DNA of 64,000 bases from Arthrobacter sp. UM1. GTDB lineage: Bacteria > Actinomycetota > Actinomycetes > Actinomycetales > Micrococcaceae. Position 1 is the first letter of the stretch; every line of letters begins with the position of its first letter. The position numbers and the translations under genes are program-made. The DNA is taken from the NCBI RefSeq assembly GCF_020483305.1, contig NZ_JACWAB010000001.1, forward strand, positions 124,001 through 188,000, written 5' to 3'. Shown here one piece after another: positions 1 to 64,000 of this stretch. The notes under the pieces are model-generated. The model worked only from the letters and a program-made list of their open reading frames with translations, made no database searches and was not told the DNA's origin.

Positions 1-10
1 CTGCTCGGGG

Positions 11-682
11 TCAGGCGGTGACGACCCCGGCCTTGTAGCCGAGCACCACGAGGTGGACGCGGTCCCTCGCCTCGAGCTTCTGCAGGATGCGGCTGACGTG
101 CGTCTTGACGGTCGGCTCGCTCACGAACAGCCGCTCCATGATCTCCCGGTTGGAGAGGCCTTCGGCCACGAGCTCGAACACCTCCCGCTCCCGCGGGGAG
201 AGGCGCTCCAGCAGGGCCGCCTCGCCGGGAGCCGGGGAGGGCGGCGCGGGCTCGGCCATCCGGGTGAGGAGGCGCTTCGTCGTCGTCGGCGAGATGACCG
301 CGTTGCCCGCGTGCACGGTGCGGATGCCCGCGAGCAGCTCCTCCGGGGGAACGTCCTTGAGGAGGAAGCCGGAGGCGCCGGCGCGGATCGCGTCGAGCGC
401 GTACTCGTCGAGGTCGTAGGTGGTGAGGATGAGCACGCGCGGCGTGGTGGTGCCGCGGGCGGCGGCTGCGGCGACGACGTCCCGCGTGGCCTCGATCCCG
501 TTGCGGCGGCGCATCCGCACGTCCATGAGGACCACGTCGGCCTCGACCCGCTCGAGCAGGGGCCCGATCTCGTCGCCGTCGGAGGCCTCGGCCGCCACCT
601 CGAGGTCCGGCTGGGATCCGATGAGCATGGCGAGGCCTGAGCGGATGAGCGGCTGGTCGTCGACGATGATGCAGCGGATCAC
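11..682 (-). CDS. NarL/LuxR-family response regulator
   Basis: Cytoplasmic two-component response regulator of 223 residues that should bind DNA when phosphorylated. The N-terminal receiver domain has the acidic pair D8-D9, the phospho-acceptor D54 in VLMDVRM, the TT switch residues and the conserved K near 109 (FLLKD). The C-terminal LuxR-type helix-turn-helix lies at about 160-212 (LSPREREVFELVAEG, then VKTHVSRIL). The start is GTG, and it overlaps the stop of the upstream histidine kinase as GTGA, so the pair is translationally coupled and almost certainly cognate. The regulated genes cannot be told from this window because no transporter or target operon lies beside it here. Confidence 0.93.
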   Translation of the reverse strand: MIRCIIVDDQPLIRSGLAMLIGSQPDLEVAAEASDGDEIGPLLERVEADVVLMDVRMRRRNGIEATRDVVAAAAARGTTTPRVLILTTYDLDEYALDAIRAGASGFLLKDVPPEELLAGIRTVHAGNAVISPTTTKRLLTRMAEPAPPSPAPGEAALLERLSPREREVFELVAEGLSNREIMERLFVSEPTVKTHVSRILQKLEARDRVHLVVLGYKAGVVTA

Positions 683-1929
683 AGGGAGGCCTTTCTCGAG
701 GCGGTGTCAGGGGTGCAGGGGAGGACGGCGTCCACGCGGAAGCCGGTGGAGGTGGGGCCGGCGCGCAGGCGGCCGCCGTAGAGGGAGACGCGCTCGGCCA
801 TGCCGCGCAGGCCGAGGCGGGAGCCCTCGCCGATGGGCGCGGCGGCGGGCGTCCCGTGCTCCCCGAGGGAGCGGCTGCGTCCGGTGAGCCTCGCCTCCGT
901 CCGCTCCCAGGCGAGTTCCAGCAGCACGGCCGGGCGGGGCCCGGCGTGGCGGACGGCGTTGGTGATGATCTCCTGCGCGGCCCGGTAGAGGACGAGCTCG
1001 GCGCCGGGCGGAAGCTCCTCCCGCCGCGGCGTTCCGGTGACCGTGAGCGCGGCCTCCACGCCCTGCTGGCGGCTTGAGCGGACGAGCTCCTCGAGCGAGT
1101 CGAGGTCGGGCGCCGCCGAGTGCTCCGCCTCCCCGTCCGAGCGCAGCACGCCGAGCAGCGAGCGCATCTGGGCGAGGGATTCGCGGGCCGTCCCCGCGAT
1201 GACCCCGAGCGTCCGCGGGCCGGCGGCGGGATCCGCCTGGGCGGCGTAGCGTCCGCCGTCCGCCTGCGTCACGATGACGGCGAGGGAGTGCGCCACGATG
1301 TCGTGCATCTCCCGCGCGATCCTCGCCCGTTCGTCCTGCGCGGCGAGCCTCCGCTCCTGCGCGGCCTCCCGCTCGAGCCGCAGGGCCCGGTCCTCGGCGG
1401 ACCGGAGGGCGAGGCGCCGCGAGCGGGCCACGTCCCCGAGCGCCCAGCCCGAGAGGCCGACGGCGAGCGTCGAGAAACCGAGCACGACGACGGCGACAGG
1501 GGGAGTCTCGGTCCAGATCGCGAAGCGGAGGACGCTGAGGACGACAGCCCCGGCGACGATCCCGGCGAAGGCCGCCCGGCGCACCCGCTGAGACCCCAGG
1601 GAGGCCGCCGAGTGGGCCACGAGCACCACGAAGGGCGCCGCGGCGAGGGTGTAGACCGCGTCGATGCCGATGGGGACGATGAAGACGGCGCCGAGCAGGC
1701 CGGTCCACACGGCGGCGTCGGTGCGGCGGCGGCGCACGACGCTCGCGCCGACGAGCAGGAGCAGACCGAGGAACCCGAGGTCGAACAGTGCGCTCCGGCC
1801 TCCGCCCCCGAACGTGCTCTGCGCGATGAACACGGGAACCATGAGCAGGCTGAGCAGTCCGGCGGCCACGGCGTCCACAGTGAGCGCACGGCGCTCCAGG
1901 ACATGGGAGATGCGGTGGGTCAGGGACAC
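679..1929 (-). CDS. NarL-type sensor histidine kinase
   Basis: Membrane sensor kinase of 416 residues. The N-terminal third is a run of hydrophobic segments (about residues 18-140, probably four to six helices) with no large extracytoplasmic loop, so the signal is probably sensed in or at the membrane. A HisKA_3 dimerisation domain follows, with the phospho-acceptor H209 in EMHDIVAHSL. The HATPase_c domain has an N-box-like segment (AQEIITNAVRHA) and the G-box motif GLRGMAERV. I chose the GTG at 1929. The reading frame stays open a further 2.4 kb upstream, but that part is antisense to leuB and ilvE and has no homology. A -10 hexamer sits 6 nt before this GTG. It ends in a GTGA overlap with the response regulator gene. 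Confidence 0.9.
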   Translation of the reverse strand: MSLTHRISHVLERRALTVDAVAAGLLSLLMVPVFIAQSTFGGGGRSALFDLGFLGLLLLVGASVVRRRRTDAAVWTGLLGAVFIVPIGIDAVYTLAAAPFVVLVAHSAASLGSQRVRRAAFAGIVAGAVVLSVLRFAIWTETPPVAVVVLGFSTLAVGLSGWALGDVARSRRLALRSAEDRALRLEREAAQERRLAAQDERARIAREMHDIVAHSLAVIVTQADGGRYAAQADPAAGPRTLGVIAGTARESLAQMRSLLGVLRSDGEAEHSAAPDLDSLEELVRSSRQQGVEAALTVTGTPRREELPPGAELVLYRAAQEIITNAVRHAGPRPAVLLELAWERTEARLTGRSRSLGEHGTPAAAPIGEGSRLGLRGMAERVSLYGGRLRAGPTSTGFRVDAVLPCTPDTASRKASL

Positions 1930-1941
1930 CCTTCGAGGGTA
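1930..1941 (-). promoter_or_regulatory. Putative leaderless promoter -10 of the sensor kinase
   Basis: On the minus strand TACCCT (1941-1936) is followed by six bases and then the GTG start of the histidine kinase. The only purine-rich stretch (GAAGG) abuts the start codon and is too close to act as a Shine-Dalgarno site. Transcription would begin at or next to the start codon. Inferred from spacing only. Confidence 0.45.
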
Positions 1942-2037
1942 TCCGCGCACGGGCCGGCGCGCGTCAGTCCGGGGAATGACTCTGCTCGCTGAGGCGACGG
2001 GCGCGTCCGGGCGGAGCGTCTCGCATGTCAAGACGGC

Positions 2038-2073
2038 TGTGACCGCATGGCGGACACGGCCTACGGTGGGGGC
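2038..2073 (+). promoter_or_regulatory. Putative leaderless promoter of leuB
   Basis: TGTGAC (2038-2043), an 18-nt spacer and TACGGT (2062-2067) lie directly before the leuB ATG, with only six bases between the -10 and the start. No Shine-Dalgarno site fits, so the mRNA is probably leaderless. Confidence 0.45.
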
Positions 2074-3138
2074 ATGACAGCACAGCGCGTGAACCTCGCA
2101 CTCATCGGCGGAGACGGCATCGGGCCGGAGGTGACGGACCAGGGGCTGCGCGTCCTCGAGACGGTCCTCTCGGGCGAAGGCGTGGACCTCGACGTGACGC
2201 CGTACGAGCTCGGAGCGGAGCACTGGCTCGAGACGGGGGAGACCCTCTCGGACGAGACGCTGGAGCGCCTCAAGCGGCATGACGCGATCCTCTTCGGCGC
2301 CGTGGGCGCGCATCCCGGCGACGCCAAGGTGCCCTCGGGGCTGCTCGAGCGGGAGATCCTCCTGCGACTGCGCTTCGCCCTGGACCACGCGGTCAACCTG
2401 CGGCCGTCCGTCCTCTACCCGGGCATCGAGTCTCCGCTGGCGGAGGCGGGGGAGATCGACTTCGTCGTCGTCCGCGAGGGCACCGAGGGCCCGTACGCGG
2501 GCAACGGCGGCGTCCTGCGCGGCGGGACCCCGCACGAGATCGCCACCGAGGTCTCCCTCAACACGGACCACGGCGTCCGCCGCGTGGTGCGGGACGCCTT
2601 CGAGCGCGCCCGCTCCCGCCGCGGGAAGCTCACGCTCGTCCACAAGCACAACGTGCTCGTCCACGCGGGAGGGCTGTGGAAGCGGGTCGTCGCCGAGGTG
2701 GGCCGGGACTTCCCGGACGTGGAGACGGACTACCTCCACGTGGACGCGGCCACGATCTTCATGGTGACGGACCCCTCCCGGTTCGACGTCATCGTGACGG
2801 ACAACCTTTTCGGGGACATCCTCACGGACCTCGCGGGCGCGGTGACCGGAGGGATCGGCCTCGCCGCGAGCGGAAGCATCAACCCGGGCCGGGAGCTCCC
2901 CTCCATGTTCGAGCCCGTGCACGGCTCCGCACCGGACATCGCGGGGCGCAACATCGCGGACCCGCGGGCGGCGATCCTCTCGGCGGCGCTGCTGCTCGAC
3001 CACCTCGGCTTCGAGCGCCTCGGGGACCGGGTGCGGGCCGCGGTCCGGGATGACGTCATCGAGCACGCCGCGCGGGGCGGGGGAGGGAAGCGCTCGACGC
3101 GCCAGATCGGCGATGCGGTGGTCTCCCGCCTGGCCTAG
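2074..3138 (+). CDS. leuB: 3-isopropylmalate dehydrogenase
   Basis: Catalyses NAD-dependent oxidative decarboxylation of 3-isopropylmalate in leucine biosynthesis, in the cytoplasm. The 354-residue protein matches the family length. Motifs in order: GGDGIGPEV at the N-terminus, [14 protein letters not shown] (substrate arginines), [14 protein letters not shown] (catalytic Lys), [11 protein letters not shown] (metal-binding Asp residues) and [13 protein letters not shown] (NAD binding). I chose the ATG at 2074 over an upstream ATG at 2047 because the extra nine residues are outside the family and a -10 element overlaps them. It is followed 57 nt later by ilvE, a branched-chain amino acid pairing. 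Its partners leuC and leuD are about 10 kb downstream. Confidence 0.96.
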
Positions 3139-3195
3139 TCTGTACCTGACCGCGGTTTTCACAACCCCCTGCGACGACTGAGAGCGAGTGGATCG

Positions 3196-4281
3196 ATGCC
3201 GATCACGTTCGAGCGCAAGCTCACCTCCACGCCCACCAGCCCCGAGCGCCGTGCCGAGATCCTGGCCAAGCCGGCCTTCGGCTCGGTCTTCACGGATCAC
3301 ATGGCGGTCATCGACTACACGGAGGAGAAGGGCTGGCACAACGCCCGCATCGAGCCGTACGGCCCGCTCTCCCTGGACCCCGCGGCGGCGGTGCTCCACT
3401 ACGGCCAGGAGATCTTCGAGGGCCTCAAGGCGTACAAGAACGAGGACGGCGTCGTCGGCCTCTTCCGCCCCGAGGCCAACGCGGAGCGCATGCGCCGCTC
3501 GGCCGACCGCCTCGTCATGGCGGACCTCCCCGTGGAGACGTTCGTGCAGGCGGTCAAGGAGCTCGTGGACGTCGAGTCGGACTGGATCCCGACGGGCGAC
3601 GGCGAGTCGCTCTACCTCCGCCCGTTCATGATCGCCACGGAGGCGTTCCTCGGCATCCGCCCCTCGAAGTCCTACACCTTCTGCGTCATCGCCTCGCCGG
3701 CTGGCAACTACTTCGGCGGGGAGCTGCGCCCGGTCAAGATCTGGGTGGAGCGGGAGTACGCCCGCGCGGGCCGGGGCGGCACCGGCTCCGCGAAGTGCGG
3801 CGGCAACTACGCCTCCTCCCTCAAGCCGCAGATCCTCGCGGCGCAGCGCGGCTGTGACCAGGTGGTCTACCTGGACCCGCTCAACGACAACGCGATCGAG
3901 GAGCTCGGCGGCATGAACGTCTTCCTCGTCGTCGACGGCGACACGGTGGTCACCCCCGCCCTCTCCGGCTCGATCCTCGAGGGCGTCACCCGCTCGTCCG
4001 TGCTCACGCTCGCGCGGGAGAAGGGCCTCAAGGTCGAGGAGCGCACGGTCACCCTCGACGAGTGGAAGCGCCTCTCCGCCGAGGGCCGCCTCTCCGAGGT
4101 GTTCGCGTGCGGCACCGCGGCGGTCATCACCCCGATCGGCGCGATCTACGACGGCGACGAGGTCATCGGCGATCCGGAGGCTCCGACCGGTCCGGTGACG
4201 AGCGATCTCCGCACGACGCTGCTCGGCCTCCAGACCGGAGTCGTCGAGGACACCCACGGCTGGGTGACCCGGGTCAAGTAG
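3196..4281 (+). CDS. ilvE: Branched-chain amino acid aminotransferase
   Basis: PLP-dependent class IV aminotransferase performing the last step of leucine, isoleucine and valine synthesis with glutamate as amino donor. 361 residues, the usual size of the actinobacterial IlvE type (BCAT_beta). Visible motifs: HYGQEIFEGLKAYK near residue 75, FRPEANAERM, and GSAKCGGNYASSL around 200 carrying the PLP lysine, with FACGTAAVITPIG near the C-terminus. It lies 57 nt after leuB on the same strand. The start ATG has only a weak purine-rich tract upstream (GAGAGCGAG). Confidence 0.95.
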   Translation: MPITFERKLTSTPTSPERRAEILAKPAFGSVFTDHMAVIDYTEEKGWHNARIEPYGPLSLDPAAAVLHYGQEIFEGLKAYKNEDGVVGLFRPEANAERMRRSADRLVMADLPVETFVQAVKELVDVESDWIPTGDGESLYLRPFMIATEAFLGIRPSKSYTFCVIASPAGNYFGGELRPVKIWVEREYARAGRGGTGSAKCGGNYASSLKPQILAAQRGCDQVVYLDPLNDNAIEELGGMNVFLVVDGDTVVTPALSGSILEGVTRSSVLTLAREKGLKVEERTVTLDEWKRLSAEGRLSEVFACGTAAVITPIGAIYDGDEVIGDPEAPTGPVTSDLRTTLLGLQTGVVEDTHGWVTRVK

Positions 4282-4372
4282 CGGCCCGGCCGGACGCGCG
4301 GACTGTTCGCGCGCCCGGAGAAGGGGCACGGCGACTGTGCGGCTGCACTGATTTCCGCACGAGAGCGGGCGA

Positions 4373-4385
4373 TACGATGGGACAC
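4373..4385 (+). promoter_or_regulatory. Putative leaderless -10 for the FAH-family gene
   Basis: TACGAT at 4373-4378 is followed by exactly seven bases and the ATG at 4386, so transcription should start at the A of the start codon. No Shine-Dalgarno site is present. Confidence 0.5.
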
Positions 4386-5165
4386 ATGCGTATCGCCCGT
4401 TTCGTCGTTGATGGCCAGGACCCCGTCTACGGAGTCGTCGAGGGGGAGGAGGGGGCCGAGTCCCTCACCCAGATCGTCGGGGACCCCTTCTACCAGGGGA
4501 TCCAGCCCACCGGCACCGTGCACCGGATGGAGGACGTGCGTCTCCTCGCGCCCGTCATCCCGCGGAGCAAGGTGATCGGCATCGGCTCCAACTACGCGGA
4601 CCACGCCCAGGAGATGGGCAAGGAGTCCCAGCGCCCCTCGCCGCTCATGTTCCTCAAGCCCAACACCTCGGTGGCGGGCCCGGGCGATCCGATCACGCTG
4701 CCCTCCTTCTCCGAGGAGGTCAGCTTCGAGGCGGAGCTGGCCGTGGTCATCGGGCGCATCTGCAAGGATGTTCCGCCGGAGCGGGTGCCCGAGGTGGTCT
4801 TCGGCTACACCGTGGCCAATGACCTCACGGCGCGGGACGCCCAGCGCACGGACGGGCAGTGGGCGCGGGCCAAGGGGTTCGACGGCGCCTGCCCGCTCGG
4901 CCCTTGGATCGAGACGGAGCTGGACCCGGACGACGTGCGCGTCACCGGCGAGCTCGGGGACGAGCTGCGCCAGGACGGCCAGACCTCGGACATGGTCTTC
5001 TCGGTGCAGGAGATCGTCTCCTTCGCCTCGAGCGCCTTCACCCTGCTGCCCGGGGACGTCATCCTGACGGGCACCCCGGCCGGAGTGGGCCTCCTCGAGG
5101 AGGGGGACACGTTCACCGCCGCCGTCGAGGGCATCGGAGACCTGACCAACACCTTCCGCCGCTGA
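4386..5165 (+). CDS. Fumarylacetoacetate hydrolase family protein
   Basis: 259-residue FAH-family enzyme. Members hydrolyse or isomerise/decarboxylate 2-oxo acid or acylpyruvate substrates with a divalent metal. Motifs: [16 protein letters not shown] near residue 65, the metal ligand glutamates in [20 protein letters not shown], and GTPAGVG near the C-terminus. The same family is found just before gltX in mycobacteria, so this placement is conserved context rather than a catabolic operon, and the true substrate is unknown. An in-frame ATG nine bases upstream lies inside the -10 element, which supports 4386 as the start. Confidence 0.85.
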
Positions 5166-5239
5166 GCCGAGCCCCCGGGCTTCCCGACACAGCCCACACC
5201 ACCGGAACACCACACTGCACACCACGCGAGATTGAGACG

Positions 5240-6745
5240 ATGACTGACTCCTCCCTGATCCACCCGGCGCCCGAGTCCGAGGGCGTGCGCGTCCGCTTCT
5301 GCCCCTCGCCCACGGGCACCCCGCACGTGGGCCTCATCCGCACGGCCCTCTTCAACTGGGCCTACGCCCGGCACACGAAGGGCACGCTCGTCTTCCGCAT
5401 CGAGGATACGGACGCGGCCCGCGACTCCCAGGAGTCCTACGAGCAGCTGCTCGAGGCCCTGCGGTGGCTCGGCATCGGCTGGGACGAGGGCATCGAGGTC
5501 GGCGGCCCCCACGGCCCGTACCGCCAGTCGGAGCGCGGGGCGATCTACCAGGACGTCATCGCCAAGCTCCGCGAGGGCGGCTTCGTCTACGAGTCCTACT
5601 CCACCCCGGAGGAGATCGAGGCCCGGCACCGCGCTGCCGGCCGGGACCCGAAGCTCGGCTATGACGGGTTCGATCGAGACCTGACGCCCGAGCAGATCGA
5701 GGCGTTCCGCGCCGAGGGCCGCGAGCCGGTCCTGCGCCTGCGCATGCCGGACGAGGACATCGTCTTCACGGACCTCGTCCGCGGGGAGATCGCCTTCAAG
5801 GCCGGCTCCGTCCCGGACTTCGTCGTCGTGCGCGCCAACGGGCAGCCGCTCTACACGCTCGTCAACCCGGTGGACGACGCGCTCATGGAGATCACGCATG
5901 TGCTGCGCGGCGAGGACCTGCTCTCCTCCACGCCTCGGCAGATCGCTCTCTACGACGCCCTCGTGAAGGTGGGCGTGGCCAAGTTCACGCCGCAGTTCGG
6001 GCACCTGCCCTACGTCATGGGGGAGGGGAACAAGAAGCTCTCGAAGCGGGATCCCCAGTCCAACCTGTTCCTCCAGCGGGAGCGCGGCTTCATCCCGGAG
6101 GGCCTGCTCAACTACCTGGCCCTTCTCGGCTGGTCCCTCTCCGCTACGGAGGACATCTTCTCCCAGGAGCAGCTCGTCGAGGCGTTCGACGTCCACGACG
6201 TCCTCTCCAACCCGGCCCGGTTCGACCAGAAGAAGGCCGAGGCCATCAACGGCACCCACATCCGCCTGCTCGAGCCTGCGGACTTCGCCTCCCGCTTGGC
6301 GCCCTACCTCCACGCCGCTGGTCTCATCGGCGAGACGCCGACTGCCCGCGAGGAGGAGATCATCCGTGAGGTGGCGCCGCTCGTCCAGGAGCGCATCGCC
6401 CTGCTCGGGGAGGTGCCGGAGATGGCCGGGTTCCTCTTCAAGGCGGACGAGGAGATCGAGGTCGCCCAGGACGCCCTCAAGGGCATGCCGGAGAACGCGT
6501 CGGAGATCTGCGAGAAGTCCGCGGACGTCCTCGCGGGCCTGGACGAGTTCACCGTGGAGTCCGTCGAGGCCGCTCTGCGCAGCCTGCTCATCGAGGAGAT
6601 GGAGCTCAAGCCGCGCAAGGCGTTCGGCCCGCTCCGCGCCGCCCTGTCCGGCCGCCGGGTCTCTCCGCCGCTGTTCGAGTCCATGGTCATCCTGGGCCAG
6701 GAGTCGAGCATCCGCCGTCTCAAGGCCTTCGCGGCCTCCCGCTGA
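5240..6745 (+). CDS. gltX: Glutamyl-tRNA synthetase
   Basis: Class I aminoacyl-tRNA synthetase charging tRNA-Glu. In organisms without GlnRS it also mischarges tRNA-Gln for GatCAB. 501 residues. HIGH-type signature in [22 protein letters not shown] (residues about 19-40), [11 protein letters not shown], and the KMSKS-type motif KKLSKRD near 268. The C-terminal anticodon-binding helical domain is present. The start ATG follows a weak GAGACG tract. A strong terminator hairpin follows the stop, and the next transcription units are tRNA-Gln and tRNA-Glu, its likely substrates. Confidence 0.96.
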
Positions 6746-6754
6746 CGCCGGGGC

Positions 6755-6790
6755 ATCGGGCCGGAGTCACCGCACTCCGGCCCGATTTGC
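6755..6790 (+). terminator. Rho-independent terminator of gltX
   Basis: A perfect 13-bp inverted repeat (arms 6755-6767 and 6774-6786, loop CACCGC) starts 9 nt after the gltX stop and is followed by TTTGC. The short T-run is typical of actinobacterial terminators. Confidence 0.85.
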
Positions 6791-6815
6791 ATGTCCCGGT
6801 GGTGCCGTGTAGAGT
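6787..6815 (+). promoter_or_regulatory. Promoter of tRNA-Gln
   Basis: TTGCAT (6787-6792), a 17-nt spacer and TAGAGT (6810-6815) form a near-consensus housekeeping-sigma promoter. The expected start near 6822 gives about 39 nt of 5' leader before the mature tRNA. The -35 begins at the last base of the terminator stem. Confidence 0.6.
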
Positions 6816-6860
6816 TATTACTCGTTGCGAACGGCGGTGCGAGCCGCGGTTTACAAACAT

Positions 6861-6932
6861 TGGGATATGGTGTAATTGGCAACACTACGGTTTCTGGTAC
6901 CGTCATTCTAGGTTCGAGTCCTGGTATCCCAG
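6861..6932 (+). tRNA. tRNA-Gln (anticodon CTG)
   Basis: A 72-nt cloverleaf. The acceptor stem TGGGATA pairs with TATCCCA, the anticodon stem ACGGT/ACCGT encloses the loop TTCTGGT with anticodon CTG (reads CAG), and the T-arm contains GGTTCGAGTCC. Discriminator base G; CCA is not encoded. Confidence 0.95.
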
Positions 6933-7007
6933 CGAAACTTTCTCCCGTTTCCGTCCTCGAGGGGACACTGCTGAGAAATTGACGGGAAAAGGATCAAGAC
7001 AGCGAAT

Positions 7008-7036
7008 TTGGACTCTCACAGAGAATCTGGTAAGCT
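7008..7036 (+). promoter_or_regulatory. Promoter within the AT-rich spacer before tRNA-Glu
   Basis: TTGGAC (7008-7013), a 17-nt spacer and TAAGCT (7031-7036). The predicted start near 7043 would give an 80-nt precursor leader before tRNA-Glu. The 190-nt spacer between the two tRNAs (6933-7122) has clearly lower G+C than the rest of the window, and I see no gene in it. Confidence 0.55.
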
Positions 7037-7122
7037 AAAGAGGTTGGTTCGGCGAGATGCTGGGCTGATCAAAGGATAAGGTTTCCGCTCATTCCCTGGA
7101 ATGAAAAGAAACGCGAATGTAC

Positions 7123-7195
7123 GGCCCCATCGTATAGCGGCCTAGTACTCCGCCCTCTCACGGCGGCAACGCGGGTTCGAATCCCGCTGGGGTCA
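7123..7195 (+). tRNA. tRNA-Glu (anticodon CTC)
   Basis: A 73-nt cloverleaf. Acceptor stem GGCCCCA/TGGGGTC (one G-T pair), anticodon stem CCGCC/GGCGG with loop CTCTCAC and anticodon CTC (reads GAG), T-arm GGGTTCGAATCCC. Discriminator base A; CCA is not encoded. Confidence 0.95.
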
Positions 7196-7206
7196 CAAAA
7201 TCAAGG

Positions 7207-7239
7207 ACCGCGTCTCTTCGGAGGCGCGGTTTTCTTTTT
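7207..7239 (+). terminator. Terminator of tRNA-Glu
   Basis: A 10-bp stem with one G-T pair and a stable TTCG tetraloop (7207-7230) is followed by TTTCTTTTT. It begins 12 nt after the tRNA and is a canonical intrinsic terminator. Confidence 0.9.
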
Positions 7240-7390
7240 CCGCTCGCCGGGGCTCGGGGATCTCTCGCCGTTTCAGGCCGCCCCGGTTCGCAGTCGCCCC
7301 AGTTCGCCGCCGCTCCGATCCGCGCCCCGCCCCGGCAGCCTCCTTCGGAGAACGCCGGCTCTCCCTGACCCGGGATCGGCTCCCGTTTGG

Positions 7391-7403
7391 CAAGATGGGT
7401 GCC
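7391..7403 (+). promoter_or_regulatory. Putative leaderless -10 of the GTPase operon
   Basis: CAAGAT (7391-7396) is followed by seven bases and GTG at 7404. An in-frame ATG at 7395 lies inside the hexamer, which argues for the GTG start and a leaderless transcript. Confidence 0.5.
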
Positions 7404-9287
7404 GTGACTATCTCAAAACAGGGCACCCCCGAGCCCCATGACTCCCCGCGAGAGGCACCAGACGCCGGCGCCGAACGGCCTCAGGCCACCGGATCCAGCT
7501 CCCTCCGCCGCCCGGCGCAGCCGCTCGGCCCTCTCCTCGAGCGGCTCCGCGACGCGCTGGCCACCGTGGACACCTCGCTGACCACGGCCAGCTCCGAGCG
7601 CACCCGGCAGGAGGCCGCCGGCATGCTCGAGCAGCTGGACGACTACGTCCTTCCCCGCTTCGCCTCGCTCGACGCGCCGCTGCTCGCCGTCGTCGGCGGC
7701 TCCACCGGCGCGGGCAAGTCCACGCTCGTCAACTCGCTCATCGGCCGTCCGGTCACGCGCGCGGGCGCGATCCGCCCCACGACGCGCCAGCCCATCCTCC
7801 TCCACCACCCGGGCGAGGAGGAGTGGTTCGAGTCCTCCCGCATCCTCCCGAGCCTCGCTCGCGTCCGCGGACGCTACGCGGACCCCGCCGCCGAGCCCCT
7901 TCCCGCGAACCGGGCCGGCGAGGAGCCGGACGCCGCGGCCATCGGGTCCCTGACCCTGCTCGCCGAGGAGCGCGTGCCCGAGGGCGTGGCGCTCCTCGAC
8001 GCACCGGACATCGACTCCCTCTCCGACGAGAACCGCAAGCTCGCCGGCCAGCTCCTGGCCGCCGCGGACCTCTGGATCTTCGTCACGACGGCGAACCGCT
8101 ACGCGGACGCCGTGCCGTGGGCCCTGCTCAAGAACGCGGCCCAGCGGGACATCACGCTCGCCGTCGTCCTGGACCGGGTTCCCGCGGGGGTCGTGGACGA
8201 GATCGCCCCCGATCTCAAGCAGCTGCTCGCCCAGGAGGGCCTCTCGGACGCGCGGCTCTTCGTCGTCGAGGAGGCCCAGCTCGACTCGCTCAAGATGCTT
8301 CCGCAGGGTGCCACGGCGGAGATCGAGGACTGGCTGTCCGAGCTCGCCCGGGACTCGCAGTCCCGCGCGGCGGTGGCCCGCCGGACGCTCGAGGGCGTGC
8401 TCAACCAGCTCGCCGACCGGGTCGAGGGGCTCGCCGGAGGACTCGAGGAGCAGGAGTCCTCGCGCAGCCGCCTCACGGAGATCTGCCACGAGAACTACGC
8501 GATGGCCGTCGAGGACGTGGTCCGCAGCACCCAGGACGGGAACCTGCTGCGCGGCGAGGTGCTGGCCCGCTGGCAGGACTTCATCGGCACGGGCGAGTTC
8601 TTCCGGAACCTGGAGAGCGAGATCGGACGTCTGCGGGACCGGATCGGCGCGTTCATCACGGGCCGGCCGGCCCCGGCCGTCGAGGTCGAGACGGAGATCG
8701 AGTCCGGCCTGCACGCCGTCGTGGTCGCAGCGGCCGCGAAGGCGGCGGAGCGGACGGACACGATGTTCCGCCAGGAGCCCGCGGGCCGCTCCCTCGTGGA
8801 GGGCCGTGACCTCTCGAGCTCCAGCCCGGGCTTCGGCGAGCGGGCCTCGAGCGAGATCCGCGGTTGGCAGGGCGATCTCCTCGAGCTCATCCGCACTGAG
8901 GGCGAGGGCAAGCGGCGCACCGCGCGCATCTCCAGCTTCGGAGTCAACGCGGTGGGTGTGGCGCTCATGCTCGTCGTGTTCGGCTCGACAGGCGGGCTGA
9001 CGGGCGCCGAGGTCGGCATCGCCGGCGGCACGGCCGTGCTCTCCCAGCGCCTCCTCGAGTCCATCTTCGGCGACGACGCGGTGCGGCGCCTCGCCCAGCA
9101 GGCCCGGGAGCAGCTGGCCATGCGGATGCGCGCGCTCATGGCGGAGGAGTCGGGCCGCTTCCTCCAGCTCGTCCCCGGAAACGAGGACGAGGACGCCATG
9201 ACCGCCGTCCAGGCCCGCTCTGCGGCGCGCGATCTGCGCGCGGCCGCCCTCGCATCGAAGGAGGAGCGCCATGGCGAAAACCGTTGA
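7404..9287 (+). CDS. Dynamin-like/Era-like GTPase, first of a pair
   Basis: 627-residue predicted large GTPase. The N-terminal 60 residues are Pro/Ala/Ser-rich. The P-loop GGSTGAGKST lies near residue 97, then a TTR segment (G2), LLDAPDIDSL near 196 (G3, with DAPD in place of DxxG) and a poor G4 (VVLDRV). A long Glu/Arg-rich helical region from about 310 to 500 precedes a hydrophobic, glycine-rich stretch near 510-550 that may bind membrane. The layout resembles bacterial dynamin-like proteins such as the DynA/DynB pair of Streptomyces, but that is inference. It overlaps the next GTPase gene by 17 nt, with a GGAGGA ribosome site inside this reading frame. Substrate and role are unknown. Confidence 0.75.
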   Translation: MTISKQGTPEPHDSPREAPDAGAERPQATGSSSLRRPAQPLGPLLERLRDALATVDTSLTTASSERTRQEAAGMLEQLDDYVLPRFASLDAPLLAVVGGSTGAGKSTLVNSLIGRPVTRAGAIRPTTRQPILLHHPGEEEWFESSRILPSLARVRGRYADPAAEPLPANRAGEEPDAAAIGSLTLLAEERVPEGVALLDAPDIDSLSDENRKLAGQLLAAADLWIFVTTANRYADAVPWALLKNAAQRDITLAVVLDRVPAGVVDEIAPDLKQLLAQEGLSDARLFVVEEAQLDSLKMLPQGATAEIEDWLSELARDSQSRAAVARRTLEGVLNQLADRVEGLAGGLEEQESSRSRLTEICHENYAMAVEDVVRSTQDGNLLRGEVLARWQDFIGTGEFFRNLESEIGRLRDRIGAFITGRPAPAVEVETEIESGLHAVVVAAAAKAAERTDTMFRQEPAGRSLVEGRDLSSSSPGFGERASSEIRGWQGDLLELIRTEGEGKRRTARISSFGVNAVGVALMLVVFGSTGGLTGAEVGIAGGTAVLSQRLLESIFGDDAVRRLAQQAREQLAMRMRALMAEESGRFLQLVPGNEDEDAMTAVQARSAARDLRAAALASKEERHGENR

Positions 9288-10941
9288 CCTGACGGACCGG
9301 CTCGAGGCCCTCGAGGAGGCCCGGGCGCTCGGAGAGGACCGCCTGAGCACGGAGGTCCTCGAGCGCGCGGGCCGCGTGTCCCAGGCGGCGGGGGAGCGGC
9401 GCCGCCTCTCCTCGGACCACACTGTGGTGGGCTTCTTCGGCGCGACGGGCAGCGGCAAGTCGAGCCTGTTCAACGCCGTCGTCGAGGAGCAGATCGCCCG
9501 CTCCGCCGCGACCCGGCCGACGACGAGCGAGCCGCTCGCCGTCGTCTGGGGCCGCGACAACTCCGAGCCCCTGCTCGACTGGCTCGGCGTGCGTCAGCGC
9601 CACGTGCGCCCGGACGGGGACGTGCTCTACTCCTCGGACCGCAGGGCCTCGAACGAGGAGCCCACGGGGCTCATCCTCCTCGACCTCCCCGACTTCGACT
9701 CCACGGAGCGCGCCAACCGCGAGGTGGCCGAGAAGCTGGCCGGGCAGGTGGACGTCCTCGTGTGGGTCATGGACCCGCAGAAGTACGCGGACGCCTCGGT
9801 CCACCTCGACTTCATCCGCCCGCTCGCCGGGCACGGCGCGGTCATGCTCGCCGTGCTCAACCAGATCGACCTGCTGCCGGCGGACGAGGTCCACCGGGTG
9901 CTCTCCTCGCTCCAGGGGCTCTTGCGCTCCGACGGCGTGACCGGCGTGGAGGTCATCCCCGCCAGCGCCCGGACCGGCGAGAACGTGGACCGGGTCCGCA
10001 ACGCCATCCGGCGCTTCGCGGACGCGAAGGACGCACGGGACGCGCGTCTCACCGCGGACGTCGACGGCGCCGCCGCGGGGCTGGCGCAGTCCTGCGGCGA
10101 GAGCGACCCCGCCGGGGTGAGCAAGCGCTCGGTCGCCGAGCTCTCGGAGGACCTCGCCAAGGCCGCCCGTGTGGACGTCGTCACCGACGCCGTGGAGAAG
10201 TCCTTCCGGCACCGGGCCCACGCGGCCACCGGGTGGCCCGTCGTCAAGTGGATCGGCCGGTTCCGGCGGGATCCGCTCCAGAGGCTCAACCTCCACCGCT
10301 CGGACGTCAATCCGGACGTGAACCGGACCTCGCTGCCGCCGCTCGGCGCGGCCGAGTCCGCCCGAGCCGACTCGGCGGTGCGCCGGTTCGCGGACACCGC
10401 CAGCGAGGGGGCGCCGGAGGCCTGGCGCTCCTCGATGCGGCGCGCGGCCCGCTCGCACAGCGACGTCCTTCCTGACCATCTGGACCGGGCGCTCGCGTCA
10501 GCCGACCTCCACGCCGGCCGCCGCGCCTGGTGGTGGCCGATCTTCTCCGTGCTGCAGTGGCTCGCCCTCGCGAGCCTCGTGATCGGTCTCGGCTGGCTCG
10601 GCGTCATCGCCGCGGCGGGCTACTTCCAGTTCCAGCTGCCCCCGACTCCGCGGGTCGAGGGATTCGCGGTTCCCACGCTGCTCGTGGCCCTCGGCGCCGC
10701 CCTCGGCATCCTGCTCGCCCTGCTCGCCGGAGCCATCGCGATGCTGGCTGCGAAGTCCAAGGCCCGCAGGGCCCGGCGCAAGCTCCGGGGAGAGATCGGA
10801 AAGGTGGCGGAGACGGACGTCGTGGCGCCTCTCAACGAGGAGCTCGAGCGGTACAGCCGCTTCCGCGGGGCCGTCGGCCGGGCCACAGCCCCTGCGGCCC
10901 GCGGACGGCTGGCTGGCCTGCGCGGGCGCCGCGCCCGATGA
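9271..10941 (+). CDS. Membrane-anchored dynamin-like/Era-like GTPase, second of a pair
   Basis: 556 residues. P-loop GATGSGKSS near residue 56, TTSEP (G2), LLDLPDFDST (G3) and LNQID (G4), so this copy keeps a better G4 than its partner, followed by SARTGENV (G5-like). The middle is Arg-rich and helical. Two strong transmembrane segments lie near 421-450 and 464-492, then a basic C-terminal tail. The GTPase domain would therefore sit at the inner membrane face. It starts inside the preceding GTPase gene and its stop overlaps thiL by 4 nt (ATGA). Paired GTPases of this kind often form hetero-oligomers; that is inferred here. Confidence 0.75.
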   Translation: MAKTVDLTDRLEALEEARALGEDRLSTEVLERAGRVSQAAGERRRLSSDHTVVGFFGATGSGKSSLFNAVVEEQIARSAATRPTTSEPLAVVWGRDNSEPLLDWLGVRQRHVRPDGDVLYSSDRRASNEEPTGLILLDLPDFDSTERANREVAEKLAGQVDVLVWVMDPQKYADASVHLDFIRPLAGHGAVMLAVLNQIDLLPADEVHRVLSSLQGLLRSDGVTGVEVIPASARTGENVDRVRNAIRRFADAKDARDARLTADVDGAAAGLAQSCGESDPAGVSKRSVAELSEDLAKAARVDVVTDAVEKSFRHRAHAATGWPVVKWIGRFRRDPLQRLNLHRSDVNPDVNRTSLPPLGAAESARADSAVRRFADTASEGAPEAWRSSMRRAARSHSDVLPDHLDRALASADLHAGRRAWWWPIFSVLQWLALASLVIGLGWLGVIAAAGYFQFQLPPTPRVEGFAVPTLLVALGAALGILLALLAGAIAMLAAKSKARRARRKLRGEIGKVAETDVVAPLNEELERYSRFRGAVGRATAPAARGRLAGLRGRRAR

Positions 10942-11954
10942 GCGACGCGCAGGGAGCGAGCTCCTCGGGCGGCGAGGCGGGCCTTCTGGCTCGCATCCTT
11001 CCCATTCTCGCGGGGGAGGAGCGCGCCACCGCGGGCTTCCCCTTCCTCGGCCCCGGCGACGACGCCGCGTTCGTGCCCCTCGCAGGCGGCGCTCTCGTCA
11101 CCGTGGACGCCGTGGTCGAGGGCCAGGACTTCCTCTGGAGATGGCCGTGCGGTCTGGAGCACGACCCGCGGGACGTGGGCTACAAGTCCGTGGCCCAGAA
11201 CGTCTCGGACGTCAACGCGATGGGCGGCGTCCCCCGCTGGGCTGTGGTCTCCCTCCAGTTCCCGAAGGGCACCCCGGCAGAGCGGCTCGAGGGGATCGCC
11301 CGCGGCATGCGGGAGGCCCTCGACGAGCTCGCGCCGGAGTGCCGGATCGTCGGCGGAGACCTGGGCCGGGCGGGGGAGACGGCCTCCACCGTGACCGTTC
11401 TCGGCGAGGCCGGGCCGGAGGGGCCGAAGACGCGCTCGGGCGCCCGCCCGGGTGACGTCGTCGCCGTCGCCGGCGACCTCGGCCGGGCGGCAGCGGGCCT
11501 CGCGCTCCTGCTCGGGGACCGGGAGATCCCGGAGCGCCTCATGCCCTGGGTGCGCGCTCAGTTCCGCCCTGTCCCACCGATGCAGGCGGGCCCCGCGGCG
11601 ACGACGGCGACGGCGATGATGGACGTCTCAGACTCGCTCGCGCGCGACGCGAACCGCTTGGCCGAGGCCTCGGGGGCGGCGCTCGCCCTCGACGCAGACG
11701 CGCTCGCCCAGGATGCCGATGCGCTCATGGAGCCGGCCGCCTTCCTCGGCGCAGGCCGCGAGCTGGCGCAGGAGTGGGCGCTGATCGGCGGAGAGGACTT
11801 CGCCCTGCTGGCCGCGTTCCCCTCGCGGGAGGACTGCCCGCAGGGGTTCCGGGTGATCGGGGAGGTCCGGGAGGCGCGGCCCGGCGCGCCCGCGGTGACC
11901 CTCTCTGGCCGCGAGCTCACGGCCGAGGGCTGGGACCACCTCGAGCGGGACTGA
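10938..11954 (+). CDS. thiL: Thiamine-monophosphate kinase
   Basis: Phosphorylates thiamine monophosphate to thiamine diphosphate with ATP and Mg. 338 residues of the AIR-synthase/PurM fold. Motifs: FLGPGDDAAFV (N-terminal metal Asp pair), TVDAVVEGQDF, VGYKSVAQNVSDVNAMGG, IVGGDLGRA, MDVSDSLARDANRLAEASG and LIGGEDFALLA. It starts at an ATG overlapping the stop of the second GTPase gene. In many actinobacteria thiL follows ddl and DUF3515. Here it has been moved to the GTPase operon, about 7 kb upstream of ddl. Confidence 0.93.
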   Translation: MSDAQGASSSGGEAGLLARILPILAGEERATAGFPFLGPGDDAAFVPLAGGALVTVDAVVEGQDFLWRWPCGLEHDPRDVGYKSVAQNVSDVNAMGGVPRWAVVSLQFPKGTPAERLEGIARGMREALDELAPECRIVGGDLGRAGETASTVTVLGEAGPEGPKTRSGARPGDVVAVAGDLGRAAAGLALLLGDREIPERLMPWVRAQFRPVPPMQAGPAATTATAMMDVSDSLARDANRLAEASGAALALDADALAQDADALMEPAAFLGAGRELAQEWALIGGEDFALLAAFPSREDCPQGFRVIGEVREARPGAPAVTLSGRELTAEGWDHLERD

Positions 11955-12002
11955 CGCCGCGCCGCAGCAGCGCTGACACGCCGCAGCGGCGCGCCGCTCC
12001 GG

Positions 12003-12743
12003 TCAGGAGCCGGACTCGCCGCTCGGCTTGCGCAGCGCCTGGGTGATGGCCGCGGCGGCGTTGACCACGGCCTCGGCGTGGAGACGGCCCGGCTGGCGCG
12101 TGAGGCGGTCGATGGGCCCCGAGATGGACACGGCCGCGATGACCCGCCCCGAGGGGCCCCGCACCGGCGCGGAGACCGAGGCGACGCCGGGCTCCCGCTC
12201 GCCGAGGCTCTGGGACCAGCCGCGTCGGCGGACCCCGGCGAGGACGGCCGGCGTGAAGCGGGCGCCCTCGAGCCCCTCGAGCAGGCGGGAGTGGTCCTCC
12301 CAGGCGAGGAGGATCTGTGCCGCGGAGCCGCCCTTCATGGAGAGCTTCGTGCCCACGGGGATCGTGTCCCGGAGGCCGATGGGCCGCTCGGCGGAGGCGA
12401 CGCACACGCGGGCGTCTCCCTGGCGGCGGAACACCTGCGCGGACTCGCCGGTCACCGTGCGGAGCTGGTTGAGCACGGGATTCGCGGCGGAGATGAGCCG
12501 ATCCTCGCCCGCGCCGGAGGCGAGCTCCACGAGCCGGCTGCCGAGGACGAATCGCCCGTGCATGTCCCGGGCCACGAGCCGGTGGTGGATGAGCGCGAGC
12601 GCGAGCCGGTGGACGGTGGGGCGGGCGAGGCCCGTCGCCGAGACGAGCTCGGCGAGCGAGGTGGGCCCTGCCTCCAGGGCGTTGAGCACTGCTGCGGCCT
12701 TGTCGATGACTCCGACGCCGCTCGATTCGCGGGGTGTGTCCAT
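12003..12743 (-). CDS. ndgR: IclR-family regulator NdgR/LtbR of leucine biosynthesis
   Basis: 246-residue IclR-type transcription factor. The N-terminal winged HTH lies at about 15-75 ([33 protein letters not shown]), followed by the IclR effector domain ([45 protein letters not shown]). The same family sits divergent to leuCD in Streptomyces (NdgR) and Corynebacterium (LtbR), where it controls leu genes and amino-acid metabolism. The -10 TAGTAT is 6 nt before the ATG, so the transcript is probably leaderless. A TGTGA/TCACA inverted repeat overlaps the -35, which suggests autoregulation. Confidence 0.9.
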
Positions 12744-12749
12744 GTGCTG

Positions 12750-12778
12750 ATACTAGAGTCCAAAGTGTGAGATTCACA
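12750..12778 (-). promoter_or_regulatory. ndgR promoter and candidate NdgR operator in the ndgR-leuC divergent region
   Basis: On the minus strand TGTGAA (12778-12773), a 17-nt spacer and TAGTAT (12755-12750) precede ndgR. The perfect inverted repeat TGTGA-GAT-TCACA (12766-12778) covers that -35 and lies 103 bp upstream of leuC. Its symmetry and placement fit an operator for the divergently encoded IclR regulator. Binding is inferred. Confidence 0.55.
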
Positions 12779-12880
12779 AACCCGGGCCGTGCCCGCGGCG
12801 TGGACCCGTGGTTCAGTGAGAGTGCGCCGCCCCGCTGGGACGGCCTCGTTTCCAGCCCTTGTGAGGAATGGTCGACAGTC

Positions 12881-14350
12881 ATGACACAGCACGCAGAAGC
12901 AGGCTCCCCGGCCGGCGCCCGCCCCGAGCGCCCGCTGACCCTGGCCGAGAAGGTGTGGAGGGAGCACATCGTGGTCGAGGGGGAGGGGGACGCTCCCGAC
13001 CTCCTCTACATCGACCTCCACCTTCTGCACGAGGTGACGAGCCCCCAGGCGTTCGACGGCCTGCGCCAGGCCGGGCGCCGGCTGCGCCGCCCGGACCTCA
13101 CGATCGCCACGGAGGACCACAACACGCCAACGCTGGAGATCGACAAGCCCATCGCGGACCCGGTCTCCCGCCTGCAGATCGAGACTCTGCGCCAGAACTG
13201 CGAGGAGTTCGGCGTCCGTCTGCACCCACTCGGGGACGCGGAGCAGGGGATCGTGCACGTCGTCGGCCCCCAGCTCGGCCTGACGCAGCCCGGCATGACC
13301 ATCGTGTGCGGAGACTCGCACACGTCCACGCACGGCGCGTTCGGCTCGCTCGCCATGGGCATCGGCACGAGCGAGGTGGAGCACGTCATGGCCACCCAGA
13401 CGCTCGCGCTCAAGCCCTTCAAGACGATGGCGATCACGGTCAACGGCACCCTGCGCCCTGGCGTGACGAGCAAGGACCTCATCCTCGCCGTCATCGCCAA
13501 GATCGGCACGGGCGGCGGACAGGGGTACGTCCTCGAGTACCGCGGCTCGGCCATCGAGGCCCTCTCGATGGAGGCGCGGATGACCATCTGCAACATGTCC
13601 ATCGAGGCGGGGGCCCGCGCAGGCATGATCGCGCCGGACGAGACCACCTTCGAGTACGTCAAGGGCCGCGAGCACGCCCCGCAGGGCGAGGACTGGGATG
13701 CCGCCGTCGAGCACTGGCGCTCCCTCCGGACGGACGAGGGCGCGGAGTTCGACGCCGAGGTGGTCATCGACGGCGACTCGCTCGAGCCGTTCGTCACGTG
13801 GGGCACCAACCCGGGCCAGGGCGTGAGCCTCAGCGAGTCCGTCCCGGATCCGCTGGAGATGGACGACGTCGCCCGCGACTCCGCCGAGCGCGCCCTCGCG
13901 TACATGGGCCTGACCCCGGGCACCCGCATGAAGGACATCGCCGTGGACACCGTCTTCCTCGGCTCCTGCACCAACTCGCGGATCGAGGACCTGCGGGCGG
14001 CCGCGGAGATCGTCCGCGGGCGCACCAAGGCGGAGAGCGTCCGCATGCTGGTCGTCCCCGGCTCGGCGCGGGTCCGCCTGGAGGCGGAGGCGGAGGGCCT
14101 GGACCGGGTGTTCAAGGACTTCGGCGCGGAGTGGCGGTTCGCCGGCTGCTCCATGTGCCTCGGCATGAACCCGGACCAGCTCTCCGAGGGGGAGCGCTGC
14201 GCGTCCACCTCGAACCGCAACTTCGAGGGCCGCCAGGGCAAGGGCGGCCGGACCCACCTCGTCTCGCCCCTCGTGGCGGCGGCGACGGCGGTCGCGGGGC
14301 GCCTCGCCTCGCCGTCGGACATCCTCGAGTCAGCACCGGCAGGAGCGTAG
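12881..14350 (+). CDS. leuC: 3-isopropylmalate dehydratase, large subunit
   Basis: Isomerises 2- to 3-isopropylmalate together with LeuD using a [4Fe-4S] cluster, in leucine synthesis. 489 residues of the aconitase family. Cluster cysteines are visible in [13 protein letters not shown] and in [13 protein letters not shown]. Other signatures: [25 protein letters not shown] and GTNPGQG. The ATG at 12881 has GAGGAA about 12 nt upstream. It is followed 9 nt later by leuD. Divergent from ndgR across 137 bp that hold the candidate operator. Confidence 0.97.
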
Positions 14351-14359
14351 GAGAAGACC

Positions 14360-14959
14360 ATGGAGCCCATCACCACCGTCGACGGCGTCGGCGTCCCCCT
14401 GCGCGTGTCCAACGTGGACACGGACCAGATCATCCCGGCCGTCTACCTGAAGCGCGTCACCCAGACCGGGTTCGAGGACGCCCTCTTCGCGTCCTGGCGC
14501 CGGGACCCGGAGTTCGTCCTCAACCGTCCCGCGTACGCCGGAGCGCAGGTGCTCGTGGCCGGACCGGACTTCGGCACCGGATCGAGCCGCGAGCACGCCG
14601 TCTGGGCGCTCAAGGACTACGGCTTCAAAGCCGTCCTCTCCTCCCGCTTCGCCGACATCTTCCGCGGCAACGCGGGCAAGAAGGGGCTGCTCGCGGCCGT
14701 CGTCGAGCAGCAGGACATCGAGCGGATCCAGAAGGAGCTCGAGACGAGCCCGGGCGCGCACGTCCGCGTGGACCTCGCGTCCCAGACGGTGAGCTGCGGG
14801 GCCGTGGAGACGTCCTTCCAGATCGATCCGGACACCAAGCGCCGGCTGCTCGAGGGCCTGGACGACATCACCCTCACGCTGACCCGCGAGGAGGACATCG
14901 AGCGGTTCGAGTCCTCGCGCCCCGGGTACAAGCCCCGGACTCTGCCTTCAGCGAACTGA
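14360..14959 (+). CDS. leuD: 3-isopropylmalate dehydratase, small subunit
   Basis: 199-residue swivelling-domain subunit that completes the LeuCD active site. Motifs: [45 protein letters not shown] and [17 protein letters not shown]. It has a good ribosome site (AGGAGAAGACC before ATG) and follows leuC by 9 nt as a two-gene operon. The next gene, murA, has its own predicted promoter. Confidence 0.96.
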
Positions 14960-14972
14960 ACGGGATCCGTCC

Positions 14973-14978
14973 TATGCT
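14973..14978 (+). promoter_or_regulatory. Candidate -10 of murA
   Basis: TATGCT at 14973-14978, shortly after the leuD stop. A TTCAGC 20 nt upstream is a poor -35. If used, murA mRNA would carry a leader of about 70 nt with the AAGGAAG ribosome site. Confidence 0.35.
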
Positions 14979-15057
14979 GGACTCCTATGACCCGGACGCC
15001 GGCCCAGTCAGCGCGTCCGGGCGCATCCCCAGCAGCGGTAAGGAAGAACTCGTCAAG

Positions 15058-16380
15058 ATGGCCAGTGTGATGACAATTCGCGGAGGCAAGGCCCTGCGCG
15101 GCACCGTCTCCGTGCGCGGAGCCAAGAACCTCGTGCCCAAGGCGATGGTCGCGACGCTCTTGGGCGACACGCCCTCCACCCTGCGCAACGTGCCGGAGAT
15201 CAAGGACGTGGAGGTCGTGACGAGCCTCCTGCGCCTGCACGGCGTCGAGGTGACCACGGACCCCGAGACCGGGGATCTGCACATGGACCCGTCCAAGGCG
15301 AAGAGCGCCACGAGCGCGGAGATCAACACGCACGCGGGTGACTCGCGCATCCCGATCCTCTTCTGCGGCCCGCTCATCCACTCGATCGGCCAGGCCTTCA
15401 TCCCGGACCTCGGCGGCTGCAAGATCGGGGACCGCCCCATCGACTACCACCTCGAGGTGCTCCGCCAGTTCGGCGCCGTCGTGGACAAGACGCCCGAGGG
15501 CATCTCCATCACCGCCCCGCGCGGCCTCAAGGGGGCCAAGCTCGAGCTCCCGTACCCCAGCGTCGGCGCCACCGAGCAGGTGCTCCTCACCGCGACGCGC
15601 GCCGAGGGCATCACCGAGCTCAAGGGCGCCGCCGTGGAGCCGGAGATCCTCGACCTCATCGCGGTGCTCCAGAAGATGGGCGCCATCATCACGGTCCAGA
15701 CGGACCGGGTCATCCGGATCGAGGGCGTCCCGGCCCTGCGCGGCTACAACCACCGCGCCCTGCCGGACCGCAACGAGTCGGCCTCCTGGGCGTCCGCCGC
15801 GCTCGTCACCCGGGGAGACATCTACGTGGAGGGCGCGGACCAGCAGGACCTCACCGCGTTCCTCAACACCTTCCGCAAGGTCGGCGGCGAGTTCGATGTG
15901 GACGACAAAGGCATCCGCTTCTACCACCCGGGCGGGGAGCTCAACCCGCTGGTCCTCGAGACGGACGTGCACCCGGGCTTCATGACGGACTGGCAGCAGC
16001 CGCTCGTCGTGGCCCTGACCCAGGCGGACGGCGTCTCGATCGTCCACGAGACGGTCTACGAGAACCGCTTCGGCTTCACCGAGGCCCTGCGCCGGATGGG
16101 CGCCACGATCCAGGTGCACCGAGAGTGCCTCGGCAGCATCCCGTGCCGCTTCGGCCAGCGGAATTTCCTCCACTCCGCCGTCATCTCGGGTCCCACCCCG
16201 CTCAAGGGCGCGAACATCGACGTGCCGGACCTCCGCGGCGGGTTCAGCCACCTCATCGCGGCCCTCGCGGCCAACGGAACCTCGCGCGTGACGGGCATCG
16301 AGGTCATCAAGCGCGGCTACGAGCGCTTCGAGGAGAAGCTCCGGGCCCTCGGCGCGGACTTCGACGTCGAGAAGCTCTGA
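15058..16380 (+). CDS. murA: UDP-N-acetylglucosamine 1-carboxyvinyltransferase
   Basis: Transfers enolpyruvate from PEP to UDP-GlcNAc, the first committed step of peptidoglycan synthesis, in the cytoplasm. 440 residues with duplicated EPSP-synthase-like domains. RGAKNLVPKAMVATLL matches the N-terminal substrate-binding motif. The active-site cysteine is C121 in GGCKIGDRPIDYH, so the fosfomycin target residue is kept. The reading frame remains open upstream, but ATG 15058 has AAGGAAG at 15040-15046 and fits the family N-terminus. The stop is followed by a GC-rich hairpin before plsC. Confidence 0.95.
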   Translation: MASVMTIRGGKALRGTVSVRGAKNLVPKAMVATLLGDTPSTLRNVPEIKDVEVVTSLLRLHGVEVTTDPETGDLHMDPSKAKSATSAEINTHAGDSRIPILFCGPLIHSIGQAFIPDLGGCKIGDRPIDYHLEVLRQFGAVVDKTPEGISITAPRGLKGAKLELPYPSVGATEQVLLTATRAEGITELKGAAVEPEILDLIAVLQKMGAIITVQTDRVIRIEGVPALRGYNHRALPDRNESASWASAALVTRGDIYVEGADQQDLTAFLNTFRKVGGEFDVDDKGIRFYHPGGELNPLVLETDVHPGFMTDWQQPLVVALTQADGVSIVHETVYENRFGFTEALRRMGATIQVHRECLGSIPCRFGQRNFLHSAVISGPTPLKGANIDVPDLRGGFSHLIAALAANGTSRVTGIEVIKRGYERFEEKLRALGADFDVEKL

Positions 16381-16401
16381 CGCCCCTGACGTGAGACGAT
16401 G

Positions 16402-16430
16402 AAGGTGCCGCCGGGCTCCGGCGGCGCCTT
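16402..16430 (+). terminator. Hairpin between murA and plsC
   Basis: A 13-bp stem with one G-T pair and a GCT loop, 21 nt after the murA stop. There is no T-run after it, so it may act as a weak terminator or as an mRNA-stabilising structure. Confidence 0.4.
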
Positions 16431-16459
16431 CGTCGCGCCCCAAGGAAAGTGTGGTTCTG

Positions 16460-17191
16460 ATGTCCGGCTCGCCCAAGATCGAGCGCGCGTTCAACAACGT
16501 CGCGGCCCTCGTCCGGCCGTATCTCGACTCCGTCTTCCGCAAGACCTGGAACGGTCAGGAGAACGTGACGGGCCGCAAGGGCATCATCGTGGTCTCGAAC
16601 CACCTGACGCAGATCGACCCGCTCGTGGTGGGCCACTTCCTCTACGACCAGGGCCTCATGCCGCACTTCATGGCGAAGCAGTCCATGTTCGGCTGGCCGC
16701 TCGTCGGCTCCGTCATGCGCTCCACGAACCAGGTGCCGGTCTTCCGCGGCAGCGCTGACGCGGTCAAGGCCATCGCCGTCGCCGAGGAGATCGTGGCGAA
16801 CGGGGAGGCGCTCGTCGTCTACCCGGAGGGAACGCTGACGGAGGACCCGGGCCTCTGGCCGATGCGCGGCTACACGGGCGCCGCCCGCCTGGCCCTCGCC
16901 ACCGGCGCGGACGTGGTGCCGATCGCCCACTGGGGAGACCAGGCCAAGTTCGCCACCCGCCTGACCAAGCCGAAGCGCACGCTGCGCCGGGCCCCGGTCT
17001 CCGTCTCCGCGGGCCGGCCCGTGGACCTCGCGGACTTCCGGGACAAGCCCGTCACGCGCGAGCTCCTCGAGGAGGCCACGGAGCGGATCATGGACGCGCT
17101 GACCGCCGAGCTCGCCGGCCTGCGCGGCGAAGAGCCGCCCGCAGAGCGGTTCGACCTGCGCGCCGCGCGGAAGCGGAGCTCGGACCGATGA
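16460..17191 (+). CDS. plsC: 1-acyl-sn-glycerol-3-phosphate acyltransferase family protein
   Basis: 243-residue PlsC-type membrane-associated acyltransferase, probably adding an acyl chain to lysophosphatidate in phospholipid synthesis. Family blocks: VVSNHLTQIDPLVVGHF (catalytic HX4D), VPVFRGSAD (acyl acceptor site) and VVYPEGTLTEDP. I chose ATG 16460, 10 nt after GGAAAG, over an in-frame GTG at 16451, which is too close to it. It overlaps gpsA by 4 nt (ATGA). The pairing is functional, because gpsA makes the glycerol-3-phosphate used in the same pathway. Confidence 0.88.
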   Translation: MSGSPKIERAFNNVAALVRPYLDSVFRKTWNGQENVTGRKGIIVVSNHLTQIDPLVVGHFLYDQGLMPHFMAKQSMFGWPLVGSVMRSTNQVPVFRGSADAVKAIAVAEEIVANGEALVVYPEGTLTEDPGLWPMRGYTGAARLALATGADVVPIAHWGDQAKFATRLTKPKRTLRRAPVSVSAGRPVDLADFRDKPVTRELLEEATERIMDALTAELAGLRGEEPPAERFDLRAARKRSSDR

Positions 17192-18198
17192 CGCGCATCG
17201 CCGTGCTCGGCAGCGGCTCCTGGGGGACCGCGTACGCCAAGGTGCTCTCCGACTCGGACCCGCAGGCCGAGGTGGTCATGTACGCCCGCCGCCCGGAGGT
17301 GGCGCGCGCCATCACGGAGGAGCACCGCAACCCCTCCTATTTCGAGGACATCGTCCTGCGGGACTCCCTGAGCGCCGTGACGGATCCGCGCGAGGCGGTG
17401 GAGGGGGCCGACGTCGTCGTCGTCGCCGTGCCCGCGCAGTCCGCCCGGACGCTCATGGGGGAGATCGCGGGGTCGCTCGCCCCGGACGCGGTCGTGGTCT
17501 CGCTCATGAAGGGCCTCGAGCGGGGCACTCACCTGCGCATGTCCCAAATGCTCACGGAGACGCTCGGCATCTCGCCGGAGCGGATCGCGGTGGTCTCGGG
17601 GCCGAACCTCGCGCGAGAGATCGTCCAGGAGCAGCCGACGGCCTCCGTCATCGCCGCGGCCAACCCGCTGGTGGCCGCGCGGCTCGCGGAGATGTCGACG
17701 ACGTCCTACTTCCGCCCGTACACGAACACGGACGTCGTGGGCGTGGAGATCGGCGGGATCGTGAAGAACGTCATCGCCCTCGCGGTCGGGATCTGCGACG
17801 GCCGGGGGATGGGGGACAACACGAAGGCGTCCGTCATGACCCGGGGCCTCGCCGAGACGACCCGCCTGGCCCTCGCCCTCGGCGGAAGCGCCCAGACGCT
17901 CGCGGGCCTTGCGGGCATGGGTGACCTCGTGGCCACGTGCTCCTCGCCGCTCTCCCGCAACAACTCCGCCGGACGCCTCCTCGCGGAGGGCCTCACGGCC
18001 GAGGAGGCGGCCGAGCGGATGGCGCAGACGGCGGAGGGCATCAAGTCCGCGTCCGCCGTGGCAGAATTGGCGGCTCAGTACGATGTCCAGATGCCGATCA
18101 CCCAGGCCGTGGTGGCCGTGGTGGACGGAGCGCTCACCGTGGACGAGATGGGAGCGCGGCTCATGGGCAGAGACCTCAAGTCGGAAGGCGAATTGTGA
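17188..18198 (+). CDS. gpsA: Glycerol-3-phosphate dehydrogenase [NAD(P)+]
   Basis: Reduces dihydroxyacetone phosphate to sn-glycerol-3-phosphate for phospholipids. 336 residues. The Rossmann motif GSGSWGTAYAKVLSD lies at the N-terminus, followed by SLMKGLERGTHLRMSQ, VVSGPNLAREI, VEIGGIVKNVIALAVGICDG (catalytic Lys) and the C-terminal NNSAGRLLAEG block. It overlaps plsC upstream (ATGA) and ddl downstream (GTGA), making a three-gene coupled operon. Confidence 0.96.
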   Translation: MTRIAVLGSGSWGTAYAKVLSDSDPQAEVVMYARRPEVARAITEEHRNPSYFEDIVLRDSLSAVTDPREAVEGADVVVVAVPAQSARTLMGEIAGSLAPDAVVVSLMKGLERGTHLRMSQMLTETLGISPERIAVVSGPNLAREIVQEQPTASVIAAANPLVAARLAEMSTTSYFRPYTNTDVVGVEIGGIVKNVIALAVGICDGRGMGDNTKASVMTRGLAETTRLALALGGSAQTLAGLAGMGDLVATCSSPLSRNNSAGRLLAEGLTAEEAAERMAQTAEGIKSASAVAELAAQYDVQMPITQAVVAVVDGALTVDEMGARLMGRDLKSEGEL

Positions 18199-19346
18199 CG
18201 AACACGTCCGAGACGGGCACCGTGGACACCGGCGCGGCGAAGAAGACCGTGGCGGTCTTCTTCGGCGGAGTCTCGAGCGAGCACTCCGTCTCCTGCGTGA
18301 GCGCAGTCAGCGTGCTCCGGGCCATCGACCGGGAGCGGTTCGACGTCATCGCCGTCGGCATCACCCGGGACGGCCAGTGGACGCTTGTGGATCCGCAGTC
18401 CGTGGACTACCGCTTCGCCCCGGACGCTCCGCTGCCCGAGGTGGCGGCGGGGGAGAGCCTCGTGGCCTTCTCGCCCGAGGCGGGCTCGCGAGAGCTGCTC
18501 GAGCTCCGGGACGGGCAGTACCGTTCCGCGGGAGTCGTGGACGTGGTCCTGCCGATCATCCACGGGCCGTTCGGCGAGGACGGAACCCTCCAGGGGCTCT
18601 TCGAGCTCGCCGGGGTGCCGTACGCGGGAGCGGGCGTCTTCGCCTCCGCCGCAGGCATGGACAAGGAGTTCATGAAGCTCGTCTTCCGCCACGCCGGCCT
18701 CCAGGTGGGGCCGTTCGAGGTCATCGGAGACCGTGAGTGGCGCCGGGACGCAGACGCGGCGCTCGCGCGCCTCGACGGGCTCGACTACCCTCTCTTCGTC
18801 AAGCCGGCCCGCGCCGGCTCCTCCCAGGGGATCACCCGCGTGGACAGCCCCGAGGGCCTCCGGGAGGCCGTGGAGACGGCCCGGGAGCACGATCTCAAGG
18901 TCATCGTGGAGCAGGGCATCGTCGGCCGGGAGATCGAGGTCGCGGTTCTCCAGGGCCGCGGCACGAACGCCACGCGCGTGAGCCTTCCCGGCGAGATCGC
19001 GGTGGACGAGGCCGGATCACACTCCTTCTACGACTTCACGGCGAAGTACATCGAGAACGACGCCGCCCAGCTCTCCTGCCCGGCCGTCATGCCGGAGGAG
19101 GCCGTCGAAGAGGTCCGCCGTCTCGGGGTGACGGCCTTCGAGGCGCTCGACGGCGAGGGCCTCTCCCGCGTGGACTTCTTCTACACGCCGGACGGGCGGT
19201 TCGTCATCAACGAGATCAACACCATGCCGGGCTTCACCCCGATCAGCATGTACCCGGCCCTCTGGAGCAAGTCCGGGATCGACTACCCGAGCCTCATCTC
19301 CGAGCTGCTGGACCTGGCGCTCGAGCGTCCGCTCGGCCTCCGGTAG
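18195..19346 (+). CDS. ddl: D-alanine--D-alanine ligase
   Basis: ATP-grasp enzyme making the D-Ala-D-Ala dipeptide of peptidoglycan. 383 residues. Motifs: VFFGGVSSEHSVSCVSA, IIHGPFGEDGTLQGLFELAGVPYAG, MDKEFMKL, VKPARAGSSQGITRV, DFFYTPDGRFVINEINTMPGFTPISMYP (metal-binding acid/Asn residues). It starts at GTG overlapping the gpsA stop, with GGAAGG upstream. The Tyr/Phe positions suggest the common D-Ala-specific type rather than a D-lactate ligase, though this is not certain. The 3' end forms the first copy of a 28-bp tandem repeat. Confidence 0.95.
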   Translation: MTNTSETGTVDTGAAKKTVAVFFGGVSSEHSVSCVSAVSVLRAIDRERFDVIAVGITRDGQWTLVDPQSVDYRFAPDAPLPEVAAGESLVAFSPEAGSRELLELRDGQYRSAGVVDVVLPIIHGPFGEDGTLQGLFELAGVPYAGAGVFASAAGMDKEFMKLVFRHAGLQVGPFEVIGDREWRRDADAALARLDGLDYPLFVKPARAGSSQGITRVDSPEGLREAVETAREHDLKVIVEQGIVGREIEVAVLQGRGTNATRVSLPGEIAVDEAGSHSFYDFTAKYIENDAAQLSCPAVMPEEAVEEVRRLGVTAFEALDGEGLSRVDFFYTPDGRFVINEINTMPGFTPISMYPALWSKSGIDYPSLISELLDLALERPLGLR

Positions 19347-19409
19347 GCGAGGGCGTCCGCTCCGCCTGCGGTAAGCCGGGGCGCCCGCTGGGTCTGCGCT
19401 AGACGCAGC
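19326..19409. repeat. Three imperfect 28-bp tandem copies at the ddl 3' end
   Basis: Copies start at 19326, 19354 and 19382. The first two begin CGTCCGCT and the third CGCCCGCT; each has a GTAG, GTAA or CTAG near position 18. The first copy contains the ddl stop codon. The period is not a multiple of three. They fill the space between convergent ddl and the DUF3515 gene. Confidence 0.6.
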
Positions 19410-19412
19410 CGG

Positions 19413-19883
19413 TCAGAGGCAGCGGCGCTTCTGCGGCAGCTCGCCGGCCGCCGTCGAGAGCCCCGGGAGCACGTCCGAGGACGGAACCTTGTCCGCGTCC
19501 ATGACCACCTGCATGGCGGGCTCGCGCCCGTAGGTGGTGGCCGTCCACGTGTGGGACGGCGTGCCCGTGTTGCGGGCCTCCTTGACCACCCAGTCGATGC
19601 CGTCCACGGAGAGGCACTTGTCCGTCGTGGGCGCCGGAGTCTCCGCGCCGCAGCTGACCACCACCCTGGCCGGGTCACCGTAGGCGGTGGTCCCCTGGGA
19701 CGTGGTGGTCCGGCGCGATCCGCCCGCCACCGTGTCCGGGGTCTTGAGCATCGCGTTCGCGCAGGCCGGGTCCGCCGCCTTCGGGGCGGGGCTCGTGACG
19801 ACGGCGGCCGAGCACCCGCTCAGGAGAAACGCGGATGCGAGCGCGGCGGCCGAGGCGCCCGCGAGTCGGGCCCGCCCGCTCAC
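19413..19883 (-). CDS. DUF3515 family lipoprotein
   Basis: 156-residue predicted lipoprotein. It has a basic start, a hydrophobic core and lipobox LLSGC with the acylated Cys near residue 24. The mature part is small and contains scattered cysteines (NAM region, SCGAETP, DKCLS, RRCL) that could form disulfides outside the membrane. DUF3515 genes lie next to ddl on the opposite strand in many actinobacteria, for example mycobacteria, and function is unknown. Its GTG start overlaps the LCP gene stop by 4 nt, so the two are coupled here, a link not implied by the family. Confidence 0.75.
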   Translation of the reverse strand: MSGRARLAGASAAALASAFLLSGCSAAVVTSPAPKAADPACANAMLKTPDTVAGGSRRTTTSQGTTAYGDPARVVVSCGAETPAPTTDKCLSVDGIDWVVKEARNTGTPSHTWTATTYGREPAMQVVMDADKVPSSDVLPGLSTAAGELPQKRRCL

Positions 19884-20974
19884 TTGCCCTTCTCGTGGTT
19901 CTCGGGCGAGGAGAGCCAGTCGTGCATCTTGTCCTCCTTGAGGGCCTTCTGGACGCTCGCCAGCCCCTTCTCGTCCACCTGGACGATCGACTGTCCGTCA
20001 TCCGACCATCCGATGCCCGCCGTCGGCATCGTCGCGAACTCGATGTCCGAGGTCTTGAGGCCGCGGAGGGAGAGGGCGAGCTTGGTCATGTCATCGAACG
20101 TGAACTGTTTGTCGATGGAGATGTAGGGGCTCGTCTCGTCCACGACGCTCTGGATCTTGCGGGGATCCGTCATCGTGTCCTTGGTGATGAGCTTGGCCAT
20201 GATGGCGCGCATGACGGCCTGCTGGTTGCGCACGCGCTGGTAGTCCCCGTTCGCGTACACCTTGCGCTCACGGCTGAAGGCGAGGGCGAGCCCGCCGTCC
20301 ATGTGGTGCTTCCCGGGCTCGAGGACGAACTGCGATCCGTTGGAGCGCGTCATGGGCGTGCGCTTCTCCACGTTGACGTCGAGGCCTCCGAGCGAGTCTC
20401 CGAAGGCCTTGAAGGAGCCCATGTCCACGACGGCGACGTGGTCGATCCGGGTCTTGAGCAGGTTCTCGATCGTCTGGACCTCGAGCTTCCGCCCGCCGTA
20501 GGCGTAGCCGGCGTTGACCTTGGACTTGCCGTGGCCGGGGACGTCCACCCAGAGGTCCCGCATGATGCTCATGACGGTGACGTGCTTCCGGTCCCCGGAG
20601 ATGTTGACGAGCATGATCGAGTCGCTGCGCTCGTCCGCGCCGCCGCCCGGGACGGCGTCCTTCTTCTCCACCGGCTGCGGCCGCTTGTCCGAGCCGAGGA
20701 GCAGGATGTTCATCGACTTGCCGTCCTTGGAGGGGCGGCTCGCCTCGTCCGGGAAGACGTCCTCCAGCTTGTGGGACTTGGACTCGAAGGAGTGCTTGAG
20801 GTTCCCGTAGTAGACGGCGCCGATGCCGGCGAGGACGGCGATGATGAGCGCAAGGGCTCCGAGGGCGATCCACACCCCCTTGCGGCGTGACGCGCGGCTC
20901 CGCGGTGGGCGGCCCGCCGCGCGGCGGGGCGCTGAGGAGCCCTGCTCCTCCGGGTGGATCTCGGTGTCCGACAT
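19880..20974 (-). CDS. LytR-CpsA-Psr (LCP) family cell-wall polymer ligase
   Basis: 364 residues. A basic cytoplasmic tail is followed by one transmembrane helix at about 35-58, then an extracellular LCP domain. Conserved blocks: NILLLGSDKR, GGGADERSDSIMLVNIS, SIMRDLWVDVPGHGKSKVNAGYAYGG (the Arg/Asp pyrophosphate site) and SRERKVYANGDYQRVRNQQAVM. LCP enzymes move undecaprenyl-phosphate-linked polymers such as teichoic or arabinogalactan-type glycans onto peptidoglycan. It is co-transcribed with the DUF3515 lipoprotein and faces ddl, so a wall-related role is consistent. The polymer cannot be told. Confidence 0.9.
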   Translation of the reverse strand: MSDTEIHPEEQGSSAPRRAAGRPPRSRASRRKGVWIALGALALIIAVLAGIGAVYYGNLKHSFESKSHKLEDVFPDEASRPSKDGKSMNILLLGSDKRPQPVEKKDAVPGGGADERSDSIMLVNISGDRKHVTVMSIMRDLWVDVPGHGKSKVNAGYAYGGRKLEVQTIENLLKTRIDHVAVVDMGSFKAFGDSLGGLDVNVEKRTPMTRSNGSQFVLEPGKHHMDGGLALAFSRERKVYANGDYQRVRNQQAVMRAIMAKLITKDTMTDPRKIQSVVDETSPYISIDKQFTFDDMTKLALSLRGLKTSDIEFATMPTAGIGWSDDGQSIVQVDEKGLASVQKALKEDKMHDWLSSPENHEKGK

Positions 20975-21058
20975 GAAGTGAAACGTCCGTTCTGGGGGTC
21001 ACAGTGGGTCGGCGCGCCGGGCTGGGGCGTGGGGGCCCCGCGCGCAGACGTAGCGGCC

Positions 21059-21113
21059 AATATACCAACGGAGGCTGACCGGACACTGGACGCAGGGCCT
21101 CGCCTGATAGCGT
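21059..21113. promoter_or_regulatory. Divergent promoter region between LCP and DAK2 genes
   Basis: Minus strand: TATATT (21064-21059) could be the LCP -10. Plus strand: TAGCGT (21108-21113) could serve the DAK2 gene, leaving about 45 nt of leader with the GGAGGA ribosome site. The -35 hexamers are poor for both. Confidence 0.35.
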
Positions 21114-21161
21114 CTGAAGCTGACGTGTCAGGCTGTTCGGCGTAAGGGCGGAGGACCCCAC

Positions 21162-22157
21162 ATGGCGGAGAAGACCGCGCGCCAGCGCAAGCTTCCGGAG
21201 GCGGCCGCCGTCGCGGCGTGGATCGGCGAGTCGGTCCGCCGCCTCGAGCAGTTCGAGTCGCTCGTCAACGGCATCAACGTGTTCCCCGTCAAGGACCGGG
21301 ACACGGGCACCAATCTCCTGACCACCGTCCGCGCCGGCCTCGGGGGAGTCGCCGAGGGCGGCGCCGGCGCCACGACCTGGGGCGAAGCCCTGAGCGCGGT
21401 CGCGGAGGCTGCGAGCCGCAAGGCCCTGGGGAACTCGGGCACCGTCTTCGTCATCGTCCTCTCCACGCTCGCGGACCGGCTGTCCGAGGTCCGCCGCCTC
21501 GACGCGGCCGCGTGGGCCTCGGCGCTCTCGGCCGCAGACGTCCGCGCGTCCAGCGCGATCTCGGACCGGGCCCCGGCGAGCGTGTTCGACGTCATCGCCG
21601 CCGCGGCCGCGTGTCCCGCACGCCCCGACTCCGGGCTGGGCGGCCTGCAGGAGCTCGTCGCCGAGCAGACCGCGGCCGCCGCGGAGGCCGTCCGGCGGAC
21701 CCACGGCGGCAGCGAGGCGCTCGCCCGGTACGGGGTCATCGACGCCGGCGCCGTCGGGCTCCTCGTCATCATGGAGGCGTTCCGCTCCGTCGTCGTCGGC
21801 GAGGAGTTCCGGGAGGAGACGGTCACGTCGCTGCCGGGGCTCAGCATCGCCCCGGAGCGAGAGGGCGCCGGCGAGCCGGCGGCCGCGCCCGTGCACGGCG
21901 TCGAGGTGGTGTGCACCGTGAGCGCCAGCCCGCTCGACGCCGCCGTCCTGCGCGCCTCCCTCGACGCCCTGGGGGACAGCGTCATCATGACTCCGCTCGG
22001 ACGGACGGCCGCGGACCCCTCGCAGCGCGTGCGCTGGCGGATCCACGTGCACGTCGAGGAGAAGCAGACCGCCCTCGAGGCGATCGAGGCCGTGGCCGTC
22101 CCCGAGGACGTCAGCGTCTCCTCGCTGAGCGAGCACGGCGTGCGGCACCGCTCGTGA
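21162..22157 (+). CDS. DAK2-domain protein, short FakA-like
   Basis: 331 residues with an N-terminal DAK2 (dihydroxyacetone-kinase L) domain. NGINVFPVKDRDTGTNLLTTV keeps both metal-binding Asp residues of the family motif DGDTGTN, though G has become R. LGNSGTVFVIVLSTLADRL and GAVGLLVIMEAF are further DAK2 blocks. The C-terminal 90 residues resemble the FakA middle region (VVCTVSASPLDAAVLRASLDALGDSV). Full-length FakA-type proteins are about 550 residues, so this form lacks the C-terminal FakB-binding part. It overlaps recG by 4 nt, as in other actinobacteria. Fatty-acid kinase activity is doubtful without a fakB here. Confidence 0.8.
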   Translation: MAEKTARQRKLPEAAAVAAWIGESVRRLEQFESLVNGINVFPVKDRDTGTNLLTTVRAGLGGVAEGGAGATTWGEALSAVAEAASRKALGNSGTVFVIVLSTLADRLSEVRRLDAAAWASALSAADVRASSAISDRAPASVFDVIAAAAACPARPDSGLGGLQELVAEQTAAAAEAVRRTHGGSEALARYGVIDAGAVGLLVIMEAFRSVVVGEEFREETVTSLPGLSIAPEREGAGEPAAAPVHGVEVVCTVSASPLDAAVLRASLDALGDSVIMTPLGRTAADPSQRVRWRIHVHVEEKQTALEAIEAVAVPEDVSVSSLSEHGVRHRS

Positions 22158-24349
22158 GCATCGGGCTGACCACGGAGCTCGCCGAGGTGCTCGGCAAGCG
22201 GGCCGCCGGCCCTCTCGCCTCCGAGCTCGGGCTCGAGACGGTCGAAGACCTCCTCGACCGGATCCCGCGCAGCTATGTGGCGCTCGGAGAGCGCTCCTCG
22301 CTCGAGGACCTGCCCATCGACACGGACGTCTCCGTCGTCGCCGAGGTGGCCGCACTCTCCACGCGGCGGCTCCACACCCGCAAGGGCACGATGACCGAGG
22401 TCACCGTGACCGACGGCGAGCACGAGCTCACCTTCTCGCTCTTCGGCCACTACAAGGCCCACAGCGGCCTCGAGGTGGGCGCGCTCGGGCTGCTGAGCGG
22501 CACCACCTCGCTCTACCGGGGTCGGATCACGCTGAAGAGCCCCAAGTTCGCGGCCCTCGGGTCCGAGGAGGAGGCGGAGCGGATCGGCGCCGTGCCCATC
22601 TACCCGTCCTCGTCGAAGGTCCCCAGCCGCGCGGTGGAGCGGGCCGTGGCGCTCGTCCTCGCGAGGCTGGGCCTCGAGTCCGTGGTGGGCGAGGGGGACC
22701 TTTCCGCGCTCGAGTCCATGGCGGATCTGCCCGATCCGATCCCCGAAGAGGTCCGCAGGCGCCACGGGCTCGTGCCCCTGGCCGAGGCCTACGCTCGGGT
22801 CCACCGCCCCGCGCGCCCGGAGGACGCGGCCCCCGGCCGGCGGAGACTGCGCTGGCAGGAGGCGTTCGTCCTCCAGACGGCCCTCGCCCAGCGCCGGCAC
22901 GCGGCGGCCGCACGCCGAGCGCAGCCCCTCGAGCCCCGAGCTGACGGCGTCCTGGCCCGGTTCGACGCCGCGCTGCCCTTCACCCTCACCCCGGGCCAGA
23001 AGTCCGCGGGGGAGCGGCTCGCCGAAGGACTCGCCTCGGAGCGGGCCATGAGCATCCTCCTCCAGGGCGAGGTGGGCTCCGGCAAGACCCTCGTGGCCCT
23101 CCGCGCCATGCTCCAGGCCGTGGACGCCGGCGCCCAGGCCGCGCTGCTCGCGCCCACCGAGGTGCTCGCCCTCCAGCACGCCGAGAGCATCCGCTCGCTC
23201 CTCGGCTCCCTGAGCGACGACGGCACGCTCTTCCACCAGTCCGATGCGGACGCCGTGCGGGTCGTGTGCCTCACCGGCTCGATGCCGGCCGCCGCGCGCA
23301 AGGAGGTCCTCCTCCAGGCGGCTGCCGGGACGGCGGGGATCGTCGTCGGGACGCACGCCCTCCTCTCCGAGGGGGTCTCCTTCGCGGACCTCGGGTTCGT
23401 CGTCGTCGACGAGCAGCACCGGTTCGGCGTGGAGCAGCGGGACGCCCTGCGCCGGGACCGCGAGCGGCCCGTCCACATGCTCGTCATGACCGCCACGCCC
23501 ATCCCGCGGACCGTGGCCATGAGCGTCTTCGGAGACCTCGAGCTCCTCACCCTCGAGGGCCTGCCGGGCGGGCGTTCCCCCATCCAGACCTTCGTGGCCC
23601 CGCTCGCCGACCACCCCTCGTGGGAGCCCCGCATCTGGTCTCGGGCCCGCGAGGAGCTCGACGCCGGGCGGCAGGTGTTCGTCGTCGCCCCCAAGATCAC
23701 CCCGGCCGAGGCGGACGCCGCGGAGGCGGCGGGCCCCAGCGCGAGCGTCGAGGAGACCGCCGCGTGGCTCGAGTCGAGCCGAGTCCTCGGAGAGCACCGG
23801 ATCGAGGTGCTCCACGGCGCTCTGCCGCCGGCCGAGAAGGCCGAGGCCATGGACCGCTTCGCCCGCGGCGAGTCCGGGGCCCTCGTCTCGACGACCGTCA
23901 TCGAGGTCGGCGTCGACGTCCCCAACGCGAGCCTCATGGTCATCCTCGACGCGGAGCGGTTCGGCATCTCCCAGCTGCACCAGCTCCGCGGACGCGTGGG
24001 GCGCGGGACCCACCCGGGGACGTGCCTGCTCGTCACCCGCCTCGAGCACGGGCACCCGAGCCGGGAGAGGCTCGACGCCGTGGCCGCGACGACGGACGGC
24101 TTCGCGCTCGCGGAGGCGGACGTGAGGCTGCGCAAGGAGGGGGACATCCTCGGCACGGCCCAGTCCGGGAGCAGGCGCACGCTCAAGCTCCTCTCCCTCT
24201 CCCGGGACGCGGAGACCATCGCCGAGGCGCGGCAGGACGCGGCAGACCTCGTGGAGGCCGACCCCTCGCTTGAGGGCTGCCCCGAGCTGGCGCGCCTCAT
24301 CGACGAGCGGCTGGGCGAGGACCGGACGGCGTTCCTCGACCGCGGATAG
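22154..24349 (+). CDS. recG: ATP-dependent DNA helicase RecG
   Basis: 731-residue branch-migration helicase that remodels stalled forks and Holliday junctions. The N-terminal wedge/OB domain (about 1-200) includes LFGHYKAHSGLEVG. The helicase motor has LLQGEVGSGKTLVALRAML (Walker A), VVDEQHRFGVEQR (DEQH box), MTATPIPRT (motif III) and HQLRGRVGRGTHPG (motif VI). It starts at GTG overlapping the DAK2 stop. A slightly long insert of charged residues lies between the wedge and the motor. Confidence 0.96.
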   Translation: MSIGLTTELAEVLGKRAAGPLASELGLETVEDLLDRIPRSYVALGERSSLEDLPIDTDVSVVAEVAALSTRRLHTRKGTMTEVTVTDGEHELTFSLFGHYKAHSGLEVGALGLLSGTTSLYRGRITLKSPKFAALGSEEEAERIGAVPIYPSSSKVPSRAVERAVALVLARLGLESVVGEGDLSALESMADLPDPIPEEVRRRHGLVPLAEAYARVHRPARPEDAAPGRRRLRWQEAFVLQTALAQRRHAAAARRAQPLEPRADGVLARFDAALPFTLTPGQKSAGERLAEGLASERAMSILLQGEVGSGKTLVALRAMLQAVDAGAQAALLAPTEVLALQHAESIRSLLGSLSDDGTLFHQSDADAVRVVCLTGSMPAAARKEVLLQAAAGTAGIVVGTHALLSEGVSFADLGFVVVDEQHRFGVEQRDALRRDRERPVHMLVMTATPIPRTVAMSVFGDLELLTLEGLPGGRSPIQTFVAPLADHPSWEPRIWSRAREELDAGRQVFVVAPKITPAEADAAEAAGPSASVEETAAWLESSRVLGEHRIEVLHGALPPAEKAEAMDRFARGESGALVSTTVIEVGVDVPNASLMVILDAERFGISQLHQLRGRVGRGTHPGTCLLVTRLEHGHPSRERLDAVAATTDGFALAEADVRLRKEGDILGTAQSGSRRTLKLLSLSRDAETIAEARQDAADLVEADPSLEGCPELARLIDERLGEDRTAFLDRG

Positions 24350-24398
24350 GCGCGGATAAGGTGGGGGAGCACCCCGTCCGCCCTGGAGAAGGAGTCCC

Positions 24399-25013
24399 AT
24401 GTCCCGCATCATCGCCGGAGTCGCCGGGGGCCTCAGGCTCGCGTCCGTGGAGGGGCAGGGGACCCGCCCCACAACGGACCGCGTCAAGGAGGCCGTCTTC
24501 TCCCGCCTCGAGTCCTACGACCTGCTCCAGGGCGCGGCCGTCCTGGACCTCTACGCCGGCTCGGGCGCGCTCGGCCTCGAGGCCCTGAGCCGGGGAGCGG
24601 CGCGGGCGGACTTCGTCGAGTCGCACGCGGGCGCGGCCCGCACGTGCCAGCAGAACGTCCGCACCGTCCTCGCCCGGGTCCCGGGGGCCTCGGCGCAGGT
24701 GCACCGGATGAAGGCCGAGTCCTACGCGGCGGCGGCCGGCCGGCCCGTGGACGTGGTCCTCGCGGATCCGCCGTACGACGTCTCCAACGAGGCGGTCACG
24801 GGCCTTCTCGCCGACCTCGTGCCGCGGCTCGCGCCGGGCGCCGTCGTCGTCCTGGAGCGAGGCAAGCGCACCGGGGAGCCCGAATGGCCCGCCGGGCTGG
24901 CTCTCGACGCCGTCAAGCCCTACGGCGAGACCGTGGTCTTCTTCCTCGACGCCGAGCCTTCAAGAGAGGCGGACGCGGAGGGCAGCGACGAAGGCGCGGC
25001 TCCTCAGGCCTAG
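24399..25013 (+). CDS. rsmD: 16S rRNA (guanine(966)-N(2))-methyltransferase
   Basis: 204-residue SAM-dependent methyltransferase acting on 16S rRNA during small-subunit assembly. RIIAGVAGGLRLASV and PTTDRVKEAVFSRLES are the RsmD N-terminal blocks, then VLDLYAGSGALGLEALSRGA (motif I) and VLADPPYDV (motif IV, DPPY). The C-terminal tail is acidic. Strong ribosome site GGAGAAGGAG. A TAAGGT at the recG end could give it a separate promoter. In many relatives coaD follows directly, but here two opposite-strand genes intervene. Confidence 0.93.
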   Translation: MSRIIAGVAGGLRLASVEGQGTRPTTDRVKEAVFSRLESYDLLQGAAVLDLYAGSGALGLEALSRGAARADFVESHAGAARTCQQNVRTVLARVPGASAQVHRMKAESYAAAAGRPVDVVLADPPYDVSNEAVTGLLADLVPRLAPGAVVVLERGKRTGEPEWPAGLALDAVKPYGETVVFFLDAEPSREADAEGSDEGAAPQA

Positions 25014-25020
25014 ATCCCGC

Positions 25021-25863
25021 TCAGAGGCCGAGCGCCTCGTCGAGCTCCAGTCCCCGCCCGGCCCATGCCGGATGAGGTCCGGCGGCGGCCCAGCGGTCCG
25101 CGAAGCCCTCCTCGAAGCCGCCGGGCGCCACGAGCGCGATCGAGTTGCCCGGCACCGTGCGGCCCAGCATCTCCGGCTCGGTGCCCAGCACCACCCGGGA
25201 CTCGTCGCCGGCGGCACGCCTCAGGTGGGCGATCTGCCGGGCTGTGAAGTCGAGCGGCGGGTCGTCCCCGAGGTTCACGGCGAGCAGGCCGCCGGGCCAG
25301 GCCTCCCCGCGCGCGTCCGCGCCCGGCTCCCACAGCAGGCGCAGGAGCAGCGCGTAGAACCCCTCCTCGGCCAGGTGGGCGGGGGAGTCCGCGCCGGTGA
25401 AGATGTCGACGACGACGAGGTCGAACGCGCTTCCGCCCTGTGCGGCGGTCTTCTCGGCCCACGCGCGGCCGTCGGCGGACACGCACGCGAGAGCTCCGCT
25501 GAACGGGAGGCGCTCCAGGACGAACGGCAGGAGCCTCGGCTCGAGGTCCACCGCTGTGTGCTCCCCGCCGGGCCGCCTCGACTCGAGGGCCCGCGCCAGG
25601 GTGAGGGCGCCGGCCCCCACGTGGGCGACCCGCAGCGGCGCCCCGGCGGGGAAGAAGGCCTCGATCCCGTTGCGCATGCGGTCGAGGTACGCATAGAAGA
25701 CCGAGTCGGGGTCCGCCGTGTTGACGTGGGACTGCTCGTGCTCCCCGATGAGAAGCACGTGCGCGCCGGGCACCACCGTGTCCTCCTCGATCCGGGCGTG
25801 GGCGTCCGTGAAGCGCAGAGGGACGGAGGCCGGCGCTCGGCCGGGGCCTGCCGCCTCCGTCAC
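25021..25863 (-). CDS. Spermidine-synthase-like methyltransferase-fold protein
   Basis: 280 residues with a Rossmann core like polyamine aminopropyltransferases. VAHVGAGALTLARALES is motif I, AVDLEPRLLPFVLERL holds an acidic ribose ligand, and VVVDIFTGADSPAHL follows. It lacks the membrane half found in some homologues and has no clear GGGDG motif, so true spermidine synthesis is doubtful. Actinobacterial relatives are often just annotated as spermidine synthase or SAM methyltransferase. The GTG start overlaps the aminotransferase stop, so the two are coupled. It converges on rsmD with 7 nt between stops. Confidence 0.65.
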   Translation of the reverse strand: MTEAAGPGRAPASVPLRFTDAHARIEEDTVVPGAHVLLIGEHEQSHVNTADPDSVFYAYLDRMRNGIEAFFPAGAPLRVAHVGAGALTLARALESRRPGGEHTAVDLEPRLLPFVLERLPFSGALACVSADGRAWAEKTAAQGGSAFDLVVVDIFTGADSPAHLAEEGFYALLLRLLWEPGADARGEAWPGGLLAVNLGDDPPLDFTARQIAHLRRAAGDESRVVLGTEPEMLGRTVPGNSIALVAPGGFEEGFADRWAAAGPHPAWAGRGLELDEALGL

Positions 25864-27125
25864 CCGCTCCTCCGGGCGTCGGCGGCGCGGACGAGCCGGT
25901 CCACGCCGTCGTCGATGACCCGGATGGACTTGCAGAACGCGAACCGGACGAGGCCGCCGCAGGCGTCCGAGTCCGGCGCGGTGAAGGCGGTGACCGGGAT
26001 GCCCGCCACGCCCGTCTCGGCGGGCATGGCGAGGGCGGCGGACTCGGCGCGGCGGGGGTCGGACGGATCGGCGAGCCACGCCGGCGGCTCGGCGAGGGCG
26101 AAGAACGTGCCCTCGGGGGCGACGGGAGTCCAGCCCGCCCGCTCGAGGCCGGTGACGAGGGCGTCCCGCTTGTCCTGGAGGCTGAGGCGCGCGGACTCGA
26201 TCCAGCCGCGGTCGTCCTGGAGGGCTCCCGCCACCGCGACCTGATAGGCCGGGCTCGTGCAGAAGCTCAGGTACTGCTTGACGGCCCGGACCCGGCCGAT
26301 GAGCTCTCGGGGGCCGGAGATCCAGCCCGTCTTCCAGCCCGTGACGGAGAAGGTCTTGCCCGAGCTGGAGATGCTGAGCGTGCGCTCGGCCGCGCCGGGA
26401 AGGGAAGCCATGGGCACGTGTGGCCGCGCGAACCACTGGTGCTCGTAGACCTCGTCCGTGAGGATGAGGGCGTCCCATCGGTGGGCGGCCTCGAGGATCG
26501 CGGCGCGCTCCTCGTCCGTGAACTGCATCCCCGTGGGGTTGTGGGGGTCGTTGACCACGATGACGCGCGTCCGATCGGAGCAGGCCTCCTCGAACGCGTC
26601 GAGCGGCACGCGGAACCGGCCTCCGTCCCGCTCGAGGGGGATGCGCACGTGCACGCCCTGGGCGAGAGCCACGTGGGCGCCGTACTCGTCATAGGAGGGG
26701 TCGAAGGTGATGACCTCGTCTCCCGGGCTGACCAGGGCGATGAGGGCCGCCGCAAGCGCCTCCGTGGCGCCCGCGGTGGCGAGGACCTCGGTCTCCGGGT
26801 CGAGGTCGATGCCGTACCAGCGGCTCTGGTGGGCGGCCACGGCCTCGCGCAGCTCGGGGAGGCCGTTGCCGTTCGAGTACTGGTTGCGTCCGCCCCGGAT
26901 GGCCTCGACGGCGGACTCGAGGAGCCAGTCGGGGCCGTCCGCGTCGGGAAAGCCCTGGCCCAGGTTGAGGGCGCCGTGCTCCAGCGCCGCCGCGCCGACC
27001 CGCTCGAAGATTGTGGCCCCGGGCGCTCCGTCGGGGCCGAGGAGCCCGGCCCCCTCGCTGGCACGCAGCCAGGGAGGCCGCTGCTCGCGGCCGCTGACGG
27101 GGGCGTAGTCGAGTCGAACAGTCAT
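25860..27125 (-). CDS. PLP-dependent class I/II aminotransferase
   Basis: 421 residues of the aspartate-aminotransferase fold I. Motifs: LNLGQGFPDADGP, ATAGATEALAAALIALVSPGDEV, VVNDPHNPTGMQF (PLP phosphate/ring), ILTDEVYEHQWF (Asp/Tyr), SSSGKTFSVTGWKTGW with the PLP lysine, and RFAFCKS near the C-terminus (substrate Arg). This set fits the KAT/DapC/YbdL group acting on aromatic, methionine or N-succinyl-diaminopimelate substrates; I cannot choose. Ribosome site AAGGA precedes the ATG. It is divergent from coaD over 78 bp and coupled to the downstream spermidine-synthase-like gene. Confidence 0.85.
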   Translation of the reverse strand: MTVRLDYAPVSGREQRPPWLRASEGAGLLGPDGAPGATIFERVGAAALEHGALNLGQGFPDADGPDWLLESAVEAIRGGRNQYSNGNGLPELREAVAAHQSRWYGIDLDPETEVLATAGATEALAAALIALVSPGDEVITFDPSYDEYGAHVALAQGVHVRIPLERDGGRFRVPLDAFEEACSDRTRVIVVNDPHNPTGMQFTDEERAAILEAAHRWDALILTDEVYEHQWFARPHVPMASLPGAAERTLSISSSGKTFSVTGWKTGWISGPRELIGRVRAVKQYLSFCTSPAYQVAVAGALQDDRGWIESARLSLQDKRDALVTGLERAGWTPVAPEGTFFALAEPPAWLADPSDPRRAESAALAMPAETGVAGIPVTAFTAPDSDACGGLVRFAFCKSIRVIDDGVDRLVRAADARRSG

Positions 27126-27190
27126 GAGGGGTCCTTCCGACGGCGTCGTCCTCCTCAGCATACGAGGGCGTGCTCCCGGCCTCGGTTCGG

Positions 27191-27203
27191 TAGCGTGGTG
27201 TCC
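27191..27203 (+). promoter_or_regulatory. Putative leaderless -10 of coaD
   Basis: TAGCGT (27191-27196) is followed by exactly seven bases and the coaD ATG at 27204. No ribosome site is seen. Confidence 0.5.
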
Positions 27204-27680
27204 ATGCGCCGCGCAGTCTGCCCCGGATCCTTCGACCCGCTCCACATGGGCCACGTCGAGGTCATCGCCCGGACGGCGGGCCTCTTCGACGAGGTCGTCG
27301 TCGCCGTCGCCACCAACTACTCCAAGACGAGCATGTTCAGCCTCGAGGACCGGATCGAGATGGCCTCGGAGGTGTTCCGAGGGCTGGACGGCGTGTCGGT
27401 CGCGCCGATGGGCGCCGGCCTGCTCGCGGACTTCTGCCACGAGATCGGCGCGAGCGCCGTCGTCAAGGGCCTGCGCAACGGCTCGGACCTGGACTACGAG
27501 GTCCCGATGGCCGTGACCAACCGCGCGCTGCGGGGCGTGGAGACCGTGTTCCTCCCGGCCGAGCCCCGGTTCGCGCACGTCTCCTCGACCATCGTCCGCG
27601 AGGTCCACTCCCTCGGGGGCGACGTGCGGGACATGGTTCCCGGCGTCGTCGCCCGGCGCCTCGGCGCGAAGAGACGGTGA
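27204..27680 (+). CDS. coaD: Phosphopantetheine adenylyltransferase
   Basis: Adenylates 4'-phosphopantetheine to dephospho-CoA, the fourth step of CoA synthesis. 158 residues, the normal size. CPGSFDPLHMGHVEVI is the nucleotidyltransferase (T/H)xGH motif, KGLRNGSDLDYE binds the nucleotide, and HVSSTIVREVHSLGGDV is the family C-terminal ISSTxVRE motif. The ATG directly follows a -10 element, so the message is probably leaderless. Confidence 0.96.
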   Translation: MRRAVCPGSFDPLHMGHVEVIARTAGLFDEVVVAVATNYSKTSMFSLEDRIEMASEVFRGLDGVSVAPMGAGLLADFCHEIGASAVVKGLRNGSDLDYEVPMAVTNRALRGVETVFLPAEPRFAHVSSTIVREVHSLGGDVRDMVPGVVARRLGAKRR

Positions 27681-27716
27681 CGACGGCGACCCGGCGCGCC
27701 GTCGCCCGGCCGATTT
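27681..27716 (+). terminator. Possible terminator after coaD
   Basis: An 8-bp inverted repeat (CGACGGCG at 27681-27688 with CGCCGTCG at 27697-27704) begins right at the coaD stop, with a GATTT nearby. The weak T-run makes this uncertain. Confidence 0.4.
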
Positions 27717-27744
27717 AGCCGCAGTGCGCGCGGCCGGGTAAGAT
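27715..27744 (+). promoter_or_regulatory. Promoter of the yceD-rpmF operon
   Basis: TTAGCC (27715-27720), an 18-nt spacer and TAAGAT (27739-27744). The predicted start near 27751 gives a roughly 90-nt leader with a T-rich segment and the GAAGGGAG ribosome site of yceD. Confidence 0.5.
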
Positions 27745-27841
27745 GGGTCATTGGTTTGCTGTTTTCTGACGTGCCGGATCCGGCCCTGCCCTGACGGGGA
27801 AGGCCAGCGGCACGCATCTCGCGCGAAGGGAGTTGAACGCC

Positions 27842-28411
27842 GTGGCGAAGAACGCTGAGTCCGGCCAGGGCTCCTCCGCGCTCACGCTCAGCGTCAAGGA
27901 CCTGAGCCGGAGCCCGGGCACCGGGCGCGAGGTGCAGGAGACGGTGGCCACTCCGAAAGATTTCGGTGTCGCGCTGGTGCGCGTTCCCGAGGGCTCCCCG
28001 ATGGAGCTCTCGCTGCGGCTCGAGTCGGTCCACGAAGGCATCCTGGTCTCGGGCACCGCTGTCGCAGACGTCGTCGGAGAGTGCGGTCGTTGCCTCGACC
28101 CGCTCGACTACGAGATGGAATCGCACATCCAAGAGCTCTACTACTTCGAGGCTCCTGCCCCTCAGGGCGGAGACGAGGACGACGAGCACTACCTGGTCGA
28201 GGACGATGAGATCGACCTCGAGCCGGCGCTCCGCAACGCGGTCGTCGCAGCGCTGCCGTTCCAGCCAGTGTGCCGGGATGACTGCGCGGGGCTGTGCGCC
28301 CAGTGCGGCGCCCGGCTGGACGAGGACCCGGGCCATCGCCACGAGGTCATCGACCCGCGGTGGGCGGCGCTCCAGCAGCTCCGGGAGCCCGGCGCAGACA
28401 CCGCACCGTAA
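27842..28411 (+). CDS. yceD: YceD/DUF177 family 23S rRNA accumulation protein
   Basis: 189 residues. The family is needed for normal 23S rRNA levels and is almost always encoded just before rpmF, as here (31 nt gap). Conserved features: GECGRCLDPL near residue 82, an acidic stretch (GGDEDDEHY), then CRDDCAGLCAQCGARLD with four cysteines that could bind zinc. I chose the GTG at 27842, nine bases after GAAGGGAG; the in-frame TTG at 27833 abuts that site. Confidence 0.88.
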   Translation: MAKNAESGQGSSALTLSVKDLSRSPGTGREVQETVATPKDFGVALVRVPEGSPMELSLRLESVHEGILVSGTAVADVVGECGRCLDPLDYEMESHIQELYYFEAPAPQGGDEDDEHYLVEDDEIDLEPALRNAVVAALPFQPVCRDDCAGLCAQCGARLDEDPGHRHEVIDPRWAALQQLREPGADTAP

Positions 28412-28442
28412 TCACAAGCCGTTCTAGAGAAATGAGTTAGCC

Positions 28443-28646
28443 GTGGCTGTTCCCAAGCGGAAGATGTCTCGCTCCAACACTCGCGCACGCCGCTCCCAGT
28501 GGAAGGCTGCCGTGCCGAACCTCGTCAAGACCGTGGAGAACGGTCGCGTCTCCTACAGCCTCCCGCACCAGGCCAAGGTCGTCACCGACTCGGCCGGCAC
28601 CGCCCTGTACTACGAGTACAAGGGCCGCAAAGTCGCGGACGCCTGA
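28443..28646 (+). CDS. rpmF: 50S ribosomal protein bL32
   Basis: 67-residue large-subunit protein beginning [20 protein letters not shown], the bL32 signature. It has no cysteines, so it is the zinc-free (C-minus) form. GTG start. Its tandem arrangement with yceD and then rnc is the standard ribosome-biogenesis cluster. Confidence 0.96.
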
Positions 28647-28656
28647 TCCAGGCTCC

Positions 28657-29346
28657 GTGAGCGGGTATCACGAACTTCTGAAGCGTCTCGGTGTCTCTCT
28701 GGACACCGAGACGCTTCGTCTTGCCCTGACCCACCGCTCGTTCGCGTACGAGAACGGCGGGATCGCCCACAACGAGCGCCTCGAGTTCCTCGGGGACTCC
28801 GTCCTCGGCCTCGCCATGACGGCGCGGCTCTACGACGAGTTCCCGGACCACACCGAAGGGCAGCTCGCGAAGCTGCGCGCCGCCGTCGTCTCCTCGAAGG
28901 CCCTCGCCCGGGTGGCGCGGGACATCGGGCTGGGGGACTACGTGCGCCTCGGCGAGGGCGAGCTGAAGACGAACGGGCGGGACAAGACCTCCATCCTCGC
29001 GGACACCATGGAGGCCGTCTTCGGGGCGGTCTACCTGGACTGCGGGCTGGAGACGGCCCGGGACCTGGTCCTGCGGCTCGTCGGCCCGCTTGTGCATGAC
29101 AAAGACGCCATCGGCGCCGGCATGGACTGGAAGACCATCGTCCAGGAGCATGCGGCGGCCCACGGACTCGGCGTCATCGAGTACGTCGTCGAGGGCGAGG
29201 GCCCGGACCACGCCCGCACCTTCACGGCCGTGCTGCGGATCGGCGGCGTTGAGTACGGCAGCGGCCAGGGCCGGTCCAAGAAGGACGCCGAGCGCCAGGC
29301 CGCCGAGAAGACCTGGGAGCAGCTGGACCCCCAGCGCACCGTCTGA
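28657..29346 (+). CDS. rnc: Ribonuclease III
   Basis: Double-strand-specific endonuclease for rRNA and mRNA processing. 229 residues. The RNase III signature [13 protein letters not shown] lies at about 40-52, with the second acidic cluster [13 protein letters not shown] near 117-129, followed by a C-terminal double-stranded RNA-binding domain ([14 protein letters not shown] to [14 protein letters not shown]). GTG start 11 nt after rpmF. It is followed after only 3 nt by smc; the usual mutM (fpg) gene between them is missing. Confidence 0.96.
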
Positions 29347-29349
29347 GGC

Positions 29350-32300
29350 ATGTATCTCAAGCAGCTCACGGTGAGGGGCTTCAAGTCCTTCGCCTCGGCC
29401 ACGACCTTCCGCTTCGAGCCGGGCGTCACCGCGGTGGTGGGCCCCAACGGCTCCGGCAAGTCCAACGTGGTGGACGCCCTCGCCTGGGTCATGGGCGAGC
29501 AGGGCGCCAAGAACCTCCGCGGCGGGAAGATGGACGACGTCATCTTCGCCGGCACCTCCTCCCGTGCGCCGCTGGGCCGCGCCCAGGTCACCCTGACCAT
29601 CGACAACTCGGACGGCCTGCTGCCCATCGAGTACTCCGAGGTCACGATCTCGAGGACCCTCTTCCGCAGCGGCGGATCCGAGTACTCGATCAACGACCGC
29701 CCCTCCCGTCTCCTCGACATCCAGGAGCTCCTCTCCGATTCCGGCCTCGGCCGCGAGATGCACGTCATCGTGGGGCAGGGCCAGCTCGACCGCGTCCTGC
29801 ACGCGACGGCGGAGGACCGCCGCGGGCTCATCGAGGAGGCGGCCGGAGTCCTCAAGCACCGGCGGCGCCGGGAGAAGGCCTACCGCAAGCTCCAGTCGAC
29901 GGACGCGAACCTCGCCCGCCTCGCTGACCTCACGGGAGAGGTGGCCCGCTCCCTCAAGCCGCTCGAGCGGCAGGCCCGTGTCGCCCGCCGGGCCCGGGAC
30001 ATCCAGGCGGACCTCAAGGATGCAGAGGCCCGCCTCGCCGCGGACTCCCTCGCCTCCGCCTCGGCAGACGAGGCCTCGACGGCCGCCCAGCGGGACGAGG
30101 CCCAGGCGGACGTCGACCGCCTCGCCGCGGACATCGAGGCCTTCGAGGCCCAGGCGCCCGGCGTGGCCCAGGAGTTCTCCGAGGCCCAGCGCCGTCTCGA
30201 GGCGGCCCGCAGCCGCCTGGGAGCGGCGCGCAGGGCGGTCGAGCGGCTCGGCGTCGTGGCCGAGCTCGCCGCCTCCCGGGGCGAGGCGCTGTCCGACGCC
30301 CAGAACACCGGCGAGGCCGAGCGCGAGGCGAAGCGGATCGCGGAGCAGCTGGCCGAGGCCGAGCAGGACGAGCAGGATGCGGCCGCCGAGGCCGAGCGGC
30401 TCCGCGGCGAGGCCGCTTCTGCCCAGACCGCGTCCCAGGCGGCCGAGCGGGCGCTCCGCGAGGCGGACGCCGTCGTCGCCCAGCTGCAGCGCGAGCAGGC
30501 GGCCGCGCGCGAGGAGCTTCTGCGCGTCCGGGGCGCCGCGGAGGCGGTCACGGGACGGGTCCAGTCCGCCCGCAGCGAGCTCGAGCGCGCCCAGGCGCTG
30601 GCCGACGACGCGGCCGCGGCGGAGAACGCCGCCCACCGGGCCCTCGCGGACCTGGAGACGGAGGATGACGAGGGCGCGGATGCGCCGCAGGACCCCGCCG
30701 CCGCCCAGCGGACGGTCACCGCGGCCCAGGCCGCGCGCGTCAAGGCCGAGAAGGCCCTGGCGGAGGCCCGCTCCTCGGCCCGCGGCGCGGAGTCGGCGGC
30801 CGCAGGGCTGGACGCCCGCGCCTCGACCCTCGCCTCGACGCTCGAGGCCATGCAGCCGGACGGGCAGTCCGCTGCGCCCGAGGGGGCACGGCCGTTCGCG
30901 GAGGGGCTCGTCGTCGATCCTGCGTGGACGCAGGCGGTCGGGGCCCTCCTCGGCGCGGCCGCGAGCCTGCCCGTGGCTCCCCGCGGCGATTCGGACGCCG
31001 CGATCGTGTTCGAGGACGCCTTCCCGAGGGCAGACGCATCGACGACGCCCGAGTCCGGCAACGGCGGGAGCGTGCGCGCGGCGCTCGACGTCGCCCGGCA
31101 CGAGAGGCACCTGTCCGTCCTCGAGACCCTGCTCGCGGGCACCGCGGTGGCGGCCGACCGCGCAGAGGCCCTCGAGGCCCTGGAGGCGGAGTCCGGCCTG
31201 AGAGCCGTGGCGCTGGAGGACGGACTCGTCGTGACGCGAGCCGGCCAGTGGAGGCCGTTGGAGGGGCAGGGCAACGCCGTGGACCTCGCCGCCCAGCTCG
31301 CCGAGGTGGAGCGGAAGCGGGACGCGGCTGCGGAGGAGTCCGAGCGGCTCGCCTCCGAGGTCGAGCGCGCGGAAGCCGAGGTCGCCGCCCGGCGGGAGGA
31401 GGAGCAGACGGCTCGTGCCGCCGCCTCCGAGGCGCAGACCCGCCATGCCGTCCGCTCCGCGGCCAAGGACTCCGCCAAGAAGAACGCCGCCCAGGCCCGC
31501 TCCCGCTCCGAGCAGCTCCACGCCGCGGCCGAGCAGTCCGCGGCCCGGCTCTCCGAGCTCCTCGCCTCCCAGGAGGAGGCCGAGCGCAGGGTGGAGCTCC
31601 TCGAGGAGGTCCGCGCGGGGGAGTCGGAGGAGGACGGCCTGGAGCCGGCGCGCCGAGCCGCCCACGAGGCCCGGGACGCCGCGGGGGACGCCCAGCGCGC
31701 CGCCACGGACGCGGCGCTTGCGGCCCGCAGCGCGGAGGAGCGCCACCGCGCCCTGAGGCACCGGGCGGGAGAGCTCCGCTCGGGGCTCGAGCGCAGCGAG
31801 AAGGCCGCCCGCGCCCAGGCCGCCGCCGAACGGCGCCGCCGGATCCTGCGCGCCCGCGCGGAGCGGGTCGAGGCCCTGGCGAGCGGCGCCGTCGCGGCCG
31901 CCGAGGCCGAGCGCGAGGAGGCCCGCGGCGAGCACGGGGAGGCGGAGGAGCGCTTCCGGGAGGCCCAGCGGGCCCACGAGGACCACCAGCGGCGGGGCCG
32001 CGCTCGGCGGGAGGAGCACGGACAGCGGGCGGCCGCCCTCGCCACCGCTGAGGCCCACCTCGTCCACCAGAGCGCGCGCCGGGAGGAGCTCGAGCGGGCC
32101 GCTCTCGAACAGCACGGCCTGAGCCCCGAGGAGCTGCTGCGCTCCTACGGCCCGGACGTCCTCCTCGAGGACGGGACCGCCTTCGACCGCGCCGAGCAGT
32201 CCTCCCGCCTCCGCCAGGCGCAGAAGGACATGCAGGCGCTCGGCAAGGTCAACCCGCTCGCCCTCGAGGAGTTCGCGGCGCTCGAGCAGCGGCACTCGTA

Positions 32301-32871
32301 CCTGGCCGGGCAGCTCGCGGACCTCCGCGGCTCGCGGGCGGACCTGCTCAAGATCATCCAGGACGTGGACGAGACGATCGAGCGCGTCTTCGCCTCCGCC
32401 TTCGAGGACACCGCCCGCGAGTTCGTGGACGTCTTCGGGCGCCTCTTCCCGGGCGGCGAGGGGTCGCTCGTGCTCACCGAGCCGGACGACCTCCTCTCGT
32501 CCGGCCTCGAGGTCAACGCTCGCCCCGCCGGCAAGAAGGTCAAGCGCCTCTCGCTGCTCTCCGGCGGCGAGCGCTCCCTCACGGCCATCGCCCTCCTCGT
32601 GGCCATCTTCAAGGCGCGCCCCTCGCCGTTCTACGTCATGGACGAGGTCGAGGCGGCGCTCGACGACGCGAACCTCGGACGCCTCATCGGCCTCTTCCGC
32701 GAGCTGCGGGACTCGAGCCAGCTCATCATCGTCACGCACCAGAAGCGCACCATGGAGGTCGCGGACGCGCTCTACGGCGTGAGCATGAGGGGAGACGGCG
32801 TCTCGCTCGTCGTGAGCCAGCGCATGGCCCGGGAGGACCAGCCGGAGGGCGGCGAGACCGGGCGGGGATGA
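29350..32871 (+). CDS. smc: Chromosome segregation ATPase SMC
   Basis: 1173-residue condensin that loads at parS and aligns chromosome arms. The N-terminal head has GPNGSGKSNVVDALAWVMGEQG (Walker A) and the Q-loop IVGQGQLDRVL. Two very long Ala/Glu/Arg-rich coiled coils flank a hinge region near 510-660. The C-terminal head has LSGGERSLTAIALLVAIF (ABC signature) and PFYVMDEVEAALDDANLGR (Walker B). ATG three bases after rnc, with no clear ribosome site. ftsY follows 31 nt after its stop, with its own predicted -10. Confidence 0.97.
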   Translation: MYLKQLTVRGFKSFASATTFRFEPGVTAVVGPNGSGKSNVVDALAWVMGEQGAKNLRGGKMDDVIFAGTSSRAPLGRAQVTLTIDNSDGLLPIEYSEVTISRTLFRSGGSEYSINDRPSRLLDIQELLSDSGLGREMHVIVGQGQLDRVLHATAEDRRGLIEEAAGVLKHRRRREKAYRKLQSTDANLARLADLTGEVARSLKPLERQARVARRARDIQADLKDAEARLAADSLASASADEASTAAQRDEAQADVDRLAADIEAFEAQAPGVAQEFSEAQRRLEAARSRLGAARRAVERLGVVAELAASRGEALSDAQNTGEAEREAKRIAEQLAEAEQDEQDAAAEAERLRGEAASAQTASQAAERALREADAVVAQLQREQAAAREELLRVRGAAEAVTGRVQSARSELERAQALADDAAAAENAAHRALADLETEDDEGADAPQDPAAAQRTVTAAQAARVKAEKALAEARSSARGAESAAAGLDARASTLASTLEAMQPDGQSAAPEGARPFAEGLVVDPAWTQAVGALLGAAASLPVAPRGDSDAAIVFEDAFPRADASTTPESGNGGSVRAALDVARHERHLSVLETLLAGTAVAADRAEALEALEAESGLRAVALEDGLVVTRAGQWRPLEGQGNAVDLAAQLAEVERKRDAAAEESERLASEVERAEAEVAARREEEQTARAAASEAQTRHAVRSAAKDSAKKNAAQARSRSEQLHAAAEQSAARLSELLASQEEAERRVELLEEVRAGESEEDGLEPARRAAHEARDAAGDAQRAATDAALAARSAEERHRALRHRAGELRSGLERSEKAARAQAAAERRRRILRARAERVEALASGAVAAAEAEREEARGEHGEAEERFREAQRAHEDHQRRGRARREEHGQRAAALATAEAHLVHQSARREELERAALEQHGLSPEELLRSYGPDVLLEDGTAFDRAEQSSRLRQAQKDMQALGKVNPLALEEFAALEQRHSYLAGQLADLRGSRADLLKIIQDVDETIERVFASAFEDTAREFVDVFGRLFPGGEGSLVLTEPDDLLSSGLEVNARPAGKKVKRLSLLSGGERSLTAIALLVAIFKARPSPFYVMDEVEAALDDANLGRLIGLFRELRDSSQLIIVTHQKRTMEVADALYGVSMRGDGVSLVVSQRMAREDQPEGGETGRG

Positions 32872-32890
32872 GCTCCCCGGCCCAGTGTGC

Positions 32891-32902
32891 GATTCTGGGA
32901 GG
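32891..32902 (+). promoter_or_regulatory. Possible leaderless -10 of ftsY
   Basis: GATTCT (32891-32896) is followed by GGGAGG and the GTG at 32903. The GGGAGG abuts the start and is too close to act as a ribosome site, so a leaderless start is possible. Weak hexamer. Confidence 0.35.
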
Positions 32903-34003
32903 GTGAATGACCTTCTCCTGCCGATCATCCTTGGAATCGTCGCGCTGCTCGTCGTCGCGGGCGTCACGACGGCGCTCGTCGCGGGCCGCCGTCGCGGCCC
33001 CCGCTACGAGACCCCGCGGGACGCGGACGACGTCGACGGCCTCGGCTCAGCGCCGTCCGGCACCGCCACGCTGGAGCGGCCGGACGCCGCGCAGGGCCGT
33101 CTCCAGCGTCTGCGCTCCCGCCTCGTGCGCTCGAACAACACGATGGGCCGGGCCCTGCTGTCCCTGCTTTCGAGCGACAAGATCGACGAGGACGTCTGGG
33201 ACGAGATCGAGGAGACGCTCCTCCTCGCGGACATGGGCACCTCGGCGTCGCTCGAGCTCGTGGACCGCCTCAAGGACCGCGTCAAGGTCGAGGGCAGCCG
33301 GGATCCGGAGCGCGTCCGCACCATGCTGCGCGAGGAGCTCCTCGCCATGGTGGGCCCGGACATGGACCGCTCGGTCGCGATGGAGACGGCTGGCGAGAAG
33401 CCCGCGGTGGTCCTCGTCGTCGGCGTCAACGGCGTCGGGAAGACGACGACGGTGGGCAAGATCGCCCGCGTCCTCGTCGCCGAGGACAAGAAGGTCCTCC
33501 TCGGCGCGGCGGACACGTTCCGCGCCGCGGCGGCCGAGCAGCTGACCACGTGGGGCGCCCGCGTGGGCGTGGAGACCGTCTCCTCCCACGAGGGCGCGGA
33601 CCCCGCCTCGGTGGCCTACAACGCGGTGGCGCGCGGGGTCGAGGAGGAGTCGGACGTCGTCCTCATCGACACGGCCGGCCGCCTCCAGAACAAGGCCGGA
33701 CTCATGGACGAGCTCGGCAAGATCAAGCGCGTCGTGGAGAAGACCCGCCAGGTGGACGAGGTCCTCCTCGTCCTCGACGCGACCACGGGGCAGAACGGCC
33801 TCGTCCAGGCCAAGGTGTTCTCCGAGGTCGTCAATGTCACGGGCATCGTCCTCACCAAGATGGACGGCTCGGCGAAGGGCGGCATCGTGGTGTCCATCCA
33901 GCGGCAGCTCGGCGTGCCGGTCAAGCTCATCGGCCTCGGCGAGGGCGCGGACGACCTCGCTCCGTTCGAGCCCGAGGCCTTCGTCGACGCGATCATCGAC
34001 TAG
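32903..34003 (+). CDS. ftsY: Signal recognition particle receptor FtsY
   Basis: 366-residue SRP receptor GTPase that docks ribosome-SRP complexes at the membrane. A real transmembrane helix lies at residues 4-27 (LLLPIILGIVALLVVAGVTTAL), as in other actinobacterial FtsY, followed by a short linker. The NG domain has VVGVNGVGKTTTVGKIA (P-loop), ADTFRAAAAEQL, LIDTAGRLQNKAGLMDEL and LTKMDGSAKGG. I chose GTG 32903; an upstream GTG at 32885 adds six poor residues. It faces the MFS gene with 23 nt between stops. Confidence 0.94.
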   Translation: MNDLLLPIILGIVALLVVAGVTTALVAGRRRGPRYETPRDADDVDGLGSAPSGTATLERPDAAQGRLQRLRSRLVRSNNTMGRALLSLLSSDKIDEDVWDEIEETLLLADMGTSASLELVDRLKDRVKVEGSRDPERVRTMLREELLAMVGPDMDRSVAMETAGEKPAVVLVVGVNGVGKTTTVGKIARVLVAEDKKVLLGAADTFRAAAAEQLTTWGARVGVETVSSHEGADPASVAYNAVARGVEEESDVVLIDTAGRLQNKAGLMDELGKIKRVVEKTRQVDEVLLVLDATTGQNGLVQAKVFSEVVNVTGIVLTKMDGSAKGGIVVSIQRQLGVPVKLIGLGEGADDLAPFEPEAFVDAIID

Positions 34004-34026
34004 CCCGTCAGCTCGCCGCCAGCCGG

Positions 34027-35265
34027 TCAGGCCGCTGCGGAGGCCCGATCCTCCGCGCGGACCCGCATCCAGAGCAGGATGCAGAGGGCCGGGACGGCGG
34101 CGAGCAGGGAGAAGCCCCAGCCGAAGCCGGCCGCGTCCGCAATGGCCCCGCCCAGGACGGGCCCCAGGATGGTGCCCACGTCCGTGGCCATCTGCGGCAA
34201 CGCGATGGCGCTTCCGCCGCGGCGGCTCCCGACGACGTCGGCGAGCGTCGCCTGCATCGCCGGCTGGTAGACCGCCTGGCCGATGCCTCCCACGAGCGAT
34301 GCGGCCACGAGGAGCAGCCCGTTGGGCGCCCAGCCGATCAGGGCGAAGGCCGCCGCGACGCCCGCAAGGCCCATCATCGCAGGGCGCGGACGTCCCAGGG
34401 TGTCGGAGAGCTTCCCGGAGACCGGCAGCATCGCGAGCGTGCCGACGGCGAATGCGGTCATCGCCACGCCCGTCAGCGTGGTGCCGTTGAGCGCGCCGAG
34501 CGGGTCCCAGCCCGCTGAAGGCCGGCTCGCCACGAACCCCGCGAGCAGGGGGAGCATGGCCACGCGCAGGCCCATGACCACGAGGCCGTTGGAGAACCCG
34601 GAGGCGACCACGGCCTTGTAGCGCAGCTCGCGGAGAGCCTCCCGGAAGGAGAGCGCTTCGGCGGGGGCCTTCTTCTCCTGCTCGCCGGCGGCGGAGGCGA
34701 GCCTGCGCTCGGAGCGGATCGAGCCGGCCATGAGCGCGGCGGCCACGAGGAGCGTGCCCGTGTAGACGATGAACGGCGCCCTCAGCCCCAGCTCCGCCAC
34801 AAGTCCGCCGAGGGACGGGCCCACGATGCTTCCCGCGAGGAACGCTCCGCCGAACGCCGCGCTGGCCCGCCCTCGGATCTCGGGCGGGGTGATGCGGATG
34901 AGCAGGCCCGTGGCGGCGATGGTGAACATCGTGGAGCCGATGCCGCCGAGACCGCGCAGGAGCACGAGCAGCCAGAAGGTGGGCGCGAAGGCGGCTCCGA
35001 ATGTCGAGGCCGCGACGATGAGGAGGCCGCTCATGTAGACGACGGCCTCGCCGCGGGCGCTGACGAGCTTGGACGCCGTCGTCGCGAAGAGGAGGCGGGC
35101 CAGCGCGAAGGCGGAGACGACGAGTCCGGTGAGCGAGAGGCTCACCCCGTAGGAGTGCGCGAGCACCGGAAGGACGGGCGAGAGGATGCCGTAGCCGAGC
35201 GCCACGGAGAAGGAGCACGCGAGGAGCACGTGCATCTGGCGGGAGAAGCGGGGGCGGTCACTCAC
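34027..35265 (-). CDS. MFS transporter
   Basis: 412-residue major facilitator with about 12 hydrophobic segments, a central charged loop (RSERRLASAAGEQEKKAPAE, near 190-210) and the A-loop-like motif LSDTLGRPRPAMMG near residue 290. Substrate unknown; the size and loops fit the drug:H+ antiporter-1/sugar efflux type. GTG start at 35265, directly preceded by a -10 hexamer. It is not part of the ftsY or zwf operons and looks like an insertion into the usual smc-ftsY-ffh neighbourhood. Confidence 0.83.
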   Translation of the reverse strand: MSDRPRFSRQMHVLLACSFSVALGYGILSPVLPVLAHSYGVSLSLTGLVVSAFALARLLFATTASKLVSARGEAVVYMSGLLIVAASTFGAAFAPTFWLLVLLRGLGGIGSTMFTIAATGLLIRITPPEIRGRASAAFGGAFLAGSIVGPSLGGLVAELGLRAPFIVYTGTLLVAAALMAGSIRSERRLASAAGEQEKKAPAEALSFREALRELRYKAVVASGFSNGLVVMGLRVAMLPLLAGFVASRPSAGWDPLGALNGTTLTGVAMTAFAVGTLAMLPVSGKLSDTLGRPRPAMMGLAGVAAAFALIGWAPNGLLLVAASLVGGIGQAVYQPAMQATLADVVGSRRGGSAIALPQMATDVGTILGPVLGGAIADAAGFGWGFSLLAAVPALCILLWMRVRAEDRASAAA

Positions 35266-35278
35266 TTCAGCCAGCCTA
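35266..35278 (-). promoter_or_regulatory. Putative leaderless -10 of the MFS gene
   Basis: On the minus strand TAGGCT (35278-35273) is followed by seven bases and the GTG start. Confidence 0.45.
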
Positions 35279-35360
35279 CCCGGGCAGGGCGGCTCGGCCT
35301 CCGCCCGCCTGCGGCCAGGCCCGGCCGCGTTCAGGCTGCGGGGCCCGGCCGGATCGGCCG

Positions 35361-36944
35361 TCAGTCGCGGTGCGGCTCCTCGTGGTCCGCGGGGGTCTCG
35401 ATGGGGGACCACTCGCAGGAGGAGGCCCAGCCCTTCGGGCCGTTCGAGCCGGCGGGGTACTCGTCGAGCGGAACGTGGCCCTTCTCCCAGGCGTGGAGCA
35501 CCGGCTCCACGATCCGCCAGCAGTCCTCGGCGATGTCGCCGCGGACGGACAGGAGGGGATCGCCCATGAGGACGCCGTCGAGCACCTCGCCGTAGGGCAG
35601 GAGGGTCGAGGTGTTCATGTCCGTGCTGAGGGTCGCGCGGTCCAGGGTGAAGATGTCGCCGGGGCCGTTGACGTCGATCTCGAGCTGGAGCGTCTCGGGC
35701 GTGAAGCCGATCCGCAGCCGCGTCGGCTCGTCCACGCCGTGGAAGCCGGTGGACAGGTGGGGGACCGGCTTGAAGGTGATGATCGCCTCCTTGCGCATCT
35801 TCCCCAGCGCCTTGCCGGAGCGCAGGATGAAGGGCACGCCGGCCCAGCGCATGTTGTCGATCTCGATCTCGAGCTCGGCGAGCGTCTCCGTCTCGTTGGA
35901 GGGATCCACCCCGGGCTCGTCCACGTAGTTGGGGATCTGCCTCCCGTCGATGGACCCGGCCGTGTACCGGGCTCGGCGGGTCGTAGCCGCGTACCCCGGT
36001 TTGACGCGCGCGGCGCGCAGGAGCGAGCCGATGTGGTCGCGGAGGTTGCGCTCGCTGAGCGAGGCCGGGGCGTTGAGGGCGAGCAGCGCCATGACCTGGA
36101 GCAGGTGGGACTGGATCATGTCCCGCAGCGCTCCCGCGTGGTCGTAGTACCCGGCGCGGTTCTCGAGCGCCAGGTCCTCGTCGAAGAAGATCTCCACCTT
36201 CTCGATGTGCAGGTTGGACCAGACCGGCTCGAGCAGGCGGTTGGCGAAGCGCAGGCCGAGGATGTTGAAGACCGTGCCCTTGCCGAGGAAGTGGTCCACG
36301 CGGTAGACGTCCCGCTCCGGCACGAGCGAGGCGAGGACGTCGTTGAGCTCGCGCGCGCTCTTGGCCGAGGAGCCGAACGGCTTCTCGAGGACCAGTCGGG
36401 TGCCCTCCGGCACGCCCGTCTCGGTCAGCTCTTGGCAGGCCTTCTGGCTCACCGCGGGCGGGAGCGCGAAGTAGACGGCCACGGGGCCGTCGAGGGACTC
36501 GATGAGCGAGTGGAGCTCGCCCGGCGCCGTGACGTCCAGCTCGTGGTAGCTCGTGGAGGCCTCGACGGCCTCGAGGACCTTCCTGCCCTCCTCGGTCGCC
36601 TTCTCCGCGGCCTTGCCGAAGACGTCCTTGACGCGCTCGTGCCACTGCTCCTCGCCGAACCCCGGTCCGCCGGCGGCGGCGAGCTGGAGATGCGGGACCT
36701 TGCCCGTGGCGAGCAGACCGGCGAAGCCGGGGAGGAGGAGGCGGCCGGTCAAGTCTCCGGAGGCGCCGAGGATGAGCAGCGTCTTGGCGGGGTTCGCGCC
36801 CGGACGGCGCTGCGGGGCGCGGGGAGCGACGTCGGCGGGGTGCGCCACCGTGGAGTCGCTCGGCTCTTGACCTGCCGCGTCGCGAGCGGCCTGGTCTGCG
36901 GGGGACGTGGTCTGTGCGGTGTTCTTCGAGGGATGCTCAGTCAC
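35361..36944 (-). CDS. zwf: Glucose-6-phosphate dehydrogenase, divergent
   Basis: 527 residues; oxidises glucose-6-phosphate to 6-phosphogluconolactone with NADP or NAD. About 55 N-terminal residues are low-complexity. Then LLILGASGDLTGRLLLPGFAGL (coenzyme motif, more diverged than the usual GASGDLAKRKLLPALY), LVLEKPFGSSAKSA, YRVDHFLGKGTVFNILGLRFAN (active site, with DHFLGK for the usual DHYLGK) and the C-terminal G6PD domain (FILRSGKALGKM). It is not in the usual tkt-tal-zwf-opcA-pgl cluster. It may be a second, stand-alone paralogue. GTG start directly after a -10 hexamer. Confidence 0.85.
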   Translation of the reverse strand: MTEHPSKNTAQTTSPADQAARDAAGQEPSDSTVAHPADVAPRAPQRRPGANPAKTLLILGASGDLTGRLLLPGFAGLLATGKVPHLQLAAAGGPGFGEEQWHERVKDVFGKAAEKATEEGRKVLEAVEASTSYHELDVTAPGELHSLIESLDGPVAVYFALPPAVSQKACQELTETGVPEGTRLVLEKPFGSSAKSARELNDVLASLVPERDVYRVDHFLGKGTVFNILGLRFANRLLEPVWSNLHIEKVEIFFDEDLALENRAGYYDHAGALRDMIQSHLLQVMALLALNAPASLSERNLRDHIGSLLRAARVKPGYAATTRRARYTAGSIDGRQIPNYVDEPGVDPSNETETLAELEIEIDNMRWAGVPFILRSGKALGKMRKEAIITFKPVPHLSTGFHGVDEPTRLRIGFTPETLQLEIDVNGPGDIFTLDRATLSTDMNTSTLLPYGEVLDGVLMGDPLLSVRGDIAEDCWRIVEPVLHAWEKGHVPLDEYPAGSNGPKGWASSCEWSPIETPADHEEPHRD

Positions 36945-36957
36945 ACCGCTTACTCTG
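36945..36957 (-). promoter_or_regulatory. Putative leaderless -10 of zwf
   Basis: On the minus strand CAGAGT (36957-36952) is followed by seven bases and the GTG start of zwf. Confidence 0.4.
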
Positions 36958-37022
36958 CCACGCGGCCTGCCGGGGAGCGAGGCCCCTGTGCGCGGGAGGG
37001 CGCCGGCGCGCCCGGGGGTTGG

Positions 37023-37045
37023 TAGGCTGGAGAGTTGAACTCTCC
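37023..37045 (+). promoter_or_regulatory. ffh promoter -10 with an inverted repeat at the start site
   Basis: TAGGCT (37023-37028) is followed directly by a perfect inverted repeat, GGAGAGTT-G-AACTCTCC (37029-37045), that covers the expected transcription start. It could be an operator or a hairpin at the 5' end of the ffh mRNA. ffh begins 33 nt further on. Confidence 0.45.
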
Positions 37046-37078
37046 CGCCTGTCCACCGATACCGAGGTAGCGCTTCTC

Positions 37079-38662
37079 GTGTTCAATTCCCTGTCCGATC
37101 GCCTCAGCGAGACCTTCAAGAGCCTGCGCGGCAAAGGCCGCCTGACCGAGGCGGACATCGACTCGACCGTCCGCGAGATCCGGCGGGCTCTGCTCGACGC
37201 CGACGTCGCCGTCGCCGTCGTGCGCGAGTTCACCTCGCACGTCAAGGAGCGCGCGCTCGGCGCGGAGGTCTCCCAGGCGCTCAACCCGGGCCAGCAGGTC
37301 GTCAAGATCGTCAACGACGAGCTCGTGCGCATCCTCGGCGGCAACACCCGCCGCCTGAGCCTCGCCAAGAACCCGCCGACCGTCATCATGCTCGCCGGCC
37401 TCCAGGGCGCGGGCAAGACCACGCTGGCGGGCAAGATGGCCAAGTGGCTCAAGGGCCAGGGGCACTCGCCGGTGCTCGTGGCGTGCGACCTCCAGCGCCC
37501 CAACGCGGTCAAGCAGCTCCAGGTCAACGGAGACCGCGCCCAGGTGCCGGTCTTCGCCCCGCACCCCGGCGTCTCGAGCGAGTTCGAGGCGGCCACGGGA
37601 GACCCCGTCGCGGTGGCCTCGGAGGGCATCGCCTACGCGAAGCAGAAGCTGCACGACATCGTCATCGTGGACACCGCGGGCCGTCTCGGCGTGGACGCCG
37701 AGCTCATGCAGCAGGCGGCGGACATCCGGGACGCGGTCCGCCCGGACGAGATCCTCTACGTCATGGACGCGATGATCGGCCAGGACGCCGTCAACACGGC
37801 CATGGCGTTCAACGAGGGCGTGGACTTCACGGGCGTGGTCCTCTCCAAGCTGGACGGCGACACCCGCGGCGGCGCCGCGCTCTCCGTGGCGCACGTGACC
37901 GGCAAGCCGATCATGTTCGCCTCCACGGGCGAGGGCATCGGGGACTTCGAGCAGTTCCACCCGGACCGCATGGCCAACCGCATCCTCGACATGGGCGACA
38001 TCCTCACGCTCATCGAGCAGGCCGAGGCCTCGTGGGACAAGGGCGAGGCCGCCCGCATGCAGAAGAAGTTCGAGGACCAGGAGGACTTCAACCTCGAGGA
38101 CTTCCTCGCGCAGATGCAGCAGATCCGCAAGATGGGCTCGATGAAGAAGATGCTCATGATGATGCCGGGCGCGGCGCAGATGCGGCAGCAGCTTGAGCAG
38201 TTCGACGAGCGGGAGATCGACCGCGTCGAGGCGATCGTCCGCTCCATGACCAAGCACGAGCGCGTGGCGCCGAAGATCATCAACGGCTCCCGCCGCGCCC
38301 GCATCGCCAAGGGCGCGGGCGTCTCCGTCTCCGCGGTGAACTCCCTCCTCGAGCGGTTCGCGCAGGCGCAGAAGATGATGCGCAAGGCGGCCCAGGGCGG
38401 CGGCATGCCCGGCATCCCGGGCGCCATGGGCGGCCACGGGCCGGGCAAGCGCAAGCAGCAGGCGGCCAAGAGCGCCAAGGGCTCCAAGAAGAAGGGCGGC
38501 GCCAAGCCGCGCACCCTCGCGGAGCGCCAGGCGATGCAGCGCGGCGAGCAGGTCCGCAGGCCGCAGGCCCCGAGCGGCTCCTCGTTCGGCGGCTCGTCCG
38601 ACGAGTTCGACCCCTCGCAGCTCAACCTCCCCAAGGGCTTCGAGAAGTACCTCAAGAACTAG
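37079..38662 (+). CDS. ffh: Signal recognition particle protein Ffh
   Basis: 527-residue SRP54 GTPase that binds signal sequences with 4.5S RNA and partners FtsY. Starts VFNSLSDRLSETFKSLRGKG, the family N-terminus. NG domain: LAGLQGAGKTTLAGKMAKWL (P-loop), VACDLQRPNAVKQLQV, VDTAGRLGVDAELM, LSKLDGDTRGG. The M domain is Met-rich (QMQQIRKMGSMKKMLMMMPGAAQM) and contains the RNA-binding HTH (SRRARIAKGAGVSVSAVN). The C-terminal tail is Lys-rich and low complexity. Followed after 1 nt by the Nudix-like gene. Confidence 0.96.
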   Translation: MFNSLSDRLSETFKSLRGKGRLTEADIDSTVREIRRALLDADVAVAVVREFTSHVKERALGAEVSQALNPGQQVVKIVNDELVRILGGNTRRLSLAKNPPTVIMLAGLQGAGKTTLAGKMAKWLKGQGHSPVLVACDLQRPNAVKQLQVNGDRAQVPVFAPHPGVSSEFEAATGDPVAVASEGIAYAKQKLHDIVIVDTAGRLGVDAELMQQAADIRDAVRPDEILYVMDAMIGQDAVNTAMAFNEGVDFTGVVLSKLDGDTRGGAALSVAHVTGKPIMFASTGEGIGDFEQFHPDRMANRILDMGDILTLIEQAEASWDKGEAARMQKKFEDQEDFNLEDFLAQMQQIRKMGSMKKMLMMMPGAAQMRQQLEQFDEREIDRVEAIVRSMTKHERVAPKIINGSRRARIAKGAGVSVSAVNSLLERFAQAQKMMRKAAQGGGMPGIPGAMGGHGPGKRKQQAAKSAKGSKKKGGAKPRTLAERQAMQRGEQVRRPQAPSGSSFGGSSDEFDPSQLNLPKGFEKYLKN

Positions 38663-38663
38663 C

Positions 38664-39215
38664 GTGGCCGCGTTCCTCGACACCGTCTTCGCCCTCGTCT
38701 TCACAGACGGCGGCGAGGTCTGGGCCGCCCGCCTCGCGGACGCGCCCGAGTCCGAGCCCTGGTCCCTCCCGGCCGGCCCGTCCGGCCCAGAGGGGCCGCG
38801 CGCGATGGCGGAGCACTGGTGCGAGCGCCTCACCGGCCGCCGAGGCACCGCCGGCGAGCTCCTCGCCGTGAGGTTCGACGGCGAGCGCACGGCCTTCGCC
38901 TTCGAGGTCTTCCCCGAGGACTCCGCCGAGTCGGGCCCGGTGGAAGCCGGGCCTGCCGAAGGCGTCGTCGCCCGGTCCTACCGGCCGGATGAGCTCGAGG
39001 GCCTCCTCGGAGGCTTCGAGCGGGGCGTGTTGACCGCCTCGCTTCGCGCGCTCGAGAGCGCGCGCGTGGTGGAATGGAACGACGGCGGAGAGCGCCGCGC
39101 GCGCCGGGTCCCCTCCTGGACGCGCATGATGCCGACTCTGCCCGTGCCCTTCGGCCCGAAGCCGCTCCAGGCTCCGGGAAGGGCGTCCCGCAACCGCACA
39201 GGCCGCAGCCGATGA
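38664..39215 (+). CDS. Hypothetical protein, possibly a degenerate Nudix-like fold
   Basis: 183 residues starting GTG one base after the ffh stop. The N-terminal part (ALVFTDGGEVWAARLADAPESEPWSLPAGPSGPEGP) reads like the start of a Nudix domain, but the catalytic Nudix box (GX5EX7REUXEEXGU) is absent; around GPEGPRAMAEHWCERLTG only the helix-like spacing remains. The C-terminus is basic (RASRNRTGRSR). If the fold is right it would be catalytically dead. It overlaps the next gene by 4 nt (ATGA), so both are coupled to each other and probably to ffh. Confidence 0.55.
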   Translation: MAAFLDTVFALVFTDGGEVWAARLADAPESEPWSLPAGPSGPEGPRAMAEHWCERLTGRRGTAGELLAVRFDGERTAFAFEVFPEDSAESGPVEAGPAEGVVARSYRPDELEGLLGGFERGVLTASLRALESARVVEWNDGGERRARRVPSWTRMMPTLPVPFGPKPLQAPGRASRNRTGRSR

Positions 39216-40450
39216 CTCAACGCAAGGATCTCTCAGTGGACGTATGTTTCTTCGACGTCATGGTGACGTTCAAGGGCGAGCGCGGGGCCTCCGCGGCGCA
39301 GGCCGTGGCGGAGGCCTTCAACGAGGCCGGCGCCGTGGTCGGCCAGTACACCCCGCTCGACGAGCGCGGCGTGACGGCCCTCAACTACCTCGTGCTCGGA
39401 ACCAGCGAGAACGGCGCCCTCACCGCGGACGCGGACGGCCGCCTGGCGCACGCGACGGACATCAAGCACCTGCTCAAGCGCATCTCGAGCGCCACGGGCG
39501 CGCGCGTGGTCTACGTGACCAAGCTCGCCGAGACGGCGCATGACGTGGAGGAGTTCGCGGACATCGAGGACGCGGACGCCGCCCAGGACCTCGTCTTCCG
39601 CGAGGCCCGGAGCGTCGCCGTGGGCCAGGTGACCCGGGACTGGGCCCGGGCGGTCTCGGCGCAGGCGTACCAGGACGTCCACCTCGCCAAGCAGGACGGC
39701 CAGGACGTGGCCCTCATCGACGGCGGGCTCGACGTCTCCCAGCTCCCGCCGCTCGAGACCACCTCGGCGTTCGTCTACTCGACGCCGCTCGCGATGCTGG
39801 CCCGCCTGTACCTCCCGGGCCGCTCGCTCGGGGAGCCCGTCCACGAGGTCAACTTCACCTGGTTCGCGGAGACGGACCCCCTGCGGACCTTCCCCGCCGA
39901 GTCCGAGGTCTCCCGCGTGTGGGACGAGGCCCTGGCGCGGCTGCGCTCGGCCGAGCCCCTCGCCGAGGAGCTCTCGGCCAACCCCGAGACGGCCCCGCCC
40001 TCGGACGCGGGCGAGCTCTGGTCTTCGGCCGCGGACCCCGCCATCGTCGAGTCGGTCCTCACGGCGGTCGGCCTTCCGGGCCGCGCCGTGCGCCTCGCCC
40101 AGCACGAGGGGCGGGCGGAGAACCTCCCGGGCGTGAGCACGGTGCGCTCCTCGAGCGATGAAGTGGAGGCCCTGCGCGAGGGCCCGGCGGACGAGCAGGA
40201 GCAGGAGAAGCGGCGCAGCGTCGTCGTCGAGTCCCCGGACCGGACGCTCGCCGTGGGATGGGCGCGCTTCGGCGCCTTCGTGGTGCTCGCGCTCGTCTGC
40301 GCGTGGCTCGCGGCCGCGGTGTTCTCGTCCGTGCCGTCCATCGGCATGTGGGTGATCGCGGTGGTGTTCGCGGCGATCGCGGTGGGCCAGGGCGTCCGAG
40401 CCGTCAGGCTCTCCAGGGCGCGCAGCGAGGCGTCCGAGCACTCGGACTGA
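39212..40450 (+). CDS. Unknown protein with C-terminal membrane hairpin
   Basis: 412 residues that I do not recognise. The large N-terminal region (about 1-340) is hydrophilic and acidic. Two hydrophobic helices lie near 350-372 and 375-395 (FVVLALVCAWLAAAVF and IGMWVIAVVFAAIAVG) and a basic end follows, so it should be anchored with both termini inside. There are no catalytic signatures. The ATG overlaps the Nudix-like stop. ffh directly upstream suggests, but does not prove, a membrane or envelope role. It ends before the rpsP promoter. Confidence 0.6.
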   Translation: MTQRKDLSVDVCFFDVMVTFKGERGASAAQAVAEAFNEAGAVVGQYTPLDERGVTALNYLVLGTSENGALTADADGRLAHATDIKHLLKRISSATGARVVYVTKLAETAHDVEEFADIEDADAAQDLVFREARSVAVGQVTRDWARAVSAQAYQDVHLAKQDGQDVALIDGGLDVSQLPPLETTSAFVYSTPLAMLARLYLPGRSLGEPVHEVNFTWFAETDPLRTFPAESEVSRVWDEALARLRSAEPLAEELSANPETAPPSDAGELWSSAADPAIVESVLTAVGLPGRAVRLAQHEGRAENLPGVSTVRSSSDEVEALREGPADEQEQEKRRSVVVESPDRTLAVGWARFGAFVVLALVCAWLAAAVFSSVPSIGMWVIAVVFAAIAVGQGVRAVRLSRARSEASEHSD

Positions 40451-40523
40451 CCCGTTCTCCGTCCCCTTCGCCGGGAGGGAATCGCCGGATCGCGCGGGTT
40501 ACGCGGTTCCGGGGTTTGTCTGG

Positions 40524-40529
40524 CAGAAT
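40524..40529 (+). promoter_or_regulatory. Candidate -10 of the rpsP operon
   Basis: CAGAAT at 40524-40529 in a locally less GC-rich stretch, about 130 nt before the rpsP start. The -35 is not clear. This leaves a leader of about 120 nt. Confidence 0.35.
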
Positions 40530-40656
40530 GAGACGGTACTTGGAATGCGCAGCTCCCTCTCTCTGACGCATCTCCACGTCTTCGTTCCCGAACGTAGCGG
40601 TTCGCCCCACGAGCGTGAAAAGGGAACGGTTACCTAACCAAGGAGTGACCACAACA

Positions 40657-41085
40657 GTGGCCGTTAAGATTCGTCTCAAGCGGATGGGCAAGATCCGCGC
40701 GCCGTTCTACCGCGTCGTCGTCATGGACTCGCGCGCCAAGCGCGATGGCCGTGCCATCGAGGAGATCGGCAAGTACCACCCCACCGAGGAGCCCTCGTTC
40801 ATCGAGATCAACTCGGAGCGCGCGCAGTACTGGCTCGGCGTCGGCGCTCAGCCGACCGAGCAGGTCGCCGCCCTCCTCAAGGTGACGGGCGACTGGCAGA
40901 AGTTCAAGGGCGAGGCCGGTGCCGAGGGCACGCTCAAGGCCAAGGCTGAGAAGCAGGCCTTCGTGGCCCCCGAGAAGGACTCCGTCATCCTCCCCGCCAA
41001 GAAGGAGGAGCCGAAGGCCGAGGAGTCCTCTGAGGAGGCTCCGGCCGAGTCGGCTGACGAGACCGCGGACAACACCGAGGCCTAG
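40657..41085 (+). CDS. rpsP: 30S ribosomal protein bS16
   Basis: 142-residue small-subunit protein starting [31 protein letters not shown], the bS16 signature. The core ends near residue 85; a Lys/Glu/Ala-rich tail of about 55 residues ends in a strongly acidic run, an extension seen in actinobacterial S16. GTG start with AAGGAG 11 nt upstream. It leads the rpsP-khpA-rimM-trmD ribosome-maturation genes. Confidence 0.96.
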
Positions 41086-41088
41086 TCC

Positions 41089-41328
41089 GTGATCGTCGAC
41101 GCACTGGACCACCTCGTCAAGGGCATCGTGGATGCCCCGGAGAAGGTGGCCGTCAACCTCAAGGAGAATCGCCGCGGCGAGCTCGTCGAGGTCCGCGTCC
41201 ACCCGGATGACCTCGGGCGCGTCATCGGCCGTCAGGGGCGCACCGCGAAGGCGCTGCGCACCGTGGCCCACGCGCTCAACGGCGGATCGATCCGGGTCGA
41301 CATCGTCGACACGGACCGCCGGCGGTAG
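41089..41328 (+). CDS. khpA: KH-domain RNA-binding protein KhpA
   Basis: 79 residues, essentially one KH domain. The RNA-binding GXXG loop is in DLGRVIGRQGRTAKALR. KhpA usually works with KhpB/EloR in RNA metabolism and cell division, and the gene typically sits between rpsP and rimM, as here. GTG start 3 nt after rpsP. Confidence 0.93.
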   Translation: MIVDALDHLVKGIVDAPEKVAVNLKENRRGELVEVRVHPDDLGRVIGRQGRTAKALRTVAHALNGGSIRVDIVDTDRRR

Positions 41329-41344
41329 GAGCACAGCTTCATGA

Positions 41345-41386
41345 CAAGCCCCGCAGGGTCTTCGGATCCTGCGGGGCTTGTGCTTT
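41345..41386 (+). terminator. Terminator after khpA
   Basis: A perfect 13-bp inverted repeat (41345-41357 with 41368-41380, loop GTCTTCGGAT) followed by TGCTTT, 16 nt after the khpA stop. It separates rpsP-khpA from rimM-trmD, or lets only part of transcription through. Confidence 0.7.
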
Positions 41387-41489
41387 CACAGGCCCCGCAA
41401 TCGCGTGGGAGCGGCGCCCCGAACCCGCCGCGCCGGCGAGCGGGAAGGCACAGGACGGGGGAGAGCCCCGCAGGAGAGAAGGACACAAC

Positions 41490-42005
41490 GTGCAGGTAGC
41501 AGTCGCGCGCATCGGCAAGCCCCACGGCATCCGCGGCGAGGTCACCGTCCAGGTGCTCACGGACGCACCGGAGGACCGGTTCGTCCCCGGCGCCGTCTTC
41601 GAGCTCGCCGGCGTCCCCGGAACGTCCTCCCTCACCGTGGAGAGCGCCCGCTGGAACAAGTCCATCCTCATCCTGGCGTTCGAGGAGATCCCGGACCGCA
41701 ACGGCGCCGAGGCGGTCCGCGGCGGCCGCCTCATGCTGGACCCGGAGGCCGAGGGCGGGGCCGAGGCCGAGGACGAGTTCTACGAGCACGAGCTCGCGGG
41801 CCTCCGGCTCGTCGAGGACGGGCAGGACATCGGCGAGGTGACGGGGCTGCGCACGGGCGCGGCCCAGGACCTCCTCGTGGCCGAGATCGGGGGGCGCGAG
41901 GTGCTCATCCCCTTCGTCGCGCAGATCGTCCTCGAGGTGGACGTGGAGGGCGGCCGCGCCGTCGTCGCGCTCCCCGAGGGCCTCGTGGAGCTGGCGGACG
42001 GATGA
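41490..42005 (+). CDS. rimM: 16S rRNA processing protein RimM
   Basis: 171-residue 30S assembly factor that binds uS19 and helps mature the 16S 3' head. [23 protein letters not shown] is the N-terminal RimM domain signature; the PRC-barrel half follows ([30 protein letters not shown]). GTG start with AGGAGAGAAGGA upstream. The stop overlaps trmD (ATGA). Confidence 0.95.
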
Positions 42006-42811
42006 GCATGCGGATCGACGTCCTCTCCATCTTCCCCGAGTACCTCGCGGCGCTGGACCTCTCCCTCATCGGCAAGGCGCGGCAGAAGGGCCTCTTGCAC
42101 ATCGGCGTCCGGGACGTGCGGGACTTCGCGCTGGACCGCCACCGGACGGTGGACGACACGCCCTACGGCGGCGGCGCCGGCATGGTCATGAAGCCGGAGC
42201 CGTGGGCCCAGGCGCTCGAGTCCGTGCTGGAGGGCGCACCCGAGGCACAGGCGGGTGAGGCGGATCCGCGCCCGGTGCTCATCGTCCCGTCTCCCGCCGG
42301 CCGGGTCTTCGACCAGGCCTTCGCCTACGAGCTCGCGGAGGAGCCGCACCTCGTCTTCGCGTGCGGCCGCTACGAGGGGATCGACGAGCGCGTCCTCGAT
42401 TGGGCGCAGGAGCGCTTCCGCGTCATGCCGGTCAGTCTCGGCGACTACGTGCTCAACGGGGGAGAGGTGGCCGTGCTCGCCATGGTGGAGGCCGTCGGGC
42501 GGCTCGTCCCGGGCGTCGTCGGCAACCCCCTCTCACTTGTGGAGGAGTCCCACTCGGACGGCCTCCTCGAGTACCCCGTCTACACGAAGCCGGCTGAGTG
42601 GAGAGGGCACGCCGTCCCGGAGGTGCTCCTCAGCGGCAACCACGCCGCCATCGCGGAGCACCGGCGCCACGAGCAGCTGCGCCGCACCGCCGAGAGGCGG
42701 CCCGAGCTCCTCGACGGCCGCTCGACGGCGGACCTCAGCCGCTCGGATCTCGAGGTCGCGGAGTCGGCCGGATTCGCCGAGGCGGACGGCGTGCTCACAC
42801 GCCGCGCGTGA
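42002..42811 (+). CDS. trmD: tRNA (guanine(37)-N(1))-methyltransferase
   Basis: Methylates G37 of tRNAs to prevent frameshifting. 269 residues of the SPOUT trefoil-knot class. [66 protein letters not shown] and [20 protein letters not shown] are diagnostic. The start ATG overlaps rimM; a second ATG is two codons later. rplS follows after a 180-nt structured leader. Confidence 0.96.
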
Positions 42812-42813
42812 TC

Positions 42814-42991
42814 TATACTTGAACGATGTGCCCCCGCGGGCGCGTCTCTGCCATGGGGGAGCCGCGTCAACGCGAGAGGGCGCCCCTGCCCGGGAATCCG
42901 CTGGCAGGGCTTAGAGCACTGGTGTCCGGCTGCGGCTGGGACACCGCCGATCGAGCGTCAGACCTGTGGCTGGTGGCTCAAGGAGAATCAG
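42814..42991 (+). promoter_or_regulatory. rplS promoter and structured leader
   Basis: TATACT (42814-42819) just after trmD is a near-consensus -10. The leader of about 165 nt can fold into at least two stable hairpins: CCCTGCC/GGCAGGG (42884-42890 with 42903-42909) and GGTGTCC/GGACACC (42921-42927 with 42939-42945). The AAGGAG ribosome site is near 42980. A leader of this kind could mediate autoregulation by L19; inferred. Confidence 0.5.
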
Positions 42992-43342
42992 ATGCACATC
43001 CTCGATTCTGTGGACGCAGCGAGCCTGCGCACTGACGTCCCGGCGTTCCGCCCGGGTGACACCGTCAAGGTGCACGTCAACATCATCGAAGGCAAGAACT
43101 CCCGCGTTCAGGTCTTCCAGGGCTTCGTCGTCGGCCGCCAGGGCCACGGCGTGCGCGAGACCTTCACGGTCCGCAAGGTGAGCTTCGGCGTCGGCGTGGA
43201 GCGCACGTTCCCGGTGCACACCCCGGTCATCGAGAAGATCGAGGTCGTCTCCAAGGGCGACGTCCGCCGCGCGAAGCTCTACTACATGCGCGGTCTGCGC
43301 GGCAAGGCTGCCAAGATCAAGGAGAAGCGCGAGAGCAAGTAA
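42992..43342 (+). CDS. rplS: 50S ribosomal protein bL19
   Basis: 116-residue large-subunit protein at the 30S-50S interface. [31 protein letters not shown] and [32 protein letters not shown] are the bL19 signatures. ATG with AAGGAG about 7 nt upstream. It has its own promoter and leader after trmD and precedes two signal peptidase genes. Confidence 0.97.
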
Positions 43343-43366
43343 GACTCTCCCGCATCGCCCGCACCC

Positions 43367-44017
43367 GTGCGCCCGGCAACCGCGCCCTCTGCACGCGTGC
43401 GGCCTGATCGCCCGAAGCGTCCCCATCGGCTCGTCCGGTGGGGGCGCTTCTGCGTCTTCGCCCTCCTTGCGGCGTTCGCGCTCCTGACGCTCGTGCGGGC
43501 GTTCGTCGTGGACGTCTACTCGGTGCCCTCCGAGTCGATGGAGCCGGCGCTGCGGCCGGGGGACCGGATCGCCGTGCTCAAGTGGCCGTGGCAGCGGACG
43601 GCGAGGACGGACGACGTCGTCGTCTTCGACGGCCGCGGCAGCCTCGCGCCGGAGTCCCCGGACGGCGCCCGTCGGACGGCCGCGTGGCTCGTGGGGCGCA
43701 ACGAGGGGGACCAGTTCGTCAAGCGCGTGGCGGCGGTCGGGCCGGCTCGCGTGACGTGCAAGGGGGCCGACGGCGCTCTGCTGCTCAACGGCCAGCCCGC
43801 GGGCGCGGCGTCAGCGCCGCTGACCGGGGCGGAGAACTGCGGACGGAAGCGGTTCGACTCGCTTGTCCCCGAAGGGCGCCTGTGGCTGCTGGGGGACAAC
43901 CGCGCTCACTCCACAGACTCGCGGGACCTGCTCGGCGCGCCCGGCGGCGGGGCGGTGCCGGATGCGCGCGTGGTCGGGAGGGTCATCGCCGTGTGGCACA
44001 CGGGCGGCGGGAGCTGA
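43367..44017 (+). CDS. lepB: Signal peptidase I, first copy
   Basis: 216-residue type I leader peptidase. One N-terminal transmembrane helix (about 28-48) precedes the catalytic Ser in YSVPSESMEPALRPGD near residue 58. The catalytic Lys is in GDQFVKRVAAVG near 122, and box E is LWLLGDNRAHSTDSRD. It cleaves signal peptides outside the membrane. The second copy follows 63 nt later. GTG start, 25 nt after rplS. Confidence 0.9.
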   Translation: MRPATAPSARVRPDRPKRPHRLVRWGRFCVFALLAAFALLTLVRAFVVDVYSVPSESMEPALRPGDRIAVLKWPWQRTARTDDVVVFDGRGSLAPESPDGARRTAAWLVGRNEGDQFVKRVAAVGPARVTCKGADGALLLNGQPAGAASAPLTGAENCGRKRFDSLVPEGRLWLLGDNRAHSTDSRDLLGAPGGGAVPDARVVGRVIAVWHTGGGS

Positions 44018-44067
44018 CACCCCGCCGGCACAGAGGGTCCTCTGGGGTGCTCCCAGGATGGCTTCGC

Positions 44068-44080
44068 TAAGCTGGGAGGC
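44068..44080 (+). promoter_or_regulatory. Putative leaderless -10 of the second lepB
   Basis: TAAGCT (44068-44073) is followed by seven bases (GGGAGGC) and the ATG at 44081. The GGGAGG is only one base from the start, too close to be a ribosome site. Confidence 0.5.
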
Positions 44081-44803
44081 ATGCCTTCGAACGTGCCTGA
44101 CTCGACCCGTGCCTCGGCCCGCTCCGCTGAGAAGGAGAAGCAGCCGCGGACGTGGGGAGCCCGCCTCCGCGAGTACGGCACGATCATCGCCGTCGCGCTC
44201 CTGCTCTCCTTCCTCTTCAAGACCTTCATCATGCGGGCGTTCTACATCCCGTCCGGCTCGATGGAGAACACTCTGCAGGTGGGGGACCGGGTGTTCGTGA
44301 ACAAGATGATCCAGAAGAAGGACATCAAGCGCGGGGAGATCGTCGTGTTCCACGATGACGCCAACTGGCAGCCCGTCAGCGGCCCGGAGAACCCCCTGCG
44401 CAAGAGCCTGGAGTTCATCGGCGTGCTCCCCGCGGACAGCAGCCACTACCTCGTCAAGCGCGTCATCGGCGTGCCGGGCGATCACGTGAAGTCCACCGCG
44501 GACGGCAAGATCAGCGTCAACGGCAAGACGATCGACGAGCCGTACCTGTACCCGGGCAACCGGGGCACGGACATCCCGTTCGACGTCACGGTGCCCGAGG
44601 GGAAGCTCTGGGTCCTGGGCGACCACCGCTCGAACTCCGCGGACTCCCGGTACCACATGAACGAGCCGAGCCACGGCTTCATCCCGCGGGACTCGGTGGA
44701 GGGCACGGGCTGGTTCATCGCCTTCCCGTTCGACCGTGCAGGCGGGCTCTCCGGCGGGGACAAGGCCTTCGAGGGCGTGCCCTCGCCGAGCACGCAGAAG
44801 TAG
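44081..44803 (+). CDS. lepB: Signal peptidase I, second copy
   Basis: 240-residue paralogue of the preceding gene. N-terminal charged tail, one transmembrane helix (about 28-50), catalytic Ser in YIPSGSMENTLQVGD near 62, catalytic Lys in HYLVKRVIGVPGD near 127 and box E LGDHRSNSADSRYH. The two copies share the catalytic boxes but differ strongly elsewhere, so they may prefer different substrates. It has its own predicted promoter and is followed 7 nt later by rnhB. Confidence 0.93.
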   Translation: MPSNVPDSTRASARSAEKEKQPRTWGARLREYGTIIAVALLLSFLFKTFIMRAFYIPSGSMENTLQVGDRVFVNKMIQKKDIKRGEIVVFHDDANWQPVSGPENPLRKSLEFIGVLPADSSHYLVKRVIGVPGDHVKSTADGKISVNGKTIDEPYLYPGNRGTDIPFDVTVPEGKLWVLGDHRSNSADSRYHMNEPSHGFIPRDSVEGTGWFIAFPFDRAGGLSGGDKAFEGVPSPSTQK

Positions 44804-44810
44804 AGGCGGC

Positions 44811-45479
44811 ATGGCACGGAGCGCTGCACCGGACCTCTCCGTGGAGCGCGAGCTCATGGAGCGCTTCGGCGGACCCGTCATCGGCATGGACGAGGCGGGG
44901 CGCGGCGCCATCGCCGGCCCGGTGGCGGTCGGCGCCGTCTGGGTGGACCCGGCATCCGCAGGCGTTCCGAGCGCGGAGCTCGAGGGCGTTCGGGACTCCA
45001 AGCTGCTCTCTCCGGCGCGGCGCGAGGCGCTGTACGCGGGCCTGAAGGAGGGCGCCGTCGGTGCGGTGGGACTGGCCGAGGCGTCCGAGGTGGACGAGCA
45101 CGGGATCGTCTCCGCGCTGCGGCTGGCGGGGATGCGGGCGCTGGAGCAGCTGCCGGCGGCGGCAGCGGTGCTCCTCGACGGCAGCCACGACTGGCTCTCC
45201 ACGCCGGTTCAGGAGGACCTCTTCGCCGCACCCGTGGCGGGCCCGGAGCTGCCGGTGTCCGTCAAGACGAAGGCGGACATGGCCTGCTGGTCCGTGGCCG
45301 CCGCGAGTATCCTGGCAAAGGTCGAGCGAGACCGCCTCATGGAGAAGCTCGCGCAGCGGCTCCCCGGCTACGGGTTCGAGCGGCACAAGGGATATGGGAC
45401 GGCCGAGCACAGCGCCGCCGTCCGCGAGCGCGGCCTGACCGGCGCGCACCGGCGCAGCTGGGCCATCGGCGGCGCGTGA
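44811..45479 (+). CDS. rnhB: Ribonuclease HII
   Basis: 222 residues; removes ribonucleotides and RNA primers from DNA-RNA hybrids. VIGMDEAGRGAIAGPVAVGAV holds the first Asp-Glu catalytic pair, then VRDSKLLSPARR, VLLDGSHDW (Asp) and KADMACWSVAAASILAKVERDRLM (Asp plus helix). ATG seven bases after the second lepB. Note a G-to-A change, with AGRGAIAG for the usual AGRGPLAG. Confidence 0.95.
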   Translation: MARSAAPDLSVERELMERFGGPVIGMDEAGRGAIAGPVAVGAVWVDPASAGVPSAELEGVRDSKLLSPARREALYAGLKEGAVGAVGLAEASEVDEHGIVSALRLAGMRALEQLPAAAAVLLDGSHDWLSTPVQEDLFAAPVAGPELPVSVKTKADMACWSVAAASILAKVERDRLMEKLAQRLPGYGFERHKGYGTAEHSAAVRERGLTGAHRRSWAIGGA

Positions 45480-45507
45480 GCGCGGTCCCCACGGAAAGGA
45501 GAACGGC

Positions 45508-45822
45508 ATGAGCAACGAGGAGCTCGAGAACTACGAGTCCGACCTGGAGTTCTCCCTCTTCCGGGAGTACAAGGACGTGGTGCAGCTCTTCCGCTACGTC
45601 ATCGAGTCCGAGCGGCGGTTCTACCTGGCGAACGAGGTGGACGTGCAGGTGCGCTCGGCCGAGGGCGAGGTGTACTTCGACGTCCGCCTCTCCGACGCGT
45701 GGGTGTGGGACGTGTACCGCTCGTCGCGTTTCGTGAAGAACGTGCGGATCCTGACGTTCAAGGACGTGAACGTGGAGGAGCTCGCGAAGTCCACGGACGA
45801 GCTCAAGCTGCCGGGGGTCTGA
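45508..45822 (+). CDS. DUF2469 family protein
   Basis: 104 residues, acidic N-terminus (MSNEELENYESDLEFSLFREYKDVV). DUF2469 proteins are actinobacterial, of unknown function, and regularly lie between rnhB and yraN, as here. Good ribosome site (AAAGGAGAA). No motifs of catalysis or membrane segments are visible. Confidence 0.85.
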   Translation: MSNEELENYESDLEFSLFREYKDVVQLFRYVIESERRFYLANEVDVQVRSAEGEVYFDVRLSDAWVWDVYRSSRFVKNVRILTFKDVNVEELAKSTDELKLPGV

Positions 45823-45943
45823 CCCGGGCCTTCCTCCACAGGCGGGGCTCTCCGGCCTGCGCGGGAGAGTTGTCCACGTTCCGCCGCTTTCCGGCCTGAG
45901 GCAGGGCCCTCCGGTGATGTCCTTCTGTGCGAAGGGGGATGTC

Positions 45944-46297
45944 ATGGCCTGGAATCAGAAGCTCGGCAGGGCCGGGGAGCAGCATGTTGCGCGGTGGCTG
46001 GAGGACCACGGGGTGATCGTGGTCGCCCGGAACTGGAGGGGGACCGCCGGGGAGGCGGACCTCATCGGGGATGACGGCGCGCGCCTGCGCGTGGTGGAGG
46101 TCAAGACGCGCTCCAGCGGGGCGTGCGGCCATCCGCTCGAGGCGATCGACTCCGGGAAGTACCGGAGGCTGTGGAAACTCGGGAACGAGTTCAGAGACGG
46201 GTACGCGTACCCGCGGGACATCGTGGTGGACGCGGCGGCCGTGTCCCGGAGGGACCAGCGCTGGACGGTCGAGTACCTCGCGGACGTGCGGCCGTGA
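45944..46297 (+). CDS. YraN/UPF0102 family nuclease-fold protein
   Basis: 117 residues with the restriction-endonuclease-like UPF0102 fold: LGRAGEQHVARWLEDHGV, RNWRGTAGEADLI and LRVVEVKTRSS contain the acidic/Lys (E-x-D, E-x-K) residues of the PD-(D/E)xK type. I chose ATG 45944, which follows AAGGGGGA. It overlaps comM (GTGA) and, together with comM and dprA, forms the conserved DNA-processing gene set. Confidence 0.85.
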   Translation: MAWNQKLGRAGEQHVARWLEDHGVIVVARNWRGTAGEADLIGDDGARLRVVEVKTRSSGACGHPLEAIDSGKYRRLWKLGNEFRDGYAYPRDIVVDAAAVSRRDQRWTVEYLADVRP

Positions 46298-47829
46298 GCG
46301 GGCAGGGCAGGGCCTTCTCCGTGGCCATCGAGGGCGTCGTGGGCCGCATGGTGGAGGTGGAGGCGGACATCGGGGCCTCGTTGCCGGGGTTCGTGCTCCT
46401 CGGGCTGCCGGACGCGTCCCTGCTTGAGGCGAAGGAGCGGATCCGGGCCGCCGTGCGGCACGTCGGCCATCCGCTGCCCGCCCGGAAGATCACGGTCAAC
46501 CTTCTGCCTGCGGGCATGCCGAAGCGGGGACCCGGCTTCGATCTCGCGATCGTGGCCGCGACCCTGCAGGCCCAAGGGGAGATCCGGCCGAGCGGCAAGA
46601 CGGTGTTCCTCGGCGAGCTGACCCTGGACGGGCGGCTGCGGCCCATCGGCGGCGTCCTGCCTGCGGTGCTCGCCGCGGTGAAGGCCGGGCACACCGCGAT
46701 CATCTGTCCGCGCGCCAATCATGCCGAGGCCGCGCTCGTTCCGGGGGCCGAGGTGGCCTCCTTCGACTCGCTGGACCAGGTGCTCGCCGTCTTCGGCTCT
46801 GACCGGGTCCGTCCGGAGCCCGTGTCCCCGCGTCCGGCTCCGGCGGAGGTCTCCTCGGGGGCCGAGGCGGCGGACTTCGCCGAGGTCCTGGGCCAGCCGG
46901 AGGCGTGCCGCGCCGCTCTCGTCGCGGCGGCCGGCGGCCACCATCTGCTGCTCGCTGGGCCGCCGGGAGTGGGGAAGACGATGATCGCCGAGCGTCTGCC
47001 CGGCATCCTGCCCGAGCTGAGCCCGCAGGAGGCCCTCGAGGTGAGCGCCGTCCACTCGGCGAGCGGGCTGGGGTTCCGCGAAGGACTCCTCCGCACCCCG
47101 CCGTTCGAGCGTCCCCACCACACGGCGACGGCGGCCGCGCTGCTCGGCGGGGGATCGGGCTGGGTGCGGCCGGGAGCGGCGTCCCGAGCGCACCGGGGAG
47201 TCCTGTTCCTCGATGAGGCCTGCGAATTCCAGCGGAATGTCATCGACGCTCTCCGTCAGCCGCTGGAGTCCGGGGTCATCCGCGTGGACCGGGCGCGGTT
47301 CTCCGTGGAGCTGCCCGCCGCGTTCCAACTGGTGATGGCCACGAATCCCTGTCCGTGCGGCATGCAGGGCGCCGAGGGGCGGACGTGCACGTGCACCTCG
47401 CTCATGCGCCGCCGGTACCTGGGGCGCTTGTCCGGACCGGTGCTGGACCGCATCGACGTGCGCGTGGCTCTGAGGCCGCCGGCGGAGTCCCTTCTCGACG
47501 GACCCGGAGCGGCGATGACCAGCGCCGAGGCCCGGGCATCGGTGGCTGCGGCACGGAAGCGGGCACAGGCGAGGCTGCTCGACCTGGGCCACGAGGCCAA
47601 CGCCCTCGTCTCTGGCCGGGATCTCCGCGGCCCTCTCCGCCTTCCACGAGAGGCGACTGAGGTGCTGGACCGGGCGCTCGCCAGCGGGCTGGTCTCGCCT
47701 CGGGGGTATGACCGGATCCTGCGGGTGGCCTGGACCATCGCGGACCTGGACGGCGAGAGCCAGCCCGGAGCCGAACAGGTGGCCGAGGCAGGTCTGCTGC
47801 GTGAGGCGGAGGGAGTGAGCCTTGGATAA
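46294..47829 (+). CDS. comM: YifB/ComM family Mg-chelatase-like ATPase
   Basis: 511-residue AAA+ protein; in naturally competent bacteria ComM is a branch-migration helicase for integrating transformed DNA. N-terminal chelatase-like domain (VEADIGASLPGFVLLGLPDASLLEAKERIRAA), then LLLAGPPGVGKTMIAERLPGILP (Walker A) near residue 215, GVLFLDEACEFQRNVIDALRQPLESG (Walker B), MATNPCPCGMQG and the C-terminal helical Mg_chelatase_C domain. GTG start overlapping yraN. The stop lies inside the dprA start region (8-nt overlap). Confidence 0.93.
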   Translation: MSGQGRAFSVAIEGVVGRMVEVEADIGASLPGFVLLGLPDASLLEAKERIRAAVRHVGHPLPARKITVNLLPAGMPKRGPGFDLAIVAATLQAQGEIRPSGKTVFLGELTLDGRLRPIGGVLPAVLAAVKAGHTAIICPRANHAEAALVPGAEVASFDSLDQVLAVFGSDRVRPEPVSPRPAPAEVSSGAEAADFAEVLGQPEACRAALVAAAGGHHLLLAGPPGVGKTMIAERLPGILPELSPQEALEVSAVHSASGLGFREGLLRTPPFERPHHTATAAALLGGGSGWVRPGAASRAHRGVLFLDEACEFQRNVIDALRQPLESGVIRVDRARFSVELPAAFQLVMATNPCPCGMQGAEGRTCTCTSLMRRRYLGRLSGPVLDRIDVRVALRPPAESLLDGPGAAMTSAEARASVAAARKRAQARLLDLGHEANALVSGRDLRGPLRLPREATEVLDRALASGLVSPRGYDRILRVAWTIADLDGESQPGAEQVAEAGLLREAEGVSLG

Positions 47830-49099
47830 CAGCACGGCAGCGGACAGCACGGAGATGCAGAGGATTGTCGAGGCCCGCGTGAGGATCGGGTCGGTCTGCG
47901 AGCCGGGGGACGTGGTGGCGCAGTGCCTCGTGGCCGTGTGCGGCCCGGTCGAGGCGGACCGGCACATCCAGGGATCGGCGCCAGGGCCTCTCGTCTGGGC
48001 CGACATCGAGGAGGCTCTCCGCACAGCGGGGTACTCGTCTCCCCGTCAGGCCTACCGGGCGGCGCTGGCCCGATGGTCGCAGAGGACCGGGCGGATCGGG
48101 GCGAGCGCGGTGCTGAAGGAGATGGCGGCGGTCGGGACGCGCTTCGTTCCGCCGGAAGACCCGGCGTGGCCGCCCGGGCTCGCGGACCTCGGTCTCAGCG
48201 CGCCCTTCGGTCTCTGGGCGCGAGGCCCCTCGGGCGCGGGGGACGGGGACGCCGTGCGGGCCAGGCTCCAGGCCTCGTCTCGCTCGATCTCCATCGTGGG
48301 CGCGCGGGACGCGACCGGCTACGGACGGTCCGTGACGCACAGCCTGGCGGCCGCAGCCGCAGAGGCGGGTCTCACGGTGGTCTCCGGAGGGGCCTTCGGC
48401 ATCGACAAGCAGGCGCACGTCTCCGCGATGGCGAGAGCCCGCCGGATCAGCGCCGATCATCCTCCGACCATCGCGGTTCTGGCGGGAGGCATCGACAAGC
48501 TCTACCCGGCCGCCCACACCGAGCTCCTCGAGGACGTCTGCACCGATGGCCTGCTCGTCTCTGAGGCGACCCCGGGAGCCGCGCCCACGAGGTGGCGGTT
48601 CCTCCAGAGGAACCGGCTCATCGCAGCGCTCGGACGCGCTCTGGTGGTAGTCGAGGCCCGTCAGCGCTCCGGAGCGCTGAGCACGGCGAACCACGCCTTG
48701 GCGATCGGCCGAGACGTGGGGGCCGTTCCGGGCAGCATCGAGCAGCAGGCCTCGGCCGGGTGCCATCAGCTCATCGCCGAGTCAGGAGCCCACCTTGTCA
48801 GCAGCCCGGGGGCCGCTCTCAGGCTGCCCGTGGACGCCGAGATGCAACGCATCGTGCCGGAGAGCGTGGCTGCACGCTTTGACCCGGGAGCCGCACCTCC
48901 CCGGTCCACAGACGGGATGAGCGAGGAGCAGCAGGCGGTCTACGAGGCCACGCCCGTCCGAGCTGCGGCCGAGATCGACAGCATCGCCCGCGTGGCCTGC
49001 GTCCCCATCGGGAGGGTACGGGCTGTGCTGGGCGAGTTCGAGATGGCCGGGCTGGTGACTCGGTCAGCCGGACGCTGGGTGCGGTGCTCGCGGCGGTAG
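47822..49099 (+). CDS. dprA: DNA processing protein DprA
   Basis: 425 residues. DprA loads RecA on incoming single-stranded DNA during transformation. The Rossmann-like core has SIVGARDATGYGRSVT, TVVSGGAFGIDKQAH, IAVLAGGIDKLYPAAH and FLQRNRLIAALGRALVVVEARQRSGAL. A C-terminal winged helix (AAEIDSIARVACVPIGRVRAVLGEFEMAGLV) completes the usual layout, and the N-terminal region of about 140 residues is the SAM-like part. The TTG start is forced by the overlap with comM and has GGAGTGAG upstream. This and comM suggest, but do not prove, a history of competence. Confidence 0.93.
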   Translation: MDNSTAADSTEMQRIVEARVRIGSVCEPGDVVAQCLVAVCGPVEADRHIQGSAPGPLVWADIEEALRTAGYSSPRQAYRAALARWSQRTGRIGASAVLKEMAAVGTRFVPPEDPAWPPGLADLGLSAPFGLWARGPSGAGDGDAVRARLQASSRSISIVGARDATGYGRSVTHSLAAAAAEAGLTVVSGGAFGIDKQAHVSAMARARRISADHPPTIAVLAGGIDKLYPAAHTELLEDVCTDGLLVSEATPGAAPTRWRFLQRNRLIAALGRALVVVEARQRSGALSTANHALAIGRDVGAVPGSIEQQASAGCHQLIAESGAHLVSSPGAALRLPVDAEMQRIVPESVAARFDPGAAPPRSTDGMSEEQQAVYEATPVRAAAEIDSIARVACVPIGRVRAVLGEFEMAGLVTRSAGRWVRCSRR

Positions 49100-49251
49100 G
49101 CAACGGCGTTGCGCAACGCGAGCCGGGCAGTCCGTGGTCCTCCTCCATACGACGTCCTGCCGTGAGCGATTCGGCGCAGCGGACGAGATGAGCGCATGTC
49201 GTGATTCCTCGAGCCTGACAGGTGCTCTGCCCGTGGGAAGATGTCAGAACC

Positions 49252-50322
49252 ATGGCAGGAGGCGATCTCACCCCAGACACGGCCGCCCGTGGCGCCCAGG
49301 ACGCAGGCGGCGGACAGGAGTCTGCCGTGCCTGCCGCCTGGCAGATCGAGGCGTTCGACCGCTACCTCCGCTACGAGCTGGACCTCTCTCCGCGCACGGT
49401 CACCGCGTACAGCGCGGACATCCGGCAGCTCGCAGGGGACTGCGCAGGGATGGGGATCACCGACCCGGCCGAGGTCGAGCCCATCGACCTCAGGGAGGCG
49501 GTCCAAGGGCGTTTCGAGTCCGGACACTCGCCGCGGAGCATCGCTCGCAGCGTCTCCAGCGCCAAGAAGTACTTCGACTGGCTCGTGCTCCAAGGCGTGA
49601 GGGACACCGACCCGAGTACACGGCTTTCCGCCCCGAAGCTTTCGCAGCGTCTCCCCGCCGTGGTCAGCCGCCGGGACATGCAGTCCGTGCTCGAGGCGCG
49701 TCCAGAGCAGCACAGGGTTGAAGAGCACGCTCCCGAAGCGCCAGGTGCCGAGGCGGCCGGTTCCAAGGACGCCACAGCGCAGGAATCGACTCCACAGGAG
49801 CCCACGTCGGCCGAGCACGCTCTCGCCCTCCGTGACGCCGCCCTCCTCGAGGTGCTCTACGGGACCGGGATGCGCGTCGAAGAGCTGTGCGGCATGGACG
49901 TGAGCTCCGTGGACACGGACCGTGGCATCGCCCGCGTCGTCGGAAAGGGAGACAAAGAGAGGGCTCTGCCGCTCGGGCGGCCTGCCCTCGATGCCCTCGA
50001 CGCATGGCAGCGGGAGGGCCGTCGTCTCCTGGCGAACGAAGGGGAGATGGCGCTGTTCGTGGGCGTCCGCGGCAAGCGGATCGGCCAGCGGCAGGTCCGG
50101 GACGTGGTCAATCGAGCGCTCGCCGCACTCGGGACCACGAGCGCTCGCGGTCCGCACGCCCTGCGGCACACTGCGGCCACGCACATGCTGGACCAGGGCG
50201 CTGACCTGCGCAGCATCCAGGAGCTGCTCGGCCACGCCTCTCTCACGACGACGCAGATCTACACGCACGTCTCCGTCGACCGTCTGAGGCAGGCGTACCG
50301 CCAGGCCCATCCCCGCGCCTGA
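49252..50322 (+). CDS. xerC: Tyrosine recombinase XerC, with a long inter-domain linker
   Basis: 356 residues; resolves chromosome dimers at dif with XerD. The N-terminal SAM-like domain is at about 25-115. The catalytic set is complete: R208 (GTGMRVEEL), K235 (GKGDKERAL), H302 and R305 (HALRHTAATHML), H328 (LGHASLTTTQ) and nucleophile Y337 (IYTHV). Usual XerC is about 300 residues. Here a Glu/Ala/Pro-rich stretch of roughly 40 residues near 150-192 lengthens the link between the DNA-clamping domains. The start ATG sits 9 nt after a -10-like GAAGAT, so the leader is very short. Chromosomal context (dprA-xerC) rules against a phage integrase. Confidence 0.9.
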   Translation: MAGGDLTPDTAARGAQDAGGGQESAVPAAWQIEAFDRYLRYELDLSPRTVTAYSADIRQLAGDCAGMGITDPAEVEPIDLREAVQGRFESGHSPRSIARSVSSAKKYFDWLVLQGVRDTDPSTRLSAPKLSQRLPAVVSRRDMQSVLEARPEQHRVEEHAPEAPGAEAAGSKDATAQESTPQEPTSAEHALALRDAALLEVLYGTGMRVEELCGMDVSSVDTDRGIARVVGKGDKERALPLGRPALDALDAWQREGRRLLANEGEMALFVGVRGKRIGQRQVRDVVNRALAALGTTSARGPHALRHTAATHMLDQGADLRSIQELLGHASLTTTQIYTHVSVDRLRQAYRQAHPRA

Positions 50323-50359
50323 CACGCCGCAGAATCTGCGCGTGCCTCCGGCGCGTCGC

Positions 50360-50389
50360 TTGCCCGTCGCACAGCGGGGTCGGCAAGAT
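50360..50389 (+). promoter_or_regulatory. Promoter of the DUF3145 gene
   Basis: TTGCCC (50360-50365), an 18-nt spacer and CAAGAT (50384-50389). The predicted start near 50396 leaves a leader of about 65 nt ending in a strong AAGGAGG ribosome site. Confidence 0.5.
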
Positions 50390-50462
50390 GGAGGGTGCAA
50401 CAGTGCACACATCGAGTTCCGGATCAGGCCCGTGGGGAAGACGTGCCTAAGGAGGGACCCAC

Positions 50463-51038
50463 GTGAGCACATCATCGTCGTCGAACAAGGCCATGGGAGC
50501 CCGCGCTGCGCAGCGCGGGGGACACCAGGCCCAGTCGTCCGCGTCCACACGCGGCACGCTGTTCATCCATTCGGCTCCCAATGCCATGTGCCCGCACATC
50601 GAGTGGGCCATCGAGTCCGTGGTGAGCCGCCGCACGGCCTGCGCATGGAAGCCGCAGCCCGTGGCGCCCGGCATGGTCCGCGCTGAGCTCGCCTGGGAGG
50701 GCCCCGCCGGTTCGGGCTCCCTCCTCGCATCGGCTCTGCGCGGCTGGCCGCACATCCGCTTCGAGGTGACGGAGGAGGCCTCCGCCGGGAACGACGCCGG
50801 CCGTTGGTCCCACACCCCGGAGCTCGGCATCTTCCACGCCACCACGGACGTCCACGGCAACATCATGGTCTCCGAGGAGCGGATCCGCTTCGCCTACGAG
50901 CAGGGCGCCGGAGACCCTGCCGTCATGTACCACGAGCTCTCGCTGGCACTCGGCGAGGCCTGGGACGAGGAGCTCGAGCCCTTCCGCCACGCCAACGAGG
51001 AGACGGACACCGTCCGCTGGCTCCACCGGGTCGTGTAG
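50463..51038 (+). CDS. DUF3145 family protein
   Basis: 191 residues. The first 30 are Ser/Ala/Gln-rich and probably flexible; the rest (RGTLFIHSAPNAMCPHIEWAIESVV to the end) is the conserved DUF3145 region with many aromatic and acidic residues. The family is confined to actinobacteria, has no assigned function and typically lies close to the fab/aceE cluster, as here. Strong Shine-Dalgarno (AAGGAGG). GTG start; the next in-frame ATG would cut into the flexible N-terminus only. Confidence 0.82.
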   Translation: MSTSSSSNKAMGARAAQRGGHQAQSSASTRGTLFIHSAPNAMCPHIEWAIESVVSRRTACAWKPQPVAPGMVRAELAWEGPAGSGSLLASALRGWPHIRFEVTEEASAGNDAGRWSHTPELGIFHATTDVHGNIMVSEERIRFAYEQGAGDPAVMYHELSLALGEAWDEELEPFRHANEETDTVRWLHRVV

Positions 51039-51125
51039 CCCTCCCTCGCGGGTCTCGCAGCGGAGGCGCAGACAAGCGGCGTCGGCGAGCAGGACAGACA
51101 AGCAGCTTCGGCGCGCAGCACACAC

Positions 51126-51177
51126 GCGCAGGACAGACGCGCAGGACAGACGACCAGGACAGACGACCAGTACAGAC
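51126..51177. repeat. Four 13-bp tandem repeats before the DUF3145/fabF terminator
   Basis: Units at 51126, 51139, 51152 and 51165: two exact GCGCAGGACAGAC, then GACCAGGACAGAC and GACCAGTACAGAC. A related AGCAGGACAGAC lies at about 51088-51099. No coding potential. They end 3 nt before the shared terminator hairpin. Confidence 0.75.
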
Positions 51178-51180
51178 GAA

Positions 51181-51219
51181 AGAGCGGGCCGCGCTCCCTT
51201 GGGGAGCGCGGCCCGCTCT
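51181..51219. terminator. Bidirectional terminator between DUF3145 and fabF
   Basis: A perfect 18-bp stem (arms 51181-51198 and 51202-51219) with a 3-nt loop. Plus-strand transcripts meet TTCTCTT after it and minus-strand transcripts meet TTTCG, so it can stop both converging genes. Confidence 0.85.
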
Positions 51220-51286
51220 TCTCTTCGCCGGGTTCAGCCCCTCAGACCGGCACCGGGGCCGGCGACGTGTGGAACAGGCCGGCCCG

Positions 51287-52522
51287 TCAGACGCTGCGGA
51301 TCGCGGCGACGGCGTTGTGTCCGCCGAAGCCGAAGCTGTTGCTGAGCGCCAGGACGTCGCCCTGCGGCAGGGAGCGGCGCTCCGTCACCACGTCGAGCGG
51401 GATGGCCGGGTCCTGGTTCTCCAGGTTGATCGTGGCCGGCATCTCCCGGTTGTACACCGCGAGCGTGGTGAGCACGGCCTCGACGGCGCCCGCGGCGCCG
51501 AGGAGGTGACCCGTCTGGGACTTGGTCGCCGAGACGGCGATGTTGTTGACGTGCTCGCCGAACGTCGCCTTGAGAGCCGTGTACTCGGGCACGTCGCCCA
51601 CCGGGGTGGAGGTGGCGTGCGCGTTGACGTGGACCACGTCCTCCGGACGGGCGCCGGCGTCCTCGAGCGCGGCCCGCAGGGCGCGCGTGGCGCCGAGGCC
51701 CTCGGGGTCCGGAGCCGTGATGTGGTGGGCGTCCGCGGTGACGGACGTGCCCGCGAGCTCGGCGTAGATCTTCGCGCCGCGGGCCTTCGCGTGCTCCTCT
51801 GACTCGAGGACGAGCGCGCCGGCGCCCTCGCCCATGACGAAGCCGTCACGGTCCACGTCGTACGGGCGGGAGGCGCGCTCCGGCTCGTCGTTGCGGCGCG
51901 AGAGGGCCTGCATGCTGGAGAAGGCCGCGAGCGTGATCGGGTGGATGGCCGATTCCGCGCCGCCGGTGACGACGACGTCCGCCTTGCCCGAGCGGATCAT
52001 CTCCAGGGCGAGGTCGAGCGCCTCGGTGCCGGACGCGCAGGCGGAGACCGGGGTCCGGGCCGCAGCGCGGGCGCCGAGGTCCAGGGAGATGGTTCCGGAG
52101 ACGGAGTTCGGCATGAGCATCGGCACCGTCATCGGCATGACGCGGCGCGGGCCCTTCTCGCGGAGCGTGTCCCAGCCGTCCAGCAGCGTCCACACGCCGC
52201 CGATGCCCGTGGCGAACGCGACGCCGAAGCGCTCCGGGTCCACCTCGGGCGTGCCGGCGTCGGCCCAGGCCTCACGGGCGGCGATGACGCCGAGCTGCGT
52301 CGAGGGATCCATGCGCTTCAGCTCCACCCGCGAGAGGACCTCGGAGGCGGGGGTGGTGACGCGGCCCGCGATCTTGGCCGGCAGCTGGTATTCCTCGACC
52401 CAGTCGTCCGTGAGGAGGTGGATGCCCGCCGTGCCAGCGGTCGCGTTCGTCCACAGTTCTTCGACGGTGCCGCCGATCGGGGTCGTCGCACCGAGTCCGG
52501 TGATCACTACTTTGCGAGACAT
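51287..52522 (-). CDS. fabF: 3-oxoacyl-[ACP] synthase II
   Basis: Condenses malonyl-ACP with growing acyl-ACP in type II fatty-acid synthesis. 411 residues. Catalytic triad: Cys in SACASGTEALDLALE, His in NAHATSTPVGD and His in KSQTGHLLGAAGAVEA, with the KS C-terminal LSNSFGFGGHNA. Last gene of the fabD-fabH-acpP-fabF order. ATG with an AAGGAAC tract upstream. It ends at the shared terminator with DUF3145. Confidence 0.96.
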   Translation of the reverse strand: MSRKVVITGLGATTPIGGTVEELWTNATAGTAGIHLLTDDWVEEYQLPAKIAGRVTTPASEVLSRVELKRMDPSTQLGVIAAREAWADAGTPEVDPERFGVAFATGIGGVWTLLDGWDTLREKGPRRVMPMTVPMLMPNSVSGTISLDLGARAAARTPVSACASGTEALDLALEMIRSGKADVVVTGGAESAIHPITLAAFSSMQALSRRNDEPERASRPYDVDRDGFVMGEGAGALVLESEEHAKARGAKIYAELAGTSVTADAHHITAPDPEGLGATRALRAALEDAGARPEDVVHVNAHATSTPVGDVPEYTALKATFGEHVNNIAVSATKSQTGHLLGAAGAVEAVLTTLAVYNREMPATINLENQDPAIPLDVVTERRSLPQGDVLALSNSFGFGGHNAVAAIRSV

Positions 52523-52608
52523 GGCTTGTTCCTTACAGCGGTCATGAAGTCGAGGGAGGGGAAAGGTGAGGGGGTGCGCCGCCCGAGGAGGCGGCGCACC
52601 GGGCCGGA

Positions 52609-52854
52609 CTACTTGCCGGCGTTCTCGATGTAGTCGACAGCGTCGCCGACCGTCTTGAGGTTCTTGACGTCCTCGTCCGGGATCTGGACGCCGAACTGCT
52701 CCTCGCAGTTCACGACGATGGTCATCATCGAGATCGAGTCGATGTCGAGGTCCTCGGCGAAGGACTTCTCCGGCTTGACGTCCTCGACCTCGATGCCGGT
52801 CTCCTCGTTGACGATGGTGGCGAGACCGCTGAGGATTTCTTCCTTGGTAGCCAT
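52609..52854 (-). CDS. acpP: Acyl carrier protein
   Basis: 81-residue acidic four-helix carrier. The phosphopantetheine attachment serine is S40 in EDLDIDSISMM, with Ile in place of the usual Leu after the Ser. CoA supply for the prosthetic group ties back to coaD in this window; acpS is not present here. Strong ribosome site (AAGGAGCCC) before ATG. It sits 86 nt upstream of fabF. Confidence 0.96.
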   Translation of the reverse strand: MATKEEILSGLATIVNEETGIEVEDVKPEKSFAEDLDIDSISMMTIVVNCEEQFGVQIPDEDVKNLKTVGDAVDYIENAGK

Positions 52855-52998
52855 GATGGGCTCCTTCTTCTCTGAGATGTGGACGCCGGGCGGCGTCCGT
52901 GTGGATCGGCGGGGAGGCTGAGCGCCGTCCCGCCTGCCGGCCTCGCAGCCGGCCCCGAGGATGGCCTCGGAAGGGTGTGGGGCTGGCCCGCCCGCGGG

Positions 52999-54042
52999 CT
53001 AGGCCTTCGGCTCGCCCGGGAGGACGACGACCTGGGCGCCGAACACGAGTCCCGCGCCGAAGCCGATCTGCAGCGCGAGCTTCCCGGCGAGCTCCGGCTT
53101 CTCGTCCAGCATCCGGCGCATGGCCACGGGGATCGAGGCGGCCGAGGTGTTGCCCGTGTCCTCGATGTCCCGCGCCACGTGCACGGACTCGGGGAGCTTG
53201 AGCTGCTTGACCATCTCGTCGATGATCCGCATGTTCGCCTGGTGGGGGATGAACGCGCCGAGCTCCTCGGGCGCCACGCCGGCGTCCTCGAGCGTGCGGC
53301 GGGCCACCTTGGCCATCTCCCAGACCGCCCAGCGGAACACGGAGGGGCCGTCCTGGCGGAGGGTGGGCCAGACGGCCGCCGGATCGGAGATCTTCTCCAT
53401 GTCGAGGAGCGAGTGCGTCATGCCGATCGCGTTCCACTTGTTCGCCTCGGAGCCCCACATCGAGCGGCTGATCCCGGGCGTCTCGCTCGGGCCGATGACG
53501 ACGGCGCCGGCGGCGTCCCCGAGGAGGAAGCTGATGGTGCGGTCCGTCGGGTCGATGAAGTCCGAGAGCTTCTCGACGCCGATGACGAGCACGTGCTCCG
53601 CCATGCCGGAGCGCACGAGCGCGTCTCCCTGCGCCACGCCGTAGCAGTAGCCCGCGCAGGCGGCGGAGACGTCATAGGCCGGGACGGTCGGGATCCCGAG
53701 CCGCCCGATGAGCTGGGTAGCCGCCGAGGGCGTCGCGTACGGGTGCGTCACGGTGGAGACGACGACGGCGCCGATCTGCTCCGCGGACAGGCCCGCGTGC
53801 TCGAGGGCGGACCGCGCGGCGCTCTCCGCCATGTCGACGACGCTCACCTCGGCCGTGGCCCGGCGTCGCGTGACGATGCCCGTGCGCTGGCGGATCCACT
53901 CGTCGCTCGAGTTGATCGGCTCGATGAGCTCGGAGTTCGGGACCACGCGCTCGCCGCGGTACGCCCCCACGCCGAAGATGCGGGAGTGCTCCCGGGGTGT
54001 GTACTGGGTCAGCCGGGGCTGCTCGTTCAGCTGTGCGCTCAT
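52999..54042 (-). CDS. fabH: 3-oxoacyl-[ACP] synthase III
   Basis: Starts each fatty-acid chain by condensing an acyl-CoA primer with malonyl-ACP. 347 residues. Catalytic Cys in YDVSAACAGYCYGVAQGD, His in AFIPHQANMRIIDE and Asn in EDTGNTSAASIPVAM. In branched-chain-fatty-acid actinobacteria FabH uses primers derived from Leu, Ile and Val, so the ilvE and leu genes here are metabolically linked, by inference. The ATG overlaps the fabD stop. Confidence 0.96.
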   Translation of the reverse strand: MSAQLNEQPRLTQYTPREHSRIFGVGAYRGERVVPNSELIEPINSSDEWIRQRTGIVTRRRATAEVSVVDMAESAARSALEHAGLSAEQIGAVVVSTVTHPYATPSAATQLIGRLGIPTVPAYDVSAACAGYCYGVAQGDALVRSGMAEHVLVIGVEKLSDFIDPTDRTISFLLGDAAGAVVIGPSETPGISRSMWGSEANKWNAIGMTHSLLDMEKISDPAAVWPTLRQDGPSVFRWAVWEMAKVARRTLEDAGVAPEELGAFIPHQANMRIIDEMVKQLKLPESVHVARDIEDTGNTSAASIPVAMRRMLDEKPELAGKLALQIGFGAGLVFGAQVVVLPGEPKA

Positions 54043-54977
54043 GCGTCAGAGCCTTCTTCCTGGGTGCGGCCCCCGGCGTGGGCGGCGGCGAACTCGCGCG
54101 CCGCGTCCAGCTCGTCAGGGGAGTTGAGGGTGAACCGCTCGGCGGACTTCAGCCCGCGCTTGGCAAGGCCCGCGAGCGTGCCGGCCGGGGCCACCTCGAG
54201 GACGCCCGTGACGCCCTGCCGCTCCATCTCCGCCATGCAGAGGTCCCAGCGGACCGGGTTGACCACCTGGTCCACGATGAGGTCCAGGTACACCTTGCCG
54301 TGCTCCACGGCCGAGCCGTCCTTGTTGGTGAGGAGGACCTTCTCCGGGTCCTGCGTCACGAGGCCCTCCGCCACGCGGGTGAGGTGCTCGACGGCGGAGC
54401 CCATGTACCTCGTGTGGAACGCGCCGGCCACCTTGAGCTCGACGGCGCGGGCGCGAGCCGGCGGGTTCTCCAGCAGCTGTGCCACGGCGGACCGGCTGCC
54501 CGCGGCCACGATCTGGCCCGGGGCGTTGACGTTGGCCACGAAGGCGCCGGCCGACTCGATCGCGGCGAGGACCTCGTCCTCCTTGCCGCCGAGGATCGCG
54601 GCCATGGTGGTGTCCTCCTCAGCCGCGGCGGAGGCCATGAGGCGCCCGCGCTCGCCCACGAGGGCAGCCGCGTCGTCGTCGGACAGAACGCCTGAGAGGG
54701 CGGCCGCCGTGATCTCGCCGACGGAATGGCCCGCGTAGAGGTCCGCCTCGACGCCGAGCGCGCCGGCGGAGACGATGCCCGCGGCGACGATGAGCGGCTG
54801 GGCGATGGCCGTGTCCTTGATCGTGGCCTCGTCCGAGACGGTGCCGTGCTCGGCGAGGTCCGTCTTGGAGGCTTCTGACAGTTTCTCCACCTGCTCGCGG
54901 ACGCTCTCGTCCTCGAGCCACGGGTTGAGGAAACCGGGAACCTGGGAGCCCTGACCAGGGCAGACAATGGCTAACAC
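54039..54977 (-). CDS. fabD: Malonyl-CoA:ACP transacylase
   Basis: Loads malonyl units on ACP. 312 residues. FVCPGQGSQ-like start (LAIVCPGQGSQVPGFL), nucleophile Ser in AGHSVGEITAAALSG (GHSxG), and the catalytic His in VAGAFHTRYM. First gene of the fab operon, starting GTG with GGAAAG nine bases upstream; 79 nt separate it from fasR. It overlaps fabH by 4 nt (ATGA). Confidence 0.95.
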   Translation of the reverse strand: MLAIVCPGQGSQVPGFLNPWLEDESVREQVEKLSEASKTDLAEHGTVSDEATIKDTAIAQPLIVAAGIVSAGALGVEADLYAGHSVGEITAAALSGVLSDDDAAALVGERGRLMASAAAEEDTTMAAILGGKEDEVLAAIESAGAFVANVNAPGQIVAAGSRSAVAQLLENPPARARAVELKVAGAFHTRYMGSAVEHLTRVAEGLVTQDPEKVLLTNKDGSAVEHGKVYLDLIVDQVVNPVRWDLCMAEMERQGVTGVLEVAPAGTLAGLAKRGLKSAERFTLNSPDELDAAREFAAAHAGGRTQEEGSDA

Positions 54978-55062
54978 GAGATCAAGCTTTCCAAACCTGG
55001 GCCCCTCGCACTGTCATTGCGATGGACCAACATGACGGGAACTGTTTGTAGGAAGTCTACAA
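54978..55062 (-). promoter_or_regulatory. fasR-fabD intergenic region with inverted repeat
   Basis: 79 nt between the fasR stop and fabD. The repeat TTGTAG-GAAGT-CTACAA (55046-55062) overlaps the fasR stop codon. An ACAAACAGTT tract lies beside it, with possible promoter elements further toward fabD. FasR in Streptomyces binds upstream of fabD; this repeat is a candidate site, though not proven. Confidence 0.45.
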
Positions 55063-56244
55063 CCCGCTCGAGGCGGGGCGGGCGAGCCTTCCCGCGATGA
55101 GACCCGCGTGGAGCACGAAGGCCTCTCGCGGGTCCAGGGGGTCCCATCCCGTCTCCTGCCGGATGCGCTTGAGGCGGTAGCGGACGGTGTTCGCGTGCAC
55201 GTAGAGCGCGCGGCTCGTGGCCTCCATCGAGTGGCCCTTCTCGATGAACACCCCGAGGGTCTCGATGAGCCCCGGATGCGGCTCGAGCGGCGCGAACACG
55301 GACTCCACGAGGGCGCGCGCCGCCGACTGGTCCCCGTTGAGGAGGCGCTCCGGCCACAGCGCCTCCGAGGAGACGGGCCTCGGTGCCGACGGCCACGCCC
55401 GTGCCGCCGCCATCCCCGCGAACGCGGCCTTGGCGGAGGCGCTCGCCTCGGGGAGCGTGCTCGCCTCCGGCCCGTAGACCACGGGCCCCTCGGCGAAGCA
55501 CTCGGCCACGGCGGCGAGCGCGCGGTCCCGGTTCTTCAGGCCGCTGAGGACGAGGATCAGCCGGTCTCCCTGCACCCCCACGAGCGAGTCCGAGGCGTGC
55601 GCGGCCACCCGGCGGCGCACGGCCATGACCTCGGTGCTGTCCTCGTGCTCCGCGGAGGGGCCGACGACGACGGTCATCGGCTGCGCCGTCGAGAACCCGA
55701 CCGCCGAGATGCGGCTGCGCAGCGCGTCCGAGTTCTCGCCGCGGATGATCGCGTCCACCACGAGCGCCTCCATGCGCGTGTCCCAGGCGCCTCGGGCCTC
55801 GGCCGCCCGCGCGTAGACGTCCGCGACCCCGAAGGCCACCTCGCGCGAGTACTTGAGCACGGCCTCGCGCAGGGCGGGGAGCTCGTGCTCCTCGACGACG
55901 GAGGGCGCGTAGGCCTCGACCGAGTCGACGACGACGCGGACGAGCTGGAGCGCCTGCTGCAGGCTGACGGAGCGGGTGAGCTCGGCGGGGGAGTTGGAGA
56001 AGATCTCGCCGACCGTCCACCCGTCCGACGTGGGCTCCTCATACCACTCGACGAAGGCCGAGATGCCGCGCTGGGCGATGAGCCCGAGCTGCGAGCGCTC
56101 GCGCGGACGGAGCCCGCGGAACCAGGAGAGGGAGCGGGTCAGCTTGATGATGGCCGCCGTGGACATGCGGCCGAGGTGGGAGCGCAGAAGCGCCGCAGTG
56201 CGGTCCGAGGGTGCGGACTGCACTGCGGCGCTCTGTTCGGACAC
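55057..56244 (-). CDS. fasR: PucR-family fatty-acid synthesis regulator (FasR-like)
   Basis: 395 residues. The C-terminal HTH_30 of the PucR family is clear (FIEKGHSMEATSRALYVHANTVRYRLKRIRQETG, about 335-370), with a middle GGDEF-like sensor domain typical of the family. Encoded directly before fabD on the same strand, the position of FasR in Streptomyces and other actinobacteria, where it activates the fab genes. Its GTG start is only 7 nt after the aceE stop, so acetyl-CoA supply, its regulator and fatty-acid synthesis may share transcripts. Confidence 0.85.
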   Translation of the reverse strand: MSEQSAAVQSAPSDRTAALLRSHLGRMSTAAIIKLTRSLSWFRGLRPRERSQLGLIAQRGISAFVEWYEEPTSDGWTVGEIFSNSPAELTRSVSLQQALQLVRVVVDSVEAYAPSVVEEHELPALREAVLKYSREVAFGVADVYARAAEARGAWDTRMEALVVDAIIRGENSDALRSRISAVGFSTAQPMTVVVGPSAEHEDSTEVMAVRRRVAAHASDSLVGVQGDRLILVLSGLKNRDRALAAVAECFAEGPVVYGPEASTLPEASASAKAAFAGMAAARAWPSAPRPVSSEALWPERLLNGDQSAARALVESVFAPLEPHPGLIETLGVFIEKGHSMEATSRALYVHANTVRYRLKRIRQETGWDPLDPREAFVLHAGLIAGRLARPASSGL

Positions 56245-56251
56245 GGTCAGA

Positions 56252-58987
56252 TCAGGCGTCGCCGCCGACGGTGCCCGTGGTGCCCTTGTTGACGTCGTCG
56301 ATGCCGTACTGCTCGTACGCCTTGCGCCAGGTGCCCTCCGGCACCTCGCCGCGGCGCTCGAGCATCTGGAGCGTCTTGACGACCAGCGAGGCGGTGTCCA
56401 CCTTGAAGAAGCGGCGGGCGGCGGCGCGGGTGTCCGCGAAGCCGAATCCGTCCGCGCCGAGCGAGGCGAACTCGTTCGGGATGAACTGGCGGACCTGATC
56501 CGCGACGGCGTGCATGTAGTCCGTCGTGGCGATGACCGGGCCCTCCGCGCCCTCGAGCTGCTGGGCGATGAACGGCGTGCGCTTCTCGCCTGTGGCGAAC
56601 TCGTGGGCCTCGGCGGCCACGCCGTCGCGGCGCAGCTCGTTCCAGCTCGTCACCGACCAGACGTCGGCGGAGACGCCCCACTCGTCCGCGAGGATCTTCT
56701 GCGCCTCGAGCGCCCACGGCACGGACACGCCCGAGCCGAAGAGCTGGGCCCGGGGGCCGTCGTTCTCCGCGCGCTTGAGGAGGTAGATGCCCTTGAGGAG
56801 GCCGTCCACGTCGAGGTCCTCGGGCTCGGCCGGCTGGAGGATCGGCTCGTTGTACACCGTGAGGTAGTACATGACGTTCGGATCCTCGTGCTTGCCGCCG
56901 TACATGCGCTCGAGGCCGGCGCGCATGATGTGCCCGATCTCGTAGCCGTAGGCCGGGTCATAGGCCACGACGGCCGGGTTGGTCGAGGCGAGGAGCGGCG
57001 AGTGGCCGTCCGCGTGCTGGGTGCCCTCGCCGGTCAGCGTGGTGCGGCCCGCGGTGGCGCCGATGATGAAGCCGCGCGTCATCATGTCCGCGGCCGCCCA
57101 GATGCCGTCGCCCGTGCGCTGGAACCCGAACATCGAGTAGAAGATGTAGATCGGGATGAGCGGCTCGCCGTGCGTGGCGTAGGACGTGCCCGCCGCCGTC
57201 ATCGCCGAGACCGAGCCGGCCTCGTTGATGCCCGCGTGCAGGATCTGGCCCTTCTCCGACTCCTTGTAGGCGAGGACGAGCTCGCGGTCCACGGAGAGGT
57301 AGTTCTGGCCCTTCGGATTGTAGATCTTGGCCGTCGGGAAGAACGCGTCCATGCCGAACGTGCGCGCCTCGTCCGGGACGATGGGGACGACGCGCTTGCC
57401 GAACTCCTTGTCCCGCATGAGGTCCTTGAGCAGGCGCACGAACGCCATGGTGGTGGCGGCCTGCTGCTTGCCCGAGCCCTTGCGGGCGATCTCGAACGTC
57501 TTGTCCGAGGGCATCTTCACCTCGTCGTGCTTGACGCGGCGCTCCGGCAGGAAGCCGCCGAGCTCGCGGCGGCGCTCCAGGAGGTACTTGATCTCCGGAG
57601 CGTCGGGGCCCGGGTTGTAGTACGGCGGGTTGTAGGGGTCCGCCTCGAGCTGCTCGTCCGAGATCGGGATGCGCAGGTGGTCGCGGAAGGACTTGAGGTC
57701 CTCCAGCGTCATCTTCTTCATCTGGTGCGTTGCGTTGCGGGCCTCGAAGTGCGGGCCCAGGCCGTAGCCCTTGACCGTCTTGGCGATGATGACGGTCGGC
57801 TTGCCCTTGAACTCGGTGGCGGCCTTGTACGCCGCGTAGACCTTGTGGTAGTCGTGCCCGCCGCGCTTGAGGTTCCAGATCTGCTCGTCCGTGAGGTCCG
57901 CCACGAGCTCCTTGGTCTGCGGCGTCTTGCCGAAGAAGTGCTCGCGGACGAAGCCGCCGGACTCGCCCTTGTACGTCTGGTAGTCGCCGTCCACCGTGGT
58001 GTTCATGATGTCCACGAGGGAGTTGTCCCGGTCCTTCTCGAGGAGGGCGTCCCACTCGCGGCCCCAGAGGACCTTGATGACGTTCCAGCCGGCGCCGCGG
58101 AAGAAGGCCTCGAGCTCCTGGACGATCTTGCCGTTGCCGCGCACCGGGCCGTCGAGGCGCTGGAGGTTGGCGTTGATGACGAAGGTCAGGTTGTCCAGGT
58201 TCTCGTTGGCCGCGAGCTGGAGAAGGCCGCGCGACTCGGGCTCGTCCATCTCGCCGTCGCCGAGGAAGGCCCAGACGTGCTGGTCCGAGGTGTCCTTGAG
58301 GCCGCGGTTGTGCAGGTAGCGGTTGGTCTGCGCCTGGTAGATGGCGTTCATGGGCCCGATGCCCATGGAGACCGTGGGGAACTCCCAGAAGTCCGGCATC
58401 ATGCGCGGGTGCGGGTAGGAGGAGAGGCCGTTCGGCGCCTTCGAGGCCTCCTGGCGGAAGGCGTCCATCTGCTCCTCGGTCAGGCGGCCCTCGAGGAACG
58501 CGCGGGCGTACATGCCGGGGGAGGCGTGGCCCTGGAAGAAGACCTGGTCTCCGCCGCCCGGGTGGTCCTTGCCGCGGAAGAAGTGGTTGAAGCCGACCTC
58601 GTAGAGGGTGGCCGCGCCCGCGTACGTGGAGATGTGGCCGCCGACGCCGATGCTCGGCTTCTGCGCGCGGTGCACCATGACCGCGGCGTTCCAGCGCATC
58701 CAGGCGCGGTAGCGGCGCTCGATCTCCTCGTCACCCGGGAACTGGGCCTCCTGGTCCACCGGGATGGTGTTGACGTAGTCCGTGGTGGTCACCATGGGGA
58801 CGCCGACGCTGCGAGCGCCCGCCCGCTGCAGGAGCGACCGCATGATGAACTGCGCGCGCTCGGTGCCCTCGGACTCGATGAGCCCGTCCAGCGACTCGAT
58901 CCACTCGGCCGTCTCCTGGGGGTCCGAGTCGGGAAGCTGGTGAGTCAGGGCGCTCACGATGTGAGCGTGTTCTTCGCCTGCAGTCAC
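56252..58987 (-). CDS. aceE: Pyruvate dehydrogenase E1 component (homodimeric)
   Basis: 911-residue thiamine-diphosphate enzyme decarboxylating pyruvate and passing acetyl to the E2 lipoyl domain. Motifs: [38 protein letters not shown] (ThDP/Mg GDG motif), the E1 pyrimidine-binding half ([12 protein letters not shown] region) and C-terminal transketolase fold ([13 protein letters not shown]). I chose GTG 58987 with AAGAGGG nine bases upstream over an ATG eight codons earlier. No aceF or lpd lies beside it. It uses thiamine diphosphate made by ThiL. Confidence 0.96.
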
Positions 58988-59310
58988 TGTGTAACCCTCT
59001 TTCATGCACATTGCGAGTGGAGCGGCTCTGTCTCCGCCCAGGGGGCTGTGGAGCCGCTGGGACTCTCCGGTGCAGTCGGCTTGGCGGCCCGCGTGCGCGG
59101 GCAGATCTGCGTGGACAGTCCACCCCCCACTCTATCCCCACGCGAGGCCCCGCCGCGGCGTGATCAGCGCCGCTATGAGACGCCCCACAGTCGCCGGATC
59201 CGGGGCTGTCCGCCCGCGCAATCCGGGTCCGCGGACGCGGACAGGTTAGATTAGGCGTAGGCAGGGCGCCTGAGTCTGGGCGCCGAACCGACATGACTTG
59301 GAGGCACGAG
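58988..59310. promoter_or_regulatory. aceE / DUF3052 divergent control region
   Basis: A 323-nt region without genes. Minus strand: TAGAGT (59134-59129) may be the aceE -10, with a leader of about 135 nt. Plus strand: TAGATT (59247-59252) may serve DUF3052. It also holds two 10-bp palindromes (GCAGATCTGC near 59101 and CCGGATCCGG near 59196) and CCCGCGTGCGCGGG. No operator can be assigned. Confidence 0.4.
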
Positions 59311-59742
59311 GTGAACCCACAGGGTTCCGCGACGAACGATTCCATCCGCCAGGAGCTCGACTTCCCGGACGACTGCCTGGTTCAGGAGTTCGGGTACGAC
59401 GACGACGTCGACTTCGCGCTGCGCGACGCGATCGAGGAGATCACGGGCGAGGAGCTCTTGACGGAGGAAGACCACGAGGTCGTGGACGTGGTGCTCGTGT
59501 GGTGGCGCCAGGGCGACGGCGACCTGGTCGACATGCTCGTCGACGCCCAGGCCACGCTCGACGAGGGCGGCGTCGTGTGGCTCCTCACCCCGAAGAAGGG
59601 GCGCGAGCTGCACGTCTCGGCCACGGACGTCGCGGAGTCCGCTCCGACGGCGGGCCTGCACGTGACGCGCACGGCGGGCCTCAGCGAGGACTGGTCCGCC
59701 ACGCGGCTGGTCGGACGCCGCGTGGGCGCCGAGCGCAAGTAG
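59311..59742 (+). CDS. DUF3052 family protein
   Basis: 143 residues, very acidic in the first half (QELDFPDDCLVQEFGYDDDVDFALRDAIEEITGEELL). The conserved core runs to ATRLVGRRV near the end. DUF3052 is actinobacterial and unassigned, and regularly lies divergent from aceE, as here. I chose GTG 59311, which has GGAGG six bases upstream; the ATG at 59293 lacks a ribosome site. No catalytic motif or membrane helix. Confidence 0.82.
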   Translation: MNPQGSATNDSIRQELDFPDDCLVQEFGYDDDVDFALRDAIEEITGEELLTEEDHEVVDVVLVWWRQGDGDLVDMLVDAQATLDEGGVVWLLTPKKGRELHVSATDVAESAPTAGLHVTRTAGLSEDWSATRLVGRRVGAERK

Positions 59743-59798
59743 GCCGCGCAGAGCCAGCGCGAGAGCAGGCAGCGCGCGAGCGCGGGGCCCGCGAGAGA

Positions 59799-59837
59799 AG
59801 AAGGGCGGTCCTCCCGAACCGGGAGGACCGCCCTTCT
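59799..59837. terminator. Bidirectional terminator between DUF3052 and the permease
   Basis: A perfect 18-bp stem (59799-59816 with 59820-59837) and AAC loop between converging genes. T-rich tracts on both sides are short. Confidence 0.8.
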
Positions 59838-59875
59838 CGCGTCTGCCCCTGAGGGGCCGGGCTGCGCCCGAGACG

Positions 59876-61345
59876 CTACGGCGTCGCGACGTCGTCGTGC
59901 TCGAAGGCCTCCGTGTCCACGTTGCGGCGGACGACGAACCATCCGGCGACGAGGAGGACGGCCACGGTCGGCACGCCGGCGAGGACCGCGAGGCGGGCGT
60001 GGAGGTCCTCGCTGAACGCGAGCATGACGAGGACCATCGCGAGGAACGCGAGGCCGAAGATGTTGAGCGCCGGGGCCCCGCGGAGCTTGAAGTCCGGGCG
60101 GTCCATCTCGCCGCGCTTGGCCTTGCGGACCATGGCCCAGTGGGAGAGCAGGATCATGGACCAGACGCCGATGATGCCGATGGTCGCGATCTCGAGGACG
60201 ATCTCGAACGCCTCGGACGGCCAGAAGTAGTTGATGGCGATGCCGACGAGCCCGAATCCGGCGGTCGTGAGGATGGCCGCGAACGGGACGTGGGTCTTGC
60301 TCATCTTCTGCAGGTAGCGCGGCGCGGTGCGGGCCATGCCCATCGAGTGCAGCACGCGGCCCGTGGAGTAGAGGCCCGAGTTCATCGAAGAGGCCACGGC
60401 GGAGATGAGGACGACGTTCATGATGTCCGCCATGTGCACCGGGCCGAGGTGGAAGCCCACGCGGTCGAGGACCGTGACGAAGGGCGATTCGCCGGCGGTG
60501 TACTGGCTCGAGGGCAGCAGGAGCGCGAGGAGCGCGATTGTGCCGATGTAGAACGTCAGGATGCGCCACAGGACCGAGCGGACGGCGGAGGGCATGACCT
60601 CCTTGGGGTTCTCCGACTCGCCGGCGGCCACGCCGATGAGCTCCATCGCGGCGAAGGAGAAGATGACGCCGGACATGAGGGTGAAGGCCGGGAGGACGCC
60701 GTTCGGGAAGAAGCCGGACTCGGTGATGTTGTGCAGGCCGGCGGTCGCGTGGTGTGCGGAGTCGCTGAGGTCGGCGCGCGTCACGATGAAGTAGATCGCC
60801 ACGAGCATGAAGGCGATGATGGTGGCCACCTTGATGATGGAGAACCAGAACTCCATCTCGCCGAAGATCTTCACGCCGATGAGGTTGACGGCGAGGACGA
60901 TGGCGAGCGCGATGAGCGCCAGGGCCCACCTGGGCATGGTGTCGCCGATCGCGGGCCAGAAGACGAGGAACCCGGCGATGGCCGTGGCGTCGGCCACGAG
61001 CGTGAACGCCCAGTTGAGGAAGTGGAACCAGCCTGCGGCGTAGGCGGCCGGCTCTCCGATGAACTCGCGGGAGTAGGCCACGAAGGCGCCCGGGGTGGGG
61101 CGGTGGAGGACCATCTCGCCGAGCGCGCGCACCACGATCATCGCGACGGCGCCGCAGATGGCGTAGGACAGGATGAGCGAGGGGCCCGCCGAGTGGAGGC
61201 GGCTGGCCGAGCCGACGAACAGGCCCGAGCCGATGGCGCCGCCGATGCCGATCATCTGGATGTGGCGGTTCTTGAGGTGCTTCGCGTAGCCGTCGCCGGC
61301 GGGGGGGTGCGTCTCCGCGGCCCGCTGTTGTGTCGTGTGAGCCAA
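59876..61345 (-). CDS. Amino-acid permease, APC superfamily (AAT type)
   Basis: 489 residues with about 12 transmembrane helices. The N-terminal motif HLKNRHIQMIGIGGAIGSGLFVGSASRLHSAGP and GALGEMVLHRPTPGAFVAYSREF are hallmarks of the CycA/GabP/AnsP group that takes up neutral or basic amino acids by proton symport. Substrate not determinable; D-Ala/Gly/D-Ser, GABA and Asn carriers share these motifs. I chose the TTG at 61345, which has CGAGGA about 10 nt upstream; no earlier ATG has a ribosome site. A promoter and terminator-like hairpin lie in its leader. Confidence 0.85.
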   Translation of the reverse strand: MAHTTQQRAAETHPPAGDGYAKHLKNRHIQMIGIGGAIGSGLFVGSASRLHSAGPSLILSYAICGAVAMIVVRALGEMVLHRPTPGAFVAYSREFIGEPAAYAAGWFHFLNWAFTLVADATAIAGFLVFWPAIGDTMPRWALALIALAIVLAVNLIGVKIFGEMEFWFSIIKVATIIAFMLVAIYFIVTRADLSDSAHHATAGLHNITESGFFPNGVLPAFTLMSGVIFSFAAMELIGVAAGESENPKEVMPSAVRSVLWRILTFYIGTIALLALLLPSSQYTAGESPFVTVLDRVGFHLGPVHMADIMNVVLISAVASSMNSGLYSTGRVLHSMGMARTAPRYLQKMSKTHVPFAAILTTAGFGLVGIAINYFWPSEAFEIVLEIATIGIIGVWSMILLSHWAMVRKAKRGEMDRPDFKLRGAPALNIFGLAFLAMVLVMLAFSEDLHARLAVLAGVPTVAVLLVAGWFVVRRNVDTEAFEHDDVATP

Positions 61346-61381
61346 GTCGAACGGTCCTCGTGTGGTGGTCGGATGGGACAG

Positions 61382-61441
61382 AAAAAGGCACCTGGAGTGG
61401 TGCCGCTCACTCACAGTACTGGCAATCACCCCTGCCACAAA
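61382..61441 (-). promoter_or_regulatory. Permease promoter with hairpin and T-tract at the transcript start
   Basis: Minus strand: TTTGTG (61441-61436), a 17-nt spacer and TACTGT (61418-61413), then a GGCACC-ACTCCA-GGTGCC hairpin (61404-61387) followed by TTTTT. The hairpin lies 37 nt before the TTG start and within a few bases of the predicted transcription start. Confidence 0.55.
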
Positions 61442-61540
61442 CGCGGGCGCCGCCGAGCGGGGTGCGGCTCACAGGTTTCCCGGTCTGGGTGTTCCGCGCC
61501 ACAGCGGGGAGAATTCAGGCCTCACGGGGCCGGGACGGGA

Positions 61541-61590
61541 AGAGCCCGCCGCATCACTCCGTGATGCAAATCACGGGTGCGGCGGGCTCT
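61541..61590 (-). terminator. Terminator of gnd
   Basis: A long inverted repeat (AGAGCCCGCCGCA 61541-61553 with TGCGGCGGGCTCT 61578-61590) enclosing a second hairpin CCGTGAT-GCAA-ATCACGG. Located 11 nt after the gnd stop in the direction of gnd transcription and followed by TCTTCCC. Confidence 0.75.
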
Positions 61591-61600
61591 CGCGGACGGA

Positions 61601-63049
61601 CTAGTGGGTGTCTGCCGCCTCCACCTCGCTGAGGTCCCCGCTCCACTGGGTGTGGAACGTCCCCTCTGCGTCCACGCGGCGGTACGTGTGGGCTCCGAAG
61701 AGGTCCCGGAGGCCCTGGGTGAGCGCAGCGGGAAGGCGCTCCGCCCGCAGGGCGTCGAAGTAGGAGAGGGAGGAGGACATGACCGGCGCGGGAACGCCCG
61801 TGAGGGCCGCATGGGCCACGATCCGCCGCCAGGACGGCAGCGCGTCCTCGAGGGCGCCCCGGAACTCCTCGGCGAGGAGGAGGCTGACGGGCTTGGCGCC
61901 GTCCGCGTACGTCTTCATGATCGTGTCCAGGAGGTCCGCGCGGATGATGCAGCCCGCGCGCCACAGTCCGGCGATCCGCGAGATGTCCAGGGTCCACCCG
62001 TACTCGTCCGCGGCCTTGAGGAGCATGTCGATGCCCTGGGCGTAGCTGACGAGCTTGGTGGCGTAGAGGGCCTTGCGGACGTCTTCGACGAACGCCTCGC
62101 GGTCCTCCGGCGCCACGTCCGGCTCGAAGGCGGAGCCGAAGTCCTTGTGGGCGGCGGCGCGCTGCTCAGGCTGGGAGGAGAGGCCGCGGGCGAAGACGGA
62201 CTCGGCGATGGCGGAGACCGGCGCTCCGATCTCGAGGCCCGAGATGACCGTCCAGCGGCCCGTGCCCTTCTGCCCGGCCGCGTCCACGATGACGTCGACG
62301 AGCGGCTTGCCCGTCTTGGCGTCCGTCTGCTTGAGGACGCGGGAGGTGATCTCGATGAGGTAGCTCTCCAGCTCGGTGGCGTTCCAGCGCTCGAAGACCT
62401 CGGCCTGCTCGGCGGGCTCGAGGCCGGCGGCCTGGCGCATGAGGTCGTACGACTCGCCGATGACCTGCATGTCCGCGTACTCGATACCGTTGTGGACCAT
62501 CTTGACGAAGTGCCCGGCGCCGTCCGTCCCCACCCAGGCGCAGCAGGGCTCTCCGCGGAAGTCCGCGGCGATCTTCTCCAGCATCGGTCCGAGGGAGCGG
62601 TAGGACTCCTCCGAGCCGCCCGGCATGATCGAGGGGCCGTTGAGAGCGCCCTCCTCGCCGCCGGAGACGCCGACGCCCACGAAGTGCAGCCCCTTCTCCG
62701 CGAGGGCGGCCTCGCGGCGGCGCGTGTCCGCGTAGTGGGAGTTGCCTGCGTCGATGACGATGTCTCCCTCGTCCAGCAGCGGAACGAGCTGCTCGATGAC
62801 CGCGTCCACCGGGGCTCCGGCCTTGACCATGACGAGGACCCGGCGGGGGCGCTCCAGCTTCTGGACGAGCTCTTCGAGGGAGTCGGCGCGGACGAAGTCC
62901 CCCTCGGAGCCGTGCTCCTCGAGGAGAGCGTCGGTGCGCTGCGGGCTGCGGTTGTGGACCGCCACCGTGTAGCCGTTGCGGGCGAAGTTCCGGGCCAGAT
63001 TGGCTCCCATGACCGCGAGGCCGGTGACGCCGATGTCCGCGAGTTTCAT
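61601..63049 (-). CDS. gnd: 6-phosphogluconate dehydrogenase, decarboxylating
   Basis: Oxidative pentose-phosphate enzyme making ribulose-5-phosphate, CO2 and reduced cofactor. 482 residues, the long (NADP-type) family. GVTGLAVMGANLARNFARNGYTVAVHNRS is the coenzyme motif; AGNSHYADTRRRE, FVGVGVSGGEEGALNGPSIMPGG and GHFVKMVHNGIEYADMQ (catalytic Lys) follow; the C-terminal helical domain has KGTGRWT. Ribosome site CAGGAG seven bases before ATG. Its pathway partner zwf is 25 kb away. Confidence 0.96.
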   Translation of the reverse strand: MKLADIGVTGLAVMGANLARNFARNGYTVAVHNRSPQRTDALLEEHGSEGDFVRADSLEELVQKLERPRRVLVMVKAGAPVDAVIEQLVPLLDEGDIVIDAGNSHYADTRRREAALAEKGLHFVGVGVSGGEEGALNGPSIMPGGSEESYRSLGPMLEKIAADFRGEPCCAWVGTDGAGHFVKMVHNGIEYADMQVIGESYDLMRQAAGLEPAEQAEVFERWNATELESYLIEITSRVLKQTDAKTGKPLVDVIVDAAGQKGTGRWTVISGLEIGAPVSAIAESVFARGLSSQPEQRAAAHKDFGSAFEPDVAPEDREAFVEDVRKALYATKLVSYAQGIDMLLKAADEYGWTLDISRIAGLWRAGCIIRADLLDTIMKTYADGAKPVSLLLAEEFRGALEDALPSWRRIVAHAALTGVPAPVMSSSLSYFDALRAERLPAALTQGLRDLFGAHTYRRVDAEGTFHTQWSGDLSEVEAADTH

Positions 63050-63102
63050 GCTGCAGCTCCTGAAGAGGGTCTCGAACCGAGCCGCCGGGGGAGTCCGGCG
63101 GA

Positions 63103-63132
63103 TTGGGGGCGTGCCCTTCTCCAGGCTATAGT
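63103..63132 (+). promoter_or_regulatory. Promoter of tRNA-Val
   Basis: TTGGGG (63103-63108), an 18-nt spacer and TATAGT (63127-63132). The predicted start near 63139 gives about 27 nt of leader. It is divergent from gnd. Confidence 0.6.
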
Positions 63133-63165
63133 CAGATGTCCGGCGGCGTCAGCCGCTGTCCACAG

Positions 63166-63238
63166 GGGCCTTTAGCTCAGCTGGTAGAGCGTCAGTCTTA
63201 CACACTGAATGTCATCGGTTCGATCCCGGTAGGGCCCA
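63166..63238 (+). tRNA. tRNA-Val (anticodon TAC)
   Basis: A 73-nt cloverleaf: acceptor GGGCCTT/AGGGCCC (one G-T pair), D-arm AGCTCAGCTGGTAGAGC, anticodon stem TCAGT/ACTGA with loop CTTACAC and anticodon TAC (reads GTA and GTG), T-arm CGGTTCGATCCCG. Discriminator A; CCA not encoded. The cysE stop codon lies 16 nt downstream on the other strand. Confidence 0.93.
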
Positions 63239-63253
63239 CTCCCACGGCTGCGC

Positions 63254-63871
63254 TTACGGCAGCTGCGCCTGCGTCTCCTCGTCGTCCTCCGCCGCGTACT
63301 CGGCCGGGTCCACGCACGGCTGCGGGTGCTCCGGAGCCTGGTCCTTGCGGTTCTTCGCCGGGATGCCCGTGAGCACGGCCCCGGAGGCGGAGTCCTTGAC
63401 GACGACGGCGTTGGCGCCGATCGCCGAGTCGTCCCCGACCGTCACCGGGCCGATCACCTTGGCCCCGGCCCCGATCGTGACGCGCGAGCCGATGGTGGGG
63501 TGGCGCTTGACGCGCTCGAGCGAGCGGCCTCCCAGCGTGACGCCCTGGTAGATGAGGACGTCGTCCCCGATCTCGGCCGTCTCCCCGATGACCACGCCCA
63601 TGCCGTGGTCGATGAAGAACCGGCGCCCGATCCTCGCGCCCGGATGGATCTCGATGCCCGTCAAGGCCCGCGTCACCTGCGAGACCATCCGCGCCGCCGG
63701 GCGCAGCCGCCTCTTCTGCCACATCTGATGGGCGAGACGGTGGGACCAGATGGCGTGCAGTCCCGAGTAGATGACGAGATTGTGCGCGTCGGACCCCGAG
63801 GCGGGGTCCTGGCGGCGCGCGGTCTGGAGGTCCTCGCGCAGGGCGCTGAGGATCTTGGCGGGCAGCTTCAC
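63254..63871 (-). CDS. cysE: Serine O-acetyltransferase
   Basis: Acetylates L-serine with acetyl-CoA, feeding cysteine synthesis by CysK. 205 residues of the short SAT type (EpsC-like). The N-terminal helical part ([27 protein letters not shown]) precedes a left-handed beta-helix of hexapeptide repeats ([32 protein letters not shown], then [21 protein letters not shown]). The C-terminal tail is acidic. GTG start, with the cysK stop 62 nt upstream on the same strand: a cysK-cysE pair. Confidence 0.95.
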
Positions 63872-63932
63872 GGTGCGGAGTCTCTCCTCGGTCGGTCTCG
63901 GTCTGGGCCGGCGGGGCGCGCGGACCCTGGGG

Positions 63933-64000
63933 TCAGCGCAGGTCCTCGTAGAGCGCGGTGGAGATGTAGCGCTCGCTGAAATCCGGGACCACGGTCACGA
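63933..64000 (-). CDS. cysK: Cysteine synthase, 3' end only
   Basis: The last 21 codons and stop of a gene running off the window. The residues [21 protein letters not shown] match the C-terminus of CysK (O-acetylserine sulfhydrylase), the enzyme that uses the CysE product. Partial because of the window edge. Confidence 0.85.

Follow-up and report, generated by a model that had tools for sequence, protein, structure and literature searches.

Does a short hairpin followed by a run of T, lying at the very beginning of a predicted permease transcript, act as a regulatory element, or is it a stem of the kind that a GC-rich genome supplies incidentally? The question arises near one end of the window, by which we mean the whole 64,000-nucleotide stretch of Arthrobacter sp. 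UM1 DNA analysed here. A preliminary description of this DNA had drawn attention to a GGCACC/GGTGCC stem and five Ts ahead of an amino-acid permease gene, and had suggested that they might attenuate transcription, stabilise the 5' end of the mRNA or give rise to a tiny RNA.

The permease leader and its hairpin

The features on which the argument turns are the following, all on the minus strand.

59876..61345, minus strand: APC-family amino-acid permease (489 aa); closest to the NCBIfam model for L-asparagine permease, though below its cut-off
61345-61343, minus strand: TTG start codon of the permease
61359-61355, minus strand: GAGGA ribosome site, 9 nt upstream of the TTG
61382..61386, minus strand: run of five T (T5) behind the stem, followed by CTGTC
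61387..61404, minus strand: stem-loop with a 6-bp stem, 5 of its pairs G-C (arms GGCACC, 61404-61399, and GGTGCC, 61392-61387), and a loop of 6 (ACTCCA, 61398-61393)
61343..61407, minus strand: predicted leader (about 62 nt) and TTG start codon
61406..61407, minus strand: predicted transcription start, at about 61407, placed from the -10 element
61413..61418, minus strand: -10 element TACTGT, the sole TANNNT among the 255 nt that precede the start codon
61435..61440, minus strand: possible -35 element TTGTGG, spacer 16; a weak match, missed by the consensus scan
61541..61590, minus strand: strong inverted repeat (13 bp, with a 7-bp stem nested in it), just after gnd; no T-run
61601-63049, minus strand: gnd

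The hairpin is real as sequence: both the stem and the five Ts are present on the minus strand, and the earlier observation is confirmed. The distance from hairpin to TTG, previously given as 37 nt, was right to within one base; by our count, 36 nt separate the T-run from the start codon.

The gene product matches PF00324 (E 4.8e-105). Its best NCBIfam model, L-asparagine permease, reaches 482 bits where the cut-off is 773, too low a match to settle the substrate. The TTG is a plausible start, given the GAGGA upstream and the 18 residues which it would place before a GY[AS]K motif, as in the genus-mate L003; this agreement in N-terminal length assumes that the L003 gene starts at ATG 1460. We weighed in-frame GTG codons upstream of the TTG as alternative starts and did not adopt them, as no ribosome site was seen for them, and they are further disfavoured by the N-terminal length, equal to that of L003, which the TTG gives.

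A consensus scan for sigma-70 promoters called none between 58000 and 64000, and the permease -10 box is thus weak by that yardstick. Its position is better supported by comparison. The TANNNT box lies 67 nt from the start codon in the window and 69 nt from it in each of two genus-mates, L003 and L033, and in the 255 nt that lead up to the start codon there is one such box in the window, one in L003 and two in L033 (the second at 56 nt). Because the distance is shared by three species, a transcription start at about 61407 and a leader of about 62 nt are credible, and with the box supported in this way the stem would begin at about +4, in agreement with its earlier placement near the predicted transcription start. 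On this anatomy, RNA polymerase would start at about 61407 and transcribe through the hairpin into the permease, while the stem would form in the 5' leader at about +4 to +21, leaving the ribosome site outside it. At most, such a stem might cause a weak pause, release a small fraction of transcripts early or shield the 5' end slightly.

Stem strength and chance expectation

In form, the leader hairpin resembles an intrinsic terminator, with a GC-rich stem-loop (6 bp) and an adjoining T-run (T5). We compared it with terminator-like sites of the same genome in a sample comprising the window and 20 stretches of 20 kb (L113-L132), together 464 kb at 70.6% GC. T-runs were defined as at least 5 T in 6 on either strand, and stems were counted up to 16 bp. 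Under these definitions the sample holds 85 T-runs, 12 of which stand behind a stem of at least 6 bp, with stem lengths of 6, 7, 9, 10, 10, 11, 12, 13, 13, 14, 16 and 16 bp. Ten of the 12 matches, at eight distinct places (two are read on both strands), have stems of 9 bp or more, a strength which the leader hairpin, at 6 bp, does not reach. Stems of 6-8 bp number only two, the leader hairpin itself and one in L122, with lengths of 6 and 7 bp respectively. Chance would supply between 1.13 (shuffled upstream sequence) and about 2.0 (random 45-mers) stems of 6-8 bp, and about 0.05 to 0.14 stems of 9 bp or more. The long-stem matches therefore form a clear class, and the leader hairpin falls in the class that chance fills.

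These expectations are conditioned on the real T-runs, an approach adopted because a second-order Markov model makes too many of them. The estimate from that model, 3.9 six-bp terminator-like sites per 464 kb, was discarded on account of its roughly threefold over-production of T-runs (245 versus 85). A first-order simulation (7, 7 and 7 matches) was left unused, its own T-run over-production being unchecked. As an observation in its own right, T-runs are about three times rarer in the 464-kb sample than in the one second-order simulation and, given such genome-wide depletion, the T5 in the leader may not be neutral. Nearer the locus, between 58000 and 64000, terminator-like sites occur at chance, with two found against a shuffle mean of 1.5 (sd 1.3).

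Predicted folding leads to a similar picture. The hairpin alone has a free energy of -10.4 kcal/mol and the first 30 nt of the leader one of -11.8 kcal/mol, the latter equalled by 0.2% of 500 shuffles. When the whole 62-nt leader is folded, 12.6% of shuffles fold as well and the excess vanishes; a 69-nt stretch at the leader gives a folding z of -1.2. Moreover, a value of -11.8 kcal/mol or better is attained by 13.6% of 4000 random 30-mers and by 14 of 84 candidate leader starts. Those candidates were chosen by a crude rule, combining TANNNT with a ribosome-site-like word and a 120-codon open frame, and some of them may be spurious. At 70.6% GC, stable folds are nothing unusual in this genome.

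The leader in relatives and paralogues

Permease matches at an E of 1e-150 or better were found in 3 of the 149 family genomes searched, the window's own included, and the comparison of orthologues is consequently thin: it spans three genomes, those of the window species and the genus-mates L003 and L033, so that non-conservation rests on two close orthologues. Neither genus-mate leader holds the stem with its T-run, though both keep the -10 position. Near the matching place, the L003 leader reads GAGGCCTTTTCCTG, with four T and no stem of 5 bp or more ahead of them. In L033 the first 30 nt of the leader do contain a 6-bp stem (1119-1133, arms GGGCCA and TGGCCC), but what comes after it is ATTCCC, not a T-run. 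Given this recurrence in one of two genus-mates, a stem may be wanted in the first 30 nt. The DNA of the three leaders aligns poorly, with a mean column identity of 62%, and base pairs were not counted on that alignment.

The surroundings of the gene differ as well. Upstream of the permease lies gnd in the window and a different gene in each genus-mate, namely one with a galactosyltransferase domain match (Pfam) in L003 and one with no Pfam family at 1e-5 in L033. It would appear from these arrangements that the permease or its neighbours moved while the distance from -10 element to start codon stayed nearly constant. Right after the stop codon of its upstream gene, L033 also carries a 6-bp stem, AGAGGC/GCCTCT, followed by TTTT (1021-1040). 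This is a candidate short-stem terminator, in view of which terminators of this kind may be in use in the genus.

Two broader scans were made with looser settings. The first found a hairpin with a T-run upstream of none of the 62 actinobacterial relatives scanned (shuffled mean 0.6 matches), with the reservation that start codons were projected from the match and a hairpin in a longer leader could escape it. The 62, among them L033, were drawn from 80 loci by leaving out 17 proteobacterial loci and L043. The second recovered the window's own hairpin and found none in the leaders of the 11 paralogues scanned; it covered 14 of 19 loci, these being the 11 paralogues, the window's gene (L002) and the orthologues L003 and L004, without L013, L016, L018, L019 and L020. 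Its other match, in L004 at -144, lies past the stop codon of the preceding gene, outside the leader.

Since it is no stronger and no better conserved than chance hairpins in a GC-rich genome, the leader hairpin looks ordinary rather than like a new switch. With modest confidence, we favour the reading that it is incidental, a short, GC-rich stem which happens to precede five Ts and which most likely has no dedicated regulatory role. For genomes of some 70% GC there is a more general lesson, in that 6-bp hairpins come easily, and one that is followed by a T-run constitutes weak evidence unless conservation or end mapping accompanies it.

Possible roles of the stem and known counterparts

While the position, the anatomy and the promoter assignment given in the preliminary description stand, the last of them strengthened by comparison among species, its functional readings are not supported, the stem being short and the combination of stem and T-run not being kept in the genus-mates. 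Among such readings, a constitutive but weak intrinsic terminator or hairpin pause, which in some rounds of transcription would release an RNA of about 28 nt and keep basal permease mRNA low, seems to us unlikely. The GC-rich stem adjoined by TTTTTCTG speaks for it, and a precedent exists in lambda tR2, which, when set behind the T7 A1 promoter in a 38-bp transcription unit, is reported to terminate at +38 with an efficiency of 39% in vitro, sigma being retained in most complexes (PMC6978380); on this point the earlier doubt about terminators so near a promoter was overstated. Against it are the stem of 6 bp, where 10 of the 12 sampled terminator-like matches have 9 bp or more, the C which interrupts the tract after five T, an expected 3' end at about +28, shorter than the +38 of the precedent, and the absence of a stem plus T-run from both genus-mate leaders. 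That the site is a natural terminator acting within the first 30 nt, which would release the RNA of about 28 nt and recycle the polymerase, with early release in place of initiation setting the output of permease, we regard as very improbable; if true, it would lie unusually close to its promoter. A 5'-terminal stem might instead slow mRNA decay by hindering enzymes that attack the free 5' end, and the start of the stem within about 3 nt of the predicted 5' end would suit this, as would, a little, the 6-bp stem in the first 30 nt of the L033 leader (-10.9 kcal/mol). Folds of this order are common across the genome, and those of the genus-mates are often equalled by shuffles (8% and 34% for L033, 24% and 19% for L003, over 30 and 40 nt respectively), which leaves a protective function decidedly unlikely. 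Regulated attenuation in response to amino acids, the weakest of the functions proposed earlier, is barely credible. It would fit the gene class, an amino-acid permease, and the T-run behind the stem, but about 62 nt gives little room for a sensor, and the 62-nt leader holds no short open reading frame. The earlier statement that no leader peptide is visible holds when the leader is read through, the one start codon ahead of the TTG being GTG 61391, which opens a 669-codon frame overlapping the permease and has no visible ribosome site. Nor is there a strong alternative stem: a competing GAGTG/CACTC pairing reaches -4.8 against -10.4 kcal/mol, and the predicted transcription start falls downstream of its 5' arm (61412-61408). 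A search of 60800-62100 with Rfam returned two matches only, both far below gathering score and neither in the leader, which bears out the previous remark that no known riboswitch is present, and the stem with its T-run is kept neither in the genus-mates nor in the relatives and paralogues scanned.

Two further readings concern the DNA or the neighbouring gene. The perfect GGCACC-N6-GGTGCC, at about +4 to +21 and without another exact match in the genome, could be a palindromic operator for a DNA-binding repressor that overlaps the transcription start. Among 16 places with one mismatch, one in L024 (1501-1518) precedes the beginning of a guanylate kinase gene by 30 nt, and one in L028 lies about 10 nt before an alcohol-dehydrogenase-like frame. 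The functions beside these two places are unrelated to that of the permease, and no regulon is therefore evident; moreover, 14 of the 16 places fall wholly or partly in coding-like frames (that of L028 included), one in a signal-recognition RNA gene (L031) and one, that of L024, in a leader. With up to two mismatches, the palindrome is no commoner in the window than chance predicts (10 occurrences against 10.1) and scarcer in the genome than a reversed-pattern control (372 versus 995), and it is absent from both genus-mate leaders. We accordingly give the operator very little credence. No more can be accorded to the idea that the hairpin serves as a back-up terminator, stopping transcripts that run on from gnd, which we hold to be highly doubtful. 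The gene does precede the permease on the same strand, about 200 nt upstream, and the 13-bp hairpin behind it has no T-run, but that hairpin is far stronger than the one in the leader, and a terminator placed behind the permease promoter would cut the permease mRNA too. The inverted repeat at 61541-61590 probably marks the end of the gnd transcript, as a U-poor terminator. A pairing of inverted repeats, one arm in the gnd hairpin and the other in the leader, was also considered and dropped, as it is unused in the predicted fold of a read-through transcript. Between gnd and a serine O-acetyltransferase gene there is a tRNA-Val (tac) at 63166-63239.

Set beside known systems, the hairpin that we read as incidental shares with intrinsic (rho-independent) terminators a GC-rich stem directly before a T-run, and differs from them in the shortness of that stem and in its location at the 5' end of a transcript instead of after a gene. 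Short RNAs in Mycobacterium tuberculosis are attributed for the most part to pausing of polymerase 200-500 nt downstream, with no strong consensus motif (PMC10937400), which, so described, is a different phenomenon from a promoter-proximal hairpin. The AlpA and phage Q antiterminators, which are stated to need a promoter binding element and a sigma-dependent pause (PMC9371919), act on a terminator downstream of a promoter, and the comparison with the permease leader is one of position alone. Term-seq in Streptomyces clavuligerus offers a likeness in its premature sites, which are termination-like and fall between transcription start and start codon; as defined there, they comprise only those at least 70 bp past the transcription start (PMC8269248), and the study is for that reason silent on sites as near as the leader hairpin. 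The lambda tR2 test terminator resembles the leader in that both its hairpin and its T-run lie in the first 40 nt of the RNA, and the two differ in that tR2 was placed on a synthetic template whose termination was measured in vitro (PMC6978380), whereas the permease leader is known from its sequence.
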